Assembly: GCA_023301565.1 (NCBI GenBank)
Contig: JALZUO010000028.1
Coordinates: forward strand, 17,219-81,218
DNA from: Oligoflexales bacterium
Lineage (GTDB): Bacteria; Bdellovibrionota_B; Oligoflexia; Oligoflexales; JALZUQ01
Direction: 5' to 3'
Length of the DNA: 64,000 nucleotides
Every line of letters starts with the position of its first letter. The stretch's first letter is position 1. The notes under the pieces are model-generated. The model was given only the letters and a program-made list of their open reading frames with translations, was not told the DNA's origin and made no database searches. Position numbers and translations under genes: made by a program. Of the stretch, positions 1 through 64,000 are shown piece after piece.

Positions 1-1374
1 CGCATAGCAGGTGCTTATTGGCTCGGAGACGAGAAAAAACCTATGCTTACACGCATCTACGCACTGGCGTTTGAAAACAAAGCAGAGCTGCGTGGGTATA
101 TTGATATGCGCGAAAAAGCGCGTGCTTTCGACCATAAAAAACTTGGTAAAGAACTCGACCTTTTTGTCATTGACGATACTGTAGGTAAAGGCCTTCCTCT
201 TTGGCTTCCAAACGGAACCGTCTTACGTGACGAAATTCAAAAGTACGCCGAAGAAGTAGAGTTTAAGTACGGTTACAAGCGTGTGTCGACACCGCACATA
301 ACCAAAAAAGAGCTCTACCTGCGAAGCCAGCATTTACCAGCTTACCAAGACGCAATGTTTCCGCCTCTTGTCATGGAAGAAGACGGCGCTAAAGAAGAAT
401 ACTACCTAAAGCCGATGAACTGCCCGCATCATCATCTAATCTACGCGGCTCGGCCCAAAAGTTATAGAGACCTTCCGCTGCGACTTGCCGAGTATGGGAC
501 AAACTACCGCTATGAAAAATCTGGTGAGCTTAGTGGTTTGATTCGGGTTCGAGGGATGACCTTAAATGATTCGCATATTTATATTCGTGAAAATCAGTTT
601 GAAGAAGAATTTCGTAAGGTCATTGATTTATATCAAGAGTGTTACGCGACCTTTGGCTTAACCGATTATACCTACCGCCTTTCGATTAGAGGCGCCGGAA
701 ACGAGTCTAAGTTTAAAGGTGACCCGGTAATGTGGGATAAAGCCGAAAAGCTTTTGGCAAAGGTGATGGATGAAGCAGGGCTAAGCTATTTTGTCGGTGA
801 GGGCGAGGCAGCTTTTTACGGCCCTAAAATAGATATTCAGTTTAAAAACATGCTCGGCAGAGAAGAAACCGTATCGACGATCCAAGTAGATTTCTTGTCT
901 CCAGATAATTTTGATCTGAGCTACACAGATGAGGACGGTAAAGACGCGCGGCCTGTGATCATTCATAGATCTCCCCTCTCGACTCTTGAGCGTTTTGTTA
1001 GCTATTTGATCGAGTATTACGGCGGCGCTTTCCCTACGTGGCTTGCACCCGTTCAGCTTTGCCTGCTGCCAGTCCATGAAGACGCGCTAAAGGTTTGCCG
1101 CCAGATTGAAGAGAGGCTACATAAACGCCGAGTTCGGGTTGAAATTGATGATAGCGACAATAGCTTTAACAAAAAGATCCGTATGAACGTTAAAAGAAAG
1201 ATTCCTATTTTAGGGATCATCGGCAAAAACGAAGTCGAAAGTGGCAGCATTACTCTGCGGCGTTATGGGATTGAAGAGCAAGAAACCTTAACTTTAGAGG
1301 CGTTTGAAAAGACTCTTCTTAAAGAGATCGAAGAGCGTGCGATGCACCGCGAAGCGATGACTTCGAAGCTATAG
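1..1374 (+). CDS. thrS: Threonyl-tRNA synthetase, C-terminal part (5' end outside window)
   Basis: Frame is open from base 1 (RIAGAYWLGDEKKPMLTRIYALAF, typical ThrRS); class II motifs MNCPHHHLIY, RVRGMTLNDSHIY and a C-terminal anticodon-binding domain. Confidence 0.97.
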   Translation, partial: RIAGAYWLGDEKKPMLTRIYALAFENKAELRGYIDMREKARAFDHKKLGKELDLFVIDDTVGKGLPLWLPNGTVLRDEIQKYAEEVEFKYGYKRVSTPHITKKELYLRSQHLPAYQDAMFPPLVMEEDGAKEEYYLKPMNCPHHHLIYAARPKSYRDLPLRLAEYGTNYRYEKSGELSGLIRVRGMTLNDSHIYIRENQFEEEFRKVIDLYQECYATFGLTDYTYRLSIRGAGNESKFKGDPVMWDKAEKLLAKVMDEAGLSYFVGEGEAAFYGPKIDIQFKNMLGREETVSTIQVDFLSPDNFDLSYTDEDGKDARPVIIHRSPLSTLERFVSYLIEYYGGAFPTWLAPVQLCLLPVHEDALKVCRQIEERLHKRRVRVEIDDSDNSFNKKIRMNVKRKIPILGIIGKNEVESGSITLRRYGIEEQETLTLEAFEKTLLKEIEERAMHREAMTSKL

Positions 1375-1435
1375 TTCAATACTAAGGTTCAATACTGTAG
1401 TTTGAAAACATGAATACAAGCGGACTCGCGGGGGT

Positions 1436-2470
1436 GTGATGGCGAAATTTTCAGGAGCAAAAGTATGGATCGACGGTCCAGGTGCAGTGCCCGGACTTTC
1501 TATCCAGGCTCAAGATGTTAGCGCCGAAGATTTGCCTGCAGGCTACCTTTTGGTAAAGACAGAGTATTCTTCGATCAACTACAAAGATGCTATAGCTATT
1601 ACCGGACGTGGCAAGATTCTGCGTTCTTTTCCGCTGACGCCAGGTATAGATTTTGCTGGAGAGGTCGTGCATAGCCATTCAGAAAAGTTCAAGGTTGGCC
1701 AAAAGGTTTTTGCAACTGGCCAAGGGTTTGGTGAAAAGCTCTCGGGTGGGTTGGCTACCTACTGCATTGCAGTAGAAGACAAAATACTTGCAGTTCCTGA
1801 TGCGTGGAAGCCAAAGCAAACCATGATTTTAGGGACTGCAGGGTTTACGGCAGGGCTTGCAGCTTTAAGAATGCAACAAGTAGAACACACAAGTGATTCT
1901 GGCTATATATCCGGGCCCATATTGGTCACAGGTGCGAGCGGCGGCGTGGGTAGCATCGCGACCGCTCTATTTGCAAAGCTTGGTTTTGAGGTTTGGGCGT
2001 TGTCATCGAAAAAGACCAGGCACACATATCTCAAAAGCTTGGGAGCCCGTAAGGTTATGACGCCAGAAGAGTTTTTTAGCCAAGAGCTAAAAACAGTCGA
2101 TAGGCCTAGGGCCCTTGAAAAAGGTGTGTTAGGTGGTGTGGTAGACAATGTTGGCGGTGAGTTGCTGTCTAAGCTCATTCCGTTTGTAAACCTATGGGGG
2201 AACGTTGCCTCGATTGGGCTGGCAGCTGGAGCGGAGCTAAGCTCTACGGTTATGCCACACATTTTGCGAGGGGTGAGTATCTTGGGCATCAGCAGTACAA
2301 ACTGCCCGCCCCATCTAAGAGAAAAGGTTTGGGAGCTTTTGGCCAAAAACTTTAGTCCAGAAGATCTGGAAGGGTTTATAGAAGAGGTTGTGCCACTGAG
2401 CGAAGTTTTTCGGGTGAGCACAGAGCTTTTGGACCGAAAACGCTCACGTAGGACCTTGGTGCAAATTTGA
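1436..2470 (+). CDS. YhdH/AcuI-like medium-chain dehydrogenase/quinone oxidoreductase
   Basis: MDR family features: SSINYKDAIAITGRGKI, FPLTPGIDFAGEV, VTGASGGVGSIA nucleotide-binding motif. Confidence 0.88.
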   Translation: MMAKFSGAKVWIDGPGAVPGLSIQAQDVSAEDLPAGYLLVKTEYSSINYKDAIAITGRGKILRSFPLTPGIDFAGEVVHSHSEKFKVGQKVFATGQGFGEKLSGGLATYCIAVEDKILAVPDAWKPKQTMILGTAGFTAGLAALRMQQVEHTSDSGYISGPILVTGASGGVGSIATALFAKLGFEVWALSSKKTRHTYLKSLGARKVMTPEEFFSQELKTVDRPRALEKGVLGGVVDNVGGELLSKLIPFVNLWGNVASIGLAAGAELSSTVMPHILRGVSILGISSTNCPPHLREKVWELLAKNFSPEDLEGFIEEVVPLSEVFRVSTELLDRKRSRRTLVQI

Positions 2471-2501
2471 AAATATTTTTTAAAAGGCTTTAAGGTTTAC
2501 C

Positions 2502-3242
2502 ATGAACAAACCAACTACTAACATCTCTGTTTCGGTCACCAAAGAGCGTTATCAGGTAAAAACCGTCGATAACCAAGAAGAGCTGGATGCTGCTATGCAG
2601 CTTCGGGTGCAGTCGTTTCACCGTGAAATGGCTGGCATCTCTTCGACGACAAACGACATGACCCAGTACGATGTAGTCGGTGACATTATGATTGTAAGAG
2701 ACCTTGAGCTTGATAAAACTGTTGGCTGTTACCGCGTGATATCGAGCACGCACACAGACCTATTCTATAGTTCACAGTTTTTTGATTGCTCCGAGTTTTT
2801 GGCCTTGCCCGGAACAAAAGTTGAAATGAGTAGAGCTTGCATAGACCCAGAGTATCGCAACGGATCAACTTTGCGCCTGCTTTGGACCGGGATTCACGAG
2901 TACGCACAAAAAGCTAAAGCCGATTACGTTTTTGGTTGCAGCGGTGTGTGGACGAACCGCCCAGAAGAGGTAGGTCTTTTAAAAGCGCATTTACACGATA
3001 AAGACGCGGTATATGTTCGTAGCCGGATCTCTCCGATTGTCACCGGCAAAGAACCTGCGCCGCGGCCGGGTGAACCCTTTGAAACCAACCCCAAAAAGTT
3101 TATGCCCGGAATCATGCGGGTGTATCTAACAGTAGGCGCAAAGGTTTTTCCAGAAGCTGCCTATGACCCTGCCTTTGATTGCTACCTGATGTTCACGGCC
3201 TTGCACTTGCAAGAAGAAATCCTCGATCACATGCGTAAATAA
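2502..3242 (+). CDS. GNAT-fold N-acyltransferase (OlsB/ornithine-acyl-ACP acyltransferase-like)
   Basis: Pattern AMQLRVQSFHREM...YDVVGDIMIVRD...VGCYRV...VEMSRACIDPEYRNGSTLRLLWTGI resembles the OlsB/hemolysin-type acetyltransferase family. Confidence 0.7.
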   Translation: MNKPTTNISVSVTKERYQVKTVDNQEELDAAMQLRVQSFHREMAGISSTTNDMTQYDVVGDIMIVRDLELDKTVGCYRVISSTHTDLFYSSQFFDCSEFLALPGTKVEMSRACIDPEYRNGSTLRLLWTGIHEYAQKAKADYVFGCSGVWTNRPEEVGLLKAHLHDKDAVYVRSRISPIVTGKEPAPRPGEPFETNPKKFMPGIMRVYLTVGAKVFPEAAYDPAFDCYLMFTALHLQEEILDHMRK

Positions 3243-3980
3243 ATGAAGACAGACCTTAAAAACTGGCTGGTGGTTATACCAGCAAGGCTAGAGAGCACGC
3301 GGCTTCCGAACAAGCCCCTTGCTATGGTAGCGTCTAAACCACTTATTTACTGGGTACACTCGCAGGTAGCAAAACTTGAAAGTTATGGTGCTGATGTGGT
3401 GGTTGCCATCGATGACTTGAAGACAGAAGAGGCATGCAAGCAATTTAAAATTCCGTTCGTGCAAACTTCTAAAAAACATAAAAGTGGCACGGACCGTGTG
3501 GCTGAAGTTGCAAAAGACCACGGCAAGGATTTTATATTAAATGTCCAAGGGGACGAGCCACATATATCTGTGGGTGATCTTGCGGCGCTGATGCAAAGGA
3601 TGGAGGCCGACTCTGGCAAGATGGGAACTCTTGTTTTTAAAACCAATGATCCAAAGGTTTTAGAAAACCCAAACAGGGTTAAAGCTATCGTGGAAGGCAG
3701 TATGGCCATCGATTTTTGTAGAAGCTATTCTTATTGTGAGGACTCAGCAGCGGGTGTTTCTTCCGTGTTTCTTCACGTTGGTGTGTACGCATTTCAAAAA
3801 GAGTATCTTTTGACCTTTTGCCAGTTGCCGCAATCGGAACGCGAGAAGTCTCTTCGCCTCGAACAAATGCGGGCTCTAGATAATGGGGGAGAAATCCTTA
3901 CTGTCGAAGCCGAAAAGTTTACGACTGGCATCGATACACCTGAGGACCTCGAAGCTTTTCGGCGAGGCCTGAACTCTTAG
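3243..3980 (+). CDS. kdsB: 3-deoxy-manno-octulosonate cytidylyltransferase
   Basis: VVIPARLESTRLPNKPLA, NVQGDEPHI, GIDTPEDLEAFR. Confidence 0.93.
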   Translation: MKTDLKNWLVVIPARLESTRLPNKPLAMVASKPLIYWVHSQVAKLESYGADVVVAIDDLKTEEACKQFKIPFVQTSKKHKSGTDRVAEVAKDHGKDFILNVQGDEPHISVGDLAALMQRMEADSGKMGTLVFKTNDPKVLENPNRVKAIVEGSMAIDFCRSYSYCEDSAAGVSSVFLHVGVYAFQKEYLLTFCQLPQSEREKSLRLEQMRALDNGGEILTVEAEKFTTGIDTPEDLEAFRRGLNS

Positions 3981-4118
3981 AATTCTTAACTTACTGAAAA
4001 TAAAACGTAAATTTAAGAGCGCAAGCACTTTCAAATATTGCTTAATAGTTGTGCGTTTTGCCTCTGGTTGCTACACTCCCCTGGATTGAATTGTGAACGG
4101 CGTGAATGGAGAGTTTTG

Positions 4119-4589
4119 ATGCGTATAAGTGTAGTGTTTTTGGCTTGTGTAAGTGTGTTTGGTTTGGCTGTCTCTTGCGGTAGCTCTGATGGCGGCGGAA
4201 AAAAATCAAAGGACGAAAAATTTTTAAACGAGGGCGCATGTAAAGGAACAGAAAACATTGTTGCAGAGCAAACAAAACTTGTTCTAAAGGTTCCTTTGGG
4301 TGCTTTGTACGCGCAAAATACAGAAATGAGCTCGGCTGTGCTGAAGTTTCAAAAAGCTGATGGCTCGGCCGTAGACGGAGCCGTCCTTTTGTCGGCTAAG
4401 CCGGAAATGAAGTGTTGCGGTGGTACCCCTGATCAAGACGACATTGAACTAATTGATAATGGTGACGGCAGCTTTGATATAGAAAAAATATTTTTTAATA
4501 AAGCAGGTGAGTGGCTACTTCAGGCTAAATACTGCGCGCAAGGTAAGGCCGTCGTAGAAATCGTAGAGTTTCCAGTAAAAGCCGAATAG
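4119..4589 (+). CDS. Putative lipoprotein with YtkA/FixH-like domain and a CCGG Cys pair
   Basis: Start moved to ATG 4119: MRISVVFLACVSVFGLAVSCGSS has signal peptide and lipobox; C-terminal MKCCGGTPDQDDIELIDNGDGSFDIEKIFFNKAGEWLLQ resembles the YtkA-like pattern. Confidence 0.6.
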   Translation: MRISVVFLACVSVFGLAVSCGSSDGGGKKSKDEKFLNEGACKGTENIVAEQTKLVLKVPLGALYAQNTEMSSAVLKFQKADGSAVDGAVLLSAKPEMKCCGGTPDQDDIELIDNGDGSFDIEKIFFNKAGEWLLQAKYCAQGKAVVEIVEFPVKAE

Positions 4590-4627
4590 TTGTTTGAGCC
4601 ATTAATTATTTAGAAGCGAGAAGAGTC

Positions 4628-5527
4628 GTGCAAAAGAAAACTCAGTTTTGGTTAGTGCTATCGCTTGTCAGCTTGATGCTCGCGCAAGTTCCACACCTTC
4701 TGGCTTGTGCTTCGTGCGGTAGTGGTGCAGGTGATGCCATTTTTTTAGGTCCAAATGAAAAGTTTAAGCTCTACACTGCAGCAAGAGTGCAAAACTTTGT
4801 TTATAGGCTCGGAAGCGAAGGCGACAAAGCGGCAGTTTATGACGTATCACAGCAGCGATACGTAGACGTGGGCCTAGCGTACCGAATATTGCCACGCGCT
4901 TATGTTTCCGTTTATTCAGGCGCGCAGTGGAACCACTCAGACGATCGTTCGGACTCTGGCGTGCAGCAGCCTTTATTTGCAGGCAGGGTTACCTTGCTCA
5001 GAACAGACATTGCAAAAAGCTGGCGGCCGCAGCTGCAGGTTTTGATGTCTTATCGTCCTAAGATGTTTACAGACCGCTATGAAGGCTTGGACAGACAAGG
5101 GCTTGATGTGTTTGGTTCTGGGCATCATGAGGTTTCTATCGGTTACGACGCATTTAATAACCTTAAGAAAGTATTTTGGGGTGTTTCTCAAAGCCTAAAG
5201 GTTTCGACAGAAACAGATGTCGGTGATGATATTAAGACGCGGCCAGGCATCCAAACAAGTCATATTGCCAGTGTTGGTGCGGCTTACTATAGGCAAAACA
5301 AGGTTATGGCCGGCTATATTTTAAGCCTACGGGAAGAGCGGGTAAGCAGCGGAGATTCTATTGACGGGACAAAGATGCGAAGCCATGGGGCTTATATTGG
5401 TGCTGACTATAAACTGAAAAAAAATACGCAAATTCGAGCAACTTACACAGCAAGCGGTCTTGGAAACTCTAAGAATACGGGTAGAGCCGGTGGGTTAACC
5501 TTGGGTTTGTTTCATACATGGTTTTAA
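4628..5527 (+). CDS. Secreted/outer-membrane protein of unknown function, Cys-containing mature N-terminus
   Basis: GTG start, signal peptide ending LLACASCGSG; alternating aromatic/polar segments typical of outer-membrane strands, terminal W-F. Confidence 0.55.
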   Translation: MQKKTQFWLVLSLVSLMLAQVPHLLACASCGSGAGDAIFLGPNEKFKLYTAARVQNFVYRLGSEGDKAAVYDVSQQRYVDVGLAYRILPRAYVSVYSGAQWNHSDDRSDSGVQQPLFAGRVTLLRTDIAKSWRPQLQVLMSYRPKMFTDRYEGLDRQGLDVFGSGHHEVSIGYDAFNNLKKVFWGVSQSLKVSTETDVGDDIKTRPGIQTSHIASVGAAYYRQNKVMAGYILSLREERVSSGDSIDGTKMRSHGAYIGADYKLKKNTQIRATYTASGLGNSKNTGRAGGLTLGLFHTWF

Positions 5528-5540
5528 ATACGGTTTTTAT

Positions 5541-5963
5541 ATGTCAATAGGTCTTTTCTTTTTTCTATCTTTTCTTAGTGTTTTTATGTCAGCCGATGCA
5601 AATGCCGATGCAGTAAAAACCTATGTTTCTCAAAAGCAATCAACTCCTGAGTGCCAACCGATTCATGCGGTTAGCGCTAGGAAGATTTTCCAAGAACAAG
5701 AGCTTAGCGGTAAAACCAGAGTCATATGGTTTGCTAGCTGGTGCGGAGCTTGCCGGAAAAAAATAGCAGATTTGTCGGCTGCTGAGCTCAAGAAAACAGT
5801 TTTTGTAGGCCTTTTAGAAAGCCAAGCAAAGTCAAGTAGGGCACTAAAGGTCATGCTGCGGGGCAGGCAGGGGACGGTGAAGCTACCTTGCTACAGCGAT
5901 TCAAACGGGCAAGTAGCCGAGCTTTATAAGGTCTCGGGATTGCCGGCTTCTACGAAGCTCTAG
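5541..5963 (+). CDS. Thioredoxin-like (TlpA-type) protein, apparently C-terminally truncated
   Basis: Signal peptide; WFASWCGACRKK active site; GLPAST cis-Pro-like loop immediately followed by the stop. Confidence 0.65.
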   Translation: MSIGLFFFLSFLSVFMSADANADAVKTYVSQKQSTPECQPIHAVSARKIFQEQELSGKTRVIWFASWCGACRKKIADLSAAELKKTVFVGLLESQAKSSRALKVMLRGRQGTVKLPCYSDSNGQVAELYKVSGLPASTKL

Positions 5964-6174
5964 GCTTTTACTTTTTTAATACACTCACTGATTCAGATTT
6001 ATTCAAAAAATTCATTCTAAAAAAATAGCCTCCAACGCTGAACCCATGGGGTAGATCACTTTCAAGGTTTCTTAGATAACGTAGACCTAGTGCGGTCTGT
6101 TTAACGTTACTATAGAAAAAGTTTTTTTCTGGCTTTGGGTAGCTGGCAAGAGTGCTTTATGGGAAAGATCAAAG

Positions 6175-7338
6175 ATGAAATCGATATTTATTCTCCTAGT
6201 AATAGCTGTGTTTTTTGGGTTACCTGCCGTACGAGCGGATGCAAAGCCACTGTGTAACCTTGCTAGAAGTAAAGCCATGCTTGCAAAAAACAAGCTACAT
6301 GAAAAAATGTTTTCTTCAGTCAAAGCAGTCAAAAGTATGGAGCGTCGCCGTAGGATTGTTAAAGGTGTATTTGAACCTATTGCGCAAAAGCAGAGACTAG
6401 ACGTTTATAAAACAAAACACTCTTTAGACTTTCTTGAGCTCGATGCTTTGTCTCGCCGCGATATGTCCATCATAGATGCAGTGCGAGAATCCATTAAGAT
6501 TTCTGGGCTGGAAATAAGTTTTAAAAATAGCAGGATGAAGCTTGCCTCGGATGCAGCCTTATATGGTTTTACTGCCGACCAAGCCTTGGCTGCATATGAT
6601 GCTATGCAAAGTGAGATGATCAAACAGGGAGCCAACACGCGAAACTCGCTTTTTAAATGGGATGTCCAATCGGTTTCCTTGCTTAAGATGCTATCGACCT
6701 TGTCACCATCTGAGATTCTCAGCTATCAGCGGCGGGCGAAGATGCTACTGGGCCCTATTACGCCGCCTGCATGGGACGAAGTGCTTAGGGTTCATTTGAT
6801 GACTGGTGATTCTATAGAGTCGATTGTCGGTGCAGCAAAATCGATTACGAGTATTGCTGAGTTTGCAGAATTTTTTGATAATCACTCGGGCCACGACTAC
6901 ATATCAGTTGGGTTGATTCAAAATGCTGCTTTTTCGGGTAAATACGAAGTAGAAAAGTACGTGTTAGATTGGAAAGCAAGAAGGTCCAGCTTCGTCGACA
7001 CTCAGGCTGCCTACTCCCTGCTTTTTTCCTCTGTAACTTTAGCTAAGACCGTTTCTGAACTGCAAGAAGAACGGATGCCTAAACTAGTAGAACAAGTCAA
7101 AGAGGTGAGAGCAGAGCTGAAGTTGCCGCGTATCGGTCCAAAAAGTAATCTGATGGAAGTAATGGTCGCCTCCATGATTGAAAAAAGTGCTTTTCATGGC
7201 ATTAGTGACGATACCATACTCAAGGTTTACCGAGAGCTTCTTGTAAGAGGTTATGATGCTCAAGACATACCCGGTTACTGGGGAACGATGAATAAAGCCT
7301 TAAAGGCGGTTATTGCGGATAGCTTTCCTGTTATATAG
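6175..7338 (+). CDS. Secreted protein of unknown function (paralogue A of a tandem pair)
   Basis: Signal peptide MKSIFILLVIAVFFGLPAVRADA; extensive similarity to the translation of 7583-8753. Confidence 0.7.
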   Translation: MKSIFILLVIAVFFGLPAVRADAKPLCNLARSKAMLAKNKLHEKMFSSVKAVKSMERRRRIVKGVFEPIAQKQRLDVYKTKHSLDFLELDALSRRDMSIIDAVRESIKISGLEISFKNSRMKLASDAALYGFTADQALAAYDAMQSEMIKQGANTRNSLFKWDVQSVSLLKMLSTLSPSEILSYQRRAKMLLGPITPPAWDEVLRVHLMTGDSIESIVGAAKSITSIAEFAEFFDNHSGHDYISVGLIQNAAFSGKYEVEKYVLDWKARRSSFVDTQAAYSLLFSSVTLAKTVSELQEERMPKLVEQVKEVRAELKLPRIGPKSNLMEVMVASMIEKSAFHGISDDTILKVYRELLVRGYDAQDIPGYWGTMNKALKAVIADSFPVI

Positions 7339-7512
7339 GAACCAAGTACAGACCGTTTTTTTTGTCTCGTATGTTTAGGTTTTGTACAAGTCTACCTATT
7401 GAATCTTTTGTTTTTTTGGCAATTGAATGGGTGGCATTGTGTTCAAGGTGATCGACCACAATGCCGCTACGGTGAACTTTGTTACTTGTATTATATGGGG
7501 GGTGCTGTTTCT

Positions 7513-7560
7513 CACTGTGTAATGTACCTACTTAGGCACACAGTTGGTCGGTTTTTTTTA
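7513..7560 (+). terminator. Terminator-like hairpin upstream of paralogue B
   Basis: ACTGTGT (7514-7520) / ACACAGT (7538-7544) perfect inverted repeat with nested CCT/AGG, then a T8 run at 7552-7559. Confidence 0.55.
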
Positions 7561-7582
7561 TTGTAGTATAGGGAAAAAATCC

Positions 7583-8753
7583 ATGAAGTTTATCGTCGGT
7601 TTGTTGTTATTGTGGGTAACCCTTGGAGTTAGTTTGACAGCAGGTGCTAGCCCTCGATGCAACCTTGTAAGGGTTGAAAGTAGACTAATTGAGAATAAAA
7701 ATAATGAACGGACCTTTTCAGCAAAAAACTCCGTAGACGCTATGGAACTTAGGGGCCAAGTTGTTAGGGCGATGTTTGTTCCTGTCGCGAAAAAAAATGG
7801 TTATAACTCTTCCAGTGTCGACGTTATTGTTAACTTGATGGAAATCCATGCTTCGCGGAGTAGAGGACCTTCGATAGCTGCTTCAGTGAAAGAATCCATG
7901 AAAATAACAGGAGTTGAAGTAGGTACATCAAATAACAGACACCAGCTTGCAATGGATGCAGCTACATACGGGGTTAGTGCTGACGAGGCTCTAGCGTTAT
8001 TTGACGATATGCAGAATGAAATGATCAAACAAGGAGCTAATACACAAAACCCAATTTTTAAAATCCGATGTTGAATCACTTGCGACGGTTAAAATGTTGT
8101 CGACCTGGTCACCACCTGAGGTTCTTCACTACCAACAGCTTGCTAAGAATTTACTTGGTCCCAATACCCCGTCAGCAGCAGATGAGGTTCTTATAGTCCA
8201 CCTTATGACATGGGAGTTAATTGAGACTATCGTTAATTCTGCAAAATCTATTACAGAAATAGCTGAATTCGCCAAGTATTTTGAGGACGGTGCAGACGGG
8301 GTAAATAGTTACTTTAGATCAGTCAGCTTACTTCAGTACGCTGCTTTTACAGGTCGTTCAGAAGTTAAGAGGTTTGTAGAAGATTGGAAGGTGAATAGAG
8401 ATAGCTTCACTGATCGTCCTTCTGCAGACTCTTTATTGTATTCTTCGGTAGTGTTGCAAAAAACTATCTCAGAATTGCGACGTAGTCGATTACCTACTAT
8501 AGCGAAAGAAATTAATAACATCAGAGCTGAGTTGAAGTTGCCTGTAGTCAGTTTTAGGGACCCATTTATGGAAAAGGCTGTAGCTGCTATCCTTGAAAAA
8601 AATGCTCTTCACGGGATTAGTGATAAGACAACTTTGAAGGCCTACAGAGAGCTTTTGGAAAGAGGCTATGGCAGAGACAGTGTAGAGGCTTTTTCGCGTC
8701 AGATGAGTAGTGCGTTGCATATGGTTGTGTTAGTTAGCTTTCCTGTCCTTTAA
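7583..8753 (+). pseudogene. Secreted protein of unknown function (paralogue B), frameshifted at about 8055-8063
   Basis: ORFs 7544-8074 and 8094-8753 together match paralogue A end to end. Removing one base from TTTTTAAAA (8055-8063) restores IFK-SDVESLATVKMLSTW versus LFKWDVQSVSLLKMLSTL. Confidence 0.75.
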
Positions 8754-8983
8754 ATTTTTTCGTTTAGCTAGGGTTTCATGGTGCTTTCTTGCTTTTCGAT
8801 TGACGTGGCGGTCCTCTTGTCTTCTTGAGTAAAAAACAAACATCTTCCTCTAGCGACCTCCTGTTGAGGGTATACCAAGCTTTCAACTAGGCAGTTTGCC
8901 GCTCTTTGCATTCTTTGTTGTGATTTTAAGTTATCCCTGCAAAAGTTAAAAAATATTTTCATGCATTTGTCAGGGAGAGACAC

Positions 8984-10672
8984 ATGAGTCATCGGCTAAC
9001 GCAGGAATCTGGCGGGGGGAGCCTTAGACCTTTTTTCAGTACCCGTCTTTGCACGGTTGTGCTTCTTTTATTTCTTCTTCTAGCCTTTTTGCCAACCACT
9101 GGTTTTAGTTTCCAAGAACCCGACTTTAGCCGCGATGCCCGTATTGTGCCCGGTGAAAACCGGGAAAATATTTACGCATGGAGCGAGCAAGAGTTCTCTC
9201 AGGTTAAGGCAGCAGGGTTAAAGCATGTATTGAATTACCCTGTCGATGTAACTGGGCTTGTTGTTCCGGACGGGGTTTTTCGCCGTATTCTTGACGGAGA
9301 AAGTAAGCAGTTTAGCCATATGCTAGCAACGGAAGCTGCAAGGGTTTATACGGGCTATGATTCTTTTTCGAGTTTTCAAGATTGGATGGGGCTGATTGAT
9401 GTCGAAGGAAGCTCAGTCCGTCTAGGTGAAACACGTATAGAGCGTGGCGGTGTAGATGGGTTGACCTATAGCTGCGGGTTTTGTCATACGAGCAAACTTT
9501 TTGGCAAAGCCGTGGTTGGACTTGGTAACCGGTTTGCACGGGCAAACGCTACCTTTGGTTTGGCACAGTCGTTTTTTAATCGTTTTGACTCTGAGCAGCT
9601 TGCATTAGCTACGCATGTAAGCCCTGAAGAGATGGCTTTGTCTAAGGATGTAGAACATAAGATGGCCTGGGTCGGGCAAAAAGAGCCGGTAGCACTGGGT
9701 CTAGACACCTCTTTGGCGCAAGTTGCGCTTTCTTTGGCAAAGCGCGGGCAAGGGCCATGGGCTGAAATGCGGGCAGACTCTGCAAACAGCCCAAGAGCAA
9801 ATGCCTTGAGTTCACACGTGGCAGACAGCAAGCCTGCTACCTGGTGGGGGTTGAAGTACAAGACCCGCTGGCTTTTGGATGGTTCGGTTGTGTCTGGTAA
9901 CCCTGTTTTTACAAACTTTTTGTGGAACGAGCTTGGTAGGGCCACTGACCTTAAAGAGCTAGATCAATGGCTAAAACAAAACAAAAAAGTAGTGCAAGAG
10001 CTCACAACTTACGTCTATGCAAGCAGCCCTCCGTCGTTGGCACAGTTTTTTGACTTAAAAGAGTTTGATTTAAAAAGTGCGAAACGTGGCCAAAAGCTTT
10101 TTACAGATAACTGTGCGCGTTGCCACGGTGAGTACAAAAAAGCATGGGATAGTGCAGAAGGGTTATCGTTAGAAGAAGCCATTCAAACCACAGGCGTTCG
10201 CTACCATGAAAAAACCCCTGTCATCAATGTTGGTACGGACCCGGGCAGGTGGCAAGGGATGCAGTACTTTGCAGGACAGCTCAATAGCCTGCAAATTTCA
10301 AAAAATGCAGGGGCAGTGGTAGAGCCTCAACGCGGCTATGTGCCGCCTCCTTTGGTTGGTATCTGGGCGCGGTGGCCATATCTGCACAACAACAGTGTCT
10401 CTTCTCTGTGTGAGCTTTTAACCCCTTCAAGCGAGCGCAAGAAAAGCTATTATGCCTCCGAGCCGATTCTTCAAGATCGTGATTTTGATTTTGAATGCAA
10501 CGGCTACCCGGACGTGCCGTGGCTGCACCAAAGAAGTGAATTCTACTTTGATACCCAAAAAGAAGGAATGGGAGCTATGGGGCATGATAAAGGAATTTTT
10601 GTCGTAGGCGGAAGGTCCATATTTTCTGCGCAGGATAAGCTTGATTTAGTGAAGTTTTTGCAGACGCTCTAG
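8984..10672 (+). CDS. Secreted di-haem c-type cytochrome (MauG/RoxA-like)
   Basis: Two CXXCH motifs (SCGFCHTS, NCARCHGEY); PPLVGIWARWPYLHNNSV and GHDKGI segments typical of the di-haem peroxidase-like/RoxA superfamily; N-terminal signal sequence. Confidence 0.72.
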   Translation: MSHRLTQESGGGSLRPFFSTRLCTVVLLLFLLLAFLPTTGFSFQEPDFSRDARIVPGENRENIYAWSEQEFSQVKAAGLKHVLNYPVDVTGLVVPDGVFRRILDGESKQFSHMLATEAARVYTGYDSFSSFQDWMGLIDVEGSSVRLGETRIERGGVDGLTYSCGFCHTSKLFGKAVVGLGNRFARANATFGLAQSFFNRFDSEQLALATHVSPEEMALSKDVEHKMAWVGQKEPVALGLDTSLAQVALSLAKRGQGPWAEMRADSANSPRANALSSHVADSKPATWWGLKYKTRWLLDGSVVSGNPVFTNFLWNELGRATDLKELDQWLKQNKKVVQELTTYVYASSPPSLAQFFDLKEFDLKSAKRGQKLFTDNCARCHGEYKKAWDSAEGLSLEEAIQTTGVRYHEKTPVINVGTDPGRWQGMQYFAGQLNSLQISKNAGAVVEPQRGYVPPPLVGIWARWPYLHNNSVSSLCELLTPSSERKKSYYASEPILQDRDFDFECNGYPDVPWLHQRSEFYFDTQKEGMGAMGHDKGIFVVGGRSIFSAQDKLDLVKFLQTL

Positions 10673-10686
10673 CGTTAGAGCGGCCC

Positions 10687-11888
10687 TTATCTTCTTTTAG
10701 AGCCGATGATTTCTAAAAGTCTGTGGTCTAATAGCGCGTCGTCGAAGTTAGATAAGTCTATGTCTTCTATTGTTTCATTGGGTTTAATTGCTACATTGTG
10801 TTCGCTATTTCCCTTGTTAGGAACTCTAGTATCTGAAACAAAGCCGCTTTCTGTTCGGTAGGAGCGATATCTGGGTAGTTCGCTGGCTTGGCCAATACCC
10901 ACTTGTTCTTTGATTTTGGCACGGTTTTCAGATCTGGCGATTTGGCTGTAGTGCGAGCTGACTTTTGCGCTTAAGATTGCAAGGGCTGCTTTACGGTTTG
11001 CTTGCTGACTTCGGTGGTTGCTTATAGCAACGCTTAAGCCTGTGGGTCCATGCGTAGCTCGAATAGCTGTTGCTGTTCTGTTGACGTGTTGACCGCCGGG
11101 ACCACTAGCAGCAGCAAAGGCGACGATGTCAACTTCTTCTTCCCTAATGAAAACGTTGTTTTTAGGGTCTGGCGGGGTCACAGTCACAGCTAGTTTGTTG
11201 GTGAATACCTGCCCTTTACTTCCCCCGCCAACAGTAAATGTTTGAGCGCCAGCTTCAAAAATAAAGGTTTTATAAGCCTCCTTACCCCGTACGATCATAA
11301 AGACTTCTTTTAGTAGTTTAGTCTTGCTATCAACCGCTTCTTGAACGATTTCATGCTCAATTCCTTTCGCTCTGGCCAGTCTTTGGTAGCGGTTGTAAAG
11401 CTTCTCGAGGTTTATCTGGTTGTCCTTCCCACCACCTATTGATCGGATTTGAACTAAAAATTCAGTCTGCGAGTAATATGGGTCGTTGTATTTGAGTAGT
11501 TCGTCTCTCAGCGGGTCCCTAAGCTCTAGAGCTGTGGATAAAATGGATTTAGCGTGAACCTTAGCGGCCTGGGCCATGTCCGGATCTTTGGCGATTTCAA
11601 GGTATTCGGCTCTTTCTCTTAGGCTTCTACTAACTTTGTATACTTTGAGCTTATCGCGGTTATTTGGCTATTTTTTTCAGTACCTACATAAGTGCCGTCG
11701 GTGTAAGAGGAGTTGATGGCCTTCATTTGTGGTGCGATTTCTTTTTCGATGTAGTTAATCATTTCTACGAAGCCAGGGCCAAAACTGGCCTCATTTAGTT
11801 CTTCACATATGCTTGCGCGTATCGAGGTTGAAATTAAAACGAATAAGAAAAGCAAAATATTTTTGTAGGTTATGTATGATTTTTTCAT
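10687..11888 (-). pseudogene. Divergent class-I release-factor-like (RF1-type) protein with N-terminal signal peptide, split by a frameshift
   Basis: ORF 10687-11577 has GGQ (ASGPGGQHVNRTATAIRATHGPTGL) and RF1-like flanks; its frame is open upstream to 11667 (KVYKVSRSLRERAEYLEIAKDPDMAQ). ORF 11619-11888 in another frame supplies MKKSYITYKNILLFLFVLISTSIRAS...KLVEA, with RF1-like N-terminal helices at its end. Confidence 0.65.
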
Positions 11889-11943
11889 AAAAAATTATAC
11901 CAGGAATTTCCAGCTTCTGTTAGGTGAGCACGGGTTTGGGTAT

Positions 11944-12891
11944 TTAGCCTTCAATCGAGAGTCTCTTTCCTTTTTTATACGTCGCTAGCCCTTTGGGAAT
12001 AGCCTGCTGAACGACCTCCAAAAAAGCATCTAGGAGGGGTTTCTTCCACTGGTCGCGGCGAAAAACAAAGCTGACTTCGCGCATGGGGGTAGGGCCTTTG
12101 AAGGGTCTTACCATGGCGTCCTGCTCCTTTTTAGTTAGACCCTCCGCAAAAAGCTGAGGTACCAGTGTGTAACTATTCATTTTTTTTACAAGGTAACGCA
12201 GAGTTTCGAGGTTTCCGCCAGCAAACCTTACCCGGCCAAGGCGGCTAGTCTCAGCGTTTAGGTTGCAGTAGTTAATCACTTGGTTTTTAAAACAGTGACC
12301 GTCTTGCAAAAGCCAAAGCCCATCAGGACTAAGGTCTTTGACAGATACAGAGCTTTTTTTACTTAGCTTGTGGCTGGGGTTTCCGTAATACAAAAAAGGC
12401 TCGTTGAATAAAAATCTTTCTCTTAGCCCGGCTTCGTTTAGAGGGGTTACAAGGATAGCCGCGTCGATTTGATCGTCTCTAAGTCCTGCGACAATGTTTT
12501 CTGTTTTTAGCTCGTCTAAGACAAGGTCTACCTTTGGATATTCGCGTGCAAAATTTTCAATAAATAAAGGCACCAAGTAAGGTGTTAGGGTAGGAATGAT
12601 ACCGATGCGGATGTCACCTCGAAGCTCTGTAGCTGATTCGCTCCCGATAGATAGTAGCTTTTGGTGCTCTTGCTGCAAAACGGCAGCCTGCTCGAGGATG
12701 GCTTTACCCTGCTGCGTGCGTACGATGGGTTTTTGATTGCGGTCAAAAAGGACTACGCCTAGCTCATCTTCTGCCTTTTGCACCTGGATACTTAGGCTGG
12801 GCTGCGAGACGGCGCAGGCTTTTGCCGCAAGGCCAAAGTGGCGGTACTTATCTACAGCTAGAATATAACGTATCTGCGTTAGAGTAGGCAT
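11944..12891 (-). CDS. oxyR: LysR-family hydrogen peroxide regulator OxyR
   Basis: MPTLTQIRYILAVDKYRHFGLAAKACAVSQPSLS HTH; OxyR-like effector domain with LLQDGHCFKNQVINYC (conserved redox Cys region); divergent from ahpC. Confidence 0.88.
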   Translation of the reverse strand: MPTLTQIRYILAVDKYRHFGLAAKACAVSQPSLSIQVQKAEDELGVVLFDRNQKPIVRTQQGKAILEQAAVLQQEHQKLLSIGSESATELRGDIRIGIIPTLTPYLVPLFIENFAREYPKVDLVLDELKTENIVAGLRDDQIDAAILVTPLNEAGLRERFLFNEPFLYYGNPSHKLSKKSSVSVKDLSPDGLWLLQDGHCFKNQVINYCNLNAETSRLGRVRFAGGNLETLRYLVKKMNSYTLVPQLFAEGLTKKEQDAMVRPFKGPTPMREVSFVFRRDQWKKPLLDAFLEVVQQAIPKGLATYKKGKRLSIEG

Positions 12892-12920
12892 GTAAGACTC
12901 CAATAATGCACCATAAAAAT

Positions 12921-12937
12921 GATAGCTAAAAACTATC
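12921..12937. promoter_or_regulatory. Candidate OxyR-binding half-site
   Basis: GATAG-CTAAAAA-CTATC, a perfect inverted repeat matching the ATAG-N7-CTAT OxyR consensus, in the oxyR/ahpC divergent intergenic region. Confidence 0.6.
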
Positions 12938-13055
12938 GTTATAAATATATAATATATTTTAAATATCTGCAAAAAACGACGATTCTCTTATGTAAGGCAG
13001 CTGTTGCAGCTTGCAGCAGCAAACCAGATAAACGTACTTATGAATGGAGAAGAAA

Positions 13056-13592
13056 ATGATTGGAATAGGAAAACAGTTTCCCGAGTTTAATGTAACCGGA
13101 GTGAAATCTTCTGAGATGGATACAGCATTTGAGAAGTATAGTCATGAAAGTTTAAAAGGTAAGTGGAGTGTCATCTTTTTTTATCCAAAGGACTTCACCT
13201 TTGTTTGCCCAACAGAGATCAAAGGCTTTGCAGATCTAAACGGGGAGTTTGCCGATAGAGATACGCAAGTATTTACAGCAAGTATAGACTCTGAGTTTGT
13301 CCACCTTGCTTGGCGTCAAAGTCACGAAGACCTAAAAAACTTACCGTTTCCTATGCTATCAGATGTAAAAAGGGAGCTATCATCAAGTTTAGGGATCCTA
13401 GACCCAGAAGAAGGCGTATCGCAAAGAGTGGCCTACATTGTGGATCCAGGCGGCATCATTCGGTTTGTGTATGCAACTGATTTGAACGTGGGAAGAAACC
13501 CGGCAGAGGTTTTGCGCGTACTTGATGGTCTGCAAACTGACGAGCTATGCCCGTGCAACTGGAAACCAGGCGAAGAAACGATTCAAGTTTAA
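13056..13592 (+). CDS. ahpC: Alkyl hydroperoxide reductase subunit C / peroxiredoxin
   Basis: FYPKDFTFVCPTEIKGFAD; resolving Cys CPCNWKPGE. Confidence 0.95.
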   Translation: MIGIGKQFPEFNVTGVKSSEMDTAFEKYSHESLKGKWSVIFFYPKDFTFVCPTEIKGFADLNGEFADRDTQVFTASIDSEFVHLAWRQSHEDLKNLPFPMLSDVKRELSSSLGILDPEEGVSQRVAYIVDPGGIIRFVYATDLNVGRNPAEVLRVLDGLQTDELCPCNWKPGEETIQV

Positions 13593-13622
13593 ACCACAAC
13601 ACCTTAAAGAGGAGAAAAACCT

Positions 13623-14135
13623 ATGCAAGCGATTAAAGAACTTATACCGGATTTTGCCAAAGACGTGCGAATCAACTTTTCATCTATTACCGGGGATCTT
13701 GGCGCCCCGGGTCTAAGCCAAACCCAGGCGCATGGCGTGCTTTTATCAGCAGCTCTCCAGCTGGGTTTTGATCAACTTAGCAAAGAGATCGCAAACGCTG
13801 ATACTTTGAACGAGCAGGAAGTGCTTGGCGTAAAAGCTGCCGTTGCAATCATGGGTATGAATAATATTTACTATAGAACCATGCACCTAATGAGTGACAA
13901 AGAAGTAAAGTCCTTGCCTGCTAAGCTTCGAATGAACGTGATTGGCTCGCCACCAAACGAGAAAATCAACTTTGAAATATACTCGCTGGCTGTTTCTGTT
14001 CTTTCTGGCTGCGGAATGTGTATCAACGCTCATGTAAATGAATTAAAGAAAGCTGGACTAGGAAATGAAGGGGTTCAATCGATCATCCGTATTGCATCGG
14101 TCGTAAATAGCGCTTTTATAAGTACAAGGCTTTAG
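13623..14135 (+). CDS. ahpD: Alkylhydroperoxidase AhpD
   Basis: SGCGMCINAHVNELKKAGL CxxC motif; adjacent to ahpC. Confidence 0.93.
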   Translation: MQAIKELIPDFAKDVRINFSSITGDLGAPGLSQTQAHGVLLSAALQLGFDQLSKEIANADTLNEQEVLGVKAAVAIMGMNNIYYRTMHLMSDKEVKSLPAKLRMNVIGSPPNEKINFEIYSLAVSVLSGCGMCINAHVNELKKAGLGNEGVQSIIRIASVVNSAFISTRL

Positions 14136-14186
14136 TTTGTTTAAAGGTGATGTGAGGTGTGCGATCACTTACATCACCTTTTTCTT

Positions 14187-15197
14187 CTAAAGTTTAAAAA
14201 TACAACTTCCCCAGGTAAAGCCGCTACCAAAGGCTGTCATAGCGATGGTTTCGCCAGGTTTGATTCGGCCGCTTTCTATGCTTTCAGCAAGCAAGATTGG
14301 AATAGAAGCTGACGAACAGTTGCCGTATTTTTGAATGTTTGTTGGTACCTTTTCGCTAGGGATCTCGAGCGATTTCCCTACAAACTCATTGATTCTGAGG
14401 TTTGCTTGGTGAAACAAAAAATGGTCTACATTTTCAATTTTGCACTTGGCTTTTTCTAGAGTTTGCACCAGGACTTCTGGCATTCTTTTAACGGCATGTT
14501 TGAAAACGAATGGGCCTTCCATTTGCGGGTAGCGGGAGGTGCTTCTGGGGTCTTCAGGCAGAAAGTTTGGATCACCCACACCTGGTTTTTCGCACCAGAG
14601 CTTATCTGCGAAGCTTCCGTCGGAGTGAACACAAATGCTTTGCATGCCACGATCTTTTTCGGATTTTTGAACTACAACTGCTCCAGCACCATCGCCAAAA
14701 AGAACCGCAGTGCCCCTGCCTCTGGTTGTCTTATCCAAACCCCTAGACTGGAGTTCAGAAGCTACGACAAGTAAAGTCGTTGCTTGGCCAGATTCAACCA
14801 AGCCGTAAGCGACACTCAAGGCGTAAAGAAAACCGCTACACTGGCCTCGGATATCAAAATGTGGTTTACCCCCCATCCCAAGCGCGCCTTGTAGTTTTGC
14901 CGCTGTTCCAGGAAAAAAGTGATCGGGAGATAGTGTCGCGTGAACCAAGCCGTCAATTTGCTCTATGTCAAGGCCAGCATTTTTTAGAGCCATTTCAGCT
15001 GCGGACTTGCTCATGGAGCTTCCAGATTCGTGGTCTTCAGCCCAGCGGCGCTCTTCAATTCCAGAGCGCTGCCGGATCCATTCGTCGCTTGTGTCCATCC
15101 ATTCAGTCAACTGACTGTTGGTGACTACTTTTTTTGGAACATAGTAGCCGGTTCCTAATATCTGCATTCCCATGAATTGCCTTTCTGTCAGGTTCAA
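14187..15197 (-). CDS. fabH: 3-oxoacyl-ACP synthase III
   Basis: TSDEWIRQRSGIEERRWA, GQCSGFLYAL, FHQANLRI, GNCSSASIPILLAE. The true start may be at the internal MGMQILGTGYYVP. Confidence 0.92.
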   Translation of the reverse strand: MNLTERQFMGMQILGTGYYVPKKVVTNSQLTEWMDTSDEWIRQRSGIEERRWAEDHESGSSMSKSAAEMALKNAGLDIEQIDGLVHATLSPDHFFPGTAAKLQGALGMGGKPHFDIRGQCSGFLYALSVAYGLVESGQATTLLVVASELQSRGLDKTTRGRGTAVLFGDGAGAVVVQKSEKDRGMQSICVHSDGSFADKLWCEKPGVGDPNFLPEDPRSTSRYPQMEGPFVFKHAVKRMPEVLVQTLEKAKCKIENVDHFLFHQANLRINEFVGKSLEIPSEKVPTNIQKYGNCSSASIPILLAESIESGRIKPGETIAMTAFGSGFTWGSCIFKL

Positions 15198-15223
15198 CGA
15201 TGCTCTAAAAAACGCAAGGCGAG

Positions 15224-15931
15224 TTATCTGCCGCGTGTATAGTCCCCGTCGATTTTATACAAGATTTTTTTACGTAAAAAATGAATAAGCTGCATCTCTT
15301 CACTATTTATTCGCGATAATTTCTCGAATAGCTTTTGTATTCGGTCCGACTCCGGGTCAACTTCAATCGACTCAAGTAGCTCGGTTACCTTGGAGCGGAA
15401 AGTGCCAAAATCAAACGCAAGCTTTTCGGGCCTTGCATTACGTACTTCTTGTTCGGTTAGTTTTCCAAGCTCGTATGTATAGATCATTAGAGCCTGAGCT
15501 AAATTTAAAATACCATACTCACTTTGCGTAGGTATGTTTGTGATTAGATCGCAGTGCTTTAGCTGCTCGTTGCTAAGCCCGCTATCTTCGGGCCCGAAAA
15601 CAATTGCAACGTTTTCAGCTACGCCAACCTTCTTTTTAAGAGAGCTACGTAGATCGCCAGGGCTTAAAAACTCATGGTGAAGTTTGCGCGCCTTTGCCGT
15701 CGTACCGACGACAATGTCCATGTCTACAACCGCCTCTTCGAGCGACATACAAATTTCTGCTTGTTCTATTAGGTGGTAAGCTTTGGTCGCTACCCACCTG
15801 CATTTGTCTTCTTTATGGTTCTTTGGCTCGACTAATATTAAAGAATCAAACCCCATGGTTTCCAAGGCTCGCGCCGCTGCTCCGATATTTTCAGGAACCC
15901 GCGGCTTGACCATCACAAAGTGAATACGCAT
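15224..15931 (-). CDS. TrmH-family RNA methyltransferase (TrmJ-like)
   Basis: VMVKPRVPENIGAAARALETMGF, VFGPEDSGLSNEQL, LNLAQALMIYTYE SPOUT motifs. Confidence 0.9.
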   Translation of the reverse strand: MRIHFVMVKPRVPENIGAAARALETMGFDSLILVEPKNHKEDKCRWVATKAYHLIEQAEICMSLEEAVVDMDIVVGTTAKARKLHHEFLSPGDLRSSLKKKVGVAENVAIVFGPEDSGLSNEQLKHCDLITNIPTQSEYGILNLAQALMIYTYELGKLTEQEVRNARPEKLAFDFGTFRSKVTELLESIEVDPESDRIQKLFEKLSRINSEEMQLIHFLRKKILYKIDGDYTRGR

Positions 15932-15976
15932 TTATTTTCTACCTGTTTCTGCTTTTACTTATTTATTTTAACTGCC

Positions 15977-17080
15977 TTACGCTTCCATATCTGGACTATA
16001 AGTTCCCAGTGCCGCGGCCGTGTTGCATTTAGATCGCAAGCCAAGAGCTGCCTGGGCGGCTGGAATCTGGTCTGGTTTGCCCTGCCATGCTTTAAGTGCG
16101 GGTGATTGAAGAGCGCGCCCGTAGGAATAAGACAGTTTCCAAGGAAGGTCTTTATAGGCTGCATTCATCGCATTTAGGTTTACGGTCGCATCAATATCTG
16201 CTTGTCCACCTGACAAGAACACGATACCTGGAACCGTGCTTGGTACAGTCTCGCGGAAAGTCTCGATTGTATGCTTGGCGATGTCTTCAGCTGTAGCTGT
16301 GCTCCCAGACTTGGAGCCAGGTAATACCATGTTTGGCTTTAAAAGAATTCCATCTAGGTCTACGCGGTGCGCTAGAAGCTCAGCAAAAAGGGCTTTGAGT
16401 GCACTCGTGGTGGCAGACTTACATTGTTCGATCGAATGCGGTCCATCCATGATGACTTCTGGTTCGACGATTGGAACAATGTTGTTTTCTTGGCAGAGTT
16501 TGGCATAGCGTGCCAAGGCGTGTGCATTTGCATGTAGGCAGTAGTCGTTTGGTCCTTCAGGAAGAACCTGAATGACGGCTCTCCACTTTGCAAACTCAGC
16601 GCCAAGTCTGCTGTATTCAGCTAGTCTTTCACGTAAACCATCAAGGCCTTCTGTTACTTTTTCACCTTCGAAACCAGAAAGATCCTTGGCCCCTGTGTCA
16701 ACTTTGATGCCGGGAGCGATCCCCATTTTTTTGAGCATGTCGCGAAAAAACACACCGTTGCTGCTTTTTTGGTGAAACGTCTCATCGTACATAATTACGC
16801 CGCTAATATAGTTTTTTAAGTTAGGGGTTGTGAATAAGAGTTCCCGGTAGGTACGCCTAGCATCTTCAGATGATTCAACGCCTATGCTGTTCAACCTTTT
16901 TTCAATGGTTCCCGTGCTTTCGTCAGCGGCTAAAATTCCTTTTCCATCGGCCACAATTTTCTTTGCTATATCCGCTAGTCCCATTGCGTGTGTCTCCCAT
17001 CGCTCAGTTGTTCGCAGCTGTGCTTGCTGCTTGTTTGCTAGTGGCCCCAATCCTAGCGGATTGAGGTTTTTAGGAAACAA
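15977..17080 (-). CDS. Fructose-bisphosphate aldolase class I
   Basis: GILAADESTGTIEKRL, VDTGAKDLSGFEGEKVTEGLDGL, PIVEPEVIMDG, LLKPNMVLPGS, FLSGGQ. Likely start at internal Met near 16984. Confidence 0.93.
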   Translation of the reverse strand: MFPKNLNPLGLGPLANKQQAQLRTTERWETHAMGLADIAKKIVADGKGILAADESTGTIEKRLNSIGVESSEDARRTYRELLFTTPNLKNYISGVIMYDETFHQKSSNGVFFRDMLKKMGIAPGIKVDTGAKDLSGFEGEKVTEGLDGLRERLAEYSRLGAEFAKWRAVIQVLPEGPNDYCLHANAHALARYAKLCQENNIVPIVEPEVIMDGPHSIEQCKSATTSALKALFAELLAHRVDLDGILLKPNMVLPGSKSGSTATAEDIAKHTIETFRETVPSTVPGIVFLSGGQADIDATVNLNAMNAAYKDLPWKLSYSYGRALQSPALKAWQGKPDQIPAAQAALGLRSKCNTAAALGTYSPDMEA

Positions 17081-17178
17081 ATCTGGCTAAAATATATTCA
17101 GTCATTCCCCGCGTGCCTGCCTAAGAATGCTAACCTTTTGGGGTGATTTGAGAGAACAAACAAGGGAGCCCTCCGTTT

Positions 17179-17730
17179 ATGGCAAGAACCCCGTCAAATA
17201 TGACACCTTTAAGTACTCCTCTTCCTGAGTTTAGCGCTTTGGACGTGCGGTCTGGAGAACTATTTACCTCCTCGTCTCTTGGTGGAAGCCCAGTTCTAGT
17301 GGCATTTATTTGCTGCCACTGCCCATTTGTTGTGCATATAGAGAGCGAGTTTTCCCAGCTTTGCACGGTCATGCAAGCCAGAGGAGTGAGAGTCGTTGGT
17401 ATCCAATCGAACGATGTTGAAAATTACCCTGCTGATAAACCCGAGAAGATGATTGAGCAAGCAAGCACACATGGTTTTGACTTCCCGTATTTACACGATG
17501 ACTCGCAAAGCATCGCAAAGTCTATGAATGCTGCGTGTACGCCAGACTTTTTTCTTTATGATAGCGACCATAAACTGTTTTACCGCGGGCAGATGGACTC
17601 TAGCCGTCCCGGGAACGAATTGCCTGTGACAGGGGTGGATTTAATTTCTGCTGCGGACGCTTTACTTGCTGGAGATAAGCCACCGTTGGAACAAAACCCA
17701 AGCATAGGATGCAATATAAAATGGAAGTAA
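17179..17730 (+). CDS. Thioredoxin/AhpC-TSA family redoxin
   Basis: VAFICCHCPFVVHIESEF (CxxC), FDFPYLHDDSQSIAKSMNAACTPDFFLYD. Confidence 0.82.
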   Translation: MARTPSNMTPLSTPLPEFSALDVRSGELFTSSSLGGSPVLVAFICCHCPFVVHIESEFSQLCTVMQARGVRVVGIQSNDVENYPADKPEKMIEQASTHGFDFPYLHDDSQSIAKSMNAACTPDFFLYDSDHKLFYRGQMDSSRPGNELPVTGVDLISAADALLAGDKPPLEQNPSIGCNIKWK

Positions 17731-17744
17731 TAGTGAAAGTGAAA

Positions 17745-18536
17745 ATGATTTTTAAGATAGCTTTTACAGTTTGTGCTTTTTGGTTTCTTGTTGCTCCAAA
17801 GCAAGCCCAAGCGTGCGACCTAAAAAAAATCTCCGCCTTTCAAAGAGAAATCAAACAAGTAGAGGCAGGCATTGGAGCAGACCTAAAAGAGTTCAAGCCT
17901 GGTGTGTCTCCAGTCGGTGATTTGATTTGTAAAAACTGGTCCGCGAATCCCTCGCAGGTTATTTGGGCCAAACTGTTTAGTCGTCATATCCGCAAAGGAG
18001 TCGATCAGATTGCAGCATTGGTTGGAATATTTGACTTCAAACAAAAGAAAATCATTGGGACTGCCTACCATTCACAGTTCGGGGTAAGCGGTTACGCTAG
18101 GCTAAAATACATTGATATTGATACGGCAACCTACCAGGTCTCTTCTGGTCAAAGAGCCTTTGGATTAAAAACCGGTTATATCAGTGCAGAAGGCAAAAAC
18201 CTTGCCATGCATGAGATACTATCTTTGTATCTTCCCTTAGGGGATGGACTTAGAGTGCTTGTCGATGGGGTTGTCTTGCAGAAAAAGTTTGGCGAGAAAG
18301 GCAAAAAAGGATGCCTAGTCGCTTATTCTGAGGCTAAAAGTCAGATGAGCATGGTTGCCAAGCCTGGAAATAAACTAAAAAGTTTTCGCATTACAAGGCA
18401 GAACAAAAGTTTTTCCGGTAAATTTAAAAAAGGGAAATGCCTAAAGATAAAGCCAAAATCAAGGGCAGAAAAGTTCGACCTAGATCCTCCAGGCTACGAT
18501 GTGCCCGTTAAGTTCAAACATACTTTCAGTTTTTAG
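17745..18536 (+). CDS. Secreted protein of unknown function
   Basis: Signal peptide MIFKIAFTVCAFWFLVAPKQAQA; start adjusted from ORF 17709. Confidence 0.6.
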   Translation: MIFKIAFTVCAFWFLVAPKQAQACDLKKISAFQREIKQVEAGIGADLKEFKPGVSPVGDLICKNWSANPSQVIWAKLFSRHIRKGVDQIAALVGIFDFKQKKIIGTAYHSQFGVSGYARLKYIDIDTATYQVSSGQRAFGLKTGYISAEGKNLAMHEILSLYLPLGDGLRVLVDGVVLQKKFGEKGKKGCLVAYSEAKSQMSMVAKPGNKLKSFRITRQNKSFSGKFKKGKCLKIKPKSRAEKFDLDPPGYDVPVKFKHTFSF

Positions 18537-21058
18537 GCGTTGCGTTTTAGAAACGTAGGCTCACGCGTACGCTTTGCAACTTCTTCGTCTTCTGTTTTTC
18601 GTGCAGCACTGCTAAGGTTGTGAATCATCATGAGAATCTGGCTGGTTTGGGTCCAGGTAGATTCTAGGTTTGCGCTAGCCTCTGGTGGTAAACCTTCGTG
18701 AACGGCCCTGTTTCTAAAATCTTGGAATGAATGTAGTTGATGCACAAAATCGTATAACTGCTTATCTTCTGAAAACTCTAGTGGGAACAAGTTTTGTAGT
18801 CCGTACTGGCATTTTTGCCTTGAAAATACAGCAAAAAATAGTGCGAAAGCTTTTAGGCCGTCTAGGGTAAATCTCTTGCCAGGCCTAAACTGACAAATTC
18901 CTCGAAGCATTTTTCGTAGTTTGAACTTAGAAAAATAAGGAATGGTTTTTACTGTTGGTAGCGAACTTATAAAGTTTTCAAATTTAGTCATCTTTTCGAT
19001 AATAGGGCGAGAGTACCCCAAAAGGTCGAGCTTGCGTTGCAGGACGCCTTCGCGTATCAGGTTGTCTGTTGCTGCTTGAAAGGCCTCTCTTAGGCTTACC
19101 TCCATGGCTTTATATTGCATGTCGATAACTGGGCTTAAGTCCATGGTCCCTGCTGTTTCTTGGCGGACCTTGTCGTAGAAGAACAGACCGGTACGAATAG
19201 ATCTTTGAACCTCTCCCGAGAGCTCTCCAAAAATAGGTATTACCTTTTGGATGTGCGTTTCAGAGTAGTTTTCTAAATGGTTGTTTTCGACCCTGTGAAG
19301 AATGCTACCAGGTTTTTGTTTGCCACTGCGTTTTGGCGTGGTTCGTGGGTTGGCTAGTGGCGTGCCTTGTGACGTGGGTTGCGCTGGTTTTTTTTCAGCC
19401 CTTCGGACTATCGTTGCTGCCGGACTTTTTGTAGGTCTACTTGCTGCTTCGGGTTTCGAACTTTTCACATGGCTGTTTACAGGTGTAGGCGCTGAGGCCT
19501 GGGGTATAGCAGGGATGCCGGTAGCATCGGATTGCAAACTGCTGCGCAGAAGGTCCAATGACTCTTCTATCTCCAGGTCGGAAAGACCTGTTTGGCTGCC
19601 TTTTGACTCAAGCTCTTTGATGGAATCTCTTAGCTGCACTTGTACCAAGCTTGTGTCGAGATTTTTTAACGAGCGAAAAAAACGCATTTTGAGTTGGGGG
19701 TGAAACCCAGACTTTCCGGTAAATTTTAGCAGCTCTTGAAGGGCGCGAGGGCTTCTTATTTGAAGGAGTGCATCCACTATGGCTCGCTGTTCAGATGTAC
19801 GGTTCGTGTGTACATAGTCTAAAAGCTGTAAAACAGCTTTGTCCTGGTTTGTGAACGCGCCAAATGCTTTGATAAACACTTGGCGGTAAATCCCGGTCGT
19901 GCCTCTAGCAAGCCTTGAAAGGTTGGTTAGTTGGAAATCATTTTGCAACGTATAGACAGAAGCTACACAGCACCACGGGCCGTCTTTAAGTATCCCGGAA
20001 TTTTTTGCATTACGGTACATAAAGTCAAATAGCCTTGAGCGGTCCTGAGGTGTGCGGATTGCTAGGGTTGCAGAATTTTGGTCTCGAAGCTGGCGCCAGA
20101 CTTTAAATGCTGTTTTGTTTAACCATGGACGGACTAGTGTTCCTAATTTACGTTGTTTGCTCTCGTTTATGTTTAAAAAGGCTTCGCTTAGTTGCTCTGA
20201 GTCTACCCCCGTAAGTAGGTTTCTGCTTAAGCTCTTTTTATCCGAAATGCTACAAAGCCTTTCCAGTAATGGTTTGATTGCAATAGCGTTTAACTTATGT
20301 CGCTTTGCTGCTGTGGGCCAGTATTGGTCAAGCTTTTCTAAATCTTCAATGTCTGCCCACGGTATAGGGGCTTCACTGTCTGGCTTAGACAAGCGAAATC
20401 GAATAGCTTCTCTCCATAATCCGCCTGGGCCAAGCTTTTGAACGCCTTCTAGGGCCGTTGGTTCGAACTTTGCCAGGTAGGTAATTGCCGGGAACAATGC
20501 TTTTGCGTCTGGGTAAGGGTATTCTTTGAATCGATTGCAGTAGTTTACGGCCATGGTCGTAAACATAGAAGAGCTATAGTTGTATTTTACGGACTCACTA
20601 AGGGCAAGAGCGTGGAATGCATCAGAGAATTCATCCAAGCCCTCAAGCTTGCTAACATGGTCTAAAAGCTGCGTCCCCTCAAAACACTCTGAATGCATCA
20701 GAATTATGTAGCGCACGCGCTGCCCACAGTGTTTGTTGTGAAAAAGATCTAAAATCTTTTGTGCTTTGGTGTGGTTCGTATGCTCAATCCATTTGCGAAG
20801 AAACACAATGGTTTGTGGCTCAAAGTTCAAGCTTAAATGCTCCAACAAAGCTTCTTCAAAAAGGTGCTTTTCGCTGCCTGCTGCTGCGATGTCTAGGATA
20901 TGTTCTTGCTCTTGTATGGGTAAGCCAAGTTCTAACAAATCAAAGGCAAGGTCAACGCTCACAGAGGCCGCGTCCGCTTTTTGTTTTTTCAATTTGACAA
21001 GAATATCTAGCCTGCGAACTTCGCTGGATTCTGCTAAATATTCTTGCAGAAGGCTCAT
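18533..21058 (-). CDS. Large protein of unknown function with helical-repeat-like N-terminus and HEPN-like C-terminus
   Basis: 841 aa; Leu-rich helical N-terminal part, Pro/Lys/Ser/Thr-rich linker, C-terminal HSFQDFRNRAVHEGLPP. Confidence 0.6.
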   Translation of the reverse strand: MSLLQEYLAESSEVRRLDILVKLKKQKADAASVSVDLAFDLLELGLPIQEQEHILDIAAAGSEKHLFEEALLEHLSLNFEPQTIVFLRKWIEHTNHTKAQKILDLFHNKHCGQRVRYIILMHSECFEGTQLLDHVSKLEGLDEFSDAFHALALSESVKYNYSSSMFTTMAVNYCNRFKEYPYPDAKALFPAITYLAKFEPTALEGVQKLGPGGLWREAIRFRLSKPDSEAPIPWADIEDLEKLDQYWPTAAKRHKLNAIAIKPLLERLCSISDKKSLSRNLLTGVDSEQLSEAFLNINESKQRKLGTLVRPWLNKTAFKVWRQLRDQNSATLAIRTPQDRSRLFDFMYRNAKNSGILKDGPWCCVASVYTLQNDFQLTNLSRLARGTTGIYRQVFIKAFGAFTNQDKAVLQLLDYVHTNRTSEQRAIVDALLQIRSPRALQELLKFTGKSGFHPQLKMRFFRSLKNLDTSLVQVQLRDSIKELESKGSQTGLSDLEIEESLDLLRSSLQSDATGIPAIPQASAPTPVNSHVKSSKPEAASRPTKSPAATIVRRAEKKPAQPTSQGTPLANPRTTPKRSGKQKPGSILHRVENNHLENYSETHIQKVIPIFGELSGEVQRSIRTGLFFYDKVRQETAGTMDLSPVIDMQYKAMEVSLREAFQAATDNLIREGVLQRKLDLLGYSRPIIEKMTKFENFISSLPTVKTIPYFSKFKLRKMLRGICQFRPGKRFTLDGLKAFALFFAVFSRQKCQYGLQNLFPLEFSEDKQLYDFVHQLHSFQDFRNRAVHEGLPPEASANLESTWTQTSQILMMIHNLSSAARKTEDEEVAKRTREPTFLKRNA

Positions 21059-21411
21059 GTTGTTTCTCGTTTCTCTAAGCTTAAAAGTGCAAAAAAATAT
21101 GCCTTGTGGGTCGCGGCGAAACCTTGTCGCCGTTTAAACCTTTTCCCTGCTCTTCGTTTCGGGAAAATCGAGTGACATCCTTTGTAAATATGCGTTTGTT
21201 AGATAAAATCCATAAGAAACAGGTACTTGTATTGGTTTCGTCGACCTATTAGAGATGGTTTCTAGTAGGCAAATAATACTGCCTTGAATTAAGGCGGGCT
21301 AGTGTATAGGTGTTTTATTGACTTCTCTTTAGCCTGGTTCAAGGTTAACCTCGAAGCCTGAGTTTATGCCGTTTTTTGAGGGTGTTTATTCGTTTAGGCA
21401 AAAGGGAGATC

Positions 21412-22158
21412 GTGAAAGTGACCAGCGTAGAAAATGTAAAACGTGTTTTGGTAACGGGAGCTAGCAAAGGTATTGGCTATGCCTGTGCCGAGTGGTTTGC
21501 TTCGCGTGGCCACAAGGTAGCGGTACACTATAGGTCGGGCAAAGATGCGGCAGAAGAGTTTTGTAAACGCTACGACCAGTGCGTTCCATTGGGAGCGGAT
21601 CTTTCGGATACGGATGCTCAAAAGAAGTTGGTAGAGGATGTTTGTGAGTCCTTTGGTGGCATCGATATTTTAGTAAACAACGCAGGAATGTCCTTAGATA
21701 AAATTCTGCTAATGGCTAAACCAGAAGATTTAGACCGTATTCTCAAGGTGAATGTAACGCCTGTGATGCATTTGACTAAACTTGCAACCAAAAAAATGCT
21801 CAAACAACGCTGGGGTAGGGTGATCCAAGTAAGCTCTGTGGTTGGACACACTGGCAACGCGGGACAAAGCCTATATAGCTTGAGTAAAGGTGCTATTTCG
21901 GCCTTTACAAAAAGCGCGGCCCAAGAGTTGGCAAAAGCAGGGATCACCATCAACTGTGTGGCTCCTGGCTTTATTCAAACAGCGATGACAGATGCATTGT
22001 CTGATGTGCAGCAAGAAGCGATTCTGACTGGGATTCCGATGAAACGTATTGGGAACCCTTCGGAGGTTGCAGCCTGTGTCGGCTTTCTTGCTTCTGATGG
22101 GGCAAGTTATGTCACAGGATCGACGCTGCATGTAAACGGGGGGATGTATTGCGCATGA
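21412..22158 (+). CDS. fabG: 3-oxoacyl-ACP reductase (SDR)
   Basis: VLVTGASKGIGYACAEWFA, NNAGMSLDKIL, SLSKGAISAFTKSAA, NCVAPGFIQTAM. Probable GTG start. Confidence 0.88.
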   Translation: MKVTSVENVKRVLVTGASKGIGYACAEWFASRGHKVAVHYRSGKDAAEEFCKRYDQCVPLGADLSDTDAQKKLVEDVCESFGGIDILVNNAGMSLDKILLMAKPEDLDRILKVNVTPVMHLTKLATKKMLKQRWGRVIQVSSVVGHTGNAGQSLYSLSKGAISAFTKSAAQELAKAGITINCVAPGFIQTAMTDALSDVQQEAILTGIPMKRIGNPSEVAACVGFLASDGASYVTGSTLHVNGGMYCA

Positions 22159-23165
22159 GTATAAGAATCACAAGTGCGGGGCACCATTACCCAGAGACAG
22201 TTTTGGACAACTCGTTTTTTGAAAGTTTGGATATTGAAACTAATGACGAGTGGATAGCTTCTCGAACAGGTATCCGCGAACGCCGAACCGTTCTTTCACA
22301 TGAAGATATCCTTGCGCAGCGGCATGGCAAAATAACTATGGATGAGATTTGCGCTCGCGACAGCTATCCAGGAATAGCTCCTTTTATGAAGCCATCGGTT
22401 GATATGATGGAGAAACGTACTCCAAGCTTGGATCCTTCGACTTTTACAACTTCTCTTTGCACTACAATCTTTGGCCAAACCCTTGTGCCTGTGAACGCAA
22501 ATTTGGTTGCCGATGCCGTCGGTGCCAAAAGTGCAGTAGGCATGGATTATGGCTCAGCTTGTAGTAGTTTTGTAACAGGGATGCGGCTAGCCGCAGGTCT
22601 TTTGTATGTAGACCCCAAAGAAAAGGTTCTTTTGACTCTGGGTGATCGGCTTACGACTATGCTCAACTATGCCGATCGTGGTAGCTGCATTTTGTTTGGT
22701 GATAGCTCCGCTGCTTTTTCTGTGGAGAGAACTACAGACAAACCAGGGCTTGAGCTAGTTGATTCGATGGTTGCCGGAGATGCCGGAAACTGGGCGAAAA
22801 TTCATAAACCTCGCTATGACCATTTCTGGCAAGATGGCAGGTCTGTGCAAAAGTTTGCAGTTCAAAAGACGATTGATATGACACAAAAAATGCTCGAAAA
22901 ACATGGAATGGTCGTATCAGATCTAGACTACTTTGTTGCGCACCAGGCCAATGGGCGCATGCTTGATTTTGTAGAAAAAAGCCTTGAAGTCGCTCCAGAA
23001 AAGCACCTTCGTAATGTTGATACTCTAGGGAATCAGGGTGGTAGTGGTGCTGCCGTAGCTCTTTCACAGGCTTGGGAACGCTTTAAGCCAGGAGATAAGA
23101 TCATTGTAACTGTGGTAGGGGCTGGGCTTACGTGGGGATCACTGCTGCTGGAATATAAAGCTTAA
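22155..23165 (+). CDS. FabH-like beta-ketoacyl-ACP synthase III (second paralogue)
   Basis: TNDEWIASRTGIRERRT, GSACSSFVTGM, AHQANGRMLDF, GNQGGSGAAVAL; overlaps the fabG stop codon. Confidence 0.85.
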   Translation: MSIRITSAGHHYPETVLDNSFFESLDIETNDEWIASRTGIRERRTVLSHEDILAQRHGKITMDEICARDSYPGIAPFMKPSVDMMEKRTPSLDPSTFTTSLCTTIFGQTLVPVNANLVADAVGAKSAVGMDYGSACSSFVTGMRLAAGLLYVDPKEKVLLTLGDRLTTMLNYADRGSCILFGDSSAAFSVERTTDKPGLELVDSMVAGDAGNWAKIHKPRYDHFWQDGRSVQKFAVQKTIDMTQKMLEKHGMVVSDLDYFVAHQANGRMLDFVEKSLEVAPEKHLRNVDTLGNQGGSGAAVALSQAWERFKPGDKIIVTVVGAGLTWGSLLLEYKA

Positions 23166-23188
23166 CTCTGCGTTTAGCCTATTTTAAA

Positions 23189-23218
23189 AAGCCCCACGCA
23201 ACGTGCAAAAGCGCTGCG
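23189..23218. terminator. Intrinsic terminator between convergent genes
   Basis: CCCC.CGCA ... TGCG.GGGG hairpin flanked by A/T runs between 23165 (+) and 23252 (-) gene ends. Confidence 0.45.
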
Positions 23219-23251
23219 GGGGATTTTTAAAGAACAGTATTTGAATGCTCG

Positions 23252-24421
23252 CTAGCCTTCGTCAGAGGCATCATCCAGTGGAAGATCAAACAGACTTGTC
23301 ACAAAGTCAGCCAACATATCAATCATTCCATCACTTAGACCTGCTACCTCTTCGATGAGTTCAGCCGTGTCGTTGTCGCCACCTTCAGCAAAGGCTGTGA
23401 TCCTACGAGCACCCTCTCCCATGATTCCATGTACAAAACCGTTGCTAGAATAAAAAGTCGATGCCACGCTAAAGTTTAAGCCTTCTTGAAGGAGGCCACG
23501 CTGCTCGTCTACTACCGGAAGACTTGCAAGGTAAGCACCTAGCAAAAAGTTTTTTACGTATTGATCGATAAAACCTGTGTCTATGTCTGGGTCTTTGGCT
23601 AGCTCTTTATCCAATAGTGTTTTGTCTAGTTCGACGCCGGCTAGAGGCGCTTGGTCAAAAATATTCAACGAGGCGTATATATGAACAAATAGGCGTAACC
23701 ACATTCCTCCCTTGCCTTTATCCTCTTCTATAGCGAACTTTCTAGTGTTATCTAGAACAGTTGCAAAAGCAGTCAAAACTTGGTTTTTTGTTTTAGCTTC
23801 GGCCAGTGCAGCTGTAAACTTTTTCGCTTCAGCAATTAGCTTAAGCTCAATATCGTCTGCGTCGGGGTCGACTTTTTGCCCATCAATATATGCATCGAGC
23901 AGGCCGCCGACAATATTAGCCGCAACTAAGATGTCAAAACCGATGTGAAGCTGTGTTGAAATGCTGTGACTATCTGCGGCATCTTTTTTTAGATCCATGC
24001 TAAAGCCAAAAGTCGTATCTTTGCCTTCATTGCCTGGTTTTTGCAGGATAGAGCCGTCCAGCTCAACGTTGAACTCTATGTTTAAAGCTCTTTTTTCTAG
24101 GTCAAGGCTTTTAAACTCAAACTGAATAGGCGCAGAACCGTCTTCTTTTATTTTGAGTTGTGGGATCGTTGGAAGCTCAATGGCATCCATGTCTTTTTTT
24201 GCTCTTTTTTCGTTGATCGCTTTTTCTTTGATTGCGATGCTTTCGTTTTGAAGCTCGATGCTTTTGGATATTTTTTTAACGAGCTCTGGGATCACCTCTT
24301 CTTTGAGCTTTTTGTTTAAGGTTTCAATCTCATCGGTTGTTTTAACTTCTGCAGAAAGCGTTCCTGCAAACAGTGCTGTGAACATCATAAAAGTCAGTGA
24401 AGGTAATAGCTTTATAAGCAT
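23252..24421 (-). CDS. Secreted protein of unknown function
   Basis: Signal peptide MLIKLLPSLTFMMFTALFAGTLSAE; 389 aa acidic protein. Confidence 0.6.
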   Translation of the reverse strand: MLIKLLPSLTFMMFTALFAGTLSAEVKTTDEIETLNKKLKEEVIPELVKKISKSIELQNESIAIKEKAINEKRAKKDMDAIELPTIPQLKIKEDGSAPIQFEFKSLDLEKRALNIEFNVELDGSILQKPGNEGKDTTFGFSMDLKKDAADSHSISTQLHIGFDILVAANIVGGLLDAYIDGQKVDPDADDIELKLIAEAKKFTAALAEAKTKNQVLTAFATVLDNTRKFAIEEDKGKGGMWLRLFVHIYASLNIFDQAPLAGVELDKTLLDKELAKDPDIDTGFIDQYVKNFLLGAYLASLPVVDEQRGLLQEGLNFSVASTFYSSNGFVHGIMGEGARRITAFAEGGDNDTAELIEEVAGLSDGMIDMLADFVTSLFDLPLDDASDEG

Positions 24422-24551
24422 CAGTAGTCTCCTTAGCTGGGCGCTCGGGGCGCCTATGTGTGATTTTAGATAGTCAGGGTATAGAACGGAAGCCCTTGGG
24501 CCACAAATGATTTCTCGAGTTCTGTGGCGCTGCGAAGGCTAAATATATAGC

Positions 24552-24598
24552 CACCTCTAAAAGCTTTTGCAGTAAGCTTTTTAGAGGTGCTTTTTTTT
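24552..24598 (+). terminator. Strong hairpin plus T8 tract reading on the + strand
   Basis: CACCTCTAAAAGCTT (24552-24566) / AAGCTTTTTAGAGGTG (24574-24589), then T8 at 24591-24598. Confidence 0.6.
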
Positions 24599-24631
24599 AT
24601 GGCGTTTAAATTATAGGCGACCTAAGCCTGG

Positions 24632-25978
24632 CTAAACAAAAGAACTACGGTCTACCCCAAAGCCAATACGGTCAATTTTTTGATCCAAAAACTTTTCTAT
24701 ATATGCCAGGTAAGACCTGGTTTCATCCGAAAAATCATCGGCAGTTGCGATGTTGGGTTTCTCGGAAAGCTTTTTCCACCCACTTAGCTCGTGGTAGTTA
24801 GGCTCGGCCTCACAAGCTTCCATCCACGGGCTTGCGTCATTATCCGCGCTTTTTTTATAGGAAGTGCATATTTTTAAGGTGTCGAGGCCAGAGAGAACAT
24901 CAAGCTTGTTGATGATTAGTTTGTTGATGCCACACACGTCAACGGCATACTTGAGAGCAACAAGGTCTAGCCATCCGCAGCGTCGCGGCCGGCCAGTAGT
25001 TGCACCTTTTTCGTGGCCAACATCTGCCAGGTGTTTTCCGCTTGCATCGTTTAGTTCTGTAGGAAACGGACCTTCGCCCACGCGGGTTGCGTATGCTTTT
25101 GCAATCCCGTAAATATCGCGTATCCATCGCGGGCTAATACCGAGAGAAGCACAAGCACCCCCAGCAATAGTATTGCTGCTGGTTACAAAAGGGTAGCTTC
25201 CATGATCTACATCTAAAAGAGCTCCCTGAGCCCCTTCAATTAGAATGCTTTTACCAGCCACAGCCCACTTGCGTAGCCTCGCCTCGGCATCGCAAACTTG
25301 TTTTGCAATCTGCGTACATGCTTTATCAAAGGCTTTCCACTCTTCTGAGTTGGTCTCTAAAAAATCCGAGAATTTTGGCTCGAGCATCGACATCTGTTTT
25401 TTCCAGGTTGCCATGCGTTCTGGGGATTTACAGAAAGACGCACGCAGACCTATTCGGCGAGCACGGTCCGAGTAAGTTGGCCCAATGCCACGTTTTGTGG
25501 TTCCTATTGGTTTGTCACGTCTACCTTCAAACTCTTGGTCTAAGTGGATATGCCACGGAGTAATCAGATGTGCCCTGCCTGATACCCAAAGGTTTTTGGC
25601 TTCAAACCCGGAAGAACATGCGTTTTTCAGCTCTTCTTGCAGTACGACTGGATTTACGACAACCCCTGCGCCAATCATACAGGCCTTGTTGCGAAATACC
25701 CCACTTGGCAGTAAGTGCAGTACTTTTTTTTCTCCGTTTACATAAATCGTGTGGCCAGCGTTGTTTCCACCTTGATAGCGGACAATCAGGTCTGATTTTT
25801 CACTGAGTATATCTACCCATTTACCTTTTCCTTCATCGCCCCATTGGGCACCAATAAGAATGTCTATATTCTTGGAATCGTTTGTACTGGTCACGGGCAC
25901 AACTCCTTTTGCAGGGTTTTGGTTTTGCGGGCCTTGGATTGCTTTAACGTTCTCAAGGTTGCTACCTAGTGTAATCAA
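24632..25978 (-). CDS. purA: Adenylosuccinate synthetase
   Basis: DILIGAQWGDEGKGKWVDIL, RYQGGNNAGHTIYV, GTTKRGIGPTYSDRARRIGLR, EGAQGALLDVDHGSYPFVTSSN. The start may be internal. Confidence 0.96.
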   Translation of the reverse strand: MITLGSNLENVKAIQGPQNQNPAKGVVPVTSTNDSKNIDILIGAQWGDEGKGKWVDILSEKSDLIVRYQGGNNAGHTIYVNGEKKVLHLLPSGVFRNKACMIGAGVVVNPVVLQEELKNACSSGFEAKNLWVSGRAHLITPWHIHLDQEFEGRRDKPIGTTKRGIGPTYSDRARRIGLRASFCKSPERMATWKKQMSMLEPKFSDFLETNSEEWKAFDKACTQIAKQVCDAEARLRKWAVAGKSILIEGAQGALLDVDHGSYPFVTSSNTIAGGACASLGISPRWIRDIYGIAKAYATRVGEGPFPTELNDASGKHLADVGHEKGATTGRPRRCGWLDLVALKYAVDVCGINKLIINKLDVLSGLDTLKICTSYKKSADNDASPWMEACEAEPNYHELSGWKKLSEKPNIATADDFSDETRSYLAYIEKFLDQKIDRIGFGVDRSSFV

Positions 25979-26052
25979 GTTACTACAGTCGCATTCTAGG
26001 AATAAATCCCTAGAAGGTCACGCTATCGTTTTTAAAAAAGCTTAGCTTCTCT

Positions 26053-26097
26053 GCAGCAATAAAAGTGCTGTTTCCGGCGCCAATGTTCGTTGTGACC
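26053..26097 (+). repeat. Diverged intergenic direct repeat, copy 1
   Basis: GCAGCAATAAAAGTGCTGTTTCCGGCGCCAATGTTCGTTGTGACC, similar to 27064-27107. Confidence 0.5.
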
Positions 26098-26206
26098 GTG
26101 CCTGTGACTAGCCGTTCCAGAGGGTATATCAGTAATATCGGTACCTTAGATAAAAAAAGGGGTGATTTTACTTTGCCTGGTCAGGAACCGTTCAAAGGCT
26201 TGGGTG

Positions 26207-26890
26207 TTAAAATGGGTCAAACAAGGTCCAACGCTTGGTTCTTGGGTTGAACACTATATTGTCGGATTTAAAGATTACTTTTTGAGGTAACCTGAATTCT
26301 TTTGGCAGAAGGTTGGGAACAGGAAGATCGAAAACGTAGGTGCCGTCCAAGGTTCGTGATCGATAAAACTGTTTGCCGGAAATCACTTTAACCTTGCAGC
26401 TATGTCGCTCGCAGATATCCTCAGCTAGTTTTCGAAACGTCTCGTTAAAGCTACTCTGCATCTTTTGCTTCTGAACAGACCCATCACCTAGACCTAAGAG
26501 ATAGTCGTGGGCAGTTCGGGGTTTGACATAGTCCATAAAGACCGTCCGCGGCATACTTTGCGAATAAGCACGGCTAACTATATCCACTTTCATTTCTGAA
26601 AATATATCCTCAAACTCTGCAAGCCACTCAAACCGGGCCTTATCAGCTATATATTTGCTGTCGGTCAAATATGTTTTGGCGACGTACTCGTCTCCATGCT
26701 CACCTTTAAGCTTCGTCACGATAGAATTAAGATCTTCAGAAAGCACTTCGACGTTTGAAAAACTCTTTTTTGTACCACCAAAGAAATGAGCTGCTAGAGC
26801 CTCTAGGCGCTTGCAAGCTTGTACTTGCTCTGCCGGTGAAAACAAAAGCAACACGATAAAAGTAAAAAGAAGCATTAAGAGTTGGTTCAT
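26207..26890 (-). CDS. Secreted protein of unknown function
   Basis: Signal peptide MNQLLMLLFTFIVLLLFSPAEQVQA; start adjusted from ORF 26923. Confidence 0.55.
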   Translation of the reverse strand: MNQLLMLLFTFIVLLLFSPAEQVQACKRLEALAAHFFGGTKKSFSNVEVLSEDLNSIVTKLKGEHGDEYVAKTYLTDSKYIADKARFEWLAEFEDIFSEMKVDIVSRAYSQSMPRTVFMDYVKPRTAHDYLLGLGDGSVQKQKMQSSFNETFRKLAEDICERHSCKVKVISGKQFYRSRTLDGTYVFDLPVPNLLPKEFRLPQKVIFKSDNIVFNPRTKRWTLFDPF

Positions 26891-27063
26891 AAAAAAGCGC
26901 TCCCAGGCTGCGTTTGGACGCATTGTCGCAAATTTAAAATGAATTTACGTAGCTACTATAGCATGAGGGCATAGTTGAGATGGCTCCTCTCGGTTTGTAC
27001 TTTCGATCTTAGAAATCCTCGCCTAAGCAAGCATGGTAGGTGCTAAACGCTTGTAGGCTCCAC

Positions 27064-27107
27064 GCTGCAATAAAATGCTGCTTCTGACGCCAATTTTTAC
27101 TATGATC
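27064..27107 (+). repeat. Diverged intergenic direct repeat, copy 2
   Basis: GCTGCAATAAAATGCTGCTTCTGACGCCAATTTTTACTATGATC aligns with 26053-26097 with one gap. Confidence 0.5.
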
Positions 27108-27134
27108 TGAACCCTAAGCAATCGGAGAGTACTT

Positions 27135-28553
27135 ATGCCAAACGACGATCGGCCAAACACTCTAGCAATTAGCCCTTTGGACGGAAGATACCAAAGTAAA
27201 GTCAGTGGCTTATCTAGAATCGCCTCTGAAGGCGGGTTGATACTGTTTCGACTTCTAACCGAAGTCCTCTGGCTTAAACACCTGGGAGAGAGTCTCTTGG
27301 TCCCGTTTGAACTCAGTCAACCTGCAAAAAAAACTCTGAACACCCTACAAAGGAAACTGCAGCCTCTGGACTGGCAAAAGTGCGAGACAGACTACCTTGT
27401 TTGGATCAATGCGGTTAAAAGCATTGAAAAAGTAACGAACCATGACGTCAAAGCTGTGGAATATTTTTTACGCGACACTCTAAAAGAAGCAGGTGCAAAC
27501 TCTAAAGACTTAGCAATGATCCACTTTGGCTGCACTTCGGCAGACATTAACTCTACAAGTTACGCTATGATGCTCGGAGCTATACACGGTAGTTTTTCCA
27601 AGCTGGTAGCAAAGATTAGCTCCGAGTTAGCCAAAAAATCTAGGCAGTGGGCAGGCGAACCACTTTTAGCTCTTACGCACGGGCAGCCAGCCTCACCAAC
27701 CACTTTAGGTAAAGAACTAGCTGTTTTTCTTGTACGCATAAGGCGCCTGCAGTTTTCGGCCCCTATCTTTTTAAGCGCTAAAATGAGTGGTGCGGTTGGT
27801 GGCTTTCATGCGCATGTCGCTGGCTTTCCTGGTGTAGATTGGCCGAGGGTTCAAAAAGATTTTTTTGCCCCGCTTGGAATTACGCCAGCAGCGCTAACCA
27901 CGCAAATAGACTCTCATGACTGTATAGCTGAGTACTTATATAAAGTTGCAATGCTCAACCAGGTTCTTTTAGGTCTTTGCAGGGACTCGTGGCTTTATAT
28001 CAGCCGTGGTGTTTTCAAGCTTAAAAAAGTAGATGGGGAAGTTGGCTCTTCGACCATGCCGCACAAGGTAAACCCGATTGACTTTGAAAACGCGGAAGGC
28101 AACCTACAGATAGGCACAGATCTATGCCAGGTGCTTGCCCGAAAGCTGACCGTTTCCAGGCTTCAAAGGGACCTTAGTGACTCTACTGCTTTACGTTCGC
28201 TTGGGTCAACACTAGGCTATTCAATGATTGCTCTGCAGGCCTTGCATAAAGGTTTGCAAAAGCTCGACTTCAACCAGAGTGCAGCAGCAGAAGAGCTTGC
28301 TGAGGTTCCAGAAGTTTTAACTGAAGGCGTGCAATCAGCGCTAAGGGCGAATGGTGTCGCAGATGCTTACGAGCAGCTTAAGGAGATTTCTCGGGGCGCA
28401 CCGCTTAGTTTGCTGCAGCTTCGAGGGTTTGTAGAAGAGCATTCAGATTTAACGGCAGAACAAAAAAAGTATTGGTCCGAGATGACTCCCGCAGAGTACG
28501 TAGGAAAGTCAGAAGAAATCACGCGTGATTTTCTTCGCACTGAATGCTCTTGA
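27135..28553 (+). CDS. purB: Adenylosuccinate lyase
   Basis: SPLDGRYQSKV, HDVKAVEYFLRD, HFGCTSADINS, GSSTMPHKVNPIDFENAEGN. Confidence 0.96.
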   Translation: MPNDDRPNTLAISPLDGRYQSKVSGLSRIASEGGLILFRLLTEVLWLKHLGESLLVPFELSQPAKKTLNTLQRKLQPLDWQKCETDYLVWINAVKSIEKVTNHDVKAVEYFLRDTLKEAGANSKDLAMIHFGCTSADINSTSYAMMLGAIHGSFSKLVAKISSELAKKSRQWAGEPLLALTHGQPASPTTLGKELAVFLVRIRRLQFSAPIFLSAKMSGAVGGFHAHVAGFPGVDWPRVQKDFFAPLGITPAALTTQIDSHDCIAEYLYKVAMLNQVLLGLCRDSWLYISRGVFKLKKVDGEVGSSTMPHKVNPIDFENAEGNLQIGTDLCQVLARKLTVSRLQRDLSDSTALRSLGSTLGYSMIALQALHKGLQKLDFNQSAAAEELAEVPEVLTEGVQSALRANGVADAYEQLKEISRGAPLSLLQLRGFVEEHSDLTAEQKKYWSEMTPAEYVGKSEEITRDFLRTECS

Positions 28554-28616
28554 TTGGGTGGACAAATCGTAAATACGAACTTCGAAGCTAAAAAAGATTA
28601 AAATAAGGTAAAAACA

Positions 28617-29648
28617 ATGGCAACACCTAACCAATTGACTTTAGACGAGTTGGCCCAAAAATTTAGTGCTAAGCTTAGGTTCCCTAACTCGGTAGAAGTG
28701 TCAGCTAAAGATAAATGTATAGATGGTGTAAACAACCTGGCCAGTGCCGGGGCCTGTGATGCTAGCGTATGGAAAGACCCGAGGTACCGCAAACAGTTTT
28801 CCGAAACCAAAGCCGGTGTGGTCTTTGTTAAAGAGTTTCAAGAAGACATTTCTGTAGCGCAGCTTGTACACCCGCATCCAGACGTGGCCTTTGTAAGTCT
28901 AATTCAGTACCTAAACCCAAGCGCTGTAGCCAAACCAGCTCAGAGCACACAAGCCTTTATTGCAGGCACGGCAACGGTGGACCCGGCAGCAGAGGTGCAG
29001 GCCGGCGCCTATATTGGCGAAGGTGCTGTGGTAGAGGCTGGCGCCATCCTGCATGCAGGTAGCTATGTTGGCTCAAATGCAAAAGTAGGTAAGGGCACGG
29101 TGCTACATGCAAATGCAGTTTTAGAGGCAGGCTGTGTTACAGGAAAAAACTGCATTTTGTTCGCCGGTGCGGTGGTCGGCGCAGACGGTTTTGGTTATGT
29201 TGGCGAGGCACCTGGTCAAAACCCCGAACATCCAGCTGGAAGAATCCTAAAGGTGCCGCAGATTGGCAATGTGGTCCTTGGCGACAGGGTGGAAATAGGC
29301 GCAACGACAACGGTTGATCGCGCAGCTTTTGGCTCTACTATTTTAGGAAATGACGTGAAACTCGATTGCAAGGTACAGGTAGGACACAACTGTGAGATTG
29401 GCGCATGCACGGTAATCTCAGGTATGACTGCTATTGCCGGTTCTGCAAAAATAGGACGTTGGTGTTTGATTGGCGGCGTTGTCGCCATCAAAGGGCATAC
29501 GGTGATGACAGACGGCGTGCAGATTGCCGCATGCTCCGTGGTAGGGCGCAGCGTCCGGGAAGCCGGGCAGTATGGTGGCGACCCTATTGTACCCATAGAT
29601 GTGTGGCGGAGAAACAAACTAAAGCAGGCTAGGGAAATGCGGCGGTGA
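28617..29648 (+). CDS. lpxD: UDP-3-O-(3-hydroxymyristoyl)glucosamine N-acyltransferase
   Basis: Hexapeptide repeats (GAYIGEGAVVEAGAILHAGSYVG), GADGFGYV, QIGNVVLGDRVEIGATTTVDRAAFG. Confidence 0.95.
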   Translation: MATPNQLTLDELAQKFSAKLRFPNSVEVSAKDKCIDGVNNLASAGACDASVWKDPRYRKQFSETKAGVVFVKEFQEDISVAQLVHPHPDVAFVSLIQYLNPSAVAKPAQSTQAFIAGTATVDPAAEVQAGAYIGEGAVVEAGAILHAGSYVGSNAKVGKGTVLHANAVLEAGCVTGKNCILFAGAVVGADGFGYVGEAPGQNPEHPAGRILKVPQIGNVVLGDRVEIGATTTVDRAAFGSTILGNDVKLDCKVQVGHNCEIGACTVISGMTAIAGSAKIGRWCLIGGVVAIKGHTVMTDGVQIAACSVVGRSVREAGQYGGDPIVPIDVWRRNKLKQAREMRR

Positions 29649-29885
29649 AAGTGGGGCTGCAAGATCCGTCTCAGAAGTGCTTCCGTTTTGAATAGAGACT
29701 AAATGAATGATTCAGTTTTTCCATTTTCTACAAAATGTAGCAAAGCTTTAAAGTACTCGATTTTCTTATACCTACTTAAAAACAAACAATACTTTATCTT
29801 GGCTGGACCTAATACTTACTGAGCAGCCCTGAATAAAGCGCTGTAGGCGTCGCACCAACTTTTACAGCAGGGGTAGGTATAAAGT

Positions 29886-30119
29886 CTAAAGCCTGACCGT
29901 TCCATCACCTGAAGTAGTCTCGCTACTTGCGATAGGCTCTACCTTTTCGAATGCATTGCTAGTGTCGTATACGGGTTTAGGTATAAAGGGGTCTTGGGGA
30001 TATTCGTAGTCTGTGGATTGCCAGAAGAAAGCGCTGATTAAAAGTGCTACAAAAAAATACAGCAAGAGCTTGCCCTGACGGGTGTGAAGCTCTTGCTGGT
30101 TTTGTATACGCCTGTGCAT
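29886..30119 (-). CDS. Small membrane-anchored protein of unknown function
   Basis: 77 aa with one hydrophobic segment (KLLLYFFVALLISAFFW); immediately upstream in a non-antisense position. Confidence 0.35.
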   Translation of the reverse strand: MHRRIQNQQELHTRQGKLLLYFFVALLISAFFWQSTDYEYPQDPFIPKPVYDTSNAFEKVEPIASSETTSGDGTVRL

Positions 30120-30208
30120 CTCTTGGGTTCCTTATTGTTAGTAAGTTACCCCTTCTTTTAGCAAAAGCCAAATTAGAAGACATTAAGACGCGGAAGAAGA
30201 AAAAGTGA

Positions 30209-30388
30209 TTACTTCTTCTTACTTTTGTTGATTTTTACTTCTTTGAACTCAACGTGCTTTTTTACGACTGGGTCATATTTTTTGACACGTACTTTGTCGC
30301 AGTTTTTTCCGCGAGTGGTTGTGTAAAAAAAGCCTGTTCCAGCAGTAGATTCAAGCCTGATTTTCTCACGAGTGACTTTTTTTGCCAT
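30209..30388 (-). CDS. rpmG: 50S ribosomal protein L33
   Basis: Translated by hand from the minus strand: [59 protein letters not shown] (59 aa); shorter than the ORF track's apparent cutoff. Confidence 0.93.
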
Positions 30389-30659
30389 CTCTTTTTCCTT
30401 ACTTGGTTTTGCCTTTACTCAAAAAGAAGCTGCCTATGCACCCGCTTTTGAAGGCTGATTCGAATTCTAGGTGCTTTCAATGCACCCAAATACACCTTAA
30501 GCCCCCAAAATTACACCTACCTATAGGGGAATGCAAGTGGCTGGCATCAAGGGTCTCGAAGATTTTGCTTTGTTTGCATAAAAAACTTGCAGTTTCAATC
30601 CAATCTACGAGGGAGAGCCTGATAAGATATTGTTATTGCGGATAACTTTGGAGCAGCTT

Positions 30660-32132
30660 ATGCGATTATTTGGTGGGTGGAGCTTGTGCATTTGGTTGGC
30701 TTTGTGGAGCTATTCGGTAAATGCTCAGACCAGCAATGTATCAGACCTTAGGTCTTCGGTGTTTAAGATCATCACTATCAGCGCCTCGCCTGATTACAGA
30801 AACCCGTGGAACGATTTTTCACCTTCTCAATCTTTTGGTACCGGATTTTATATAGGTCAAAAGCTTATTTTGACAAACGCGCACGTAGTGGCTGAACACC
30901 GTTATGTCATGGTGCAAAAAGACGGTGAGGCCAGGCCTGTAAGAGCCAAGGTCTTGTTTCAAGGCCATGATTGTGACCTAGCAATTTTGAGTGTCGATGA
31001 CGCTGCGTTTTTTCAAAACATAAAGCCTCTGACTTTAGGGGGCGTCCCTAGGCTTTTGTCTCCGGTTCAAGCGATTGGCTACCCAGTGGGTGGAGAGCAG
31101 CTTTCGATCACAGACGGTGTCGTAAGCCGAATGGGGTTTAATGTTTATTCTCACGACGGTTTTGCCCAGCATTTTTTAATCCAAGTTGATTCGGCGATTA
31201 ACCCAGGAAACAGCGGCGGGCCGGTGGTTCAAGGTGGCAAAGTAGTAGGGGTGGCCTTTCAAGGCCGAACCACAGCGCAAAGCACGGGCTACATTATTCC
31301 TACACCTGTAGTCGAACGGTTTTTAACAGACATTTCAGATGGCAAGTACGACGGACACCCGTTTCACGGGTTATCGCTTCAAAAATGGTCGATGACAAAC
31401 CCGAGTTTACGTAAGTTTATGAAAAAAAGTGACGTTCAAGGCATCCTGGTTGCGGATGTCGCCGAGTATGAAGGCGTATCAAAGGTGCTTCAAGCAGGTG
31501 ATTTGATCACTGAGATGGAAGGAAAAGCCATTGGTGTCGACGGTAAAATTGAGTACTACCGCGAAAGAGTTGATTTTAGGGTTCTCATAGATCAAAAACA
31601 AGTGGGTGAAAACGTTTCGATGAAAATTGTGCGAAATGGCAAACCGATGGAAGTCAGCTTTAAGGCTGGCAGCCGCCGCAAACACTACAAGCGCAATACA
31701 GTTTATAAAAAAAGGCCTCCTTATGCTGTTGTTGGCGGCATGGTTTTTACACCATTGACAAGAAACCTTTTAGAGACCTGGGGCAAGTCTTGGTACCTCG
31801 AATCGCCTCTTTCCCTGCGTAGAATCCACGCTTATTATGAGCACTCAGAGCTTGCCGGCCGCGACGATGTCATTGTCTATGTGCAAAAGCTTGGGTCTCG
31901 CATCAACAGCTACGTGCAGACGCCCAAGTTTGCCATTGTTAAGTCTGTTCAGGGTAAAGAGCCCAAAAGCTTTTCCGAGTTTGTAGAGCTAACGCAAAAC
32001 TATGATGGAAAATTTTTGAAGATCGACTACTTTTTTGATGAGATACCTACTTTTTTAAGTCAAGAATCAAGAAAAGAAGCAGAGGCTGAGATTCTTCAGT
32101 CGTTTCGAATTCAAAAAGGTTTTGTTCTTTAA
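30660..32132 (+). CDS. HtrA/DegP-like trypsin-type serine protease with PDZ-like domain
   Basis: Signal peptide; LTNAHVVAEH (His), HDCDLAILSV (Asp), NPGNSGGPVV (Ser). Confidence 0.88.
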   Translation: MRLFGGWSLCIWLALWSYSVNAQTSNVSDLRSSVFKIITISASPDYRNPWNDFSPSQSFGTGFYIGQKLILTNAHVVAEHRYVMVQKDGEARPVRAKVLFQGHDCDLAILSVDDAAFFQNIKPLTLGGVPRLLSPVQAIGYPVGGEQLSITDGVVSRMGFNVYSHDGFAQHFLIQVDSAINPGNSGGPVVQGGKVVGVAFQGRTTAQSTGYIIPTPVVERFLTDISDGKYDGHPFHGLSLQKWSMTNPSLRKFMKKSDVQGILVADVAEYEGVSKVLQAGDLITEMEGKAIGVDGKIEYYRERVDFRVLIDQKQVGENVSMKIVRNGKPMEVSFKAGSRRKHYKRNTVYKKRPPYAVVGGMVFTPLTRNLLETWGKSWYLESPLSLRRIHAYYEHSELAGRDDVIVYVQKLGSRINSYVQTPKFAIVKSVQGKEPKSFSEFVELTQNYDGKFLKIDYFFDEIPTFLSQESRKEAEAEILQSFRIQKGFVL

Positions 32133-32154
32133 ACGCTTGCTCTAGGAGCTTTCA

Positions 32155-33654
32155 GTGAAAAATATTTATTTATCTGGATATAAAACAGCAGGAAAGCAGC
32201 TTATGTATAAACTTGGAATCATCGCAGTACTCTTTTCGGTTTTCATTTCGTCTTTTAGTTGTGTCCCGACTAGCGTGCTAGATCACAAAAACAGCATTGC
32301 GCTGATGAATGTAACTCGCTTAGATCCAGATTTTGAAGCGCCTTGGCTCATGCTTCCGCCTAAGCAAACCGCTGCCTTTGCTTTTTTTCTTTCTGACGAC
32401 ACGCTACTTACAACCTATAAGTTTTTGCAAAACACTAGGCTTGTCGATGCACAGCTTGTGGGAGAGAGTGAAAAACGCGAAGCAGAAGTATCTTTTTTTG
32501 ATCCAGATGTAGGCTACGCACTTCTCAAGCTAAAAGAGCCGATCAAGGACGCTAACCCTTACAGCTTGTTGAATGAGGAGCTTTCCATTGGTAAAAAGTG
32601 TACGGGCATACGGGTGGAAAAGGGCGATCAAATCAAAGAGGTAGAGCTGACCCTTGAAAGGGTTGAGATGGGTGAGATTTCGACGAGCTTAAGGCGAGTG
32701 CCGCAATATATTTTTAGCGGTGAGTCCGATGGTTTTGGTTTGAACCAGCCACTACTATGCGGAAGCATGTTAGCTGGGCTGATTGTTGCAAAAGGCGACG
32801 ATGAACTTACGGTGACCCCTTCTTTTTTGATGAAGGATTTTTTATCTCGCTCCAAGAAAAAAGAGTACATAGGCTATGCGAGTCTAGGCGTTTCTACAGA
32901 CGCTGTGTTGGATAAAAATCGCTTGGAGTATATGGGGATTGAAAAGGGACAGACAGGACTCGTTGTCCGCTACATTTTACCTGATAGCCCAGCTGCCAAG
33001 CATTTAAAAGCGGGAGATTTTATCACAGATTTGGATGGACACGCTTTGGACGAGTATGGGTACATCGAACATAAAAAATGGGGCAAAATTAAGTTCCACT
33101 ATGTGGTTTCGAAGAAATCTCCTGGAGAGTCAATCAAAGTTACGCGGTATCGTGATGGAAAAAAAGAGTCTGTTTCTTGGGAGCTCGATCGCTTTGATTC
33201 AAATACAGGCCTACTGCATGTGAACTCAAAAAACTCGCTACAGTTAGACCATGAAATCATCGGTGGAATGATTTTTCAAGAGCTCAGCTTAGGCTACTTA
33301 AAAGTCTGGGGTAAAAACTGGTACAAGACAGCACCACTGCGGTTGATGCAGATATTTTCGCAGTCTAACTTTGAACGTGAAAAGAAGGGCGAGCGTGTAG
33401 TAGTCCTCAACAAAGTACTGGCCGACTCGGTCAATGAAGGCTACCAGGACCTGCAAAGCCTTATTTTAGATTCGGTTAATGGCAAAAAGATACAATCCTT
33501 GGCTGATCTGCGAAAAATCATTAAGGATTTCCCTATGTTAGTTGACGGCAAAAAGTTTGCAAAGTTTGAGTTTAGGTTCCTTGAGGGCATGGCTGTTCTG
33601 GGATACGAGGCGATTGCTGCGTCCGAAAAAAGGATTGCCCAAAAGTACTTGTAA
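32155..33654 (+). CDS. HtrA-like lipoprotein lacking the catalytic triad (pseudoprotease)
   Basis: Lipobox FSCVPTS; shares PDZ/C-terminal architecture with the upstream gene, but positions aligned to His/Asp/Ser read LLTTYKFL, PDVGYALLKL and LNQPLLCGSM. Confidence 0.65.
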   Translation: MKNIYLSGYKTAGKQLMYKLGIIAVLFSVFISSFSCVPTSVLDHKNSIALMNVTRLDPDFEAPWLMLPPKQTAAFAFFLSDDTLLTTYKFLQNTRLVDAQLVGESEKREAEVSFFDPDVGYALLKLKEPIKDANPYSLLNEELSIGKKCTGIRVEKGDQIKEVELTLERVEMGEISTSLRRVPQYIFSGESDGFGLNQPLLCGSMLAGLIVAKGDDELTVTPSFLMKDFLSRSKKKEYIGYASLGVSTDAVLDKNRLEYMGIEKGQTGLVVRYILPDSPAAKHLKAGDFITDLDGHALDEYGYIEHKKWGKIKFHYVVSKKSPGESIKVTRYRDGKKESVSWELDRFDSNTGLLHVNSKNSLQLDHEIIGGMIFQELSLGYLKVWGKNWYKTAPLRLMQIFSQSNFEREKKGERVVVLNKVLADSVNEGYQDLQSLILDSVNGKKIQSLADLRKIIKDFPMLVDGKKFAKFEFRFLEGMAVLGYEAIAASEKRIAQKYL

Positions 33655-33698
33655 GCCTTAAGTTGGTGCTTCGCCTTTTTCTAAGGTAGGGGGATTTT

Positions 33699-34970
33699 GT
33701 GCACCAAACCAAAAATGAAACAAATTATGACGTAGTCGTGGTCGGTGGCGGGGCTGCAGGCTACTTTGCTGCTCTGAGCCTTTGTGAGCTTTCGGACGCT
33801 CCTTTAAAGGTGCTGATCTTAGAGGCGCAAAAGAGCTGCCTTGCGAAGGTGAAAATTTCAGGGGGCGGACGCTGCAACATTACCCATAACCTGATGGACC
33901 CCAAAGAGCTTATTAAAGGCTACCCGAGAGGCCGCAAAGAGATGCTTGGGCCTTTTTATCATTGGGGTCCGCAGCAGATGCTCGACTGGTTTCAAAAGCA
34001 CGGTTTGGACCACAAAATCGAAGCTGACGGACGGATCTTCCCCTTAAAAAACACCTCACAAGCAGTTATAGACTGTTTTGAATCGCTCGCCTTAAAGTAT
34101 GGCATCGAGGTCGAAACCCGGCAAATGGTTGAGTCGATCGAACGTCGTGAAGCTCGGTTTTGGCTGCAGACACCGACGCGTAGCATCGGCACCAAAAAGC
34201 TTCTGCTGGCAACTGGAGGTTCGCGTGCAGGCCACAAGCTAGCAGAAGGTTTGGGGCATAGCCTTACTTCTACCTTCCCGAGTATTTTTACGTTTAAAGT
34301 AGCAGATAAAAATCTGCATGCCCTCTCGGGCCTTAGCTTGCAAGATGTTTCGGTAGAGCTTCGTGCAGGCCCTAAGTCTTTTACAGCCCGTGGCCCGCTG
34401 CTTGTGACCCACTGGGGCCTTTCCGGGCCTTCTGTCTTAAAGGTTTCAGCTTTTGCTGCTGGCGAGCTAGCAGCTATTAAGTACCGGTCTTTGTTTGCTT
34501 TAGATTTTTTTCCAGACCAAAGTAAAGAAGAGCTTTTCACGCGGCTAGAGGTCATTGCCCGTAAAAATCCAAAGAAAAAAGTTGCCACGACCCCTTTTGA
34601 GCCAATTCCAAAACGATTTTGGCAATACCTGGTGCAAAACCAGGCCTTAGATTCTGCTTTTTGGAATGACGAGTGGAATAAGCTCAGTGAAAAACAGCTT
34701 TTGGAGTTTGCCGGCAGGCTTAAAAAATTCGAGCTACACCTTGCTGGCAGGGCTGTTTACAAAGACGAGTTTGTCACAGGCGGCGGGGTAGAAAACAAGG
34801 GGGTGGATTTTAGGACCATGCAAAGCAAACTTGTCGAAGGTCTTTATTTTTCAGGAGAAATCTTAAATGTGGACGGGATTACCGGGGGGTTCAACTTTCA
34901 AAATGCTTGGACTACTGGGCGTCTTTGTGGTCAGCATCTTGCGAAAGTACTTGAGCCTATTTGCTCGTAA
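33699..34970 (+). CDS. NAD(P)/FAD-dependent oxidoreductase (HI0933/BaiN family)
   Basis: VVVVGGGAAGYFAALSL, KVKISGGGRCNITHN, FVTGGGVENKGVDFRTM, LNVDGITGGFNFQNAWTTG. Confidence 0.92.
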   Translation: MHQTKNETNYDVVVVGGGAAGYFAALSLCELSDAPLKVLILEAQKSCLAKVKISGGGRCNITHNLMDPKELIKGYPRGRKEMLGPFYHWGPQQMLDWFQKHGLDHKIEADGRIFPLKNTSQAVIDCFESLALKYGIEVETRQMVESIERREARFWLQTPTRSIGTKKLLLATGGSRAGHKLAEGLGHSLTSTFPSIFTFKVADKNLHALSGLSLQDVSVELRAGPKSFTARGPLLVTHWGLSGPSVLKVSAFAAGELAAIKYRSLFALDFFPDQSKEELFTRLEVIARKNPKKKVATTPFEPIPKRFWQYLVQNQALDSAFWNDEWNKLSEKQLLEFAGRLKKFELHLAGRAVYKDEFVTGGGVENKGVDFRTMQSKLVEGLYFSGEILNVDGITGGFNFQNAWTTGRLCGQHLAKVLEPICS

Positions 34971-36072
34971 CCTTGGCTTCGGGGAAAATAACTTTAAAGG
35001 TTGTGCCTGCTTTGTGTTTGCTTTCGACTTCGATTCTTCCACCCATGTTCTCCATGATGCGAAAGCATATAGATAGCCCTAAACCTGTGCCCTCGCCAGG
35101 GTCTTTGGTTGTAAAAAAAGGGTCAAAGATCTTCTTTAGATTTTCTTCGCTAATCCCTTTTCCAGAATCTCTAAAACAAATCACAAGCTCTGAGCCAATT
35201 TTTTTTGCATCGATATTTAGCTCGCCACCCCCAGGCATTGCTTGGATGCCATTTTGGATGATATTCAAAAAAACTTGGATGACAGAGTTTTTGTTTCCGG
35301 AAATAGTGAAATTTTCTATTTCACCGCTAGTGGTGATTCTAACGTTTTGGTATTTCGAAGCTAAAGCACCAAACTTTTCGGCTACTTTTAATGCTTCTGC
35401 TAGCTCGAAGCTCTCTTTTTTACCGTCACTACTCGAACGTGCAAACTCTAGCAGTTGTTTTACAATCTCTTTGCAGCGTTGAGCAGCCGACTCAATCTCC
35501 ACGATGTCTTGAAAAACAGGGTTGTTTTGTTCTACTTCGCGCAAAAGCATCTGTGAAAAGACGAGTATGCCACCTAGAGGGTTGTTGATCTCGTGCGCGA
35601 TGCCTCCGGCCAAAAGACCAATCGAGGCGAGCTTTTCTTGTTGTAGTAGCTGTTTTTCCATTTTTTTTGCGGCTGTGCGATCACGGTAAACGTGCACATA
35701 CTGATCTTTTACTCCAGGTATTGGCTGAGAAGAAACCTCATAAGTGCGTTCGCCTTGAATGTCTTTTAACTCAAACTGAAAGGCTTCAGACTTATCTGTA
35801 CTTTGTTTTAGCTTGCATCCGCTGCATGGCTTGTTTAATCCAGCAAAAACTTCGTAGCACTTTTTCCCCACAATTTCTTTGGGATTTAGGTCCTGTAGTT
35901 TTGCGGCTGCTCGGTTTGAACGCTGTATCTCATACTGGCCGTCAATGATCATCAAAGGGTCAACCAAGGCGTCAACGGTTGCTAGCCACTGACGCTTAAT
36001 CTGCTCAATAAAGGCGAGCTCTTCGGACCTTTGGTCTTTATCGGTTCCTTTTGGAAGTTTTGATGCGCCCAT
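34957..36072 (-). CDS. PAS-domain sensor histidine kinase
   Basis: PAS region with Cys cluster (CYEVFAGLNKPCSGCKL); H-box LAGGIAHEINNPLGGIL; N/G boxes IIQNGIQAMPGGG, GTGLGLSI. Confidence 0.92.
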   Translation of the reverse strand: MGASKLPKGTDKDQRSEELAFIEQIKRQWLATVDALVDPLMIIDGQYEIQRSNRAAAKLQDLNPKEIVGKKCYEVFAGLNKPCSGCKLKQSTDKSEAFQFELKDIQGERTYEVSSQPIPGVKDQYVHVYRDRTAAKKMEKQLLQQEKLASIGLLAGGIAHEINNPLGGILVFSQMLLREVEQNNPVFQDIVEIESAAQRCKEIVKQLLEFARSSSDGKKESFELAEALKVAEKFGALASKYQNVRITTSGEIENFTISGNKNSVIQVFLNIIQNGIQAMPGGGELNIDAKKIGSELVICFRDSGKGISEENLKKIFDPFFTTKDPGEGTGLGLSICFRIMENMGGRIEVESKHKAGTTFKVIFPEAKVTSK

Positions 36073-36084
36073 ATCCTTAGTCCA

Positions 36085-38586
36085 TCAATGCTTTACAGCA
36101 TTTCCAGAAGAATCTTTCCCGGAAACCTGCTCAGTTATTTTTTGCAGTTTTGCAAGCAAGTCATCTTTTTTCTTACGTGTAGAAGAGGCTTCATCCCAGG
36201 CTAGGGCGTGGATAAGAACCTGGTCCATGTGCTTTACGCAGTGAATTGTAAGGTTTTTAAGGATGTTCTTTGGAATATCTTCGATATCTTTACGGTTATC
36301 TTCTGGAATCACAATGACTTTGATGCCACCACGGTGAGCTGCAAGAAGCTTTTCTTTAAGTCCTCCAATAGGCAAGACGCGGCCGCGCAAAGTGATCTCT
36401 CCTGTCATCGCCACAAACCTGTTTACTGGCCTGCCTGTGATTGCACTTGTAAGTGCTGTTGCCATGCAGATACCAGCCGAAGGACCGTCTTTCGGGATGG
36501 CTCCTTCTGGCACATGAATATGAACATCTAATTTCTCATAAAACTTTTTATCTAAGCCAAGAAAGTCAGCTCTGGTTCGAACATAACTCCAAGCTGCGTG
36601 CGCAGACTCTTGCATGACCTCGCCGAGTTTACCTGTGATGCGAAGCTTACCGTTACCCGGGAAGGTTGCAACTTCAACCTCTAGAAGGTCTCCGCCTACT
36701 TGCGTCCAAGCCAGTCCCATGCAGATTCCGATTTCATTGAGGTCGTTTCGTAGACCAATGCGGTACCGTCTTGGGCCTAGGTATTTGCGTACACTTGCAT
36801 CCGTAACTTTTTCTTTGATTTTTAAATCGTCTATGTTTGCTTTGAACTCTTCATCGCCAGTTTTTTTACCGTCTTTGAAGTATTTATCTAGGTGCTTACG
36901 AGCTAGTTTGCGAAAAACAGACCCGATTTCACGCTCTAAATTACGAACGCCAGCTTCACGGGTGTAGTACTGAATAAGCTCGCGAATTGCCTTGTTATCA
37001 AAGTTAATTTCTTGATCTTTAAGCCCTGTTTCTTTTTGCTGCCTATCTACCAGGTACTGCGATGCAATCGACTCTTTTTCTTCTTCCGTGTAGCCGGACA
37101 GTTGAATCATCTCTAGGCGGTCCAGTAGGGGCCCTGGAATGGTGTGGGTCGAGTTGGCTGTAGCTAAAAACAAAACACGTGAAAGGTCATAGTCTAGATC
37201 TAAGTAGTGATCTTGAAAGGTGTTGTTTTGCTGCGGGTCAAGAACTTCAAGAAGTGCCGCTGAAGGGTCTCCGCGGTGGTCTCTACCTAGCTTGTCAATC
37301 TCGTCAAGCAAGATCACAGGGTTAGAAGTCTTTGCTCTTTTTAACGCACGCATGATCTTTCCTGGCATCGCACCGATGTAGGTTCTTCTGTGGCCACGGA
37401 TTTCAGCCTCATCGCTTACACCACCCAAACTCATACGAACAAACTCCCGGCCGGTTGCTTTTGCAACGCTTCGGGCAAGGCTTGTTTTACCAACCCCAGG
37501 AGGGCCTACCAAGCAAAGGATTGGACCTTTGGGCGTTTCAACCAAGGAGGAAACACTTAGGTATTCAATGATGCGGTCTTTGATCTTTTCAAGGCCATAA
37601 TGGTCACCATCTAAGATGCTTTTGGCCTTTGCTGTATCCTTGGACTCTTCCGAAAAATCTCCCCAAGGAAGTCCTAGTACCGTGTCCATGTAGTTGCGAA
37701 CTACAGTTGCCTCGGCTGACATGGGGGACATTTGCTTTAGTTTTTTAAACTCTTTTGTGAGCTTTTCTCTAGCTTCTTTGGAAAGTTTTTTTTCCTTGAT
37801 TTGCTTTTCTATGTCTGCAATTTCATTGCGCCCATCGTCGCGCTCTCCAAGCTCTTTTTGAATGGCCTGCATTTGCTCGTTTAGGTAGTATTCCTTTTGA
37901 GTTTTTTCCATCTGGCGTTTTACACGCGCTCTAATTCTTTTTTCTACACGCATGATTTCAATTTCAGATTGAATAAAGCCATAGAGCTCTTCTAGGCGGA
38001 CTCTAGAGTCTGTTTGTTCGAGGAGCCTTTGCTTATCTGCAAGCTTCAAGTTGCTAAGCTGAGCGACTAGGGTGTCTGCAAGCTTAGATTCATCTTCGAT
38101 TCCCGTGATGGAAAGAAGCATCTCTGGTGCAATCCGCTTGTTTAGCCTTACATAGTTATCAAAAGCTGTTTTTACAGTGCGAACCAACGCTTCGTTTTCA
38201 ATGCCTTTATCGGCAGCTTCTGGCAAGACTTCTGCATCGACTAAAAATACGCGATCTGTTTCTACGAATTCTTTGATCTTAGCTCTGCTCTTTCCTTCGA
38301 CCAGTACTTTTACGGTTCCGTCGGGTAGGGGAAGCATCTGCACGATTTCAGCAATGGTGCCGACTTCAAATATGTCGGTTTCAGATGGTTTGTTTGTTTT
38401 GGCTTTTTTCTGTGCGGACAAAAGGATCATGCGTCCAGTAGACTCTGCTTCTTCTAGTGCGCGGATAGACTTTTCTCTACCTACAAATAACGGTACAACC
38501 GTGGAAGGAAAGACAATGATGTCTCTGAGCGGCAACAGGGGAAGCCTGATTCCGTTGGTCGGTGCTTTGTTTTCTTGATCAGCCAT
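36085..38586 (-). CDS. lon: ATP-dependent protease La
   Basis: [35 protein letters not shown], catalytic [14 protein letters not shown]. Confidence 0.98.
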
Positions 38587-38769
38587 AAGAAACCTCTTTT
38601 CTATCTCAGTTTTCTTTTCGGCTCGATTGATTCAACGGTCAAACAAAATAGAACCGTTTTTTCAGGATTTAGCCTGAATCCATCGAATTCGAAAAGACAC
38701 AACTACCTGAATATTATAGCGCACAAAGTAGGAAAACTTTGCCTGAAAAACGTTCTTTTTGATTAAGCT

Positions 38770-38805
38770 ACCAAGTAGCAAGCAAAGAAAGCTAAGCCAC
38801 TTGGT
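38770..38805 (-). terminator. Hairpin downstream of clpX
   Basis: ACCAAGTAGC (38770-38779) / GCCACTTGGT (38796-38805) inverted repeat between clpX and lon. Confidence 0.45.
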
Positions 38806-38835
38806 GTTGGAGTAAGTTGTTTTGGCAGCTATGCC

Positions 38836-40152
38836 TTATTGGTCATCACTTTTTTTCGAAGCTTGACTTTCAGTTGTAGATTGCCCTACCGCTTTTTTTG
38901 TCTTTTTTTCTTCGGGTGCATGATAAACCAAAATTGCTTCTTGGGTTCCAGCGATGGACTCTTCGGTTAAAACACACTCTTTTAGGTTTTCAATGCTTGG
39001 AAGGTCATACATTAAGTCTAACATCGAGTTTTCAATGATGCTTCTTAAGCCCCTGGCACCAGTTTTTCGAGCGATTGCTTCTTTTACAACGGCTCTTAAG
39101 GCGCCTTCAGAGAACTTTAGCTCAACATCTTCAAATTCAAATAGCTTTTGAAACTGCTTCACAATCGCATTTTTTGGCTTGGTCAAAATCTGCATCAATG
39201 CTTCTTCGTCAAGTTCGGCAAGCGTACACAAGACAGGAAGTCTCCCCAGGAATTCCGGGATAAGACCGTATTTCATTAGATCTTCCGTGCGAACCTGGGC
39301 AAAAAGATCGTTGATGTTTTTTTCTTTTTGCGCGACTAGTTCAGCACCAAAGCCCATTTTAGAGACTTCTACACGCTGGCTAATCACAGAATCTAAACCG
39401 GCAAATGCTCCGCCACAGATAAACAAGATGTCTCCAGTGTCTACCTGGAGAAACTCCTGCTGTGGGTGTTTTCTACCGCCGCGAGGAGGTACGTTTGCAA
39501 TAGTTCCTTCGATGATTTTCAAAAGTGCTTGCTGCACGCCTTCACCAGAAACATCTCTGGTAATAGAAGGATTGTCAGACTTGCGGGCGATTTTATCAAT
39601 CTCGTCAATGTAGCATATGCCTCGCTGTGCAAGGTCTACATCGTAGTCTGCAGATTGAAGTAGGTTTAGAATAATGTTTTCTACATCTTCACCAACATAG
39701 CCAGCTTCTGTAAGGTTCGTAGCGTCTGCAATGGTAAACGGAACCTGAAGGATTTTAGCCAATGTCTGGGCTAAAAGTGTCTTACCGCTACCGGTGGGGC
39801 CAATAAGAAGGATGTTGGACTTTTGCAGTTCAATATCATCGTCCTTAGCCTGCTTTTTAGCTTCGATTCGTTTGTAGTGATTGTGTACGGCTACAGAAAG
39901 AACCTTTTTAGCCCTGTCCTGACCGATAATGTATTCGTCAAGGATAGCACGTATCTCTTTGGGTTTTGGAACGCTGCCACTAGGACTTAACAGCTCTTCT
40001 TTTTCTACTTCTTCTGCGATGATATCGTTGCAAAGCTGAATGCACTCGTCACATATATAAACGTTTGGTCCAGCAATGAGCTTACGAACTTCACGCTGAC
40101 TTTTTCCGCAAAAACTGCAGCTCAATCCACTATCTTTTGTTTTACTCGACAT
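38836..40152 (-). CDS. clpX: ATP-dependent Clp protease ATP-binding subunit ClpX
   Basis: [27 protein letters not shown] zinc finger; [18 protein letters not shown]. Confidence 0.98.
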
Positions 40153-40180
40153 TGTGTATAGTCCTTTCTATCTCAGTCGA

Positions 40181-40816
40181 TCACTTGTTTGGGGTGGGTT
40201 GTTTTGCCCCGCCACCAGAAATGACTTCATCGATGATCCCATACTTTTGTGCCTCATCAGCTGTCATGTAGTTGTCTCGGTCTATGTCTTCTAATACTTG
40301 CTTTTTGCTTCGGCCCGTATTGGCAGCCATGATCTCAGCCATTTTTTCTTTAGTTTTAATGATTTCGTTGGCTTGAATACGGATATCTGTTGATTGCCCT
40401 GTTGCACCGCCTAGTGGCTGGTGGATCATGACCCTAGCGTTAGGAAGAGCATACCTTTTGCCTTTTGCCCCAGCAGAAAGAAGCCATGCTCCCATGCTTG
40501 CACATTGTCCGATGCAATAGGTTCTTACAGGCGATTTAATCAGTTCCATGGCATCGTATATGGCCATTCCAGCAGTTACCGAACCGCCTGGAGTGTTTAT
40601 GTAAAAATGAATGTCTTGGTCAGGTGCTTGGCTTTCTAAAAATAGAAGTTGAGCAACAATTACGTTTGCAATTTCGTCCATAACCGGCGTACCAAGAAAG
40701 ATGATTCTTTCTTTTAAAAGCCGGGAATAAATATCCCAAGACCTTTCGCCTCTACTGGTTTGCTCTACTACGATGGGTACCAACGCCATACCTACTCCTG
40801 AACTTGAAGGTTTCAC
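40181..40816 (-). CDS. clpP: ATP-dependent Clp protease proteolytic subunit
   Basis: [22 protein letters not shown]-like region, [27 protein letters not shown]. Confidence 0.98.
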
Positions 40817-41082
40817 CGTATACTTGGAGGTTAGCCTGCCAAGCTACGGTTCTAGAAAAGATCTTCGACATCAATATGGGGGGCGTTTAGGGAAAGGCAA
40901 GGTTCCTGAGTATTTTCCGGACACTAGCGCGATTATTGTAGCGGCCAGCGAGCTGAGGAAAACTGCCTATAACCGGTTTATTTTGCCGGGTTATCAGTCA
41001 ACTAAGCTATGGTAATTAAATATGAATTCCAAGCTTTGACCAGTGTTTTAAGTGCACATAAAAAATTATGTTCACACCCAAT

Positions 41083-41130
41083 AAAAAGGGCCCAGAGGTA
41101 GGTGGCTGAAAATGCCACTTTACTGAGCCC
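41083..41130 (-). terminator. Terminator downstream of tig
   Basis: GGGC...GGTGGC-TGAAAAT-GCCAC...GCCC hairpin with a T5 tract on the minus strand. Confidence 0.65.
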
Positions 41131-41154
41131 AATATTAACTAAAGTGCAGGTGGT

Positions 41155-42429
41155 TTAGCCTACAAGTACTTCTAATGCTTTTTGCCTGGTCAGGCTTTCT
41201 CGGATCGAGTCGCCGTGGCTTTGGAATACTTTGTCCACTTCTTTGGCATCTTTGGTTACGTCTTTTTTCAAATCTTCTGCAATTTGAGTTTTGACGATTT
41301 CATCGGTGACTTCGATTTTCTCTTGTTCTGCAACTTTCCACAAAACAATGATTTCTTTTGCGTGTCGCTCGGCGGAGTCTTTTACCGACTCGCGAAGCTT
41401 AGGGTTTTTGATAGCCGAATCATACTCTTCTTTTTTCTGCCATGGGTAGCGAGCAATCATATCGTTGATGCAGCTGTCAACCATGGACGGAGGAGCTTCG
41501 ATGGTGTTTTTCGCAAAAACCTTATCCATAGCTTCTTTTTCAAGACTTGATTTTTGTGCTGTTTGCTTTTGTTCTAGAAGCTGACTTTTGGTTTCATCCG
41601 TTAGCTGAACTAAGCTTTCCTTCCCTAAGTCTTTGGCAAAATCGTCGTCCAAAGCTGGAACTTCTAATATCTGTAGGTCTTTCACAGATGAGATGACTTT
41701 AATCGATTTTTCCCGGATAGATTCAATAGGGAAGTCGCTGGGCGTTTTTGTTTCAAACTCTACGTTTTGGTCTTTTTTCGACTTTAAAAAACCTTTACCA
41801 AGCCACCAGTCCGGGCTTTTTTCTTCAAGTTCAAAATACCTGGATTCAGATGATAAAGCTGGAATGACTTCGTCTTTTTCATCTTTTACGATCAAGCTAA
41901 CCTGGACGACATTTCCAACAGCTGCTTCTGCGGTTGCTTCTGCAGTTTTTGTTTTTGCATGCATTTTCGTGAGGCGCTGCATTTGTTCATCTAGTTCTTT
42001 TTGCGGAACTTCGATGGTTTCTTTTTTTATGCCTAGGTTCTTATAGTCTTTCAGTTCTAACTCTGGAAGATTTTCGAGAATGGCACAAAAGTGAAACTCA
42101 ACGTCACGCTTAGCCGAGTGCATATGGTCGATGGTTGGCCGACCTACAAACTTCAGCTTTTTTTCTTTATCCATCTGCTCTTGCATGGCACTTGGCAGTG
42201 CTTGCTGCAGCAGGTTCTGGGATACCTCGCTCGATAGCTGCTCGCCGTAAACCTTTTCAATCATTTCTAACGGGGCCTTACCCTTACGAAAGCCTTGAAT
42301 GGTAGCCTGGCCTTTTAATTTTTGCAGCGAAGCAGCGTAAGCTTTGTTTACTTGGGAAGCGTCTACATGCACGCTTAACTTCGTTTGAACATTGTTTATC
42401 TTCTCTAAACTGGAGCGTAATCCTTCCAC
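41155..42429 (-). CDS. tig: Trigger factor
   Basis: TIQGFRKGKAPLEMIEKVYG ribosome-binding signature; upstream of clpP-clpX-lon. Confidence 0.96.
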   Translation of the reverse strand: MEGLRSSLEKINNVQTKLSVHVDASQVNKAYAASLQKLKGQATIQGFRKGKAPLEMIEKVYGEQLSSEVSQNLLQQALPSAMQEQMDKEKKLKFVGRPTIDHMHSAKRDVEFHFCAILENLPELELKDYKNLGIKKETIEVPQKELDEQMQRLTKMHAKTKTAEATAEAAVGNVVQVSLIVKDEKDEVIPALSSESRYFELEEKSPDWWLGKGFLKSKKDQNVEFETKTPSDFPIESIREKSIKVISSVKDLQILEVPALDDDFAKDLGKESLVQLTDETKSQLLEQKQTAQKSSLEKEAMDKVFAKNTIEAPPSMVDSCINDMIARYPWQKKEEYDSAIKNPKLRESVKDSAERHAKEIIVLWKVAEQEKIEVTDEIVKTQIAEDLKKDVTKDAKEVDKVFQSHGDSIRESLTRQKALEVLVG

Positions 42430-42616
42430 AGTTAGTCTTTTCCTCTTTTAAAATTGGTTGTTTATCTGAGTGCGTCCGCCGCACACAGAAGGACTTGTTT
42501 AACGAATAATGCCAAAAACTGCTACGAAATAGTTACCTCAGGCTGTTTGAGGTGCGCCTGTAACGTTATGTATCTTAATTTACTGGTTTTTTTGTAGATT
42601 TAAACTAAGGGATAAA

Positions 42617-42692
42617 TGGAGGTGCAGGCCGGATTCGAACCGGCGAATACCTGATTTGCAATCAGACCCCTTAGCCACTTGGGCACTGCACC
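42617..42692 (-). tRNA. tRNA-Cys (anticodon GCA), CCA encoded
   Basis: Minus strand GGTGCAG...GATTGCAAATC...GCCGGTTCGAATCCGGC...CTGCACCTCCA; acceptor, anticodon and T arms pair. Confidence 0.93.
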
Positions 42693-42828
42693 CCGAAGAC
42701 TTATAACCATAAGGTTTAGTTGCCTCTGAAGTAAAGGGGGGTGACTCAAAAAATCACCACAACCCTCAAAAAATTTGGTACCTTGGCGAGCAGCTGGAAG
42801 AAAAGGGAGTGCGGCCAAGCCGTACAGC

Positions 42829-43611
42829 ATGTCTATGGGAAGAAAGCCAAACAAGCAGCGCACGCCGAAGGGACAGAAAACTGGTTCTTCGCGTGACCGG
42901 CCCCACAAGGGGATTATGACCCGCGTAAGCTTGGGTGCATCCTCTGTGTTTACCGTAGGCATAGATAGCCTCAGCTGCCTAATCGTAGGCGCTTTTGCAG
43001 TCCTTTTATCTCCACTTCACATTCTAAGAGGTTTTGACAAATTCTTCTTATTCGGCCGGGTTCTGGCTCCACTAGGGCTTTTAACCACTGGTATTCGTAC
43101 AGTCATCGATTCGAGGCTTGGCTACCATGACCGGGTCGTAGCCCAGCTTGAGGGGATGATTGCTCACCTGGAAAAGGTTCGGAAACGGAGCAAATCGAGA
43201 GCTCCACAGTGCAAACTGGTCTTGATCGAGCTTTATACAGCTATGGTTAGAGCTTATATGCAAACTGGCCATATGGACGATGCCATGCTTGTGATTATAA
43301 GGGCTTACAACAGCCTTGGGGTAAAAAGGCTTCGCGGCCTTGGTGAGCTGGATATCCGTACGGCGCACATTGTGCGGGCAGGGATATCGGCAGGCAGGCT
43401 TTTAGATGACGGTGGTATGGCTGCAATGCTAGTTCGTAGTTCGAATCAAGCTGAAAAGCCAAAAAGGTCGCCTAGAAAGACCCCAAGAAAAGGTGCCTCT
43501 TCAGGGGGCGATGCTATAAAAACAAAAAAAAAGAAAAAGAAATCTGGTACCGTCATTTCGCTCGGTCAGTATGTAGCCGAAAAAAACGAGTCTACTAGAC
43601 CACAAAAATAG
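42829..43611 (+). CDS. Protein of unknown function with hydrophobic segment and Lys-rich tail
   Basis: ORF with plausible ATG at 42829; basic N- and C-termini (TKKKKKKSG), VGAFAVLLSPLHIL. Confidence 0.5.
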   Translation: MSMGRKPNKQRTPKGQKTGSSRDRPHKGIMTRVSLGASSVFTVGIDSLSCLIVGAFAVLLSPLHILRGFDKFFLFGRVLAPLGLLTTGIRTVIDSRLGYHDRVVAQLEGMIAHLEKVRKRSKSRAPQCKLVLIELYTAMVRAYMQTGHMDDAMLVIIRAYNSLGVKRLRGLGELDIRTAHIVRAGISAGRLLDDGGMAAMLVRSSNQAEKPKRSPRKTPRKGASSGGDAIKTKKKKKKSGTVISLGQYVAEKNESTRPQK

Positions 43612-43639
43612 TTTGCAATGATTTGAGAAAGGCTTTCAC

Positions 43640-44644
43640 ATGACAATTCGCATCGGCATCAATGGGTTTGGACGCATCGGCCGCAACGTAATGCGCCACG
43701 TGCTTTCCGGAAGTAGAGATATCGAAGTGGCTCACATCAATGACTTGACCGATAATGATATGCTGGCTCATTTACTCAAGTATGACAGCGTACACGGCAA
43801 TCTGAGTACCGATATCAAGGCTGACGATAAGCAGATTTATATGGATGGAAAAGCCGTTACAGCTTCGGCGATTCGTAACCCTGCAGAAATTCCTTGGGGC
43901 GATAAAGGTGTCGATATTGTTTTCGAGTGTACGGGAATATTTAGAGACAGAGAATCAGCTTCTTTACACATAAAGTCCGGTGCAAAAAAGGTTCTGATTT
44001 CTGCTCCTGGTAAAGACGAAGATAAAACGGTTGTCTTTGGGGTCAACCATAAAGAGCTCACTCCGCAAGACACCATTGTTTCTAATGGGAGCTGCACAAC
44101 AAACTGCCTTGCACCAGTCGCTAAAATTTTGCACGAAGGGTGGGGGATTCAAAAAGGAACTATGACCACGGTTCATGCTTACACTAGCGACCAGCGCATT
44201 TTGGACCTTCCGCATAAAGACAAGCGGCGCGCACGTGCAGCCGCTGTCAGTATGATTCCAACAACGACCGGCGCAGCAAAGGCTATTAGTCTTGTGATTC
44301 CTGATCTTAAAGGAAAAATTCATGGCATGGCCATCCGTGTTCCAACACCTAATGTGTCGATGATCGATTTGAGTTTACAGCTGGGGAAAAAATGTTCGGC
44401 TGAAGAGTTAAATAAAGCCTTAGAAGAGGCCGCTAAAGGTCCTTTGCGTGGAATATTAGGTTTTTCTAACCTTCCTTTGGTCTCTTGTGACTATAACGGG
44501 AACCCGCTGTCTAGCTGTGTAGACGGACTATCGACAGAGGTTGTCGGTGGGGATCTTGCCAAAGTAGTTTCTTGGTACGACAACGAGTCAGGCTTTAGTG
44601 CTCGTATGTTAGACGTAGCAGCTTATATGCAAAGCCTCTCTTAG
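43640..44644 (+). CDS. gap: Glyceraldehyde-3-phosphate dehydrogenase
   Basis: IGINGFGRIGRNVMR, SNGSCTTNCLAPVAK, WYDNESGFSARM. Confidence 0.97.
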   Translation: MTIRIGINGFGRIGRNVMRHVLSGSRDIEVAHINDLTDNDMLAHLLKYDSVHGNLSTDIKADDKQIYMDGKAVTASAIRNPAEIPWGDKGVDIVFECTGIFRDRESASLHIKSGAKKVLISAPGKDEDKTVVFGVNHKELTPQDTIVSNGSCTTNCLAPVAKILHEGWGIQKGTMTTVHAYTSDQRILDLPHKDKRRARAAAVSMIPTTTGAAKAISLVIPDLKGKIHGMAIRVPTPNVSMIDLSLQLGKKCSAEELNKALEEAAKGPLRGILGFSNLPLVSCDYNGNPLSSCVDGLSTEVVGGDLAKVVSWYDNESGFSARMLDVAAYMQSLS

Positions 44645-44705
44645 TTTTTGAGAGTTTAATTGATAAGTGTAATTGGTTTTTCCATAAATAATACAGGTGC
44701 AAAAG

Positions 44706-45119
44706 ATGTCAAAAGATAGTTCTGGTTTAGAAACTTTTACCCGTAAAGAGGTGCTCGAGGCTTTGGCCAAAGGTGCTAGTCTCGCGGACAAAGATATGCG
44801 CAAAGCGAACTTGTCTAAGCTGGACTTTACAGGTGTAGATTGCAGAAATTCCAATTTTTCTTATGCAAACGTAAAAGACTGCGTTTTTGTCAGAGCAGAT
44901 CTAACCAATGCTTCGTTTTGGAACGCTAGCTGCGAGGGGGCAAACTTCACTGCTGCAAACCTAGAAGATGCGGACCTAGACTACGCAAAGCTGCGTGGGG
45001 CCATTTTATATCAGGCAAATATCCGTAGAGCATCTCTTCCGGTAGAGACTATCGCCCGGGATGATATTATGAGCTCTGTAGATAAAGGGACGCCTGTCGG
45101 GCACTTTAGAGATCCTTAA
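44706..45119 (+). CDS. Pentapeptide-repeat protein
   Basis: A(D/N)LXX-like repeats: KANLSKLDFTGVDCRNSNFSYANVKDCVFVRADLTNASFWNASCEGANFTAANLEDADL. Confidence 0.82.
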   Translation: MSKDSSGLETFTRKEVLEALAKGASLADKDMRKANLSKLDFTGVDCRNSNFSYANVKDCVFVRADLTNASFWNASCEGANFTAANLEDADLDYAKLRGAILYQANIRRASLPVETIARDDIMSSVDKGTPVGHFRDP

Positions 45120-45128
45120 ATAAAAAAA

Positions 45129-45183
45129 AAGCCCTTAGGTTAGATCTCTGTCTTTCTGTAAAACGGAGAATGCCTAAGGGCTT
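45129..45183. terminator. Bidirectional terminator
   Basis: AAGCCCTTAGG (45129-45139) / CCTAAGGGCTT (45173-45183) perfect inverted repeat between convergent genes, flanked by an A9 run. Confidence 0.7.
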
Positions 45184-45252
45184 TATCGTGCTTCAATCGA
45201 TTGGTTTTCTAGACCTGTCGCTCTTTTTTTTAAAAAACTACTTTTTTTAAAA

Positions 45253-46770
45253 CTACTTTGAAATAGCTAAAAATTGGTACTCGTCGCCACGCTCAATACG
45301 AATAAGACAGCTTTTGTGCTTTCGAGTCGCTGCATAGAAGTCCGATGGTTTAGTAACCTTGGTTCTTTTGCGGTTCACACGAACCTCTACAATGACATCT
45401 CCCTCGCGCAAACCAAAGCGTGAAGCAGCAGACCCAGGCGCTGCGGCACTTACAACAGCACCGGAAGCAGAACTGATGCGGTACTTAGATTTTAGCGCGC
45501 GGTTTACTGGGACCAATGAAAAGCCAAACCCTGAACCTTTACTCCCTGACTTCGAAGTCAATGTTTGTGGGTTGTCTGGGAAAGATTGAATTTTTAGCGA
45601 AAATGATTTTTGCTTGCCATCTCTGTAGGCCGAAACATCGACTCTGTCTCCAGGGTTTCGGAGGCCAACCTGGTTTGCCAGCTCGTTTGGTGAGCTGATG
45701 TTTTTGCCGCTCACCTGTGTGATTACATCGCCTTCTTTGATCCCGGCGCGCGCTGCAGGGCCCTTGCTCACGACCTGGGTTACCATCACACCTTTTTGCC
45801 CTTTTGGAAGCCCAAGGTGGCTAGTCATTTGCTCGTCCATGCTCTGCATGGTTACGCCGATATACCCGCGGTCTACCTTACCTTTGTTGATGAGCTGTGT
45901 AGCGATGCGGCGTGCAATGTTCGAAGGGACGGCAAAACCAATTCCATTATAGCCACCGGCTTGTGAAAAAATCGCAGTGTTTACACCGATGACTTTTCCA
46001 GCCATGTTGATCAGCGGTCCACCCGAGTTTCCGGGGTTGATGGCACTATCTGTTTGGATAAAGTTTCCTAGCTGGGTGAGCTTTAGGTTTCCGCGGCCAA
46101 GAGCCGAGATAACCCCAAAGGATATACTAGATTCAAGCCCAAACGGCGCTCCCAGTGCAAGCGAAAACTCGCCGACCTTAAGCGCGTCGCTATCAGCAAG
46201 TACCAGTGAAGACAACCCTTTGCGGTTGAACTTTTTCATCTTGATTTGAACGACGGCAATATCCGTGTTTTTATCTCTACCTACGACTTTTGCATCATAG
46301 CTCTCACCGTTTGCTAGTTTTAGGCTAATTTCATCTGCGCCTTCGACCACGTGGTTGTTCGTTATGACATAGCCCTGGTCTAAGTCGACAAAAAACCCAC
46401 TACCGATCCCACTTTTTTGTGGCTTGGGGTTGCTTTGCCGAGGGGATTGGTTTTGCAGCTCCGGAAACCAAAACTCAAAAGGGTTAAACTGTCCGCCATT
46501 TCCAAAAGGGTTGCGAACTACCTTGGCCACCGAAACAAAGACAATAGCAGACGATGTTTGGGCAGCGATTTCACTTACGCCCTGAGACATTTCCTGCAGT
46601 GCCGACACATTACTCGAATAACGCGCGGTGCTACTCGAAGAGCTTGGCAGTTTGTAGGCAAGCCCAAAGCTCGGCGCTAGGACAAGGCAGCAGAGTAGCG
46701 CCATGGATATCACCGCTAGACGCGGCGGTTTACAGAAGGTTTTAGTCGATGGGTTCTTTTGTTTGTTCAT
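45253..46770 (-). CDS. Periplasmic serine endoprotease DegP/HtrA with two PDZ domains
   Basis: VITNNHVVEGADEI, NTDIAVVQI, NPGNSGGPLIN; two PDZ-like regions. Confidence 0.95.
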   Translation of the reverse strand: MNKQKNPSTKTFCKPPRLAVISMALLCCLVLAPSFGLAYKLPSSSSSTARYSSNVSALQEMSQGVSEIAAQTSSAIVFVSVAKVVRNPFGNGGQFNPFEFWFPELQNQSPRQSNPKPQKSGIGSGFFVDLDQGYVITNNHVVEGADEISLKLANGESYDAKVVGRDKNTDIAVVQIKMKKFNRKGLSSLVLADSDALKVGEFSLALGAPFGLESSISFGVISALGRGNLKLTQLGNFIQTDSAINPGNSGGPLINMAGKVIGVNTAIFSQAGGYNGIGFAVPSNIARRIATQLINKGKVDRGYIGVTMQSMDEQMTSHLGLPKGQKGVMVTQVVSKGPAARAGIKEGDVITQVSGKNISSPNELANQVGLRNPGDRVDVSAYRDGKQKSFSLKIQSFPDNPQTLTSKSGSKGSGFGFSLVPVNRALKSKYRISSASGAVVSAAAPGSAASRFGLREGDVIVEVRVNRKRTKVTKPSDFYAATRKHKSCLIRIERGDEYQFLAISK

Positions 46771-47026
46771 TTCAGCTCCAAAGTCTAGGTCTGTCCAGTT
46801 AGCTTCAGCTTAGTGTTTCTATTCTAAGAACTTGCTAAGAGATGGATAAGTTTAACCTAAGCTGTTACTGGCTGCCTTAGCGCCTGGCTTAGCGGCAAAA
46901 GATTGACGCAAAAAATCTAATTATTACAATTAGTTAAGCTCGGGATGGGCTGACCCTATAAAATGAAAAGTGATTTTTTTTTCAGCCCATAAAAAAACAA
47001 CAGACACGTAATAGAGGATTTGGAAT

Positions 47027-47740
47027 ATGTTGAAAAAGTTTTTGAAGTTCGCTTTGATCGTCACGCCACTGGTTGGCTGTGGGGAAGATGTTCCAGGTGC
47101 AGTCGCTTTTTCCGAGACGAGCCCCACAGATATTCACCGCCAGTACACGGTGAACTATGACGAGTCGACCGACGAGACCACCTATACGGCTGAGTTTTCA
47201 AAGCGCAGCGATGGCTCCAAGGTTTATATGCCCAACACGCGTAGCCTAAAAGCATCTGATACGTCTTTGGTCTCTGTCTATGGAGCCAAATCAGGCGTCT
47301 ATACTGCAAAGAGTGCGGCTGGATACAGGGAAGATGAAATTGAGTTTCGTTGGACAAACCATACCTCGACTATTGTTCCTGATTTTTTCCCTGCCCCTCA
47401 AGAGCTATCACCCGTGGAAAGCTCTATACGCTTTCGGCGAGGTCAAAACCTAGTGATCCGTCTGTTTGGTTATCCGCAGGATATGGTCGAAGAAGAGCTA
47501 GTAGGCGTCCTCGAAAATGGCGGAGAGTTTTACCTTCTGGCCTCTTCAGTAACAAACCGCCAAGCTGTTTTTAAGTGGGAAAACATACGAGATCACTTGA
47601 ACAACAACAACTGGTATTTTTATGTGGTCCGGGAGCGTGATATTAAACAAGCAGAAAACAAAGCCCTAGGACAGTACGGGACGGCAAATTATAAAAGTAT
47701 ATACCGTAGCCGGGCAGTCCCTGTCTCGCGGGCTCTATAA
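47027..47740 (+). CDS. Putative lipoprotein of unknown function
   Basis: MLKKFLKFALIVTPLVGCGED lipobox. Confidence 0.6.
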   Translation: MLKKFLKFALIVTPLVGCGEDVPGAVAFSETSPTDIHRQYTVNYDESTDETTYTAEFSKRSDGSKVYMPNTRSLKASDTSLVSVYGAKSGVYTAKSAAGYREDEIEFRWTNHTSTIVPDFFPAPQELSPVESSIRFRRGQNLVIRLFGYPQDMVEEELVGVLENGGEFYLLASSVTNRQAVFKWENIRDHLNNNNWYFYVVRERDIKQAENKALGQYGTANYKSIYRSRAVPVSRAL

Positions 47741-47756
47741 CCTTCGACCTTATAAA

Positions 47757-49370
47757 TTACTTTTTTGCCAGGCGGTGCTCTATAGCTGCCTGGCATTTTT
47801 TTAGCTCTTTTTTTGATTGGCTCTCAGGTGCTTCAGTGATGGCTTGTGCGATTTTGTTTTTAGAATCTATAAGTTTTTTCTCGATAAGTTGAAGGGCGTC
47901 TTTATAGTCGAGGTTAAAAAAGTGTAGAATAGTTGCTTCGAACTTGGCTATGTCTTTTACAATGCGCTCAGCTCCTCCACGAAACCCGTAGATGTCTGCA
48001 ATTTTGTGGCTAGCACTCCACAAGCTTCCACCGCAAACAACCAGCAGCAGCCCTTTGGCGGCGCCAATTTTTGCCAAAATCAAAACCCCACTACCAAGTG
48101 CAAGAGAGCTCAACAGCTTTACGATAGCTCCTTTTAGGCCTATGGCTGCAAGAAATGCCGGACCCAGCGTTAGGCCTAGGCCAGTAGCCAAAAAAGCCCC
48201 GCCGAGCCAATAGCCCAAAGACTTGATCTGCTTTCTGCTCATGAGGTCGTCGACAATTTCTTCATAGGAGCTTAGGGCTGCGCTAAACTTTTTTTGCGCA
48301 AACCCTGAGGTAGCAATAAACTGTAGCAAGCTGCGTCGGCCCACTGATTGATCAAAGTCGGAGGGTTTGGTCTGGTAGGTTTGTTGCTTTTGCGCTCTCT
48401 CTTCTGACTTTAGGTCAAAATAGGGCTGAAACAAGGCTGTTTCTAAATATAACATCCCCATTTTTTTATAACCCTGTGAGGTCAAACGGACGCACTCCTC
48501 TAGTAGGTGAGCTTCGTCCTCATCTAGGTTTTTTAAGATAGAGTTTTCACTGGTAGCGACGTCGCGCACCTTTTTTTGCAGAGACTTCCAAGAGGTGTAC
48601 CAAAGCATTTTAGCTTTCTTCTTGCTTGAATCTTGCTCTGTTTCAATGTCTTTACGCACAATCATCGCCTGCAGGCTGAGGAGCAGCCGAAGCTCTTCGG
48701 AGTCAATTTCAAACGGGTCGCCGTCTTTTTCAAGTCCGATGGCAAACTCTTCAATTCTTCTTTTTTGTATTTGCAGCTTTTCAGCTTTTCGGCCAAGCAT
48801 GAAAGAAACCGTCAAAAGAAGCATGCGCGGCAAGATGCCATAGAAAAACATGGTCCCCAAAACCCAGTTACGCCAGTGCAGGCGGCCGAGGTTTTGGTTG
48901 TCTTTGGGGTCTATGTTGATCGATGAGATCATGGTACTTGGATCAAACTCTATGCCCAATATTTGCAGAGGTGCTCCGAGGATAGAAATCATCGAGAAAA
49001 CAAGGTTTTCATGTAAAATTTCAGGGAATGTCGTTGCAAATTCAACCCCAACCACCTTGTGCAGGTATGTCCAGAGCAAAAGCAAGAAACTTCCGGTCAT
49101 ATACCCAGTAGAGGCTAGAAGTAAGGCTTTAGTCTTTTTTTGCTCAAGGCTTTTCCATCCCCACGCTACTCCGAATATAAGCGCCAACAAGGGGCCGGCA
49201 ACAAACAAGACAACAAAGGGCAAAAGCTGAAGATTTTTGGTTGCGACACCACCAAAGACGTAGCTTCCGCCGCAGCCAAGGGCAAAGCCTACAAAAAAGA
49301 AAACCAGCAAACCATAGGTTTCTACTTTTTTATATAACTGGTTTAAAAACAGTTTGCCTCTAAAAAACAA
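47757..49370 (-). CDS. Multi-pass membrane protein of unknown function (possibly DUF2868-like)
   Basis: Several hydrophobic segments; FFYGILPRMLLLTVSFMLGRKAE. Confidence 0.5.
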   Translation of the reverse strand: MFFRGKLFLNQLYKKVETYGLLVFFFVGFALGCGGSYVFGGVATKNLQLLPFVVLFVAGPLLALIFGVAWGWKSLEQKKTKALLLASTGYMTGSFLLLLWTYLHKVVGVEFATTFPEILHENLVFSMISILGAPLQILGIEFDPSTMISSINIDPKDNQNLGRLHWRNWVLGTMFFYGILPRMLLLTVSFMLGRKAEKLQIQKRRIEEFAIGLEKDGDPFEIDSEELRLLLSLQAMIVRKDIETEQDSSKKKAKMLWYTSWKSLQKKVRDVATSENSILKNLDEDEAHLLEECVRLTSQGYKKMGMLYLETALFQPYFDLKSEERAQKQQTYQTKPSDFDQSVGRRSLLQFIATSGFAQKKFSAALSSYEEIVDDLMSRKQIKSLGYWLGGAFLATGLGLTLGPAFLAAIGLKGAIVKLLSSLALGSGVLILAKIGAAKGLLLVVCGGSLWSASHKIADIYGFRGGAERIVKDIAKFEATILHFFNLDYKDALQLIEKKLIDSKNKIAQAITEAPESQSKKELKKCQAAIEHRLAKK

Positions 49371-49373
49371 AGC

Positions 49374-52300
49374 CTATATCTCCAAAAAGTTATCAAAGCT
49401 AAAGTTGAGATAATAGTCATAGTTGTCTGATTCGAGGGCGCGGCCAGCACCAAGACCTAAGGAAAACTGTAGGCCTTTTGCTTCAAACTGCATATCAAGG
49501 CTGTGCCCGTGTGCCCATTCGAAACGGTTAAACGGAATATCCAGGGACTCTCCTGACCAGGCTCCGCCAAAGTTTACAAAGTTTGCTAGGTCGATTCTCT
49601 GGAGATAAAAGATGTATAACAGCTTATCCATATGTTTTACGATCGGAAACGAAAGGTTGAACTTTGTTCGAGCTTGGTTGTCACCGTATCTGGCGCTAAA
49701 CAAACCGCCAGGTGGGAGCTTTTCAAAGTAGTCTTTGGCTTCTAGGTGAAAGTTGTTGAAGCCTGACCCCTCGCCAGCCACAAAGGTTTTAAGTGGGCGA
49801 TAAAGTTGCCTCAACAAAAGCTGCTTGCTTCCTCTACTTCGAGAGTACTCCCAGCCGATATTCGTCGATACCCGGCCTAGTTTTGGCATGTAGATGGTCT
49901 GAGACAGGTTGAGGTTGTTGTAGACGAGTTCTTTATTAAGTTTATTAGGGCTAAAGGTAAACTGCCCAGCAGTTGAAAGGCTCCATCTGCCCATCCGAGC
50001 CAGGTGCGAGGTGCCAATGCCAAACTCGTGGTTTTTGCCGCTACGAAACCCAGCGTTTGTTTGCAGCTGTTCTTGGCTGTAAAACTTTCTGTCGTAAAAC
50101 CGGTAAGAAAGCGTAGTAGATATATTTAAGATAGGCTGCCAAGGCAGGCTTGCACTGATCCCTGCACTGGTGCTGTCAAAAAAAGACGCTATTAATTGCT
50201 GGGTGCCGTCTGCTTGCCTGCCAATAAAGGCCCCGTTGAAGGCAATGGTTTTGCGGGCATTGATAGACCACAGTGGCCAAAACCTTGTCGAACGAACCGT
50301 AAGGTCTACGTCTGGGAACTCGGAGGTGAGGCCCCAAAGAGCGCTTAGGCGCAACTCTTCGTTTTGACTAAAGTCCATAAGTGGCATCGAAAGTACCCCT
50401 ATACTGATTCCTTCGGGGTCGGCTCCAACCCAAGGGGAGGTAGCTCCGTGCTTTAGGCGGTATTTTGCTTTTCGTGTGGGTACGATGGATATCGATTCAG
50501 GGCGGCTAAGCTCTGCTTCTTTGCCTGTAAGTGCAGGGCTGTTTTGTACTTGCCAGAGGTCGGCGCCTTGAATTGCTGCAGCAAAGCTAGCGGGCTTTTT
50601 TTGGTTCATGGCAAAAAGTAGAGGAGAGCTATGCCGGCTAGTGGTGTCGCATTTTTTTAGTTTTTGGGATGCGCGTCTTTCCACCAGAAGACCCGAAGAG
50701 TATAGGTTGGAAATCTGCACGGCAAAGTTGTCGTTTCCTAGTGCGAAGACGCGCTGCGGAAGTTCGGCATACCAGATCTGCCCTAAGCAGTTACCTTTTA
50801 AATCATATTTTTGAAGTTGACGGTGGGACCTTCCGGCTGTAATCACCCAGAGGCTACCTTTGCTTGTGGCTACACTAATGGGTTTTTGGCTAAAGACCTT
50901 TGGGTGCTGCAGGACTCTTTTTCGTTTGAGCGTGAATGCTTTTATTTTGTAGTGGTCACCTTTTAGTGTCTGGTTGCGCTCTGAAAACCAGAGGTGGGTT
51001 GCGCCTTTTCGTTTTTTTGAAACCGAAGTGCCAAGGTAAGATATGGTTGCAGGAAGTCTTGTTTCGTTTGTACATGTGACGTTTTGATCGCTAAACTCAC
51101 CGCTTGTCCAGTTTTTGTCTTGCACAAAGCAAATCCTGCTGTTTTGGGTTTCGTGCTCTATCCAGACAAAGCCATCTGCATACTCGGATACATGCTGAAT
51201 TCGAGCTTCTCGGGTGATAGTTTTTTTGTACTTAACGTCCTGGCTGCCTTTGACCCAAAACTCGTAGGCAGCTTCTTTTCTGAACCGCTGTTTTATCCGT
51301 ACCTGTAATGGCACAAAGTCTTTGCGCGCAATAAATGTATGCGTAAGTGTTTTTTTGTTGCGAGACTTTCTTTTGATGGTGGGTTGTTGCGGGTTTAGCC
51401 ATCCGCCGCCACTATCTTTTGTAAGCTTAAAACGCCCAAGCCAGCTTTCTTTGCGGCTCATGGTTAGGTAGCCAAGCTTTGTATCAAAGCTTTGGTAGAC
51501 TTTTAGGTTTCCCAAGGGGGCTGCCTTCTTGCTTGCTACGGCAGGGATAAAGCGAAGCGGGGCTTTGCTGCTTTTTTCCCAGTGTTTTTTGGCGCGGGCC
51601 TTGTAGCTTTCAAACGCTTTTCTTGTGCTTTTATTCGTGTACTTTTTGCTGAGTGCATCCATGGGAGTATTGCCAACAATAGGAACAAGGGACCACATGA
51701 GGTGCCAGGGCATGGTGTACTTGCGGTATTTTCGGTGGATGTCGCCCAGGTTTGTTTCTTTGCTCTTTGCAAACCCCTGGCGCATAAGGTCATGCATAAA
51801 CATACCAGATAGCCCGTAGCCAACCTGGGTGTGGGTATGCCCGCTGTACAAACTGTGTAGACCATCAAAACTAGGCCAGTTTTTGCTCAAAGCAGCCATG
51901 CGTTCGGCCGAAGCCGCCAGGTCAGAGCCTTGGCTTTGTGAAAGTAGTTCTGCTAGGCCTTCGATCCACCAGTTAGCCATCCAAGGCAGATGTAAATAAA
52001 GGGCGCTTGCTGAGCCAGCATACTGGTAAAAACGATACATCTGGTCATGAGTGTATTCATGCCAGAATAGATCTCTATCACCTTGACCTAAGGTTTGGAG
52101 TTCAATGTTTCTAGTGACAAAGTTTGCAAACGAGGCATTTGATGAGGCTGCCGAGCTGACGACGGTAAGCCTTTTGTCCTTTTTGAGGTCAAACCATGCT
52201 TCCATAAACGGCCTTGCAGCCTCTAAAGAGTTTATGATCATGGCAGCTTCTTGCGGGGTTCTCCGGTCATGGTAGATCAAAAAATTATCTGAGCGGGTTT

Positions 52301-52430
52301 CGTCGTAGCGTAGTTTGTCTTGGTGCATTCCAAAACCTATAGGGAGCGCTTGGGCACCACTGCCTATACAAAGCAACAGTGGAAGTGCGATGTTGCGGAT
52401 CATATAAAAGGCGTTCTCACATAGTGTCAT
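49374..52430 (-). CDS. Secreted metallopeptidase-like protein with putative outer-membrane beta-barrel C-terminus
   Basis: WHEYTHDQMYRF...WWIEGLAELLSQS (HExxH plus downstream EGLAE); aromatic/alternating strands in the last ~350 aa. Confidence 0.6.
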   Translation of the reverse strand: MTLCENAFYMIRNIALPLLLCIGSGAQALPIGFGMHQDKLRYDETRSDNFLIYHDRRTPQEAAMIINSLEAARPFMEAWFDLKKDKRLTVVSSAASSNASFANFVTRNIELQTLGQGDRDLFWHEYTHDQMYRFYQYAGSASALYLHLPWMANWWIEGLAELLSQSQGSDLAASAERMAALSKNWPSFDGLHSLYSGHTHTQVGYGLSGMFMHDLMRQGFAKSKETNLGDIHRKYRKYTMPWHLMWSLVPIVGNTPMDALSKKYTNKSTRKAFESYKARAKKHWEKSSKAPLRFIPAVASKKAAPLGNLKVYQSFDTKLGYLTMSRKESWLGRFKLTKDSGGGWLNPQQPTIKRKSRNKKTLTHTFIARKDFVPLQVRIKQRFRKEAAYEFWVKGSQDVKYKKTITREARIQHVSEYADGFVWIEHETQNSRICFVQDKNWTSGEFSDQNVTCTNETRLPATISYLGTSVSKKRKGATHLWFSERNQTLKGDHYKIKAFTLKRKRVLQHPKVFSQKPISVATSKGSLWVITAGRSHRQLQKYDLKGNCLGQIWYAELPQRVFALGNDNFAVQISNLYSSGLLVERRASQKLKKCDTTSRHSSPLLFAMNQKKPASFAAAIQGADLWQVQNSPALTGKEAELSRPESISIVPTRKAKYRLKHGATSPWVGADPEGISIGVLSMPLMDFSQNEELRLSALWGLTSEFPDVDLTVRSTRFWPLWSINARKTIAFNGAFIGRQADGTQQLIASFFDSTSAGISASLPWQPILNISTTLSYRFYDRKFYSQEQLQTNAGFRSGKNHEFGIGTSHLARMGRWSLSTAGQFTFSPNKLNKELVYNNLNLSQTIYMPKLGRVSTNIGWEYSRSRGSKQLLLRQLYRPLKTFVAGEGSGFNNFHLEAKDYFEKLPPGGLFSARYGDNQARTKFNLSFPIVKHMDKLLYIFYLQRIDLANFVNFGGAWSGESLDIPFNRFEWAHGHSLDMQFEAKGLQFSLGLGAGRALESDNYDYYLNFSFDNFLEI

Positions 52431-52579
52431 AGCAAACCTTATTTTGGAGCTGATGGGTTATTTCAGGTTTATGCTACTGAAATTCATCCAGAATTGCTAA
52501 AATAAAAGACAAGTTTTTATTTTTTCACCATCTCTTTATTCGGTATACCTTGCCGTCTTTTTTCCGGGAGGATTGATAA

Positions 52580-53896
52580 ATGCCATTAGCGAAAGATAGC
52601 TTGAACGAGTCGCAACTCAAAGACTTTCAGGATCGGTTTGTGCCCCAAGCAGAAACTGTGAACGAGTACCTTGGAACCCTTACGGGGAGCGCTAAAGAAG
52701 CTTATCAGCTAACTAAATTGACCTTTCAAAACCTGCTTAGCGACTTTCACCGTACCAATGAGCAAGAAAGCGCCAAACTTGTATGCCTTGAAAGGGCAAC
52801 CGAAGCTTTTTTTAAAGCGAAACCAGAAAGCTCAGGAATACTTTCAAAGTTGAGCCCTAAGGAAAAGGTTTCCGTTGTATTGACCGAGTGTTTTGGTGTT
52901 TCTGTGCAAGAGATTGCAGAAATGCTTAGTTGCGAGCTAGTGACTTCTCGGGCTTTATTAGCTTCTGGGCGTAAGTCACTTATGAGCGGTAGTTTGAAGC
53001 ATGGCAGTGAAAAGGAAAAAAGCCTAGTTATAGGTTATATGAGTGATTATCTGGGCGAGGAAATTCCAGATAAAAAGCTTTTGAACTTCAAAAAAGCGTT
53101 GAGTGTTGTCGAAGGAGAAAAGCCTTCTTCTGAGGACTTAGAAGATTCGCCTGTCGTTCAGGCATTTATAAAAATGCGTTATGAGCTCGATGCAGTGCGT
53201 GCAAAATTTGCCTTAGATCTGGATCAAATTGAAAGCATTCAAATTTTAGCTGAAGAGCCCAAATCAATCCTTGCCCGAGAGCATAAGGCTCTAGAAATAC
53301 TTGGTGTAGCAGAGTCGAAACAGCTTTTGCTGCGCTGGCTTCTTGCTATTATTATTCTTGTCGGAGTTGGCTGCGTTCTTCTGTTAGGGCAATCAAGGAT
53401 TGAGCAAAGTACAAAAGATTTTGACCCGCTTTTGTATCTAGGTAACGAAACCGAAGCGTTTGAGTATGACTACCGAAACCGCTTGGACTTTCCTGTGCGA
53501 GGAATTGAAGAAGTTTACAACTTTTTAAAGACAAGAAAACAAGTACTAGGTCACAACCCTGTTGTACTAAGTCCTCCGATCGCTGGTGTGAACGTGCTAG
53601 GGGCATCAGTGCTTGATTATGACCCGCGTAAAGTTTCGGCCGTGCTCTATCTGGACGAGCGATCTCTTGACCTTGCAGATTCTGGCCCCGAAGTGGTCGC
53701 ACTTTATTGCTATGACGGTAATTTCAAAAGTCTGGAAAAAGCCCCCCAAACCAATAAAAACGGTCAAACCTTTCAGAGCTATACCAGTAAAAGATTTAAT
53801 ATGGTTGCTTTTGAAAATGGTGAAGAAACTATTTGCATGCTTATGGGCCGGATGTCCGGTGCTGATTTGCTGAAGATGGCAAGCCAGCGCTACTAG
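52580..53896 (+). CDS. Sigma-70 region-4-like protein fused to a transmembrane segment and extracytoplasmic domain
   Basis: LSPKEKVSVVLTECFGVSVQEIAEMLSCELVTSRALLASGRKSLM resembles sigma region 4; LLLRWLLAIIILVGVGCVLLLG TM. Confidence 0.55.
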   Translation: MPLAKDSLNESQLKDFQDRFVPQAETVNEYLGTLTGSAKEAYQLTKLTFQNLLSDFHRTNEQESAKLVCLERATEAFFKAKPESSGILSKLSPKEKVSVVLTECFGVSVQEIAEMLSCELVTSRALLASGRKSLMSGSLKHGSEKEKSLVIGYMSDYLGEEIPDKKLLNFKKALSVVEGEKPSSEDLEDSPVVQAFIKMRYELDAVRAKFALDLDQIESIQILAEEPKSILAREHKALEILGVAESKQLLLRWLLAIIILVGVGCVLLLGQSRIEQSTKDFDPLLYLGNETEAFEYDYRNRLDFPVRGIEEVYNFLKTRKQVLGHNPVVLSPPIAGVNVLGASVLDYDPRKVSAVLYLDERSLDLADSGPEVVALYCYDGNFKSLEKAPQTNKNGQTFQSYTSKRFNMVAFENGEETICMLMGRMSGADLLKMASQRY

Positions 53897-54005
53897 CCTT
53901 GATGCGTGGGTGAGTGGCTCAAATGTTTAGGCGGCGGCACTGCTGAGTTTTACCTTCTTCCAGTAGGGGCGCTTCTAAGAAAGCTTTCCGCTATTTATCC
54001 TTTGG

Positions 54006-54950
54006 TTAAGGCGTCGAGATATAGTCACTCATCAAGTCTTTCTCTGTAAGGTTGGCCGAGTAGAACTCAAACCCACGTAGCTTACTTTCGTAAATGACCT
54101 GTAGCTTTTGATTGCCAGAAGGGTTGGTCGTTGGCACACGTAGTACCACGGATTTGTAGCTAGAAGTATGCTCAGGTGCCAGGTTTTGTGATTCAAACCT
54201 TAAAATTGCTGGGGAGTTCTTTACCGTTAGGTCCTGGGTTGAGAGCTTTAAAGCAATAGGGGTAGTGTCCCCGATCTTTTTGACCCAAGCTTGCCCCAAA
54301 AACCTTGAGTAAGACAATACTTCCACCGAACCGTTCGTGTTAGTCCCTGTGATTTGCAGCCTTGGGAAAAAGTGTTGACGTTGACTATTGTTGTTTGCGG
54401 CACCTGCAAAGTTTGCGTCCCTATGTGTAGATTGGGCGTATGCTCCATCAGCAGCTAGAAACCCAGAATAGTAGGCGACGGGCTTGGTAGATGCCCACTC
54501 ATTTAATTTCATATAGCGAACAAGGCTAGAACGCCCTGTTCCATTAGCTACCTCTAGCGTCCAGTGGTTTGCCTCAAAGGTAGGCCCACTATTTTGCTGG
54601 CTATAGGTTTGGTATAGGTTGCTTCTATATTTTAGGCTGTCCGAGCCAATTCCATGAAAATTCAAGGTGATTCTATGATTAAGCAGAACTCCATTTTGCT
54701 TACGACCCTCGATATCTCTAGGTTTATCTAAGGTTTCTAGGTCGATGACATGCTTGCCATTTCTGTAACCCATAAAGGTGACTTTGACTTTATTCTCTTG
54801 TTTTATAAATGTGCGAACAGAGGCTTTAGCCAGATTGCTCAAGGTGAATTGGCCCGAACCTTGTACTTCTTTGACAGACGAATACGTAGACGTCTTGCAA
54901 GAAATTGGGATCATTGCCGTCAACATAAGTAGTAGAATGAATTTGATCAT
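54006..54950 (-). CDS. Putative lipoprotein of unknown function
   Basis: MIKFILLLMLTAMIPISCKTS lipobox. Confidence 0.6.
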   Translation of the reverse strand: MIKFILLLMLTAMIPISCKTSTYSSVKEVQGSGQFTLSNLAKASVRTFIKQENKVKVTFMGYRNGKHVIDLETLDKPRDIEGRKQNGVLLNHRITLNFHGIGSDSLKYRSNLYQTYSQQNSGPTFEANHWTLEVANGTGRSSLVRYMKLNEWASTKPVAYYSGFLAADGAYAQSTHRDANFAGAANNNSQRQHFFPRLQITGTNTNGSVEVLSYSRFLGQAWVKKIGDTTPIALKLSTQDLTVKNSPAILRFESQNLAPEHTSSYKSVVLRVPTTNPSGNQKLQVIYESKLRGFEFYSANLTEKDLMSDYISTP

Positions 54951-55291
54951 TATTTTTTTCCCTAAATTTTATTCTTTACCTTGTAAGAAGATTATAGCCT
55001 ACTTCGGCTGAAGTAAGAGGCTTTGGTGTCAAAAAATCGGTTAGCTGACAACTTTTTAGTTACTTCGCTTAGTTTGACGATACCAAACAAAAACCATTTT
55101 CCTTCTTAAAATCACCATAATAACAGACCCTTGGAGTTATTTTGCTAATCCCTTGACAAGGTGGCCTATTCGGGCATCACCCTTGCAAACTTGTGTACAG
55201 AGGCGATACCAGCCTTTGCTCATTGAAGCAGTGTGTGGAAGTTGAAATTAGTTGTTGTTCAAGTGTGGACGAAGAAATGGAGATCAAGAAT

Positions 55292-56092
55292 ATGAAAAAG
55301 ACATCAACCCTTATGATGGTGGCAATCTGTGCCGCAGCTATGTTGCAAGTAAGTTGTAAATCATCTGTTAAAACATCGGCAAAAAAAGATGCGGATCCTC
55401 AGTTAGTAGCGGGAAACGGTGTTTTTACACCAGATTCTGATATTTCTATTAATCCTCAAATTGATACTAGTGCTAACTTAGGTGGAGACCTTTTAGCTAG
55501 TGATTCTAACGGTGCATATGGACAAGCTATCCCAGCTCAATGCTTAACTTACCTTAACCAACAAAGAGATGTATACCCAACTACATTGATTGCTTCTAAC
55601 TTGGGTACTTTCGAAAACAGCATTCAGTTTCAAAGTGAGCTAGCATACTGCCAGCAGTACCTAGGTAACTATATGCAAGGTCCAGTCTGGAATGGTTACA
55701 ACCGTGATGTTCAAAATGGATATTCAGATATAACTCCAATCGGTGTTGGCGGTGTAGTTGGATCAGGTTACGCTCGGCCAATCGGCGGATGCTCAAGCGG
55801 AAATTGCGGCGTTCATAGCGGTTCGGTATACGGCGGCGGATGCTCAAGCGGAAATTGCGGCGTTCAAAGCGGTTCAGTATATGGCGGCGGATGTTCAAAC
55901 GGAACCTGCGGCGTTCAAAGCGGCTCAGTATACGGCGGTCACTCTTCTTGTGGTAGCAACGCATACGGCGTAAGTGGATGTTCAAATTATTATCAGCCGG
56001 GTATCGTTGGAGCTGCTGTTATCGGTGCACGTAACACTCTTCGCGCTACGGGCAACCTACTTTTCGGTGGATGCGGTACTCGCTGCTACTAA
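55292..56092 (+). CDS. Putative lipoprotein with Gly/Ser/Cys-rich tandem repeats
   Basis: MKKTSTLMMVAICAAAMLQVSCKSS lipobox; three GGCSSGNCGVxSGSVYGG-type repeats. Confidence 0.65.
   Translation: MKKTSTLMMVAICAAAMLQVSCKSSVKTSAKKDADPQLVAGNGVFTPDSDISINPQIDTSANLGGDLLASDSNGAYGQAIPAQCLTYLNQQRDVYPTTLIASNLGTFENSIQFQSELAYCQQYLGNYMQGPVWNGYNRDVQNGYSDITPIGVGGVVGSGYARPIGGCSSGNCGVHSGSVYGGGCSSGNCGVQSGSVYGGGCSNGTCGVQSGSVYGGHSSCGSNAYGVSGCSNYYQPGIVGAAVIGARNTLRATGNLLFGGCGTRCY
55790..55942 (+). repeat. Three 51-bp in-frame tandem repeats
   Basis: Units begin TGC/TGC/TGT at 55790, 55841 and 55892; encode CSSGNCGVHSGSVYGGG, CSSGNCGVQSGSVYGGG, CSNGTCGVQSGSVYGGH. Confidence 0.85.
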
Positions 56093-56232
56093 GAAACACT
56101 TAGAGCCCTTTAAAAGTATTCTAAAAACATATTATCCCTACCCTCAAAACGGTAGGGATTTTTTTGTTGAGATATTTTACGGTAGCTGCAATATAGGTGG
56201 TCCCGTTAGGATTTAAGTGAGTCTATATCCGT

Positions 56233-56643
56233 ATGAATACCATTGAATCATCTTCGCCGCACGTACAAATTTGTTTGCCGGTTCAAAAGCTCGAGCCTTT
56301 TCCGACCTTGTATTGGTTAAGTGATCCAAAGTGGGACAAGAAAATTGCTACCCTTGAGGCTGGCGGCGCCGTAAAAAAAATGCGAGCTTGGATTACAGAG
56401 GACGAAAGCAGAGCTTCTGAGTATAAAAAACTTCAGGTTTTGTACCGGGATCAAAGAAGGTCTTTTATCAAGCTAGATGAGATGAAAAAGCTTCCTATAG
56501 GTGGAAGAAAAAGAATTTGGGAAACCGGTATCGGAGGCATGGAAGATTGGTCTTTAGTCCGCTGCCTTCATATGCAGTATGCTTTTCACTTGATACACCC
56601 AAACTTTGTAGGCAAAAAAATAGAAGAATGGCTGAGCTCTTAA
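56233..56643 (+). CDS. DUF501-like protein
   Basis: PTLYWLSDP...ATLEAGGAVKKM...ETGIGGMEDWSLVRCLHMQYAFHL resembles the DUF501 pattern (GIGG..VKCLHAH). Confidence 0.6.
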   Translation: MNTIESSSPHVQICLPVQKLEPFPTLYWLSDPKWDKKIATLEAGGAVKKMRAWITEDESRASEYKKLQVLYRDQRRSFIKLDEMKKLPIGGRKRIWETGIGGMEDWSLVRCLHMQYAFHLIHPNFVGKKIEEWLSS

Positions 56644-56657
56644 GCTCAAATTCTTCT

Positions 56658-57755
56658 TCAAGCAAATGGAAACTTTTCTGGGTAGTTAGCTTCACGGACC
56701 TTGTCCTTGCCTAGAGCGGCTTTTACCTCAGCATGTTCGCTCTGAAGGGTGGTTCCTAGGATTCCTGGGTCGTCGCTGCATATTAGGTAGGGAATACCTT
56801 TGCTCTGGAATTCTGCAGCGCAAGGCTTATCTATTCCGGCAATAAGACTGTTTGATGTGGGGCAGCTTTCTACGAGAACCTTTTTGCTTTTAACCTTTTC
56901 TTCCACCTTAGCTTGCAGCTCTTTGTCTTCGGGAGAGCCTGGGTTTCGCACAAGCGAGCAGCCGTGGCCAATCCTAGTAGCTCCAACGTCTATGGTTGCA
57001 TGTATTCTTTGCAAAGAGTCTTTTAAACTTATGGTTTCTATGGTTTCACCGACGTGCATTAGCAGAGGGATCTTGCGAGGGTGCGAGCTAAACCTTCTGG
57101 TAGCTGTAAGCATTTGTTTTTTTGCTGACGGCTGATACCGCTCTTCAAACATACAAAAATCAACACCTGCAAACACAGAAAGCGCTGATGGGGTTGCAGC
57201 AAAGTAATGATCTAAACAGTCAAAGGCTCGTATATAGGCTTCTTGCTCATGGGGCATGCTTACGACTAGGGAGCAAGAAAACTCTGGAGCATGATCCAGG
57301 TTGATTTTTTTAGCAGTTAAAAAAACCTGCTCCCAACCTTTTTGACTGAAGTCTAAAAAAACCCTGTATTCTCTGTGAGATACTTTTTCACGTATTTGAG
57401 CTTGGAAGCATTCTTTCAGTACTTTGTCTTGCCATACAGAAAGAGGGAACAGTGCAATAAGCAGGTTAAACCTAGCCTGAAAAGCGGAGAATTTTGCCGG
57501 CCCACGGTGCATAAGAGTGTCCGTTATTTGTTGCTCGTCAAGCTTGCTGCTGTTTATGTCTTCTAGGTTCACGGAAGGAAGCCGGGAAAACTCGGCCAGG
57601 TAGCGCGACTCAAACCAGCTCCACCTTGTTTGGGAAGGATCCCACGGGGCAGCAGCTTTGGCCGACGCTAAGACTTTGGCCGGGTCTTGCAGGCAAAGAC
57701 TTTGGGCCATTTTGGGGCTCAGGCATCCATATAGATGAGAGTGAAAGTCTTGCAT
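56658..57755 (-). CDS. Adenosine deaminase-family amidohydrolase
   Basis: DFHSHLYGCLSP, LLMHVGETIE, TRIGHGCSLV, VESCPTSNSLIAGI, LICSDDPGILG. Confidence 0.85.
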   Translation of the reverse strand: MQDFHSHLYGCLSPKMAQSLCLQDPAKVLASAKAAAPWDPSQTRWSWFESRYLAEFSRLPSVNLEDINSSKLDEQQITDTLMHRGPAKFSAFQARFNLLIALFPLSVWQDKVLKECFQAQIREKVSHREYRVFLDFSQKGWEQVFLTAKKINLDHAPEFSCSLVVSMPHEQEAYIRAFDCLDHYFAATPSALSVFAGVDFCMFEERYQPSAKKQMLTATRRFSSHPRKIPLLMHVGETIETISLKDSLQRIHATIDVGATRIGHGCSLVRNPGSPEDKELQAKVEEKVKSKKVLVESCPTSNSLIAGIDKPCAAEFQSKGIPYLICSDDPGILGTTLQSEHAEVKAALGKDKVREANYPEKFPFA

Positions 57756-57759
57756 AGTC

Positions 57760-59139
57760 CTAGCTCCGCATGCCTAAGACAGTTTCAAGCTCTTCTTTGG
57801 AATAGCGAAAAAACAGGGTTTCAGCTTTTTGAATGATCCATTTACCTGGGGCAAGGTCTTTTGTTTTTTTTAGGTTCCGTTTTTGAGTCTTGTGGACTTC
57901 GCCAGCGAGGTCTTTTTTAAAACTCGAAAAATTCAATGCCAAAATAGCCGCTGTCCGGATGTGTTCGTCTGTGACGATTACATTTTTTTTGGTTTTGACT
58001 ATTGCAACGTGTGATCCTTGTCCTCCTGCAGCATGAAGCCAAAGGGTAGCGGCTGAAAGAGACTTTGTCAGAAGATCGTTCTCTTTAGCCCCTCGGCCCA
58101 TGCGGACTTTTACCCCCTCATCTAGAGTGTATTCTGCATAGTCTTTCTTTTTTGGTTTTGCAGACTCAAGGTCACTTTGTGTGAACGCTTTTAACCGAAA
58201 CCTTCGCCCGAGGTCCTCAAGGGCATGGTCGTCCCAGTATTCCGTGGCAAGGCTTTCAATGGTGTCTTCGACTTTTTTAAGCTCTTTTTGAGATTTCTGC
58301 AGGTATGCTTGAGCCTTTTTTTCTTTGGATACCAGCTTTTTTCTGGTTTCATGCAAAAAGGTCAACTGTTTTCCTTGTGGGCTTTCTTCTATGCCTTTTT
58401 TGACTAAAAGCTTTTCAATTTTGATATTCTCAATTGGAAATTCAATGTTTTGAAGTTCTGACTCAAGCAGCTCAAGCAGCTCTACTTCAGCAGGGTTTAG
58501 TGCGTTTTTTTTGATGGAGCCTGATACGGTTTTGCGTTTGCGTTGCATCTGCTTGCGGCGAAACTTTTGCAGCTCACTTTGTTTTTCAAGGCCAGTCTCG
58601 ACCTCCTGGCTGGAATCTGCGCCTCCCTGTCTTGCACTGTCTTTGGGCGTGGGTTCGGCGGCAGAGAAAACACCTGAAGATTGGCAGAGTCTATCCAAAA
58701 CACTATTTTCAGACAGCTGATCAGGGCTCGTTTCCGTAGTTTTTTTCTTAGTGTAGATCTTGTCGGGTTTTAGTCGGAAAAAGCTTTGTGCTTCTATGAT
58801 GCAGTCTAGAGTCGGTGCCCCTGCTTCATCCAGACTAATCGTGATCAGTGCGTCTTTTCGCTGCAAGACTAAGCTAACAATCCATTCGTTTTGTTTTTTT
58901 CTTACATCTTTTATATAGCCACTAGCGGCGTTTTTTCGCAAAATCGAAAACAAACTACCTTGCGCATAGTTGAGGTTTGGTTTTTTAGTGTGGAGAGAAA
59001 TCCCATAATTTTTTCGTCTACACGATGCTTCAAAAAAACCTTTTTTCCAGTCAGTGCTACCGTCTTCTTGGATTCTAGCGGCCCATACAATTGATTGAGA
59101 TCCAAACCATACTTTTTGCAGTTTAATCTTATGCATCAC
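57760..59139 (-). CDS. NFACT/RqcH-like protein (NFACT-R domain)
   Basis: ARGAKENDLLTKSLSAATLWLHAAGGQGSHVAI, DEHIRTAAILALNFSSFK, DLAPGKWIIQKAETLFF typical of NFACT-R. Confidence 0.72.
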   Translation of the reverse strand: MMHKIKLQKVWFGSQSIVWAARIQEDGSTDWKKGFFEASCRRKNYGISLHTKKPNLNYAQGSLFSILRKNAASGYIKDVRKKQNEWIVSLVLQRKDALITISLDEAGAPTLDCIIEAQSFFRLKPDKIYTKKKTTETSPDQLSENSVLDRLCQSSGVFSAAEPTPKDSARQGGADSSQEVETGLEKQSELQKFRRKQMQRKRKTVSGSIKKNALNPAEVELLELLESELQNIEFPIENIKIEKLLVKKGIEESPQGKQLTFLHETRKKLVSKEKKAQAYLQKSQKELKKVEDTIESLATEYWDDHALEDLGRRFRLKAFTQSDLESAKPKKKDYAEYTLDEGVKVRMGRGAKENDLLTKSLSAATLWLHAAGGQGSHVAIVKTKKNVIVTDEHIRTAAILALNFSSFKKDLAGEVHKTQKRNLKKTKDLAPGKWIIQKAETLFFRYSKEELETVLGMRS

Positions 59140-59843
59140 GTTCTCGTAGAGCCTGGTCGTTTGATGGATTCGATAGATTGTGCAAGTTCTTGAATTAAAG
59201 CTGTATCTTTTTTTATCGTAAAGTTTTCTGGGGTTTGTATTGCTGGCCCAAAGACAATATCAACAGTTGAAAAAGGGTAGGGTATACGCATTTTATCCCA
59301 TGTTTTTAAGGCAAATGAGTTCGAGCAAAAACACTGCGTTGGTAGTATCTCGGCCTGGCAGGCTGCTGATATTTTAAGAGCACCTGGTTTCGGTACATGC
59401 TTAGGGCCTGTAGGTCCGTCTACTGCTAGAAGAATATTGTAGCCCTCATTTAATTTTTGCATGAGCTGAACAATGGCCTCTTTCCCGCCTTTACGTGAAC
59501 TTCCTCTTACAGCCTCGTAACCAAGCCTGCGTACAATCTTGACTCCCCATTCGGCATCTTTGCTTTTGCTAGCTAGAGGAGTAAAAGGCGGCTTCCTCTT
59601 AAAAAGTAAAAGCGTAAAAAAAATGACGTTTTCATGCCAATGCACAACTACCTTGCCTTTTGTTCCCTTAACCGGTTTTAAAAATGTTTTGCGGTCGGCT
59701 CCCGGGTTAGCTAGAGCCTCGTCGCCATGTATGCGGTAGCGCAGTGTGATAACAAGAGCCCAAAGCATTATCCAAGCCACCTCAAGTATGATGACATTTA
59801 GCAATCGGGTTAATTTTTTCTTTATTGTGTTGTTTGAACTCAT
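59136..59843 (-). CDS. Lysophospholipid acyltransferase-like protein (DUF374)
   Basis: HWHENVIFFTLLLFKRKP, GYEAVRGSSRKGGKEA, LLAVDGPTGPKHVPKPGAL; ATGA overlap with the dnaE stop at 59840-59843 supports start 59843. Confidence 0.85.
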   Translation of the reverse strand: MSSNNTIKKKLTRLLNVIILEVAWIMLWALVITLRYRIHGDEALANPGADRKTFLKPVKGTKGKVVVHWHENVIFFTLLLFKRKPPFTPLASKSKDAEWGVKIVRRLGYEAVRGSSRKGGKEAIVQLMQKLNEGYNILLAVDGPTGPKHVPKPGALKISAACQAEILPTQCFCSNSFALKTWDKMRIPYPFSTVDIVFGPAIQTPENFTIKKDTALIQELAQSIESIKRPGSTRT

Positions 59844-62800
59844 AGTGTCTGTGCGTTCCCTGGTTTTGGTTGGCTTTGGTTGGGGTTCAGGTTTGGGGGT
59901 GGCATTGGCTTGTAGCTCAAAGAGCATGATTCATCCAGGGCTAGAAAGGCCTCAATAAAGGCATCTGAACAGCTTACAAAGTACTTTTCTTGCCTGAGCC
60001 ATACAACTTCATCCGTGCTTGAAAAAACCCGTAGGCCAAAGGCTAGAGGTCCTGGGTGTGCTTTGCATAGGTTTTGTAGCTGGGTTTGTAGGGTGCTATC
60101 CCTTAGTGCTTCTTCGCCAATACTAAGACAAAGGTTTTTTAGGCAACGAATGCGGTACTCTTCGAGCCCCATGACTCCTTGAATTTGTATCTGTAGATCG
60201 TCAGAGTCATACCTTTTGCGAATCAAAGCCTTCATAGCGATTGGCTGATCTAGCTCTGTTGGAATCTCCGGGAAGTGTTCTTCAAACATCACCGCTTCTG
60301 TCACGCCTGCGGTGCAGCTAAGACGCAAAGAACGCATCTTCTTTTCTGACTTTAAAATCCGGTCAAACCTGTTTTCCAGATAGCCGACTAGGCGCACTTC
60401 CTGGGAGTTTACCTTTTTCGGAAGAGCGTACTTTCCTTTTACAATATCTTCTAGGCTACCTTGGCTGAACGTGTCGACGTCACGCTGATAGAGTTCGAGT
60501 GGGTGACGCCCTAAAAACATCCCCAAAATTTTCTTTTGCTTTTTATAGTCACTGTGCTTGTAGCGGATTGTTTTTGGCTTTTTTGGAAGGCTAACTCCTA
60601 TATCAGCTCCCTGCTCGTTGTCTTGGCTCTGCTCTTTTTCGCTAGAAACACCAAACAGGCTTTCTTGACCCTCTTTTTCACTCAAAAACCGCTGCTGACT
60701 AGCCCGGACAAGCTTGGGCAAAAACCGCATTGCCTGCTCGCGTTCGTAGCCTAAATGGTCCATGGCTCCTGCCGTGATCAAAAGCTCTATATTCTTTTTA
60801 CCAATGGAATGTAGGTTGATTCTAAGAGAAAGGTCTTCCCAGCTTTTAAATGGACCGTTTTTAGCTCGCTCTTCCATAAGTGGCTGGAGCGAAGAAACAG
60901 ATAGGCCTTTAATCGCACCCAGCCCGTAATTGATTTTTTTGATCTGCCTGGTCGAGGTTTCTTCTCGAGGCGCTACACTGAAATTTATCTCACACAAGTC
61001 TAAGTGTGGAGGAACCATCTGAATGCCAAACTGCTTTAGGTCAAATATGTAGTTTACGACCTTGTCGGTGTTATCCATGTCAACGGTCATGATCGCTGCC
61101 ATAAACTGCTCAGGGTACAAGGCTTTTAGGTAAGCTGTTTGGTAACTAATAAGTCCGTAGGCAGCACTGTGGCTTTTGTTGAAGCCATACTCAGCAAATT
61201 TAGCCATCAAATCAAATATTTCTTCGGCCTTTGTAGGCTCTATGTTGTTGGTTTGGCAGCCTTCAAGAAACCGCTTTTTCTGCTTAGCCATCTCCTCTGG
61301 CTTTTTCTTACCCATTGCTCGGCGAAGCAGATCGGCTTCGCCTAAGCTGTAGCTGGCCAAAATAGCTGCCGCTTTTTGCACCTGCTCCTGATACAAGATA
61401 ACCCCGTAAGTCTCTTGTAAAACCTCTTCAAGCTGCGGAAGCATAAAGTCGATTTCTTGGCGTCCATGCTTTCTTTCGATAAAGTCATCGACCATACCAG
61501 AGCCTAACGGTCCAGGGCGAAACAGTGCTACCATCGCAATGATGTCTTCAAACCTCGACGGTTTTAGCTTTTTAAGAATCTGCCGCATGCCGCGACTTTC
61601 AAGCTGAAACACACCAACCGTTTTTGCTTCACTTACCATCGAGAAAACGCGTGGGTCGTCGAGCGGAATCGTATCAATGTCAAAGTCTGGTTTTATCTTT
61701 TTACGTACAAGTTCTGCGCATTTTTGGATAACTGTTAACGTCTTGAGACCTAAAAAATCAAACTTAATCAGCCCGACCTTTTCAGCTCGCGTCATCTCGT
61801 ACTGGGTAATTTGCCCCTCTGTGCCTGGTGCTCTATAAATAGGGGAGTGTGTCGATATTTTGCCGTCTGCGATGATAACGCCAGCAGCATGCACCGACGT
61901 ATGCCGCGTAGTGCCCTCGAGCTTTCTTGCAAGCTTCATCATCCGGCCAATCTCTACGTTTTGCTCACAGGCAAACGCCAGCTCTGGCACTTCGGCTAAG
62001 GATTGATCTAAGTTGATCCCAAGAGTGTTAGGGATCATTTTTGCAACCTGGTCTACCCGTAAATAGGGCATTCCTAGGGCGCGACCGACGTCGCGGATAG
62101 CGGCTTTTGCCTGCATTTTTCCAAACGTTGTAATTTGCGCCACACTTTCAGCGCCGTATTTTTGAACTACATATTTAATGACTTCGTCTCGCCTAGACTG
62201 GCAAAAGTCGATGTCAAAATCGGGCATCGAGACCCTTTCTGGGTTTAGAAACCTTTCGAATACAAGGTTTAAAGGTATAGGGTCTAAATCCGTGATTCGC
62301 ATAGAATATGCAACCAGGGAGCCAGCTCCTGACCCACGGCCTGGCCCTACAGGTATTCCTTGTTCTTTTGCCCAATTGATAAAGTCTTGAACAATTAGAA
62401 AGTACCCGGCAAACCCCATTTTTTTGATGATGCCAACTTCAAACTCTAGCCTGTCTAGGTATTCTTGCCTGTGCTCTTTAAAATAGTTTTCTTCGTAAAG
62501 AGGTGTCAGTGCCTCTATTCTTTTTTCTAGGCCCTCTAAAGAGAGTCTGCGGAGCATCTGGTCTGAATCTTCTTTTTGGTCTGAGCTTTGCTTGCTGTCT
62601 GCTTGCGGCGCTACTTGAGAATGTTCAGACGCGAAGTCTGGCAACACATACTCGCCAAACTTAAGCTCTACATGGCAGGCGTCGGCAATCTTTTGTGTGT
62701 TTGCGATCGCGGCAGGGTAGGCGGCAAAGGCTGCCTGAAACTCTTCGTCTTTTAAAAGGTGAAACCTATTTCCTTGCTCTCGTCCTTTGAGTTGCTTCTC

Positions 62801-63454
62801 TTGCATGTCGCCACGAATACAAGCAAGTATCCTGTGAGCCTCTTCGTCCTCTGGGTTCAGGTAATAAGCGTTGGTAGAGGCAACAAGAGGGACCCCTAAA
62901 TGAGATGCAATGGAAGCTGTCTTTTTATTCACAGCCTTTGTTTGCTTCGGAAAGTTAGCGCTTAGCTCAAAGTATAGGTTTTCTTTAAACACAGACTTTA
63001 GCTGTTGTGCAACTTCCTCTGGTGCTTCTAACCCAGGCTGGTGAAAAGGCCCTAACAACTCAGGGATGACGCATATAAGTCCTTGGTGGTGGTCTAAAAC
63101 CTCTTGTAGCGAAATCCAAGGAACAGGCTGCTCGAGCCTATGCTCTTTGTAGCCAATGCTCGAAAGCTGTAGCAGGTTGCGGTACCCGGTGATGTCCTTT
63201 GCAAGAAAACTTAGTTTAAAAACAGAAGCTTGATCCTCCGAGGGCGTAACATGTACATCGTGACCGAAAATGCATTTTAAACCGAATTTAGCGGCAGCTT
63301 CGTATGCTTCTACGGCTCCAAACATCGAAGTATCTGAAAGGTGGAAAGCCTTGTGTCCACGTTCAGCAAGTAGACTACAAAGCTTTTTTAAACGGATGGA
63401 TCCATCTGCCAGAGAGTATTCTGAATGGATGCGTAAATGGGTGAACTCAGTCAT
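59840..63454 (-). CDS. dnaE: DNA polymerase III subunit alpha
   Basis: FTHLRIHSEYSLADGSI PHP domain; PVGPGRGSGAGSLVAYS, MPDFDIDFCQSRRDEVI, FNKSHSAAYGLISYQTAYLK. Confidence 0.97.
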   Translation of the reverse strand: MTEFTHLRIHSEYSLADGSIRLKKLCSLLAERGHKAFHLSDTSMFGAVEAYEAAAKFGLKCIFGHDVHVTPSEDQASVFKLSFLAKDITGYRNLLQLSSIGYKEHRLEQPVPWISLQEVLDHHQGLICVIPELLGPFHQPGLEAPEEVAQQLKSVFKENLYFELSANFPKQTKAVNKKTASIASHLGVPLVASTNAYYLNPEDEEAHRILACIRGDMQEKQLKGREQGNRFHLLKDEEFQAAFAAYPAAIANTQKIADACHVELKFGEYVLPDFASEHSQVAPQADSKQSSDQKEDSDQMLRRLSLEGLEKRIEALTPLYEENYFKEHRQEYLDRLEFEVGIIKKMGFAGYFLIVQDFINWAKEQGIPVGPGRGSGAGSLVAYSMRITDLDPIPLNLVFERFLNPERVSMPDFDIDFCQSRRDEVIKYVVQKYGAESVAQITTFGKMQAKAAIRDVGRALGMPYLRVDQVAKMIPNTLGINLDQSLAEVPELAFACEQNVEIGRMMKLARKLEGTTRHTSVHAAGVIIADGKISTHSPIYRAPGTEGQITQYEMTRAEKVGLIKFDFLGLKTLTVIQKCAELVRKKIKPDFDIDTIPLDDPRVFSMVSEAKTVGVFQLESRGMRQILKKLKPSRFEDIIAMVALFRPGPLGSGMVDDFIERKHGRQEIDFMLPQLEEVLQETYGVILYQEQVQKAAAILASYSLGEADLLRRAMGKKKPEEMAKQKKRFLEGCQTNNIEPTKAEEIFDLMAKFAEYGFNKSHSAAYGLISYQTAYLKALYPEQFMAAIMTVDMDNTDKVVNYIFDLKQFGIQMVPPHLDLCEINFSVAPREETSTRQIKKINYGLGAIKGLSVSSLQPLMEERAKNGPFKSWEDLSLRINLHSIGKKNIELLITAGAMDHLGYEREQAMRFLPKLVRASQQRFLSEKEGQESLFGVSSEKEQSQDNEQGADIGVSLPKKPKTIRYKHSDYKKQKKILGMFLGRHPLELYQRDVDTFSQGSLEDIVKGKYALPKKVNSQEVRLVGYLENRFDRILKSEKKMRSLRLSCTAGVTEAVMFEEHFPEIPTELDQPIAMKALIRKRYDSDDLQIQIQGVMGLEEYRIRCLKNLCLSIGEEALRDSTLQTQLQNLCKAHPGPLAFGLRVFSSTDEVVWLRQEKYFVSCSDAFIEAFLALDESCSLSYKPMPPPNLNPNQSQPKPGNAQTL

Positions 63455-63534
63455 CCCGAGACCATATCAGGTTCGGGTTAGTGTGTCTGGCTAAGCGATA
63501 GCTTAGTGAGCGTTGCTAAGATTAGGGTGGGGTG

Positions 63535-63566
63535 CATAAAAAAAAGGCCTCTCCGTAGAGAGACCT
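63535..63566 (-). terminator. UNCG-capped intrinsic terminator
   Basis: Minus strand AAGGTCTCTC-TACG-GAGAGGCCTT followed by a run of T's. Confidence 0.8.
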
Positions 63567-63924
63567 TCGAAATGTCGACCGTCTAAAGTGAAGGCGCAGG
63601 CGAAACCTGGCCGGGTGTAGAAAAGAAAGTGTAAGGAAAAGCCTATACTTGCAGTTTTTATCAAAACAAAACGGGAAAGAAAAGTCTGCAACGGTCGAGC
63701 AATTAAAAATGTAGTGTCTACGTTCCTCCGTAGGTCTGGTTACTTTATACTCATAGGGGCAAAGTCAGCCTTTATCCCCCAAAAGTAGGGCTCTTTATCT
63801 ATCTGAAAACCTCTATAAAATCAAAGGCTCTCGCTTCTTAAAAAACCTGGCTCCAAGCCATAATCCCGTCAAAACGCCAGTGTCTCTAGGCTTAGAGACT
63901 TCTAAAAGTGCTTGCTGGGACTGG
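63535..63924 (-). ncRNA. Putative structured ncRNA or dnaE 5' leader
   Basis: TTGACA (63952-63957), 17-nt spacer, TATTCC (63929-63934); 5' nested stems CCAGT/ACTGG and GTCTCTA/TAGAGAC; further stems; terminator at end; no convincing ORF. Confidence 0.5.
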
Positions 63925-64000
63925 CTATGGAATACTCAACGACTCTAAGACTGTCAAATGGCTAAATTAAATTTTACAAAAACGTAAAAATCTAAGGGCA

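Follow-up and report, generated by a model that had tools for sequence, protein, structure and literature searches.

RF1-derived proteins with an N-terminal targeting sequence are represented by mtRF1 and mtRF1a, and the codon loop is altered in mtRF1. The class-I release factor variants surveyed in bacteria are RF1, RF2, ArfB, and RF-H (PMC6514570). RF-H (PrfH) is without domain 1 and is associated with rtcB (PMC1586002; PMC6514570). No exported bacterial release factor was found in the literature searched.

The release factor-like (RF-like) protein described here is encoded on the minus strand of the window (the whole stretch of DNA analysed, 64 kb) and differs from all four surveyed bacterial variants in architecture or targeting. 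It resembles RF1 (prfA, TIGR00019) most, having the full domain order (PCRF domain 1/2, GGQ domain 3, and domain 4), with RF1 as the closest profile (150.8 bits) and E. coli RF1 as the closest fold. Unlike RF1, it scores below the cut-off of 423, has lost the PxT loop, has a predicted signal peptide, and is broken in frame; its switch loop is SYRTES instead of TYNFPQ, and there is a C-terminal insert of about 8–10 residues. With RF-H it has in common the GPGGQ version of the loop and the status of a third, non-standard class-I release factor with an altered codon-recognition region, but it has domain 1, and nothing like rtcB was seen next to its gene. ArfB/YaeJ, a GGQ hydrolase without codon reading, would be the model for the working of the protein, although ArfB has just the GGQ domain and a helical tail at its C-terminus and the RF-like protein has the full RF1 architecture. 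Finally, mtRF1 and mtRF1a are eukaryotic, their presequence is not a Sec signal, and their similarity to the RF-like protein is lower than that of bacterial RF1.

Gene Layout and Reading Frames

The RF-like gene is carried by two frames of the minus strand, 11888-11619 (89 codons) followed by 11667-10687 (326 codons), with these features:

11894..11923, minus strand, promoter-like CTAACA-18-TATAAT with TG extension, directly before the ATG, 10/12 matches
11619..11888, minus strand, 5' part of the gene, with a signal-peptide-like start and the putative first helices of an RF1-type domain 1, ending with TAA at 11621-11619
11814..11888, minus strand, predicted Sec signal peptide MKKSYITYKNILLFLFVLISTSIRA with putative cleavage IRA^S (from sequence and a charge/hydrophobicity rule)
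11619..11667, minus strand, overlap of the frames, where the reading frame shifts by -1
10687..11667, minus strand, 3' part of the gene, with the rest of domain 1, a degenerate domain 2/4, and the GGQ domain 3
11199..11256, minus strand, region in place of the RF1 codon-recognition loop, around AGAQTFTVGGGSKGQVFTN (from alignment)
11035..11106, minus strand, GGQ catalytic loop SGPGGQHVNRTATAIRATHGPTGL, its GGQHVN core the same in all 30 RF1s compared

The ORFs listed are 10687-11577 (-) and 11619-11888 (-), each with an ATG. Both ORFs, and the openness of the release factor (RF) frame up to 11667, are as the preliminary description gave them; TAG at 11670-11668 closes the 5' side. Inspection of the sequence revealed no ATG, GTG, or TTG in the RF frame before 11577, and no ribosome-binding site was seen there. 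Relative to the 5' frame, the RF frame is displaced by -1, which corresponds to one base lost or two gained within 11667-11619, and the one-base shift proposed earlier for this overlap is indeed present. A leaderless start from the promoter-like site just 5' of the ATG is a weak possibility; one such site was found versus 1.3 expected by chance.

Homology to Release Factors

The RF frame encodes a full-length class-I release factor homologue, most likely derived from RF1. Pfam recognized in it the RF-1 domain (PF00472; E 1.9e-23, 83 bits against a cut-off of 35) and PCRF (E 1.9e-13, 51.1 bits against a cut-off of 24). The best NCBIfam model is that of RF1, even though its score is far below the cut-off, and the match covers model positions 58-326 of 361, far beyond chance. 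The other models scored lower, namely RF2 (prfB, TIGR00020) with 101 bits against a cut-off of 370 and with the SPF motif absent, RF-H (TIGR03072) with 78 bits against 166.65, and ArfB with 35 bits against 100. The closest solved structures in PDB are RF1s. The AlphaFold (AF2) model has pLDDT 77 and pTM 0.65, and its top PDB match is ribosome-bound E. coli RF1 (E 1.5e-18); because its input alignment consisted of 30 RF1s, the model indicates compatibility with the release factor fold and is not an independent proof of it. Profile and structure matches span the whole body, which bears out the likeness to RF1 first noticed by eye, and the refuting alternative of a match confined to the GGQ loop fails.

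GGQ Domain and Codon-Recognition Region

The RF-type GGQ loop reported earlier is present with GGQHVN intact, and alignment with RF1 agrees that a normal PxT codon-recognition motif is missing. The RF1 stretch HRVQRVPxTESQGRxHTS stands opposite AQTF--TVGGGSKGQVFTN, so the PxT, the HRVQRVP stretch, and the conserved His of HTS are lost and two residues are deleted; TVGGG and F occupy the places of the PxT motif and of the decoding His. Most of the RF1-conserved positions of the switch loop are also gone. When 72 positions conserved at ≥92% in the RF1s compared were taken as the RF1-invariant set, the RF-like protein retained 38/72, while the worst of the canonical RF1s compared loses 5/72. Retention is 17/20 in the GGQ domain versus 21/52 elsewhere (Fisher p = 0.0012), and such unevenness means that the decay was not uniform. 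Judging from this one sequence, the hydrolase domain seems to have stayed constrained after codon reading vanished. Codon specificity would be lost in practice, and the GGQ domain is predicted to have peptidyl-tRNA hydrolase activity.

Other Release Factors, Relatives, and Neighbourhood

The source genome is a single draft of 2.78 Mb in 184 contigs with a completeness of 92%. Canonical prfA and prfB, suggested earlier as a check, were both found there: prfA as a 354-aa frame with HRVQRVPVTES, and prfB as a normal gene with the classical autoregulatory CTTTGAC +1 frameshift site (GGGGGTTTCTTTGAC). A separate ArfB-like gene was also identified. With these ordinary genes present, the RF-like gene is an extra paralogue, that is, a third and highly divergent class-I release factor gene.

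Whole-genome searches revealed no orthologue in 58 genomes of the phylum at E<=1e-30 and none in 383 genomes of 320 genera (phylum included) at 1e-36; additional sets of 54, 17, and 386 genomes, in part shared with the earlier ones, had none either. Peptide patterns of the whole protein found no relatives in genome and virus contigs, nor did a pattern of the GGQ segment in virus contigs. A relaxed DNA pattern of the GGQ flanks recovered ordinary RF1/RF2 in the sequences examined among the matches listed, and these RF1/RF2 sequences were used as the comparison set; rare orthologues may exist in the genome collection beyond the matches listed. Low-identity matches in phage and plasmid collections are annotated as ordinary RF1/RF2 wherever annotation exists. 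No intact relative with a signal peptide was found in the genomes and collections searched, and, as there is no orthologue among them, the signal peptide is a putative part of the RF-like protein. In the free trees the protein falls on the RF1 side, its end branch measuring 7.3, and the AU test does not reject its grouping with RF2. This branch is too long for origin from the organism's own RF1 to be distinguished from import.

An oxyR-like gene on the same strand precedes the RF-like gene by 55 bases, and on its other side a gene for a RoxA-like cytochrome converges with it. A genome of the same family also has the RoxA-like gene, without the RF-like gene beside it. Identity as RF-H was rejected, given the presence of domain 1, the oxyR-like and RoxA-like neighbours, and the 78 bits against 166.65. 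The OxyR-like regulator is divergent from genes for alkyl-hydroperoxide-reductase-like AhpC and AhpD (window 11944-14135). Elsewhere in the window, an exported thioredoxin-like protein (5541-5963, +) ends right at the expected cis-proline (VSGLPASTKL*), and its C-terminal part seems to be missing; an exported-looking protein at 26207-26923 (-) has no Pfam or PHROG match.

N-Terminal Frame and Predicted Export

The 5' frame begins with MKKSYITYKNILLFLFVLISTSIRAS, a K-rich charged start followed by a hydrophobic core. Signal-peptide-likeness was judged by a simple home-made charge/hydrophobicity rule, which this start passes, in agreement with the earlier recognition of a signal-peptide-like start in a second frame; the segment and the RF body are not in the same frame. 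By the same rule, 0/152 other release factor homologues have a signal-like N-terminus, while 12/590 (2%) of the Met-started stretches in the window pass, true exported genes among them. The RF-like protein would be exported, and the charge distribution (positive-inside rule) suggests that its RF body would lie outside the membrane.

According to codon usage, with a model trained on 20 conserved genes of the window, the 5' frame 11888-11619 is clearly coding. The log-odds over 11888-11668 are +17.7 for the signal frame versus -26.8 and -18.3 for the other frames, and the positive score passes to the RF frame from the overlap onward. Taken by itself, the 89-aa frame has no match to RF1. A -1 join late in the overlap lifts the profile score from 150.7 to 155.3 bits, and 15/1000 shuffles of the N-terminal part reached the same gain (about 4.5 bits), which gives modest support to the 5' frame as the supplier of the missing RF1 N-terminal helices. 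The codon-usage switch at the predicted place and the alignment gain at the -1 junction speak for one protein split across the frames, as had been proposed.

Frame Break and Alternative Explanations

Programmed -1 frameshifting was rejected, as no X XXY YYZ slippery heptamer occurs in 11671-11619. With the frame broken and such a signal missing, the gene is probably a young pseudogene, recently inactivated; codon usage is still fully gene-like over its whole length, so any decay must be very recent. The A7 run near 11675, as the site of a homopolymer error, was ruled out as the cause of the shift, because TAG at 11670, downstream of the run, closes the RF frame. Apart from this locus, the frame scan of the whole window detected a clear switch of frame inside one gene, at about 8064 and 3.6 kb away, and found the long conserved genes unbroken. 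The gene with this switch belongs to a tandem pair of exported orphans at 6175-7338 and 7544-8753 (+), which are 44–52% identical and have no convincing Pfam match; the second copy (7544-8753) is split by the frameshift near 8064. A second switch in a non-conserved exported gene, with the conserved genes intact, favours real decay over random assembly errors, without proving it. The same observation counts against the rather unlikely case that the gene is intact and active, the shift being an assembly or sequencing error, and that it codes for a codon-blind RF1-like protein that is exported and either tethered to the membrane, periplasmic, or secreted. Such an error would agree with the presence of just one disruption in roughly 400 codons, with codon usage that is gene-like from end to end, with the stronger conservation of the catalytic domain, and with the origin from a single draft genome in 184 contigs, but the overlap 11619-11667 has no long homopolymer and no intact relative was found in the genomes searched.

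Quite unlikely is a decaying cytosolic RF1 paralogue starting near Met43, with the signal-like stretch as a chance reading or a recently fused fragment. Met43 is close to the aligned start of a normal RF1, codon-usage support is lowest over the first 40 codons, and the frame scan assigned this stretch to another frame; nevertheless, of the three frames there, the one with the signal peptide still scores best, few stretches combine a K-rich start with a properly spaced hydrophobic core (the 12/590 above, true cases included), and no ribosome-binding site precedes Met43. That the locus consists of two separate genes, for a small exported 89-aa protein and for an N-terminally shortened RF-like protein from 11577, is most improbable. 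Both ORFs do have an ATG, but the 5' frame gives exactly the missing RF1 N-terminal helices with the right spacing, the coding frame of the second ORF extends far beyond its ATG in the 5' direction, as far as the overlap, and no ribosome-binding site precedes 11577.

Proposed Origin and Significance

The explanation we regard as fairly probable is that the gene coded for a peptidyl-tRNA hydrolase derived from RF1 and blind to stop codons, which was produced as a Sec pre-protein, and that it was recently inactivated. A third class-I release factor gene would have arisen from RF1 and diverged far from its parent, losing stop-codon reading with the PxT loop, HRVQRVP, the decoding His, and most switch-loop residues, while the GGQ peptidyl-tRNA-hydrolase domain and the release factor fold would have been retained. 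A Sec-type N-terminal signal of about 25 residues would have been acquired, so that the intact form would be a pre-protein threaded across the inner membrane, which could act on ribosomes, if at all, only beyond the cytoplasm of its own cell; codon-independent peptide release would be its most likely biochemical activity. A one-base shift in domain 1 would then have broken the frame in this genome. Overall, the exported RF1-type protein of the preliminary description, split by a shift and without normal codon recognition, is supported by profiles, model, codon usage, and the presence of prfA and prfB. Of the two outcomes considered there, decay and repurposing, the sequence fits both, with constraint on GGQ after the loss of codon reading and a frame that is now broken.

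To our knowledge, release factors act only inside ribosomes, so an exported codon-blind GGQ paralogue has no obvious workplace. An intact release factor that is exported, blind to codons, and frees unfinished peptides on foreign ribosomes is very unlikely to be made by this organism or its close relatives; if true, the release factor fold would have been converted into a secreted protein directed against translation. Present as one broken copy, the gene is more a curiosity than a system. It would represent a new use of the release factor fold if it proved real and functional.
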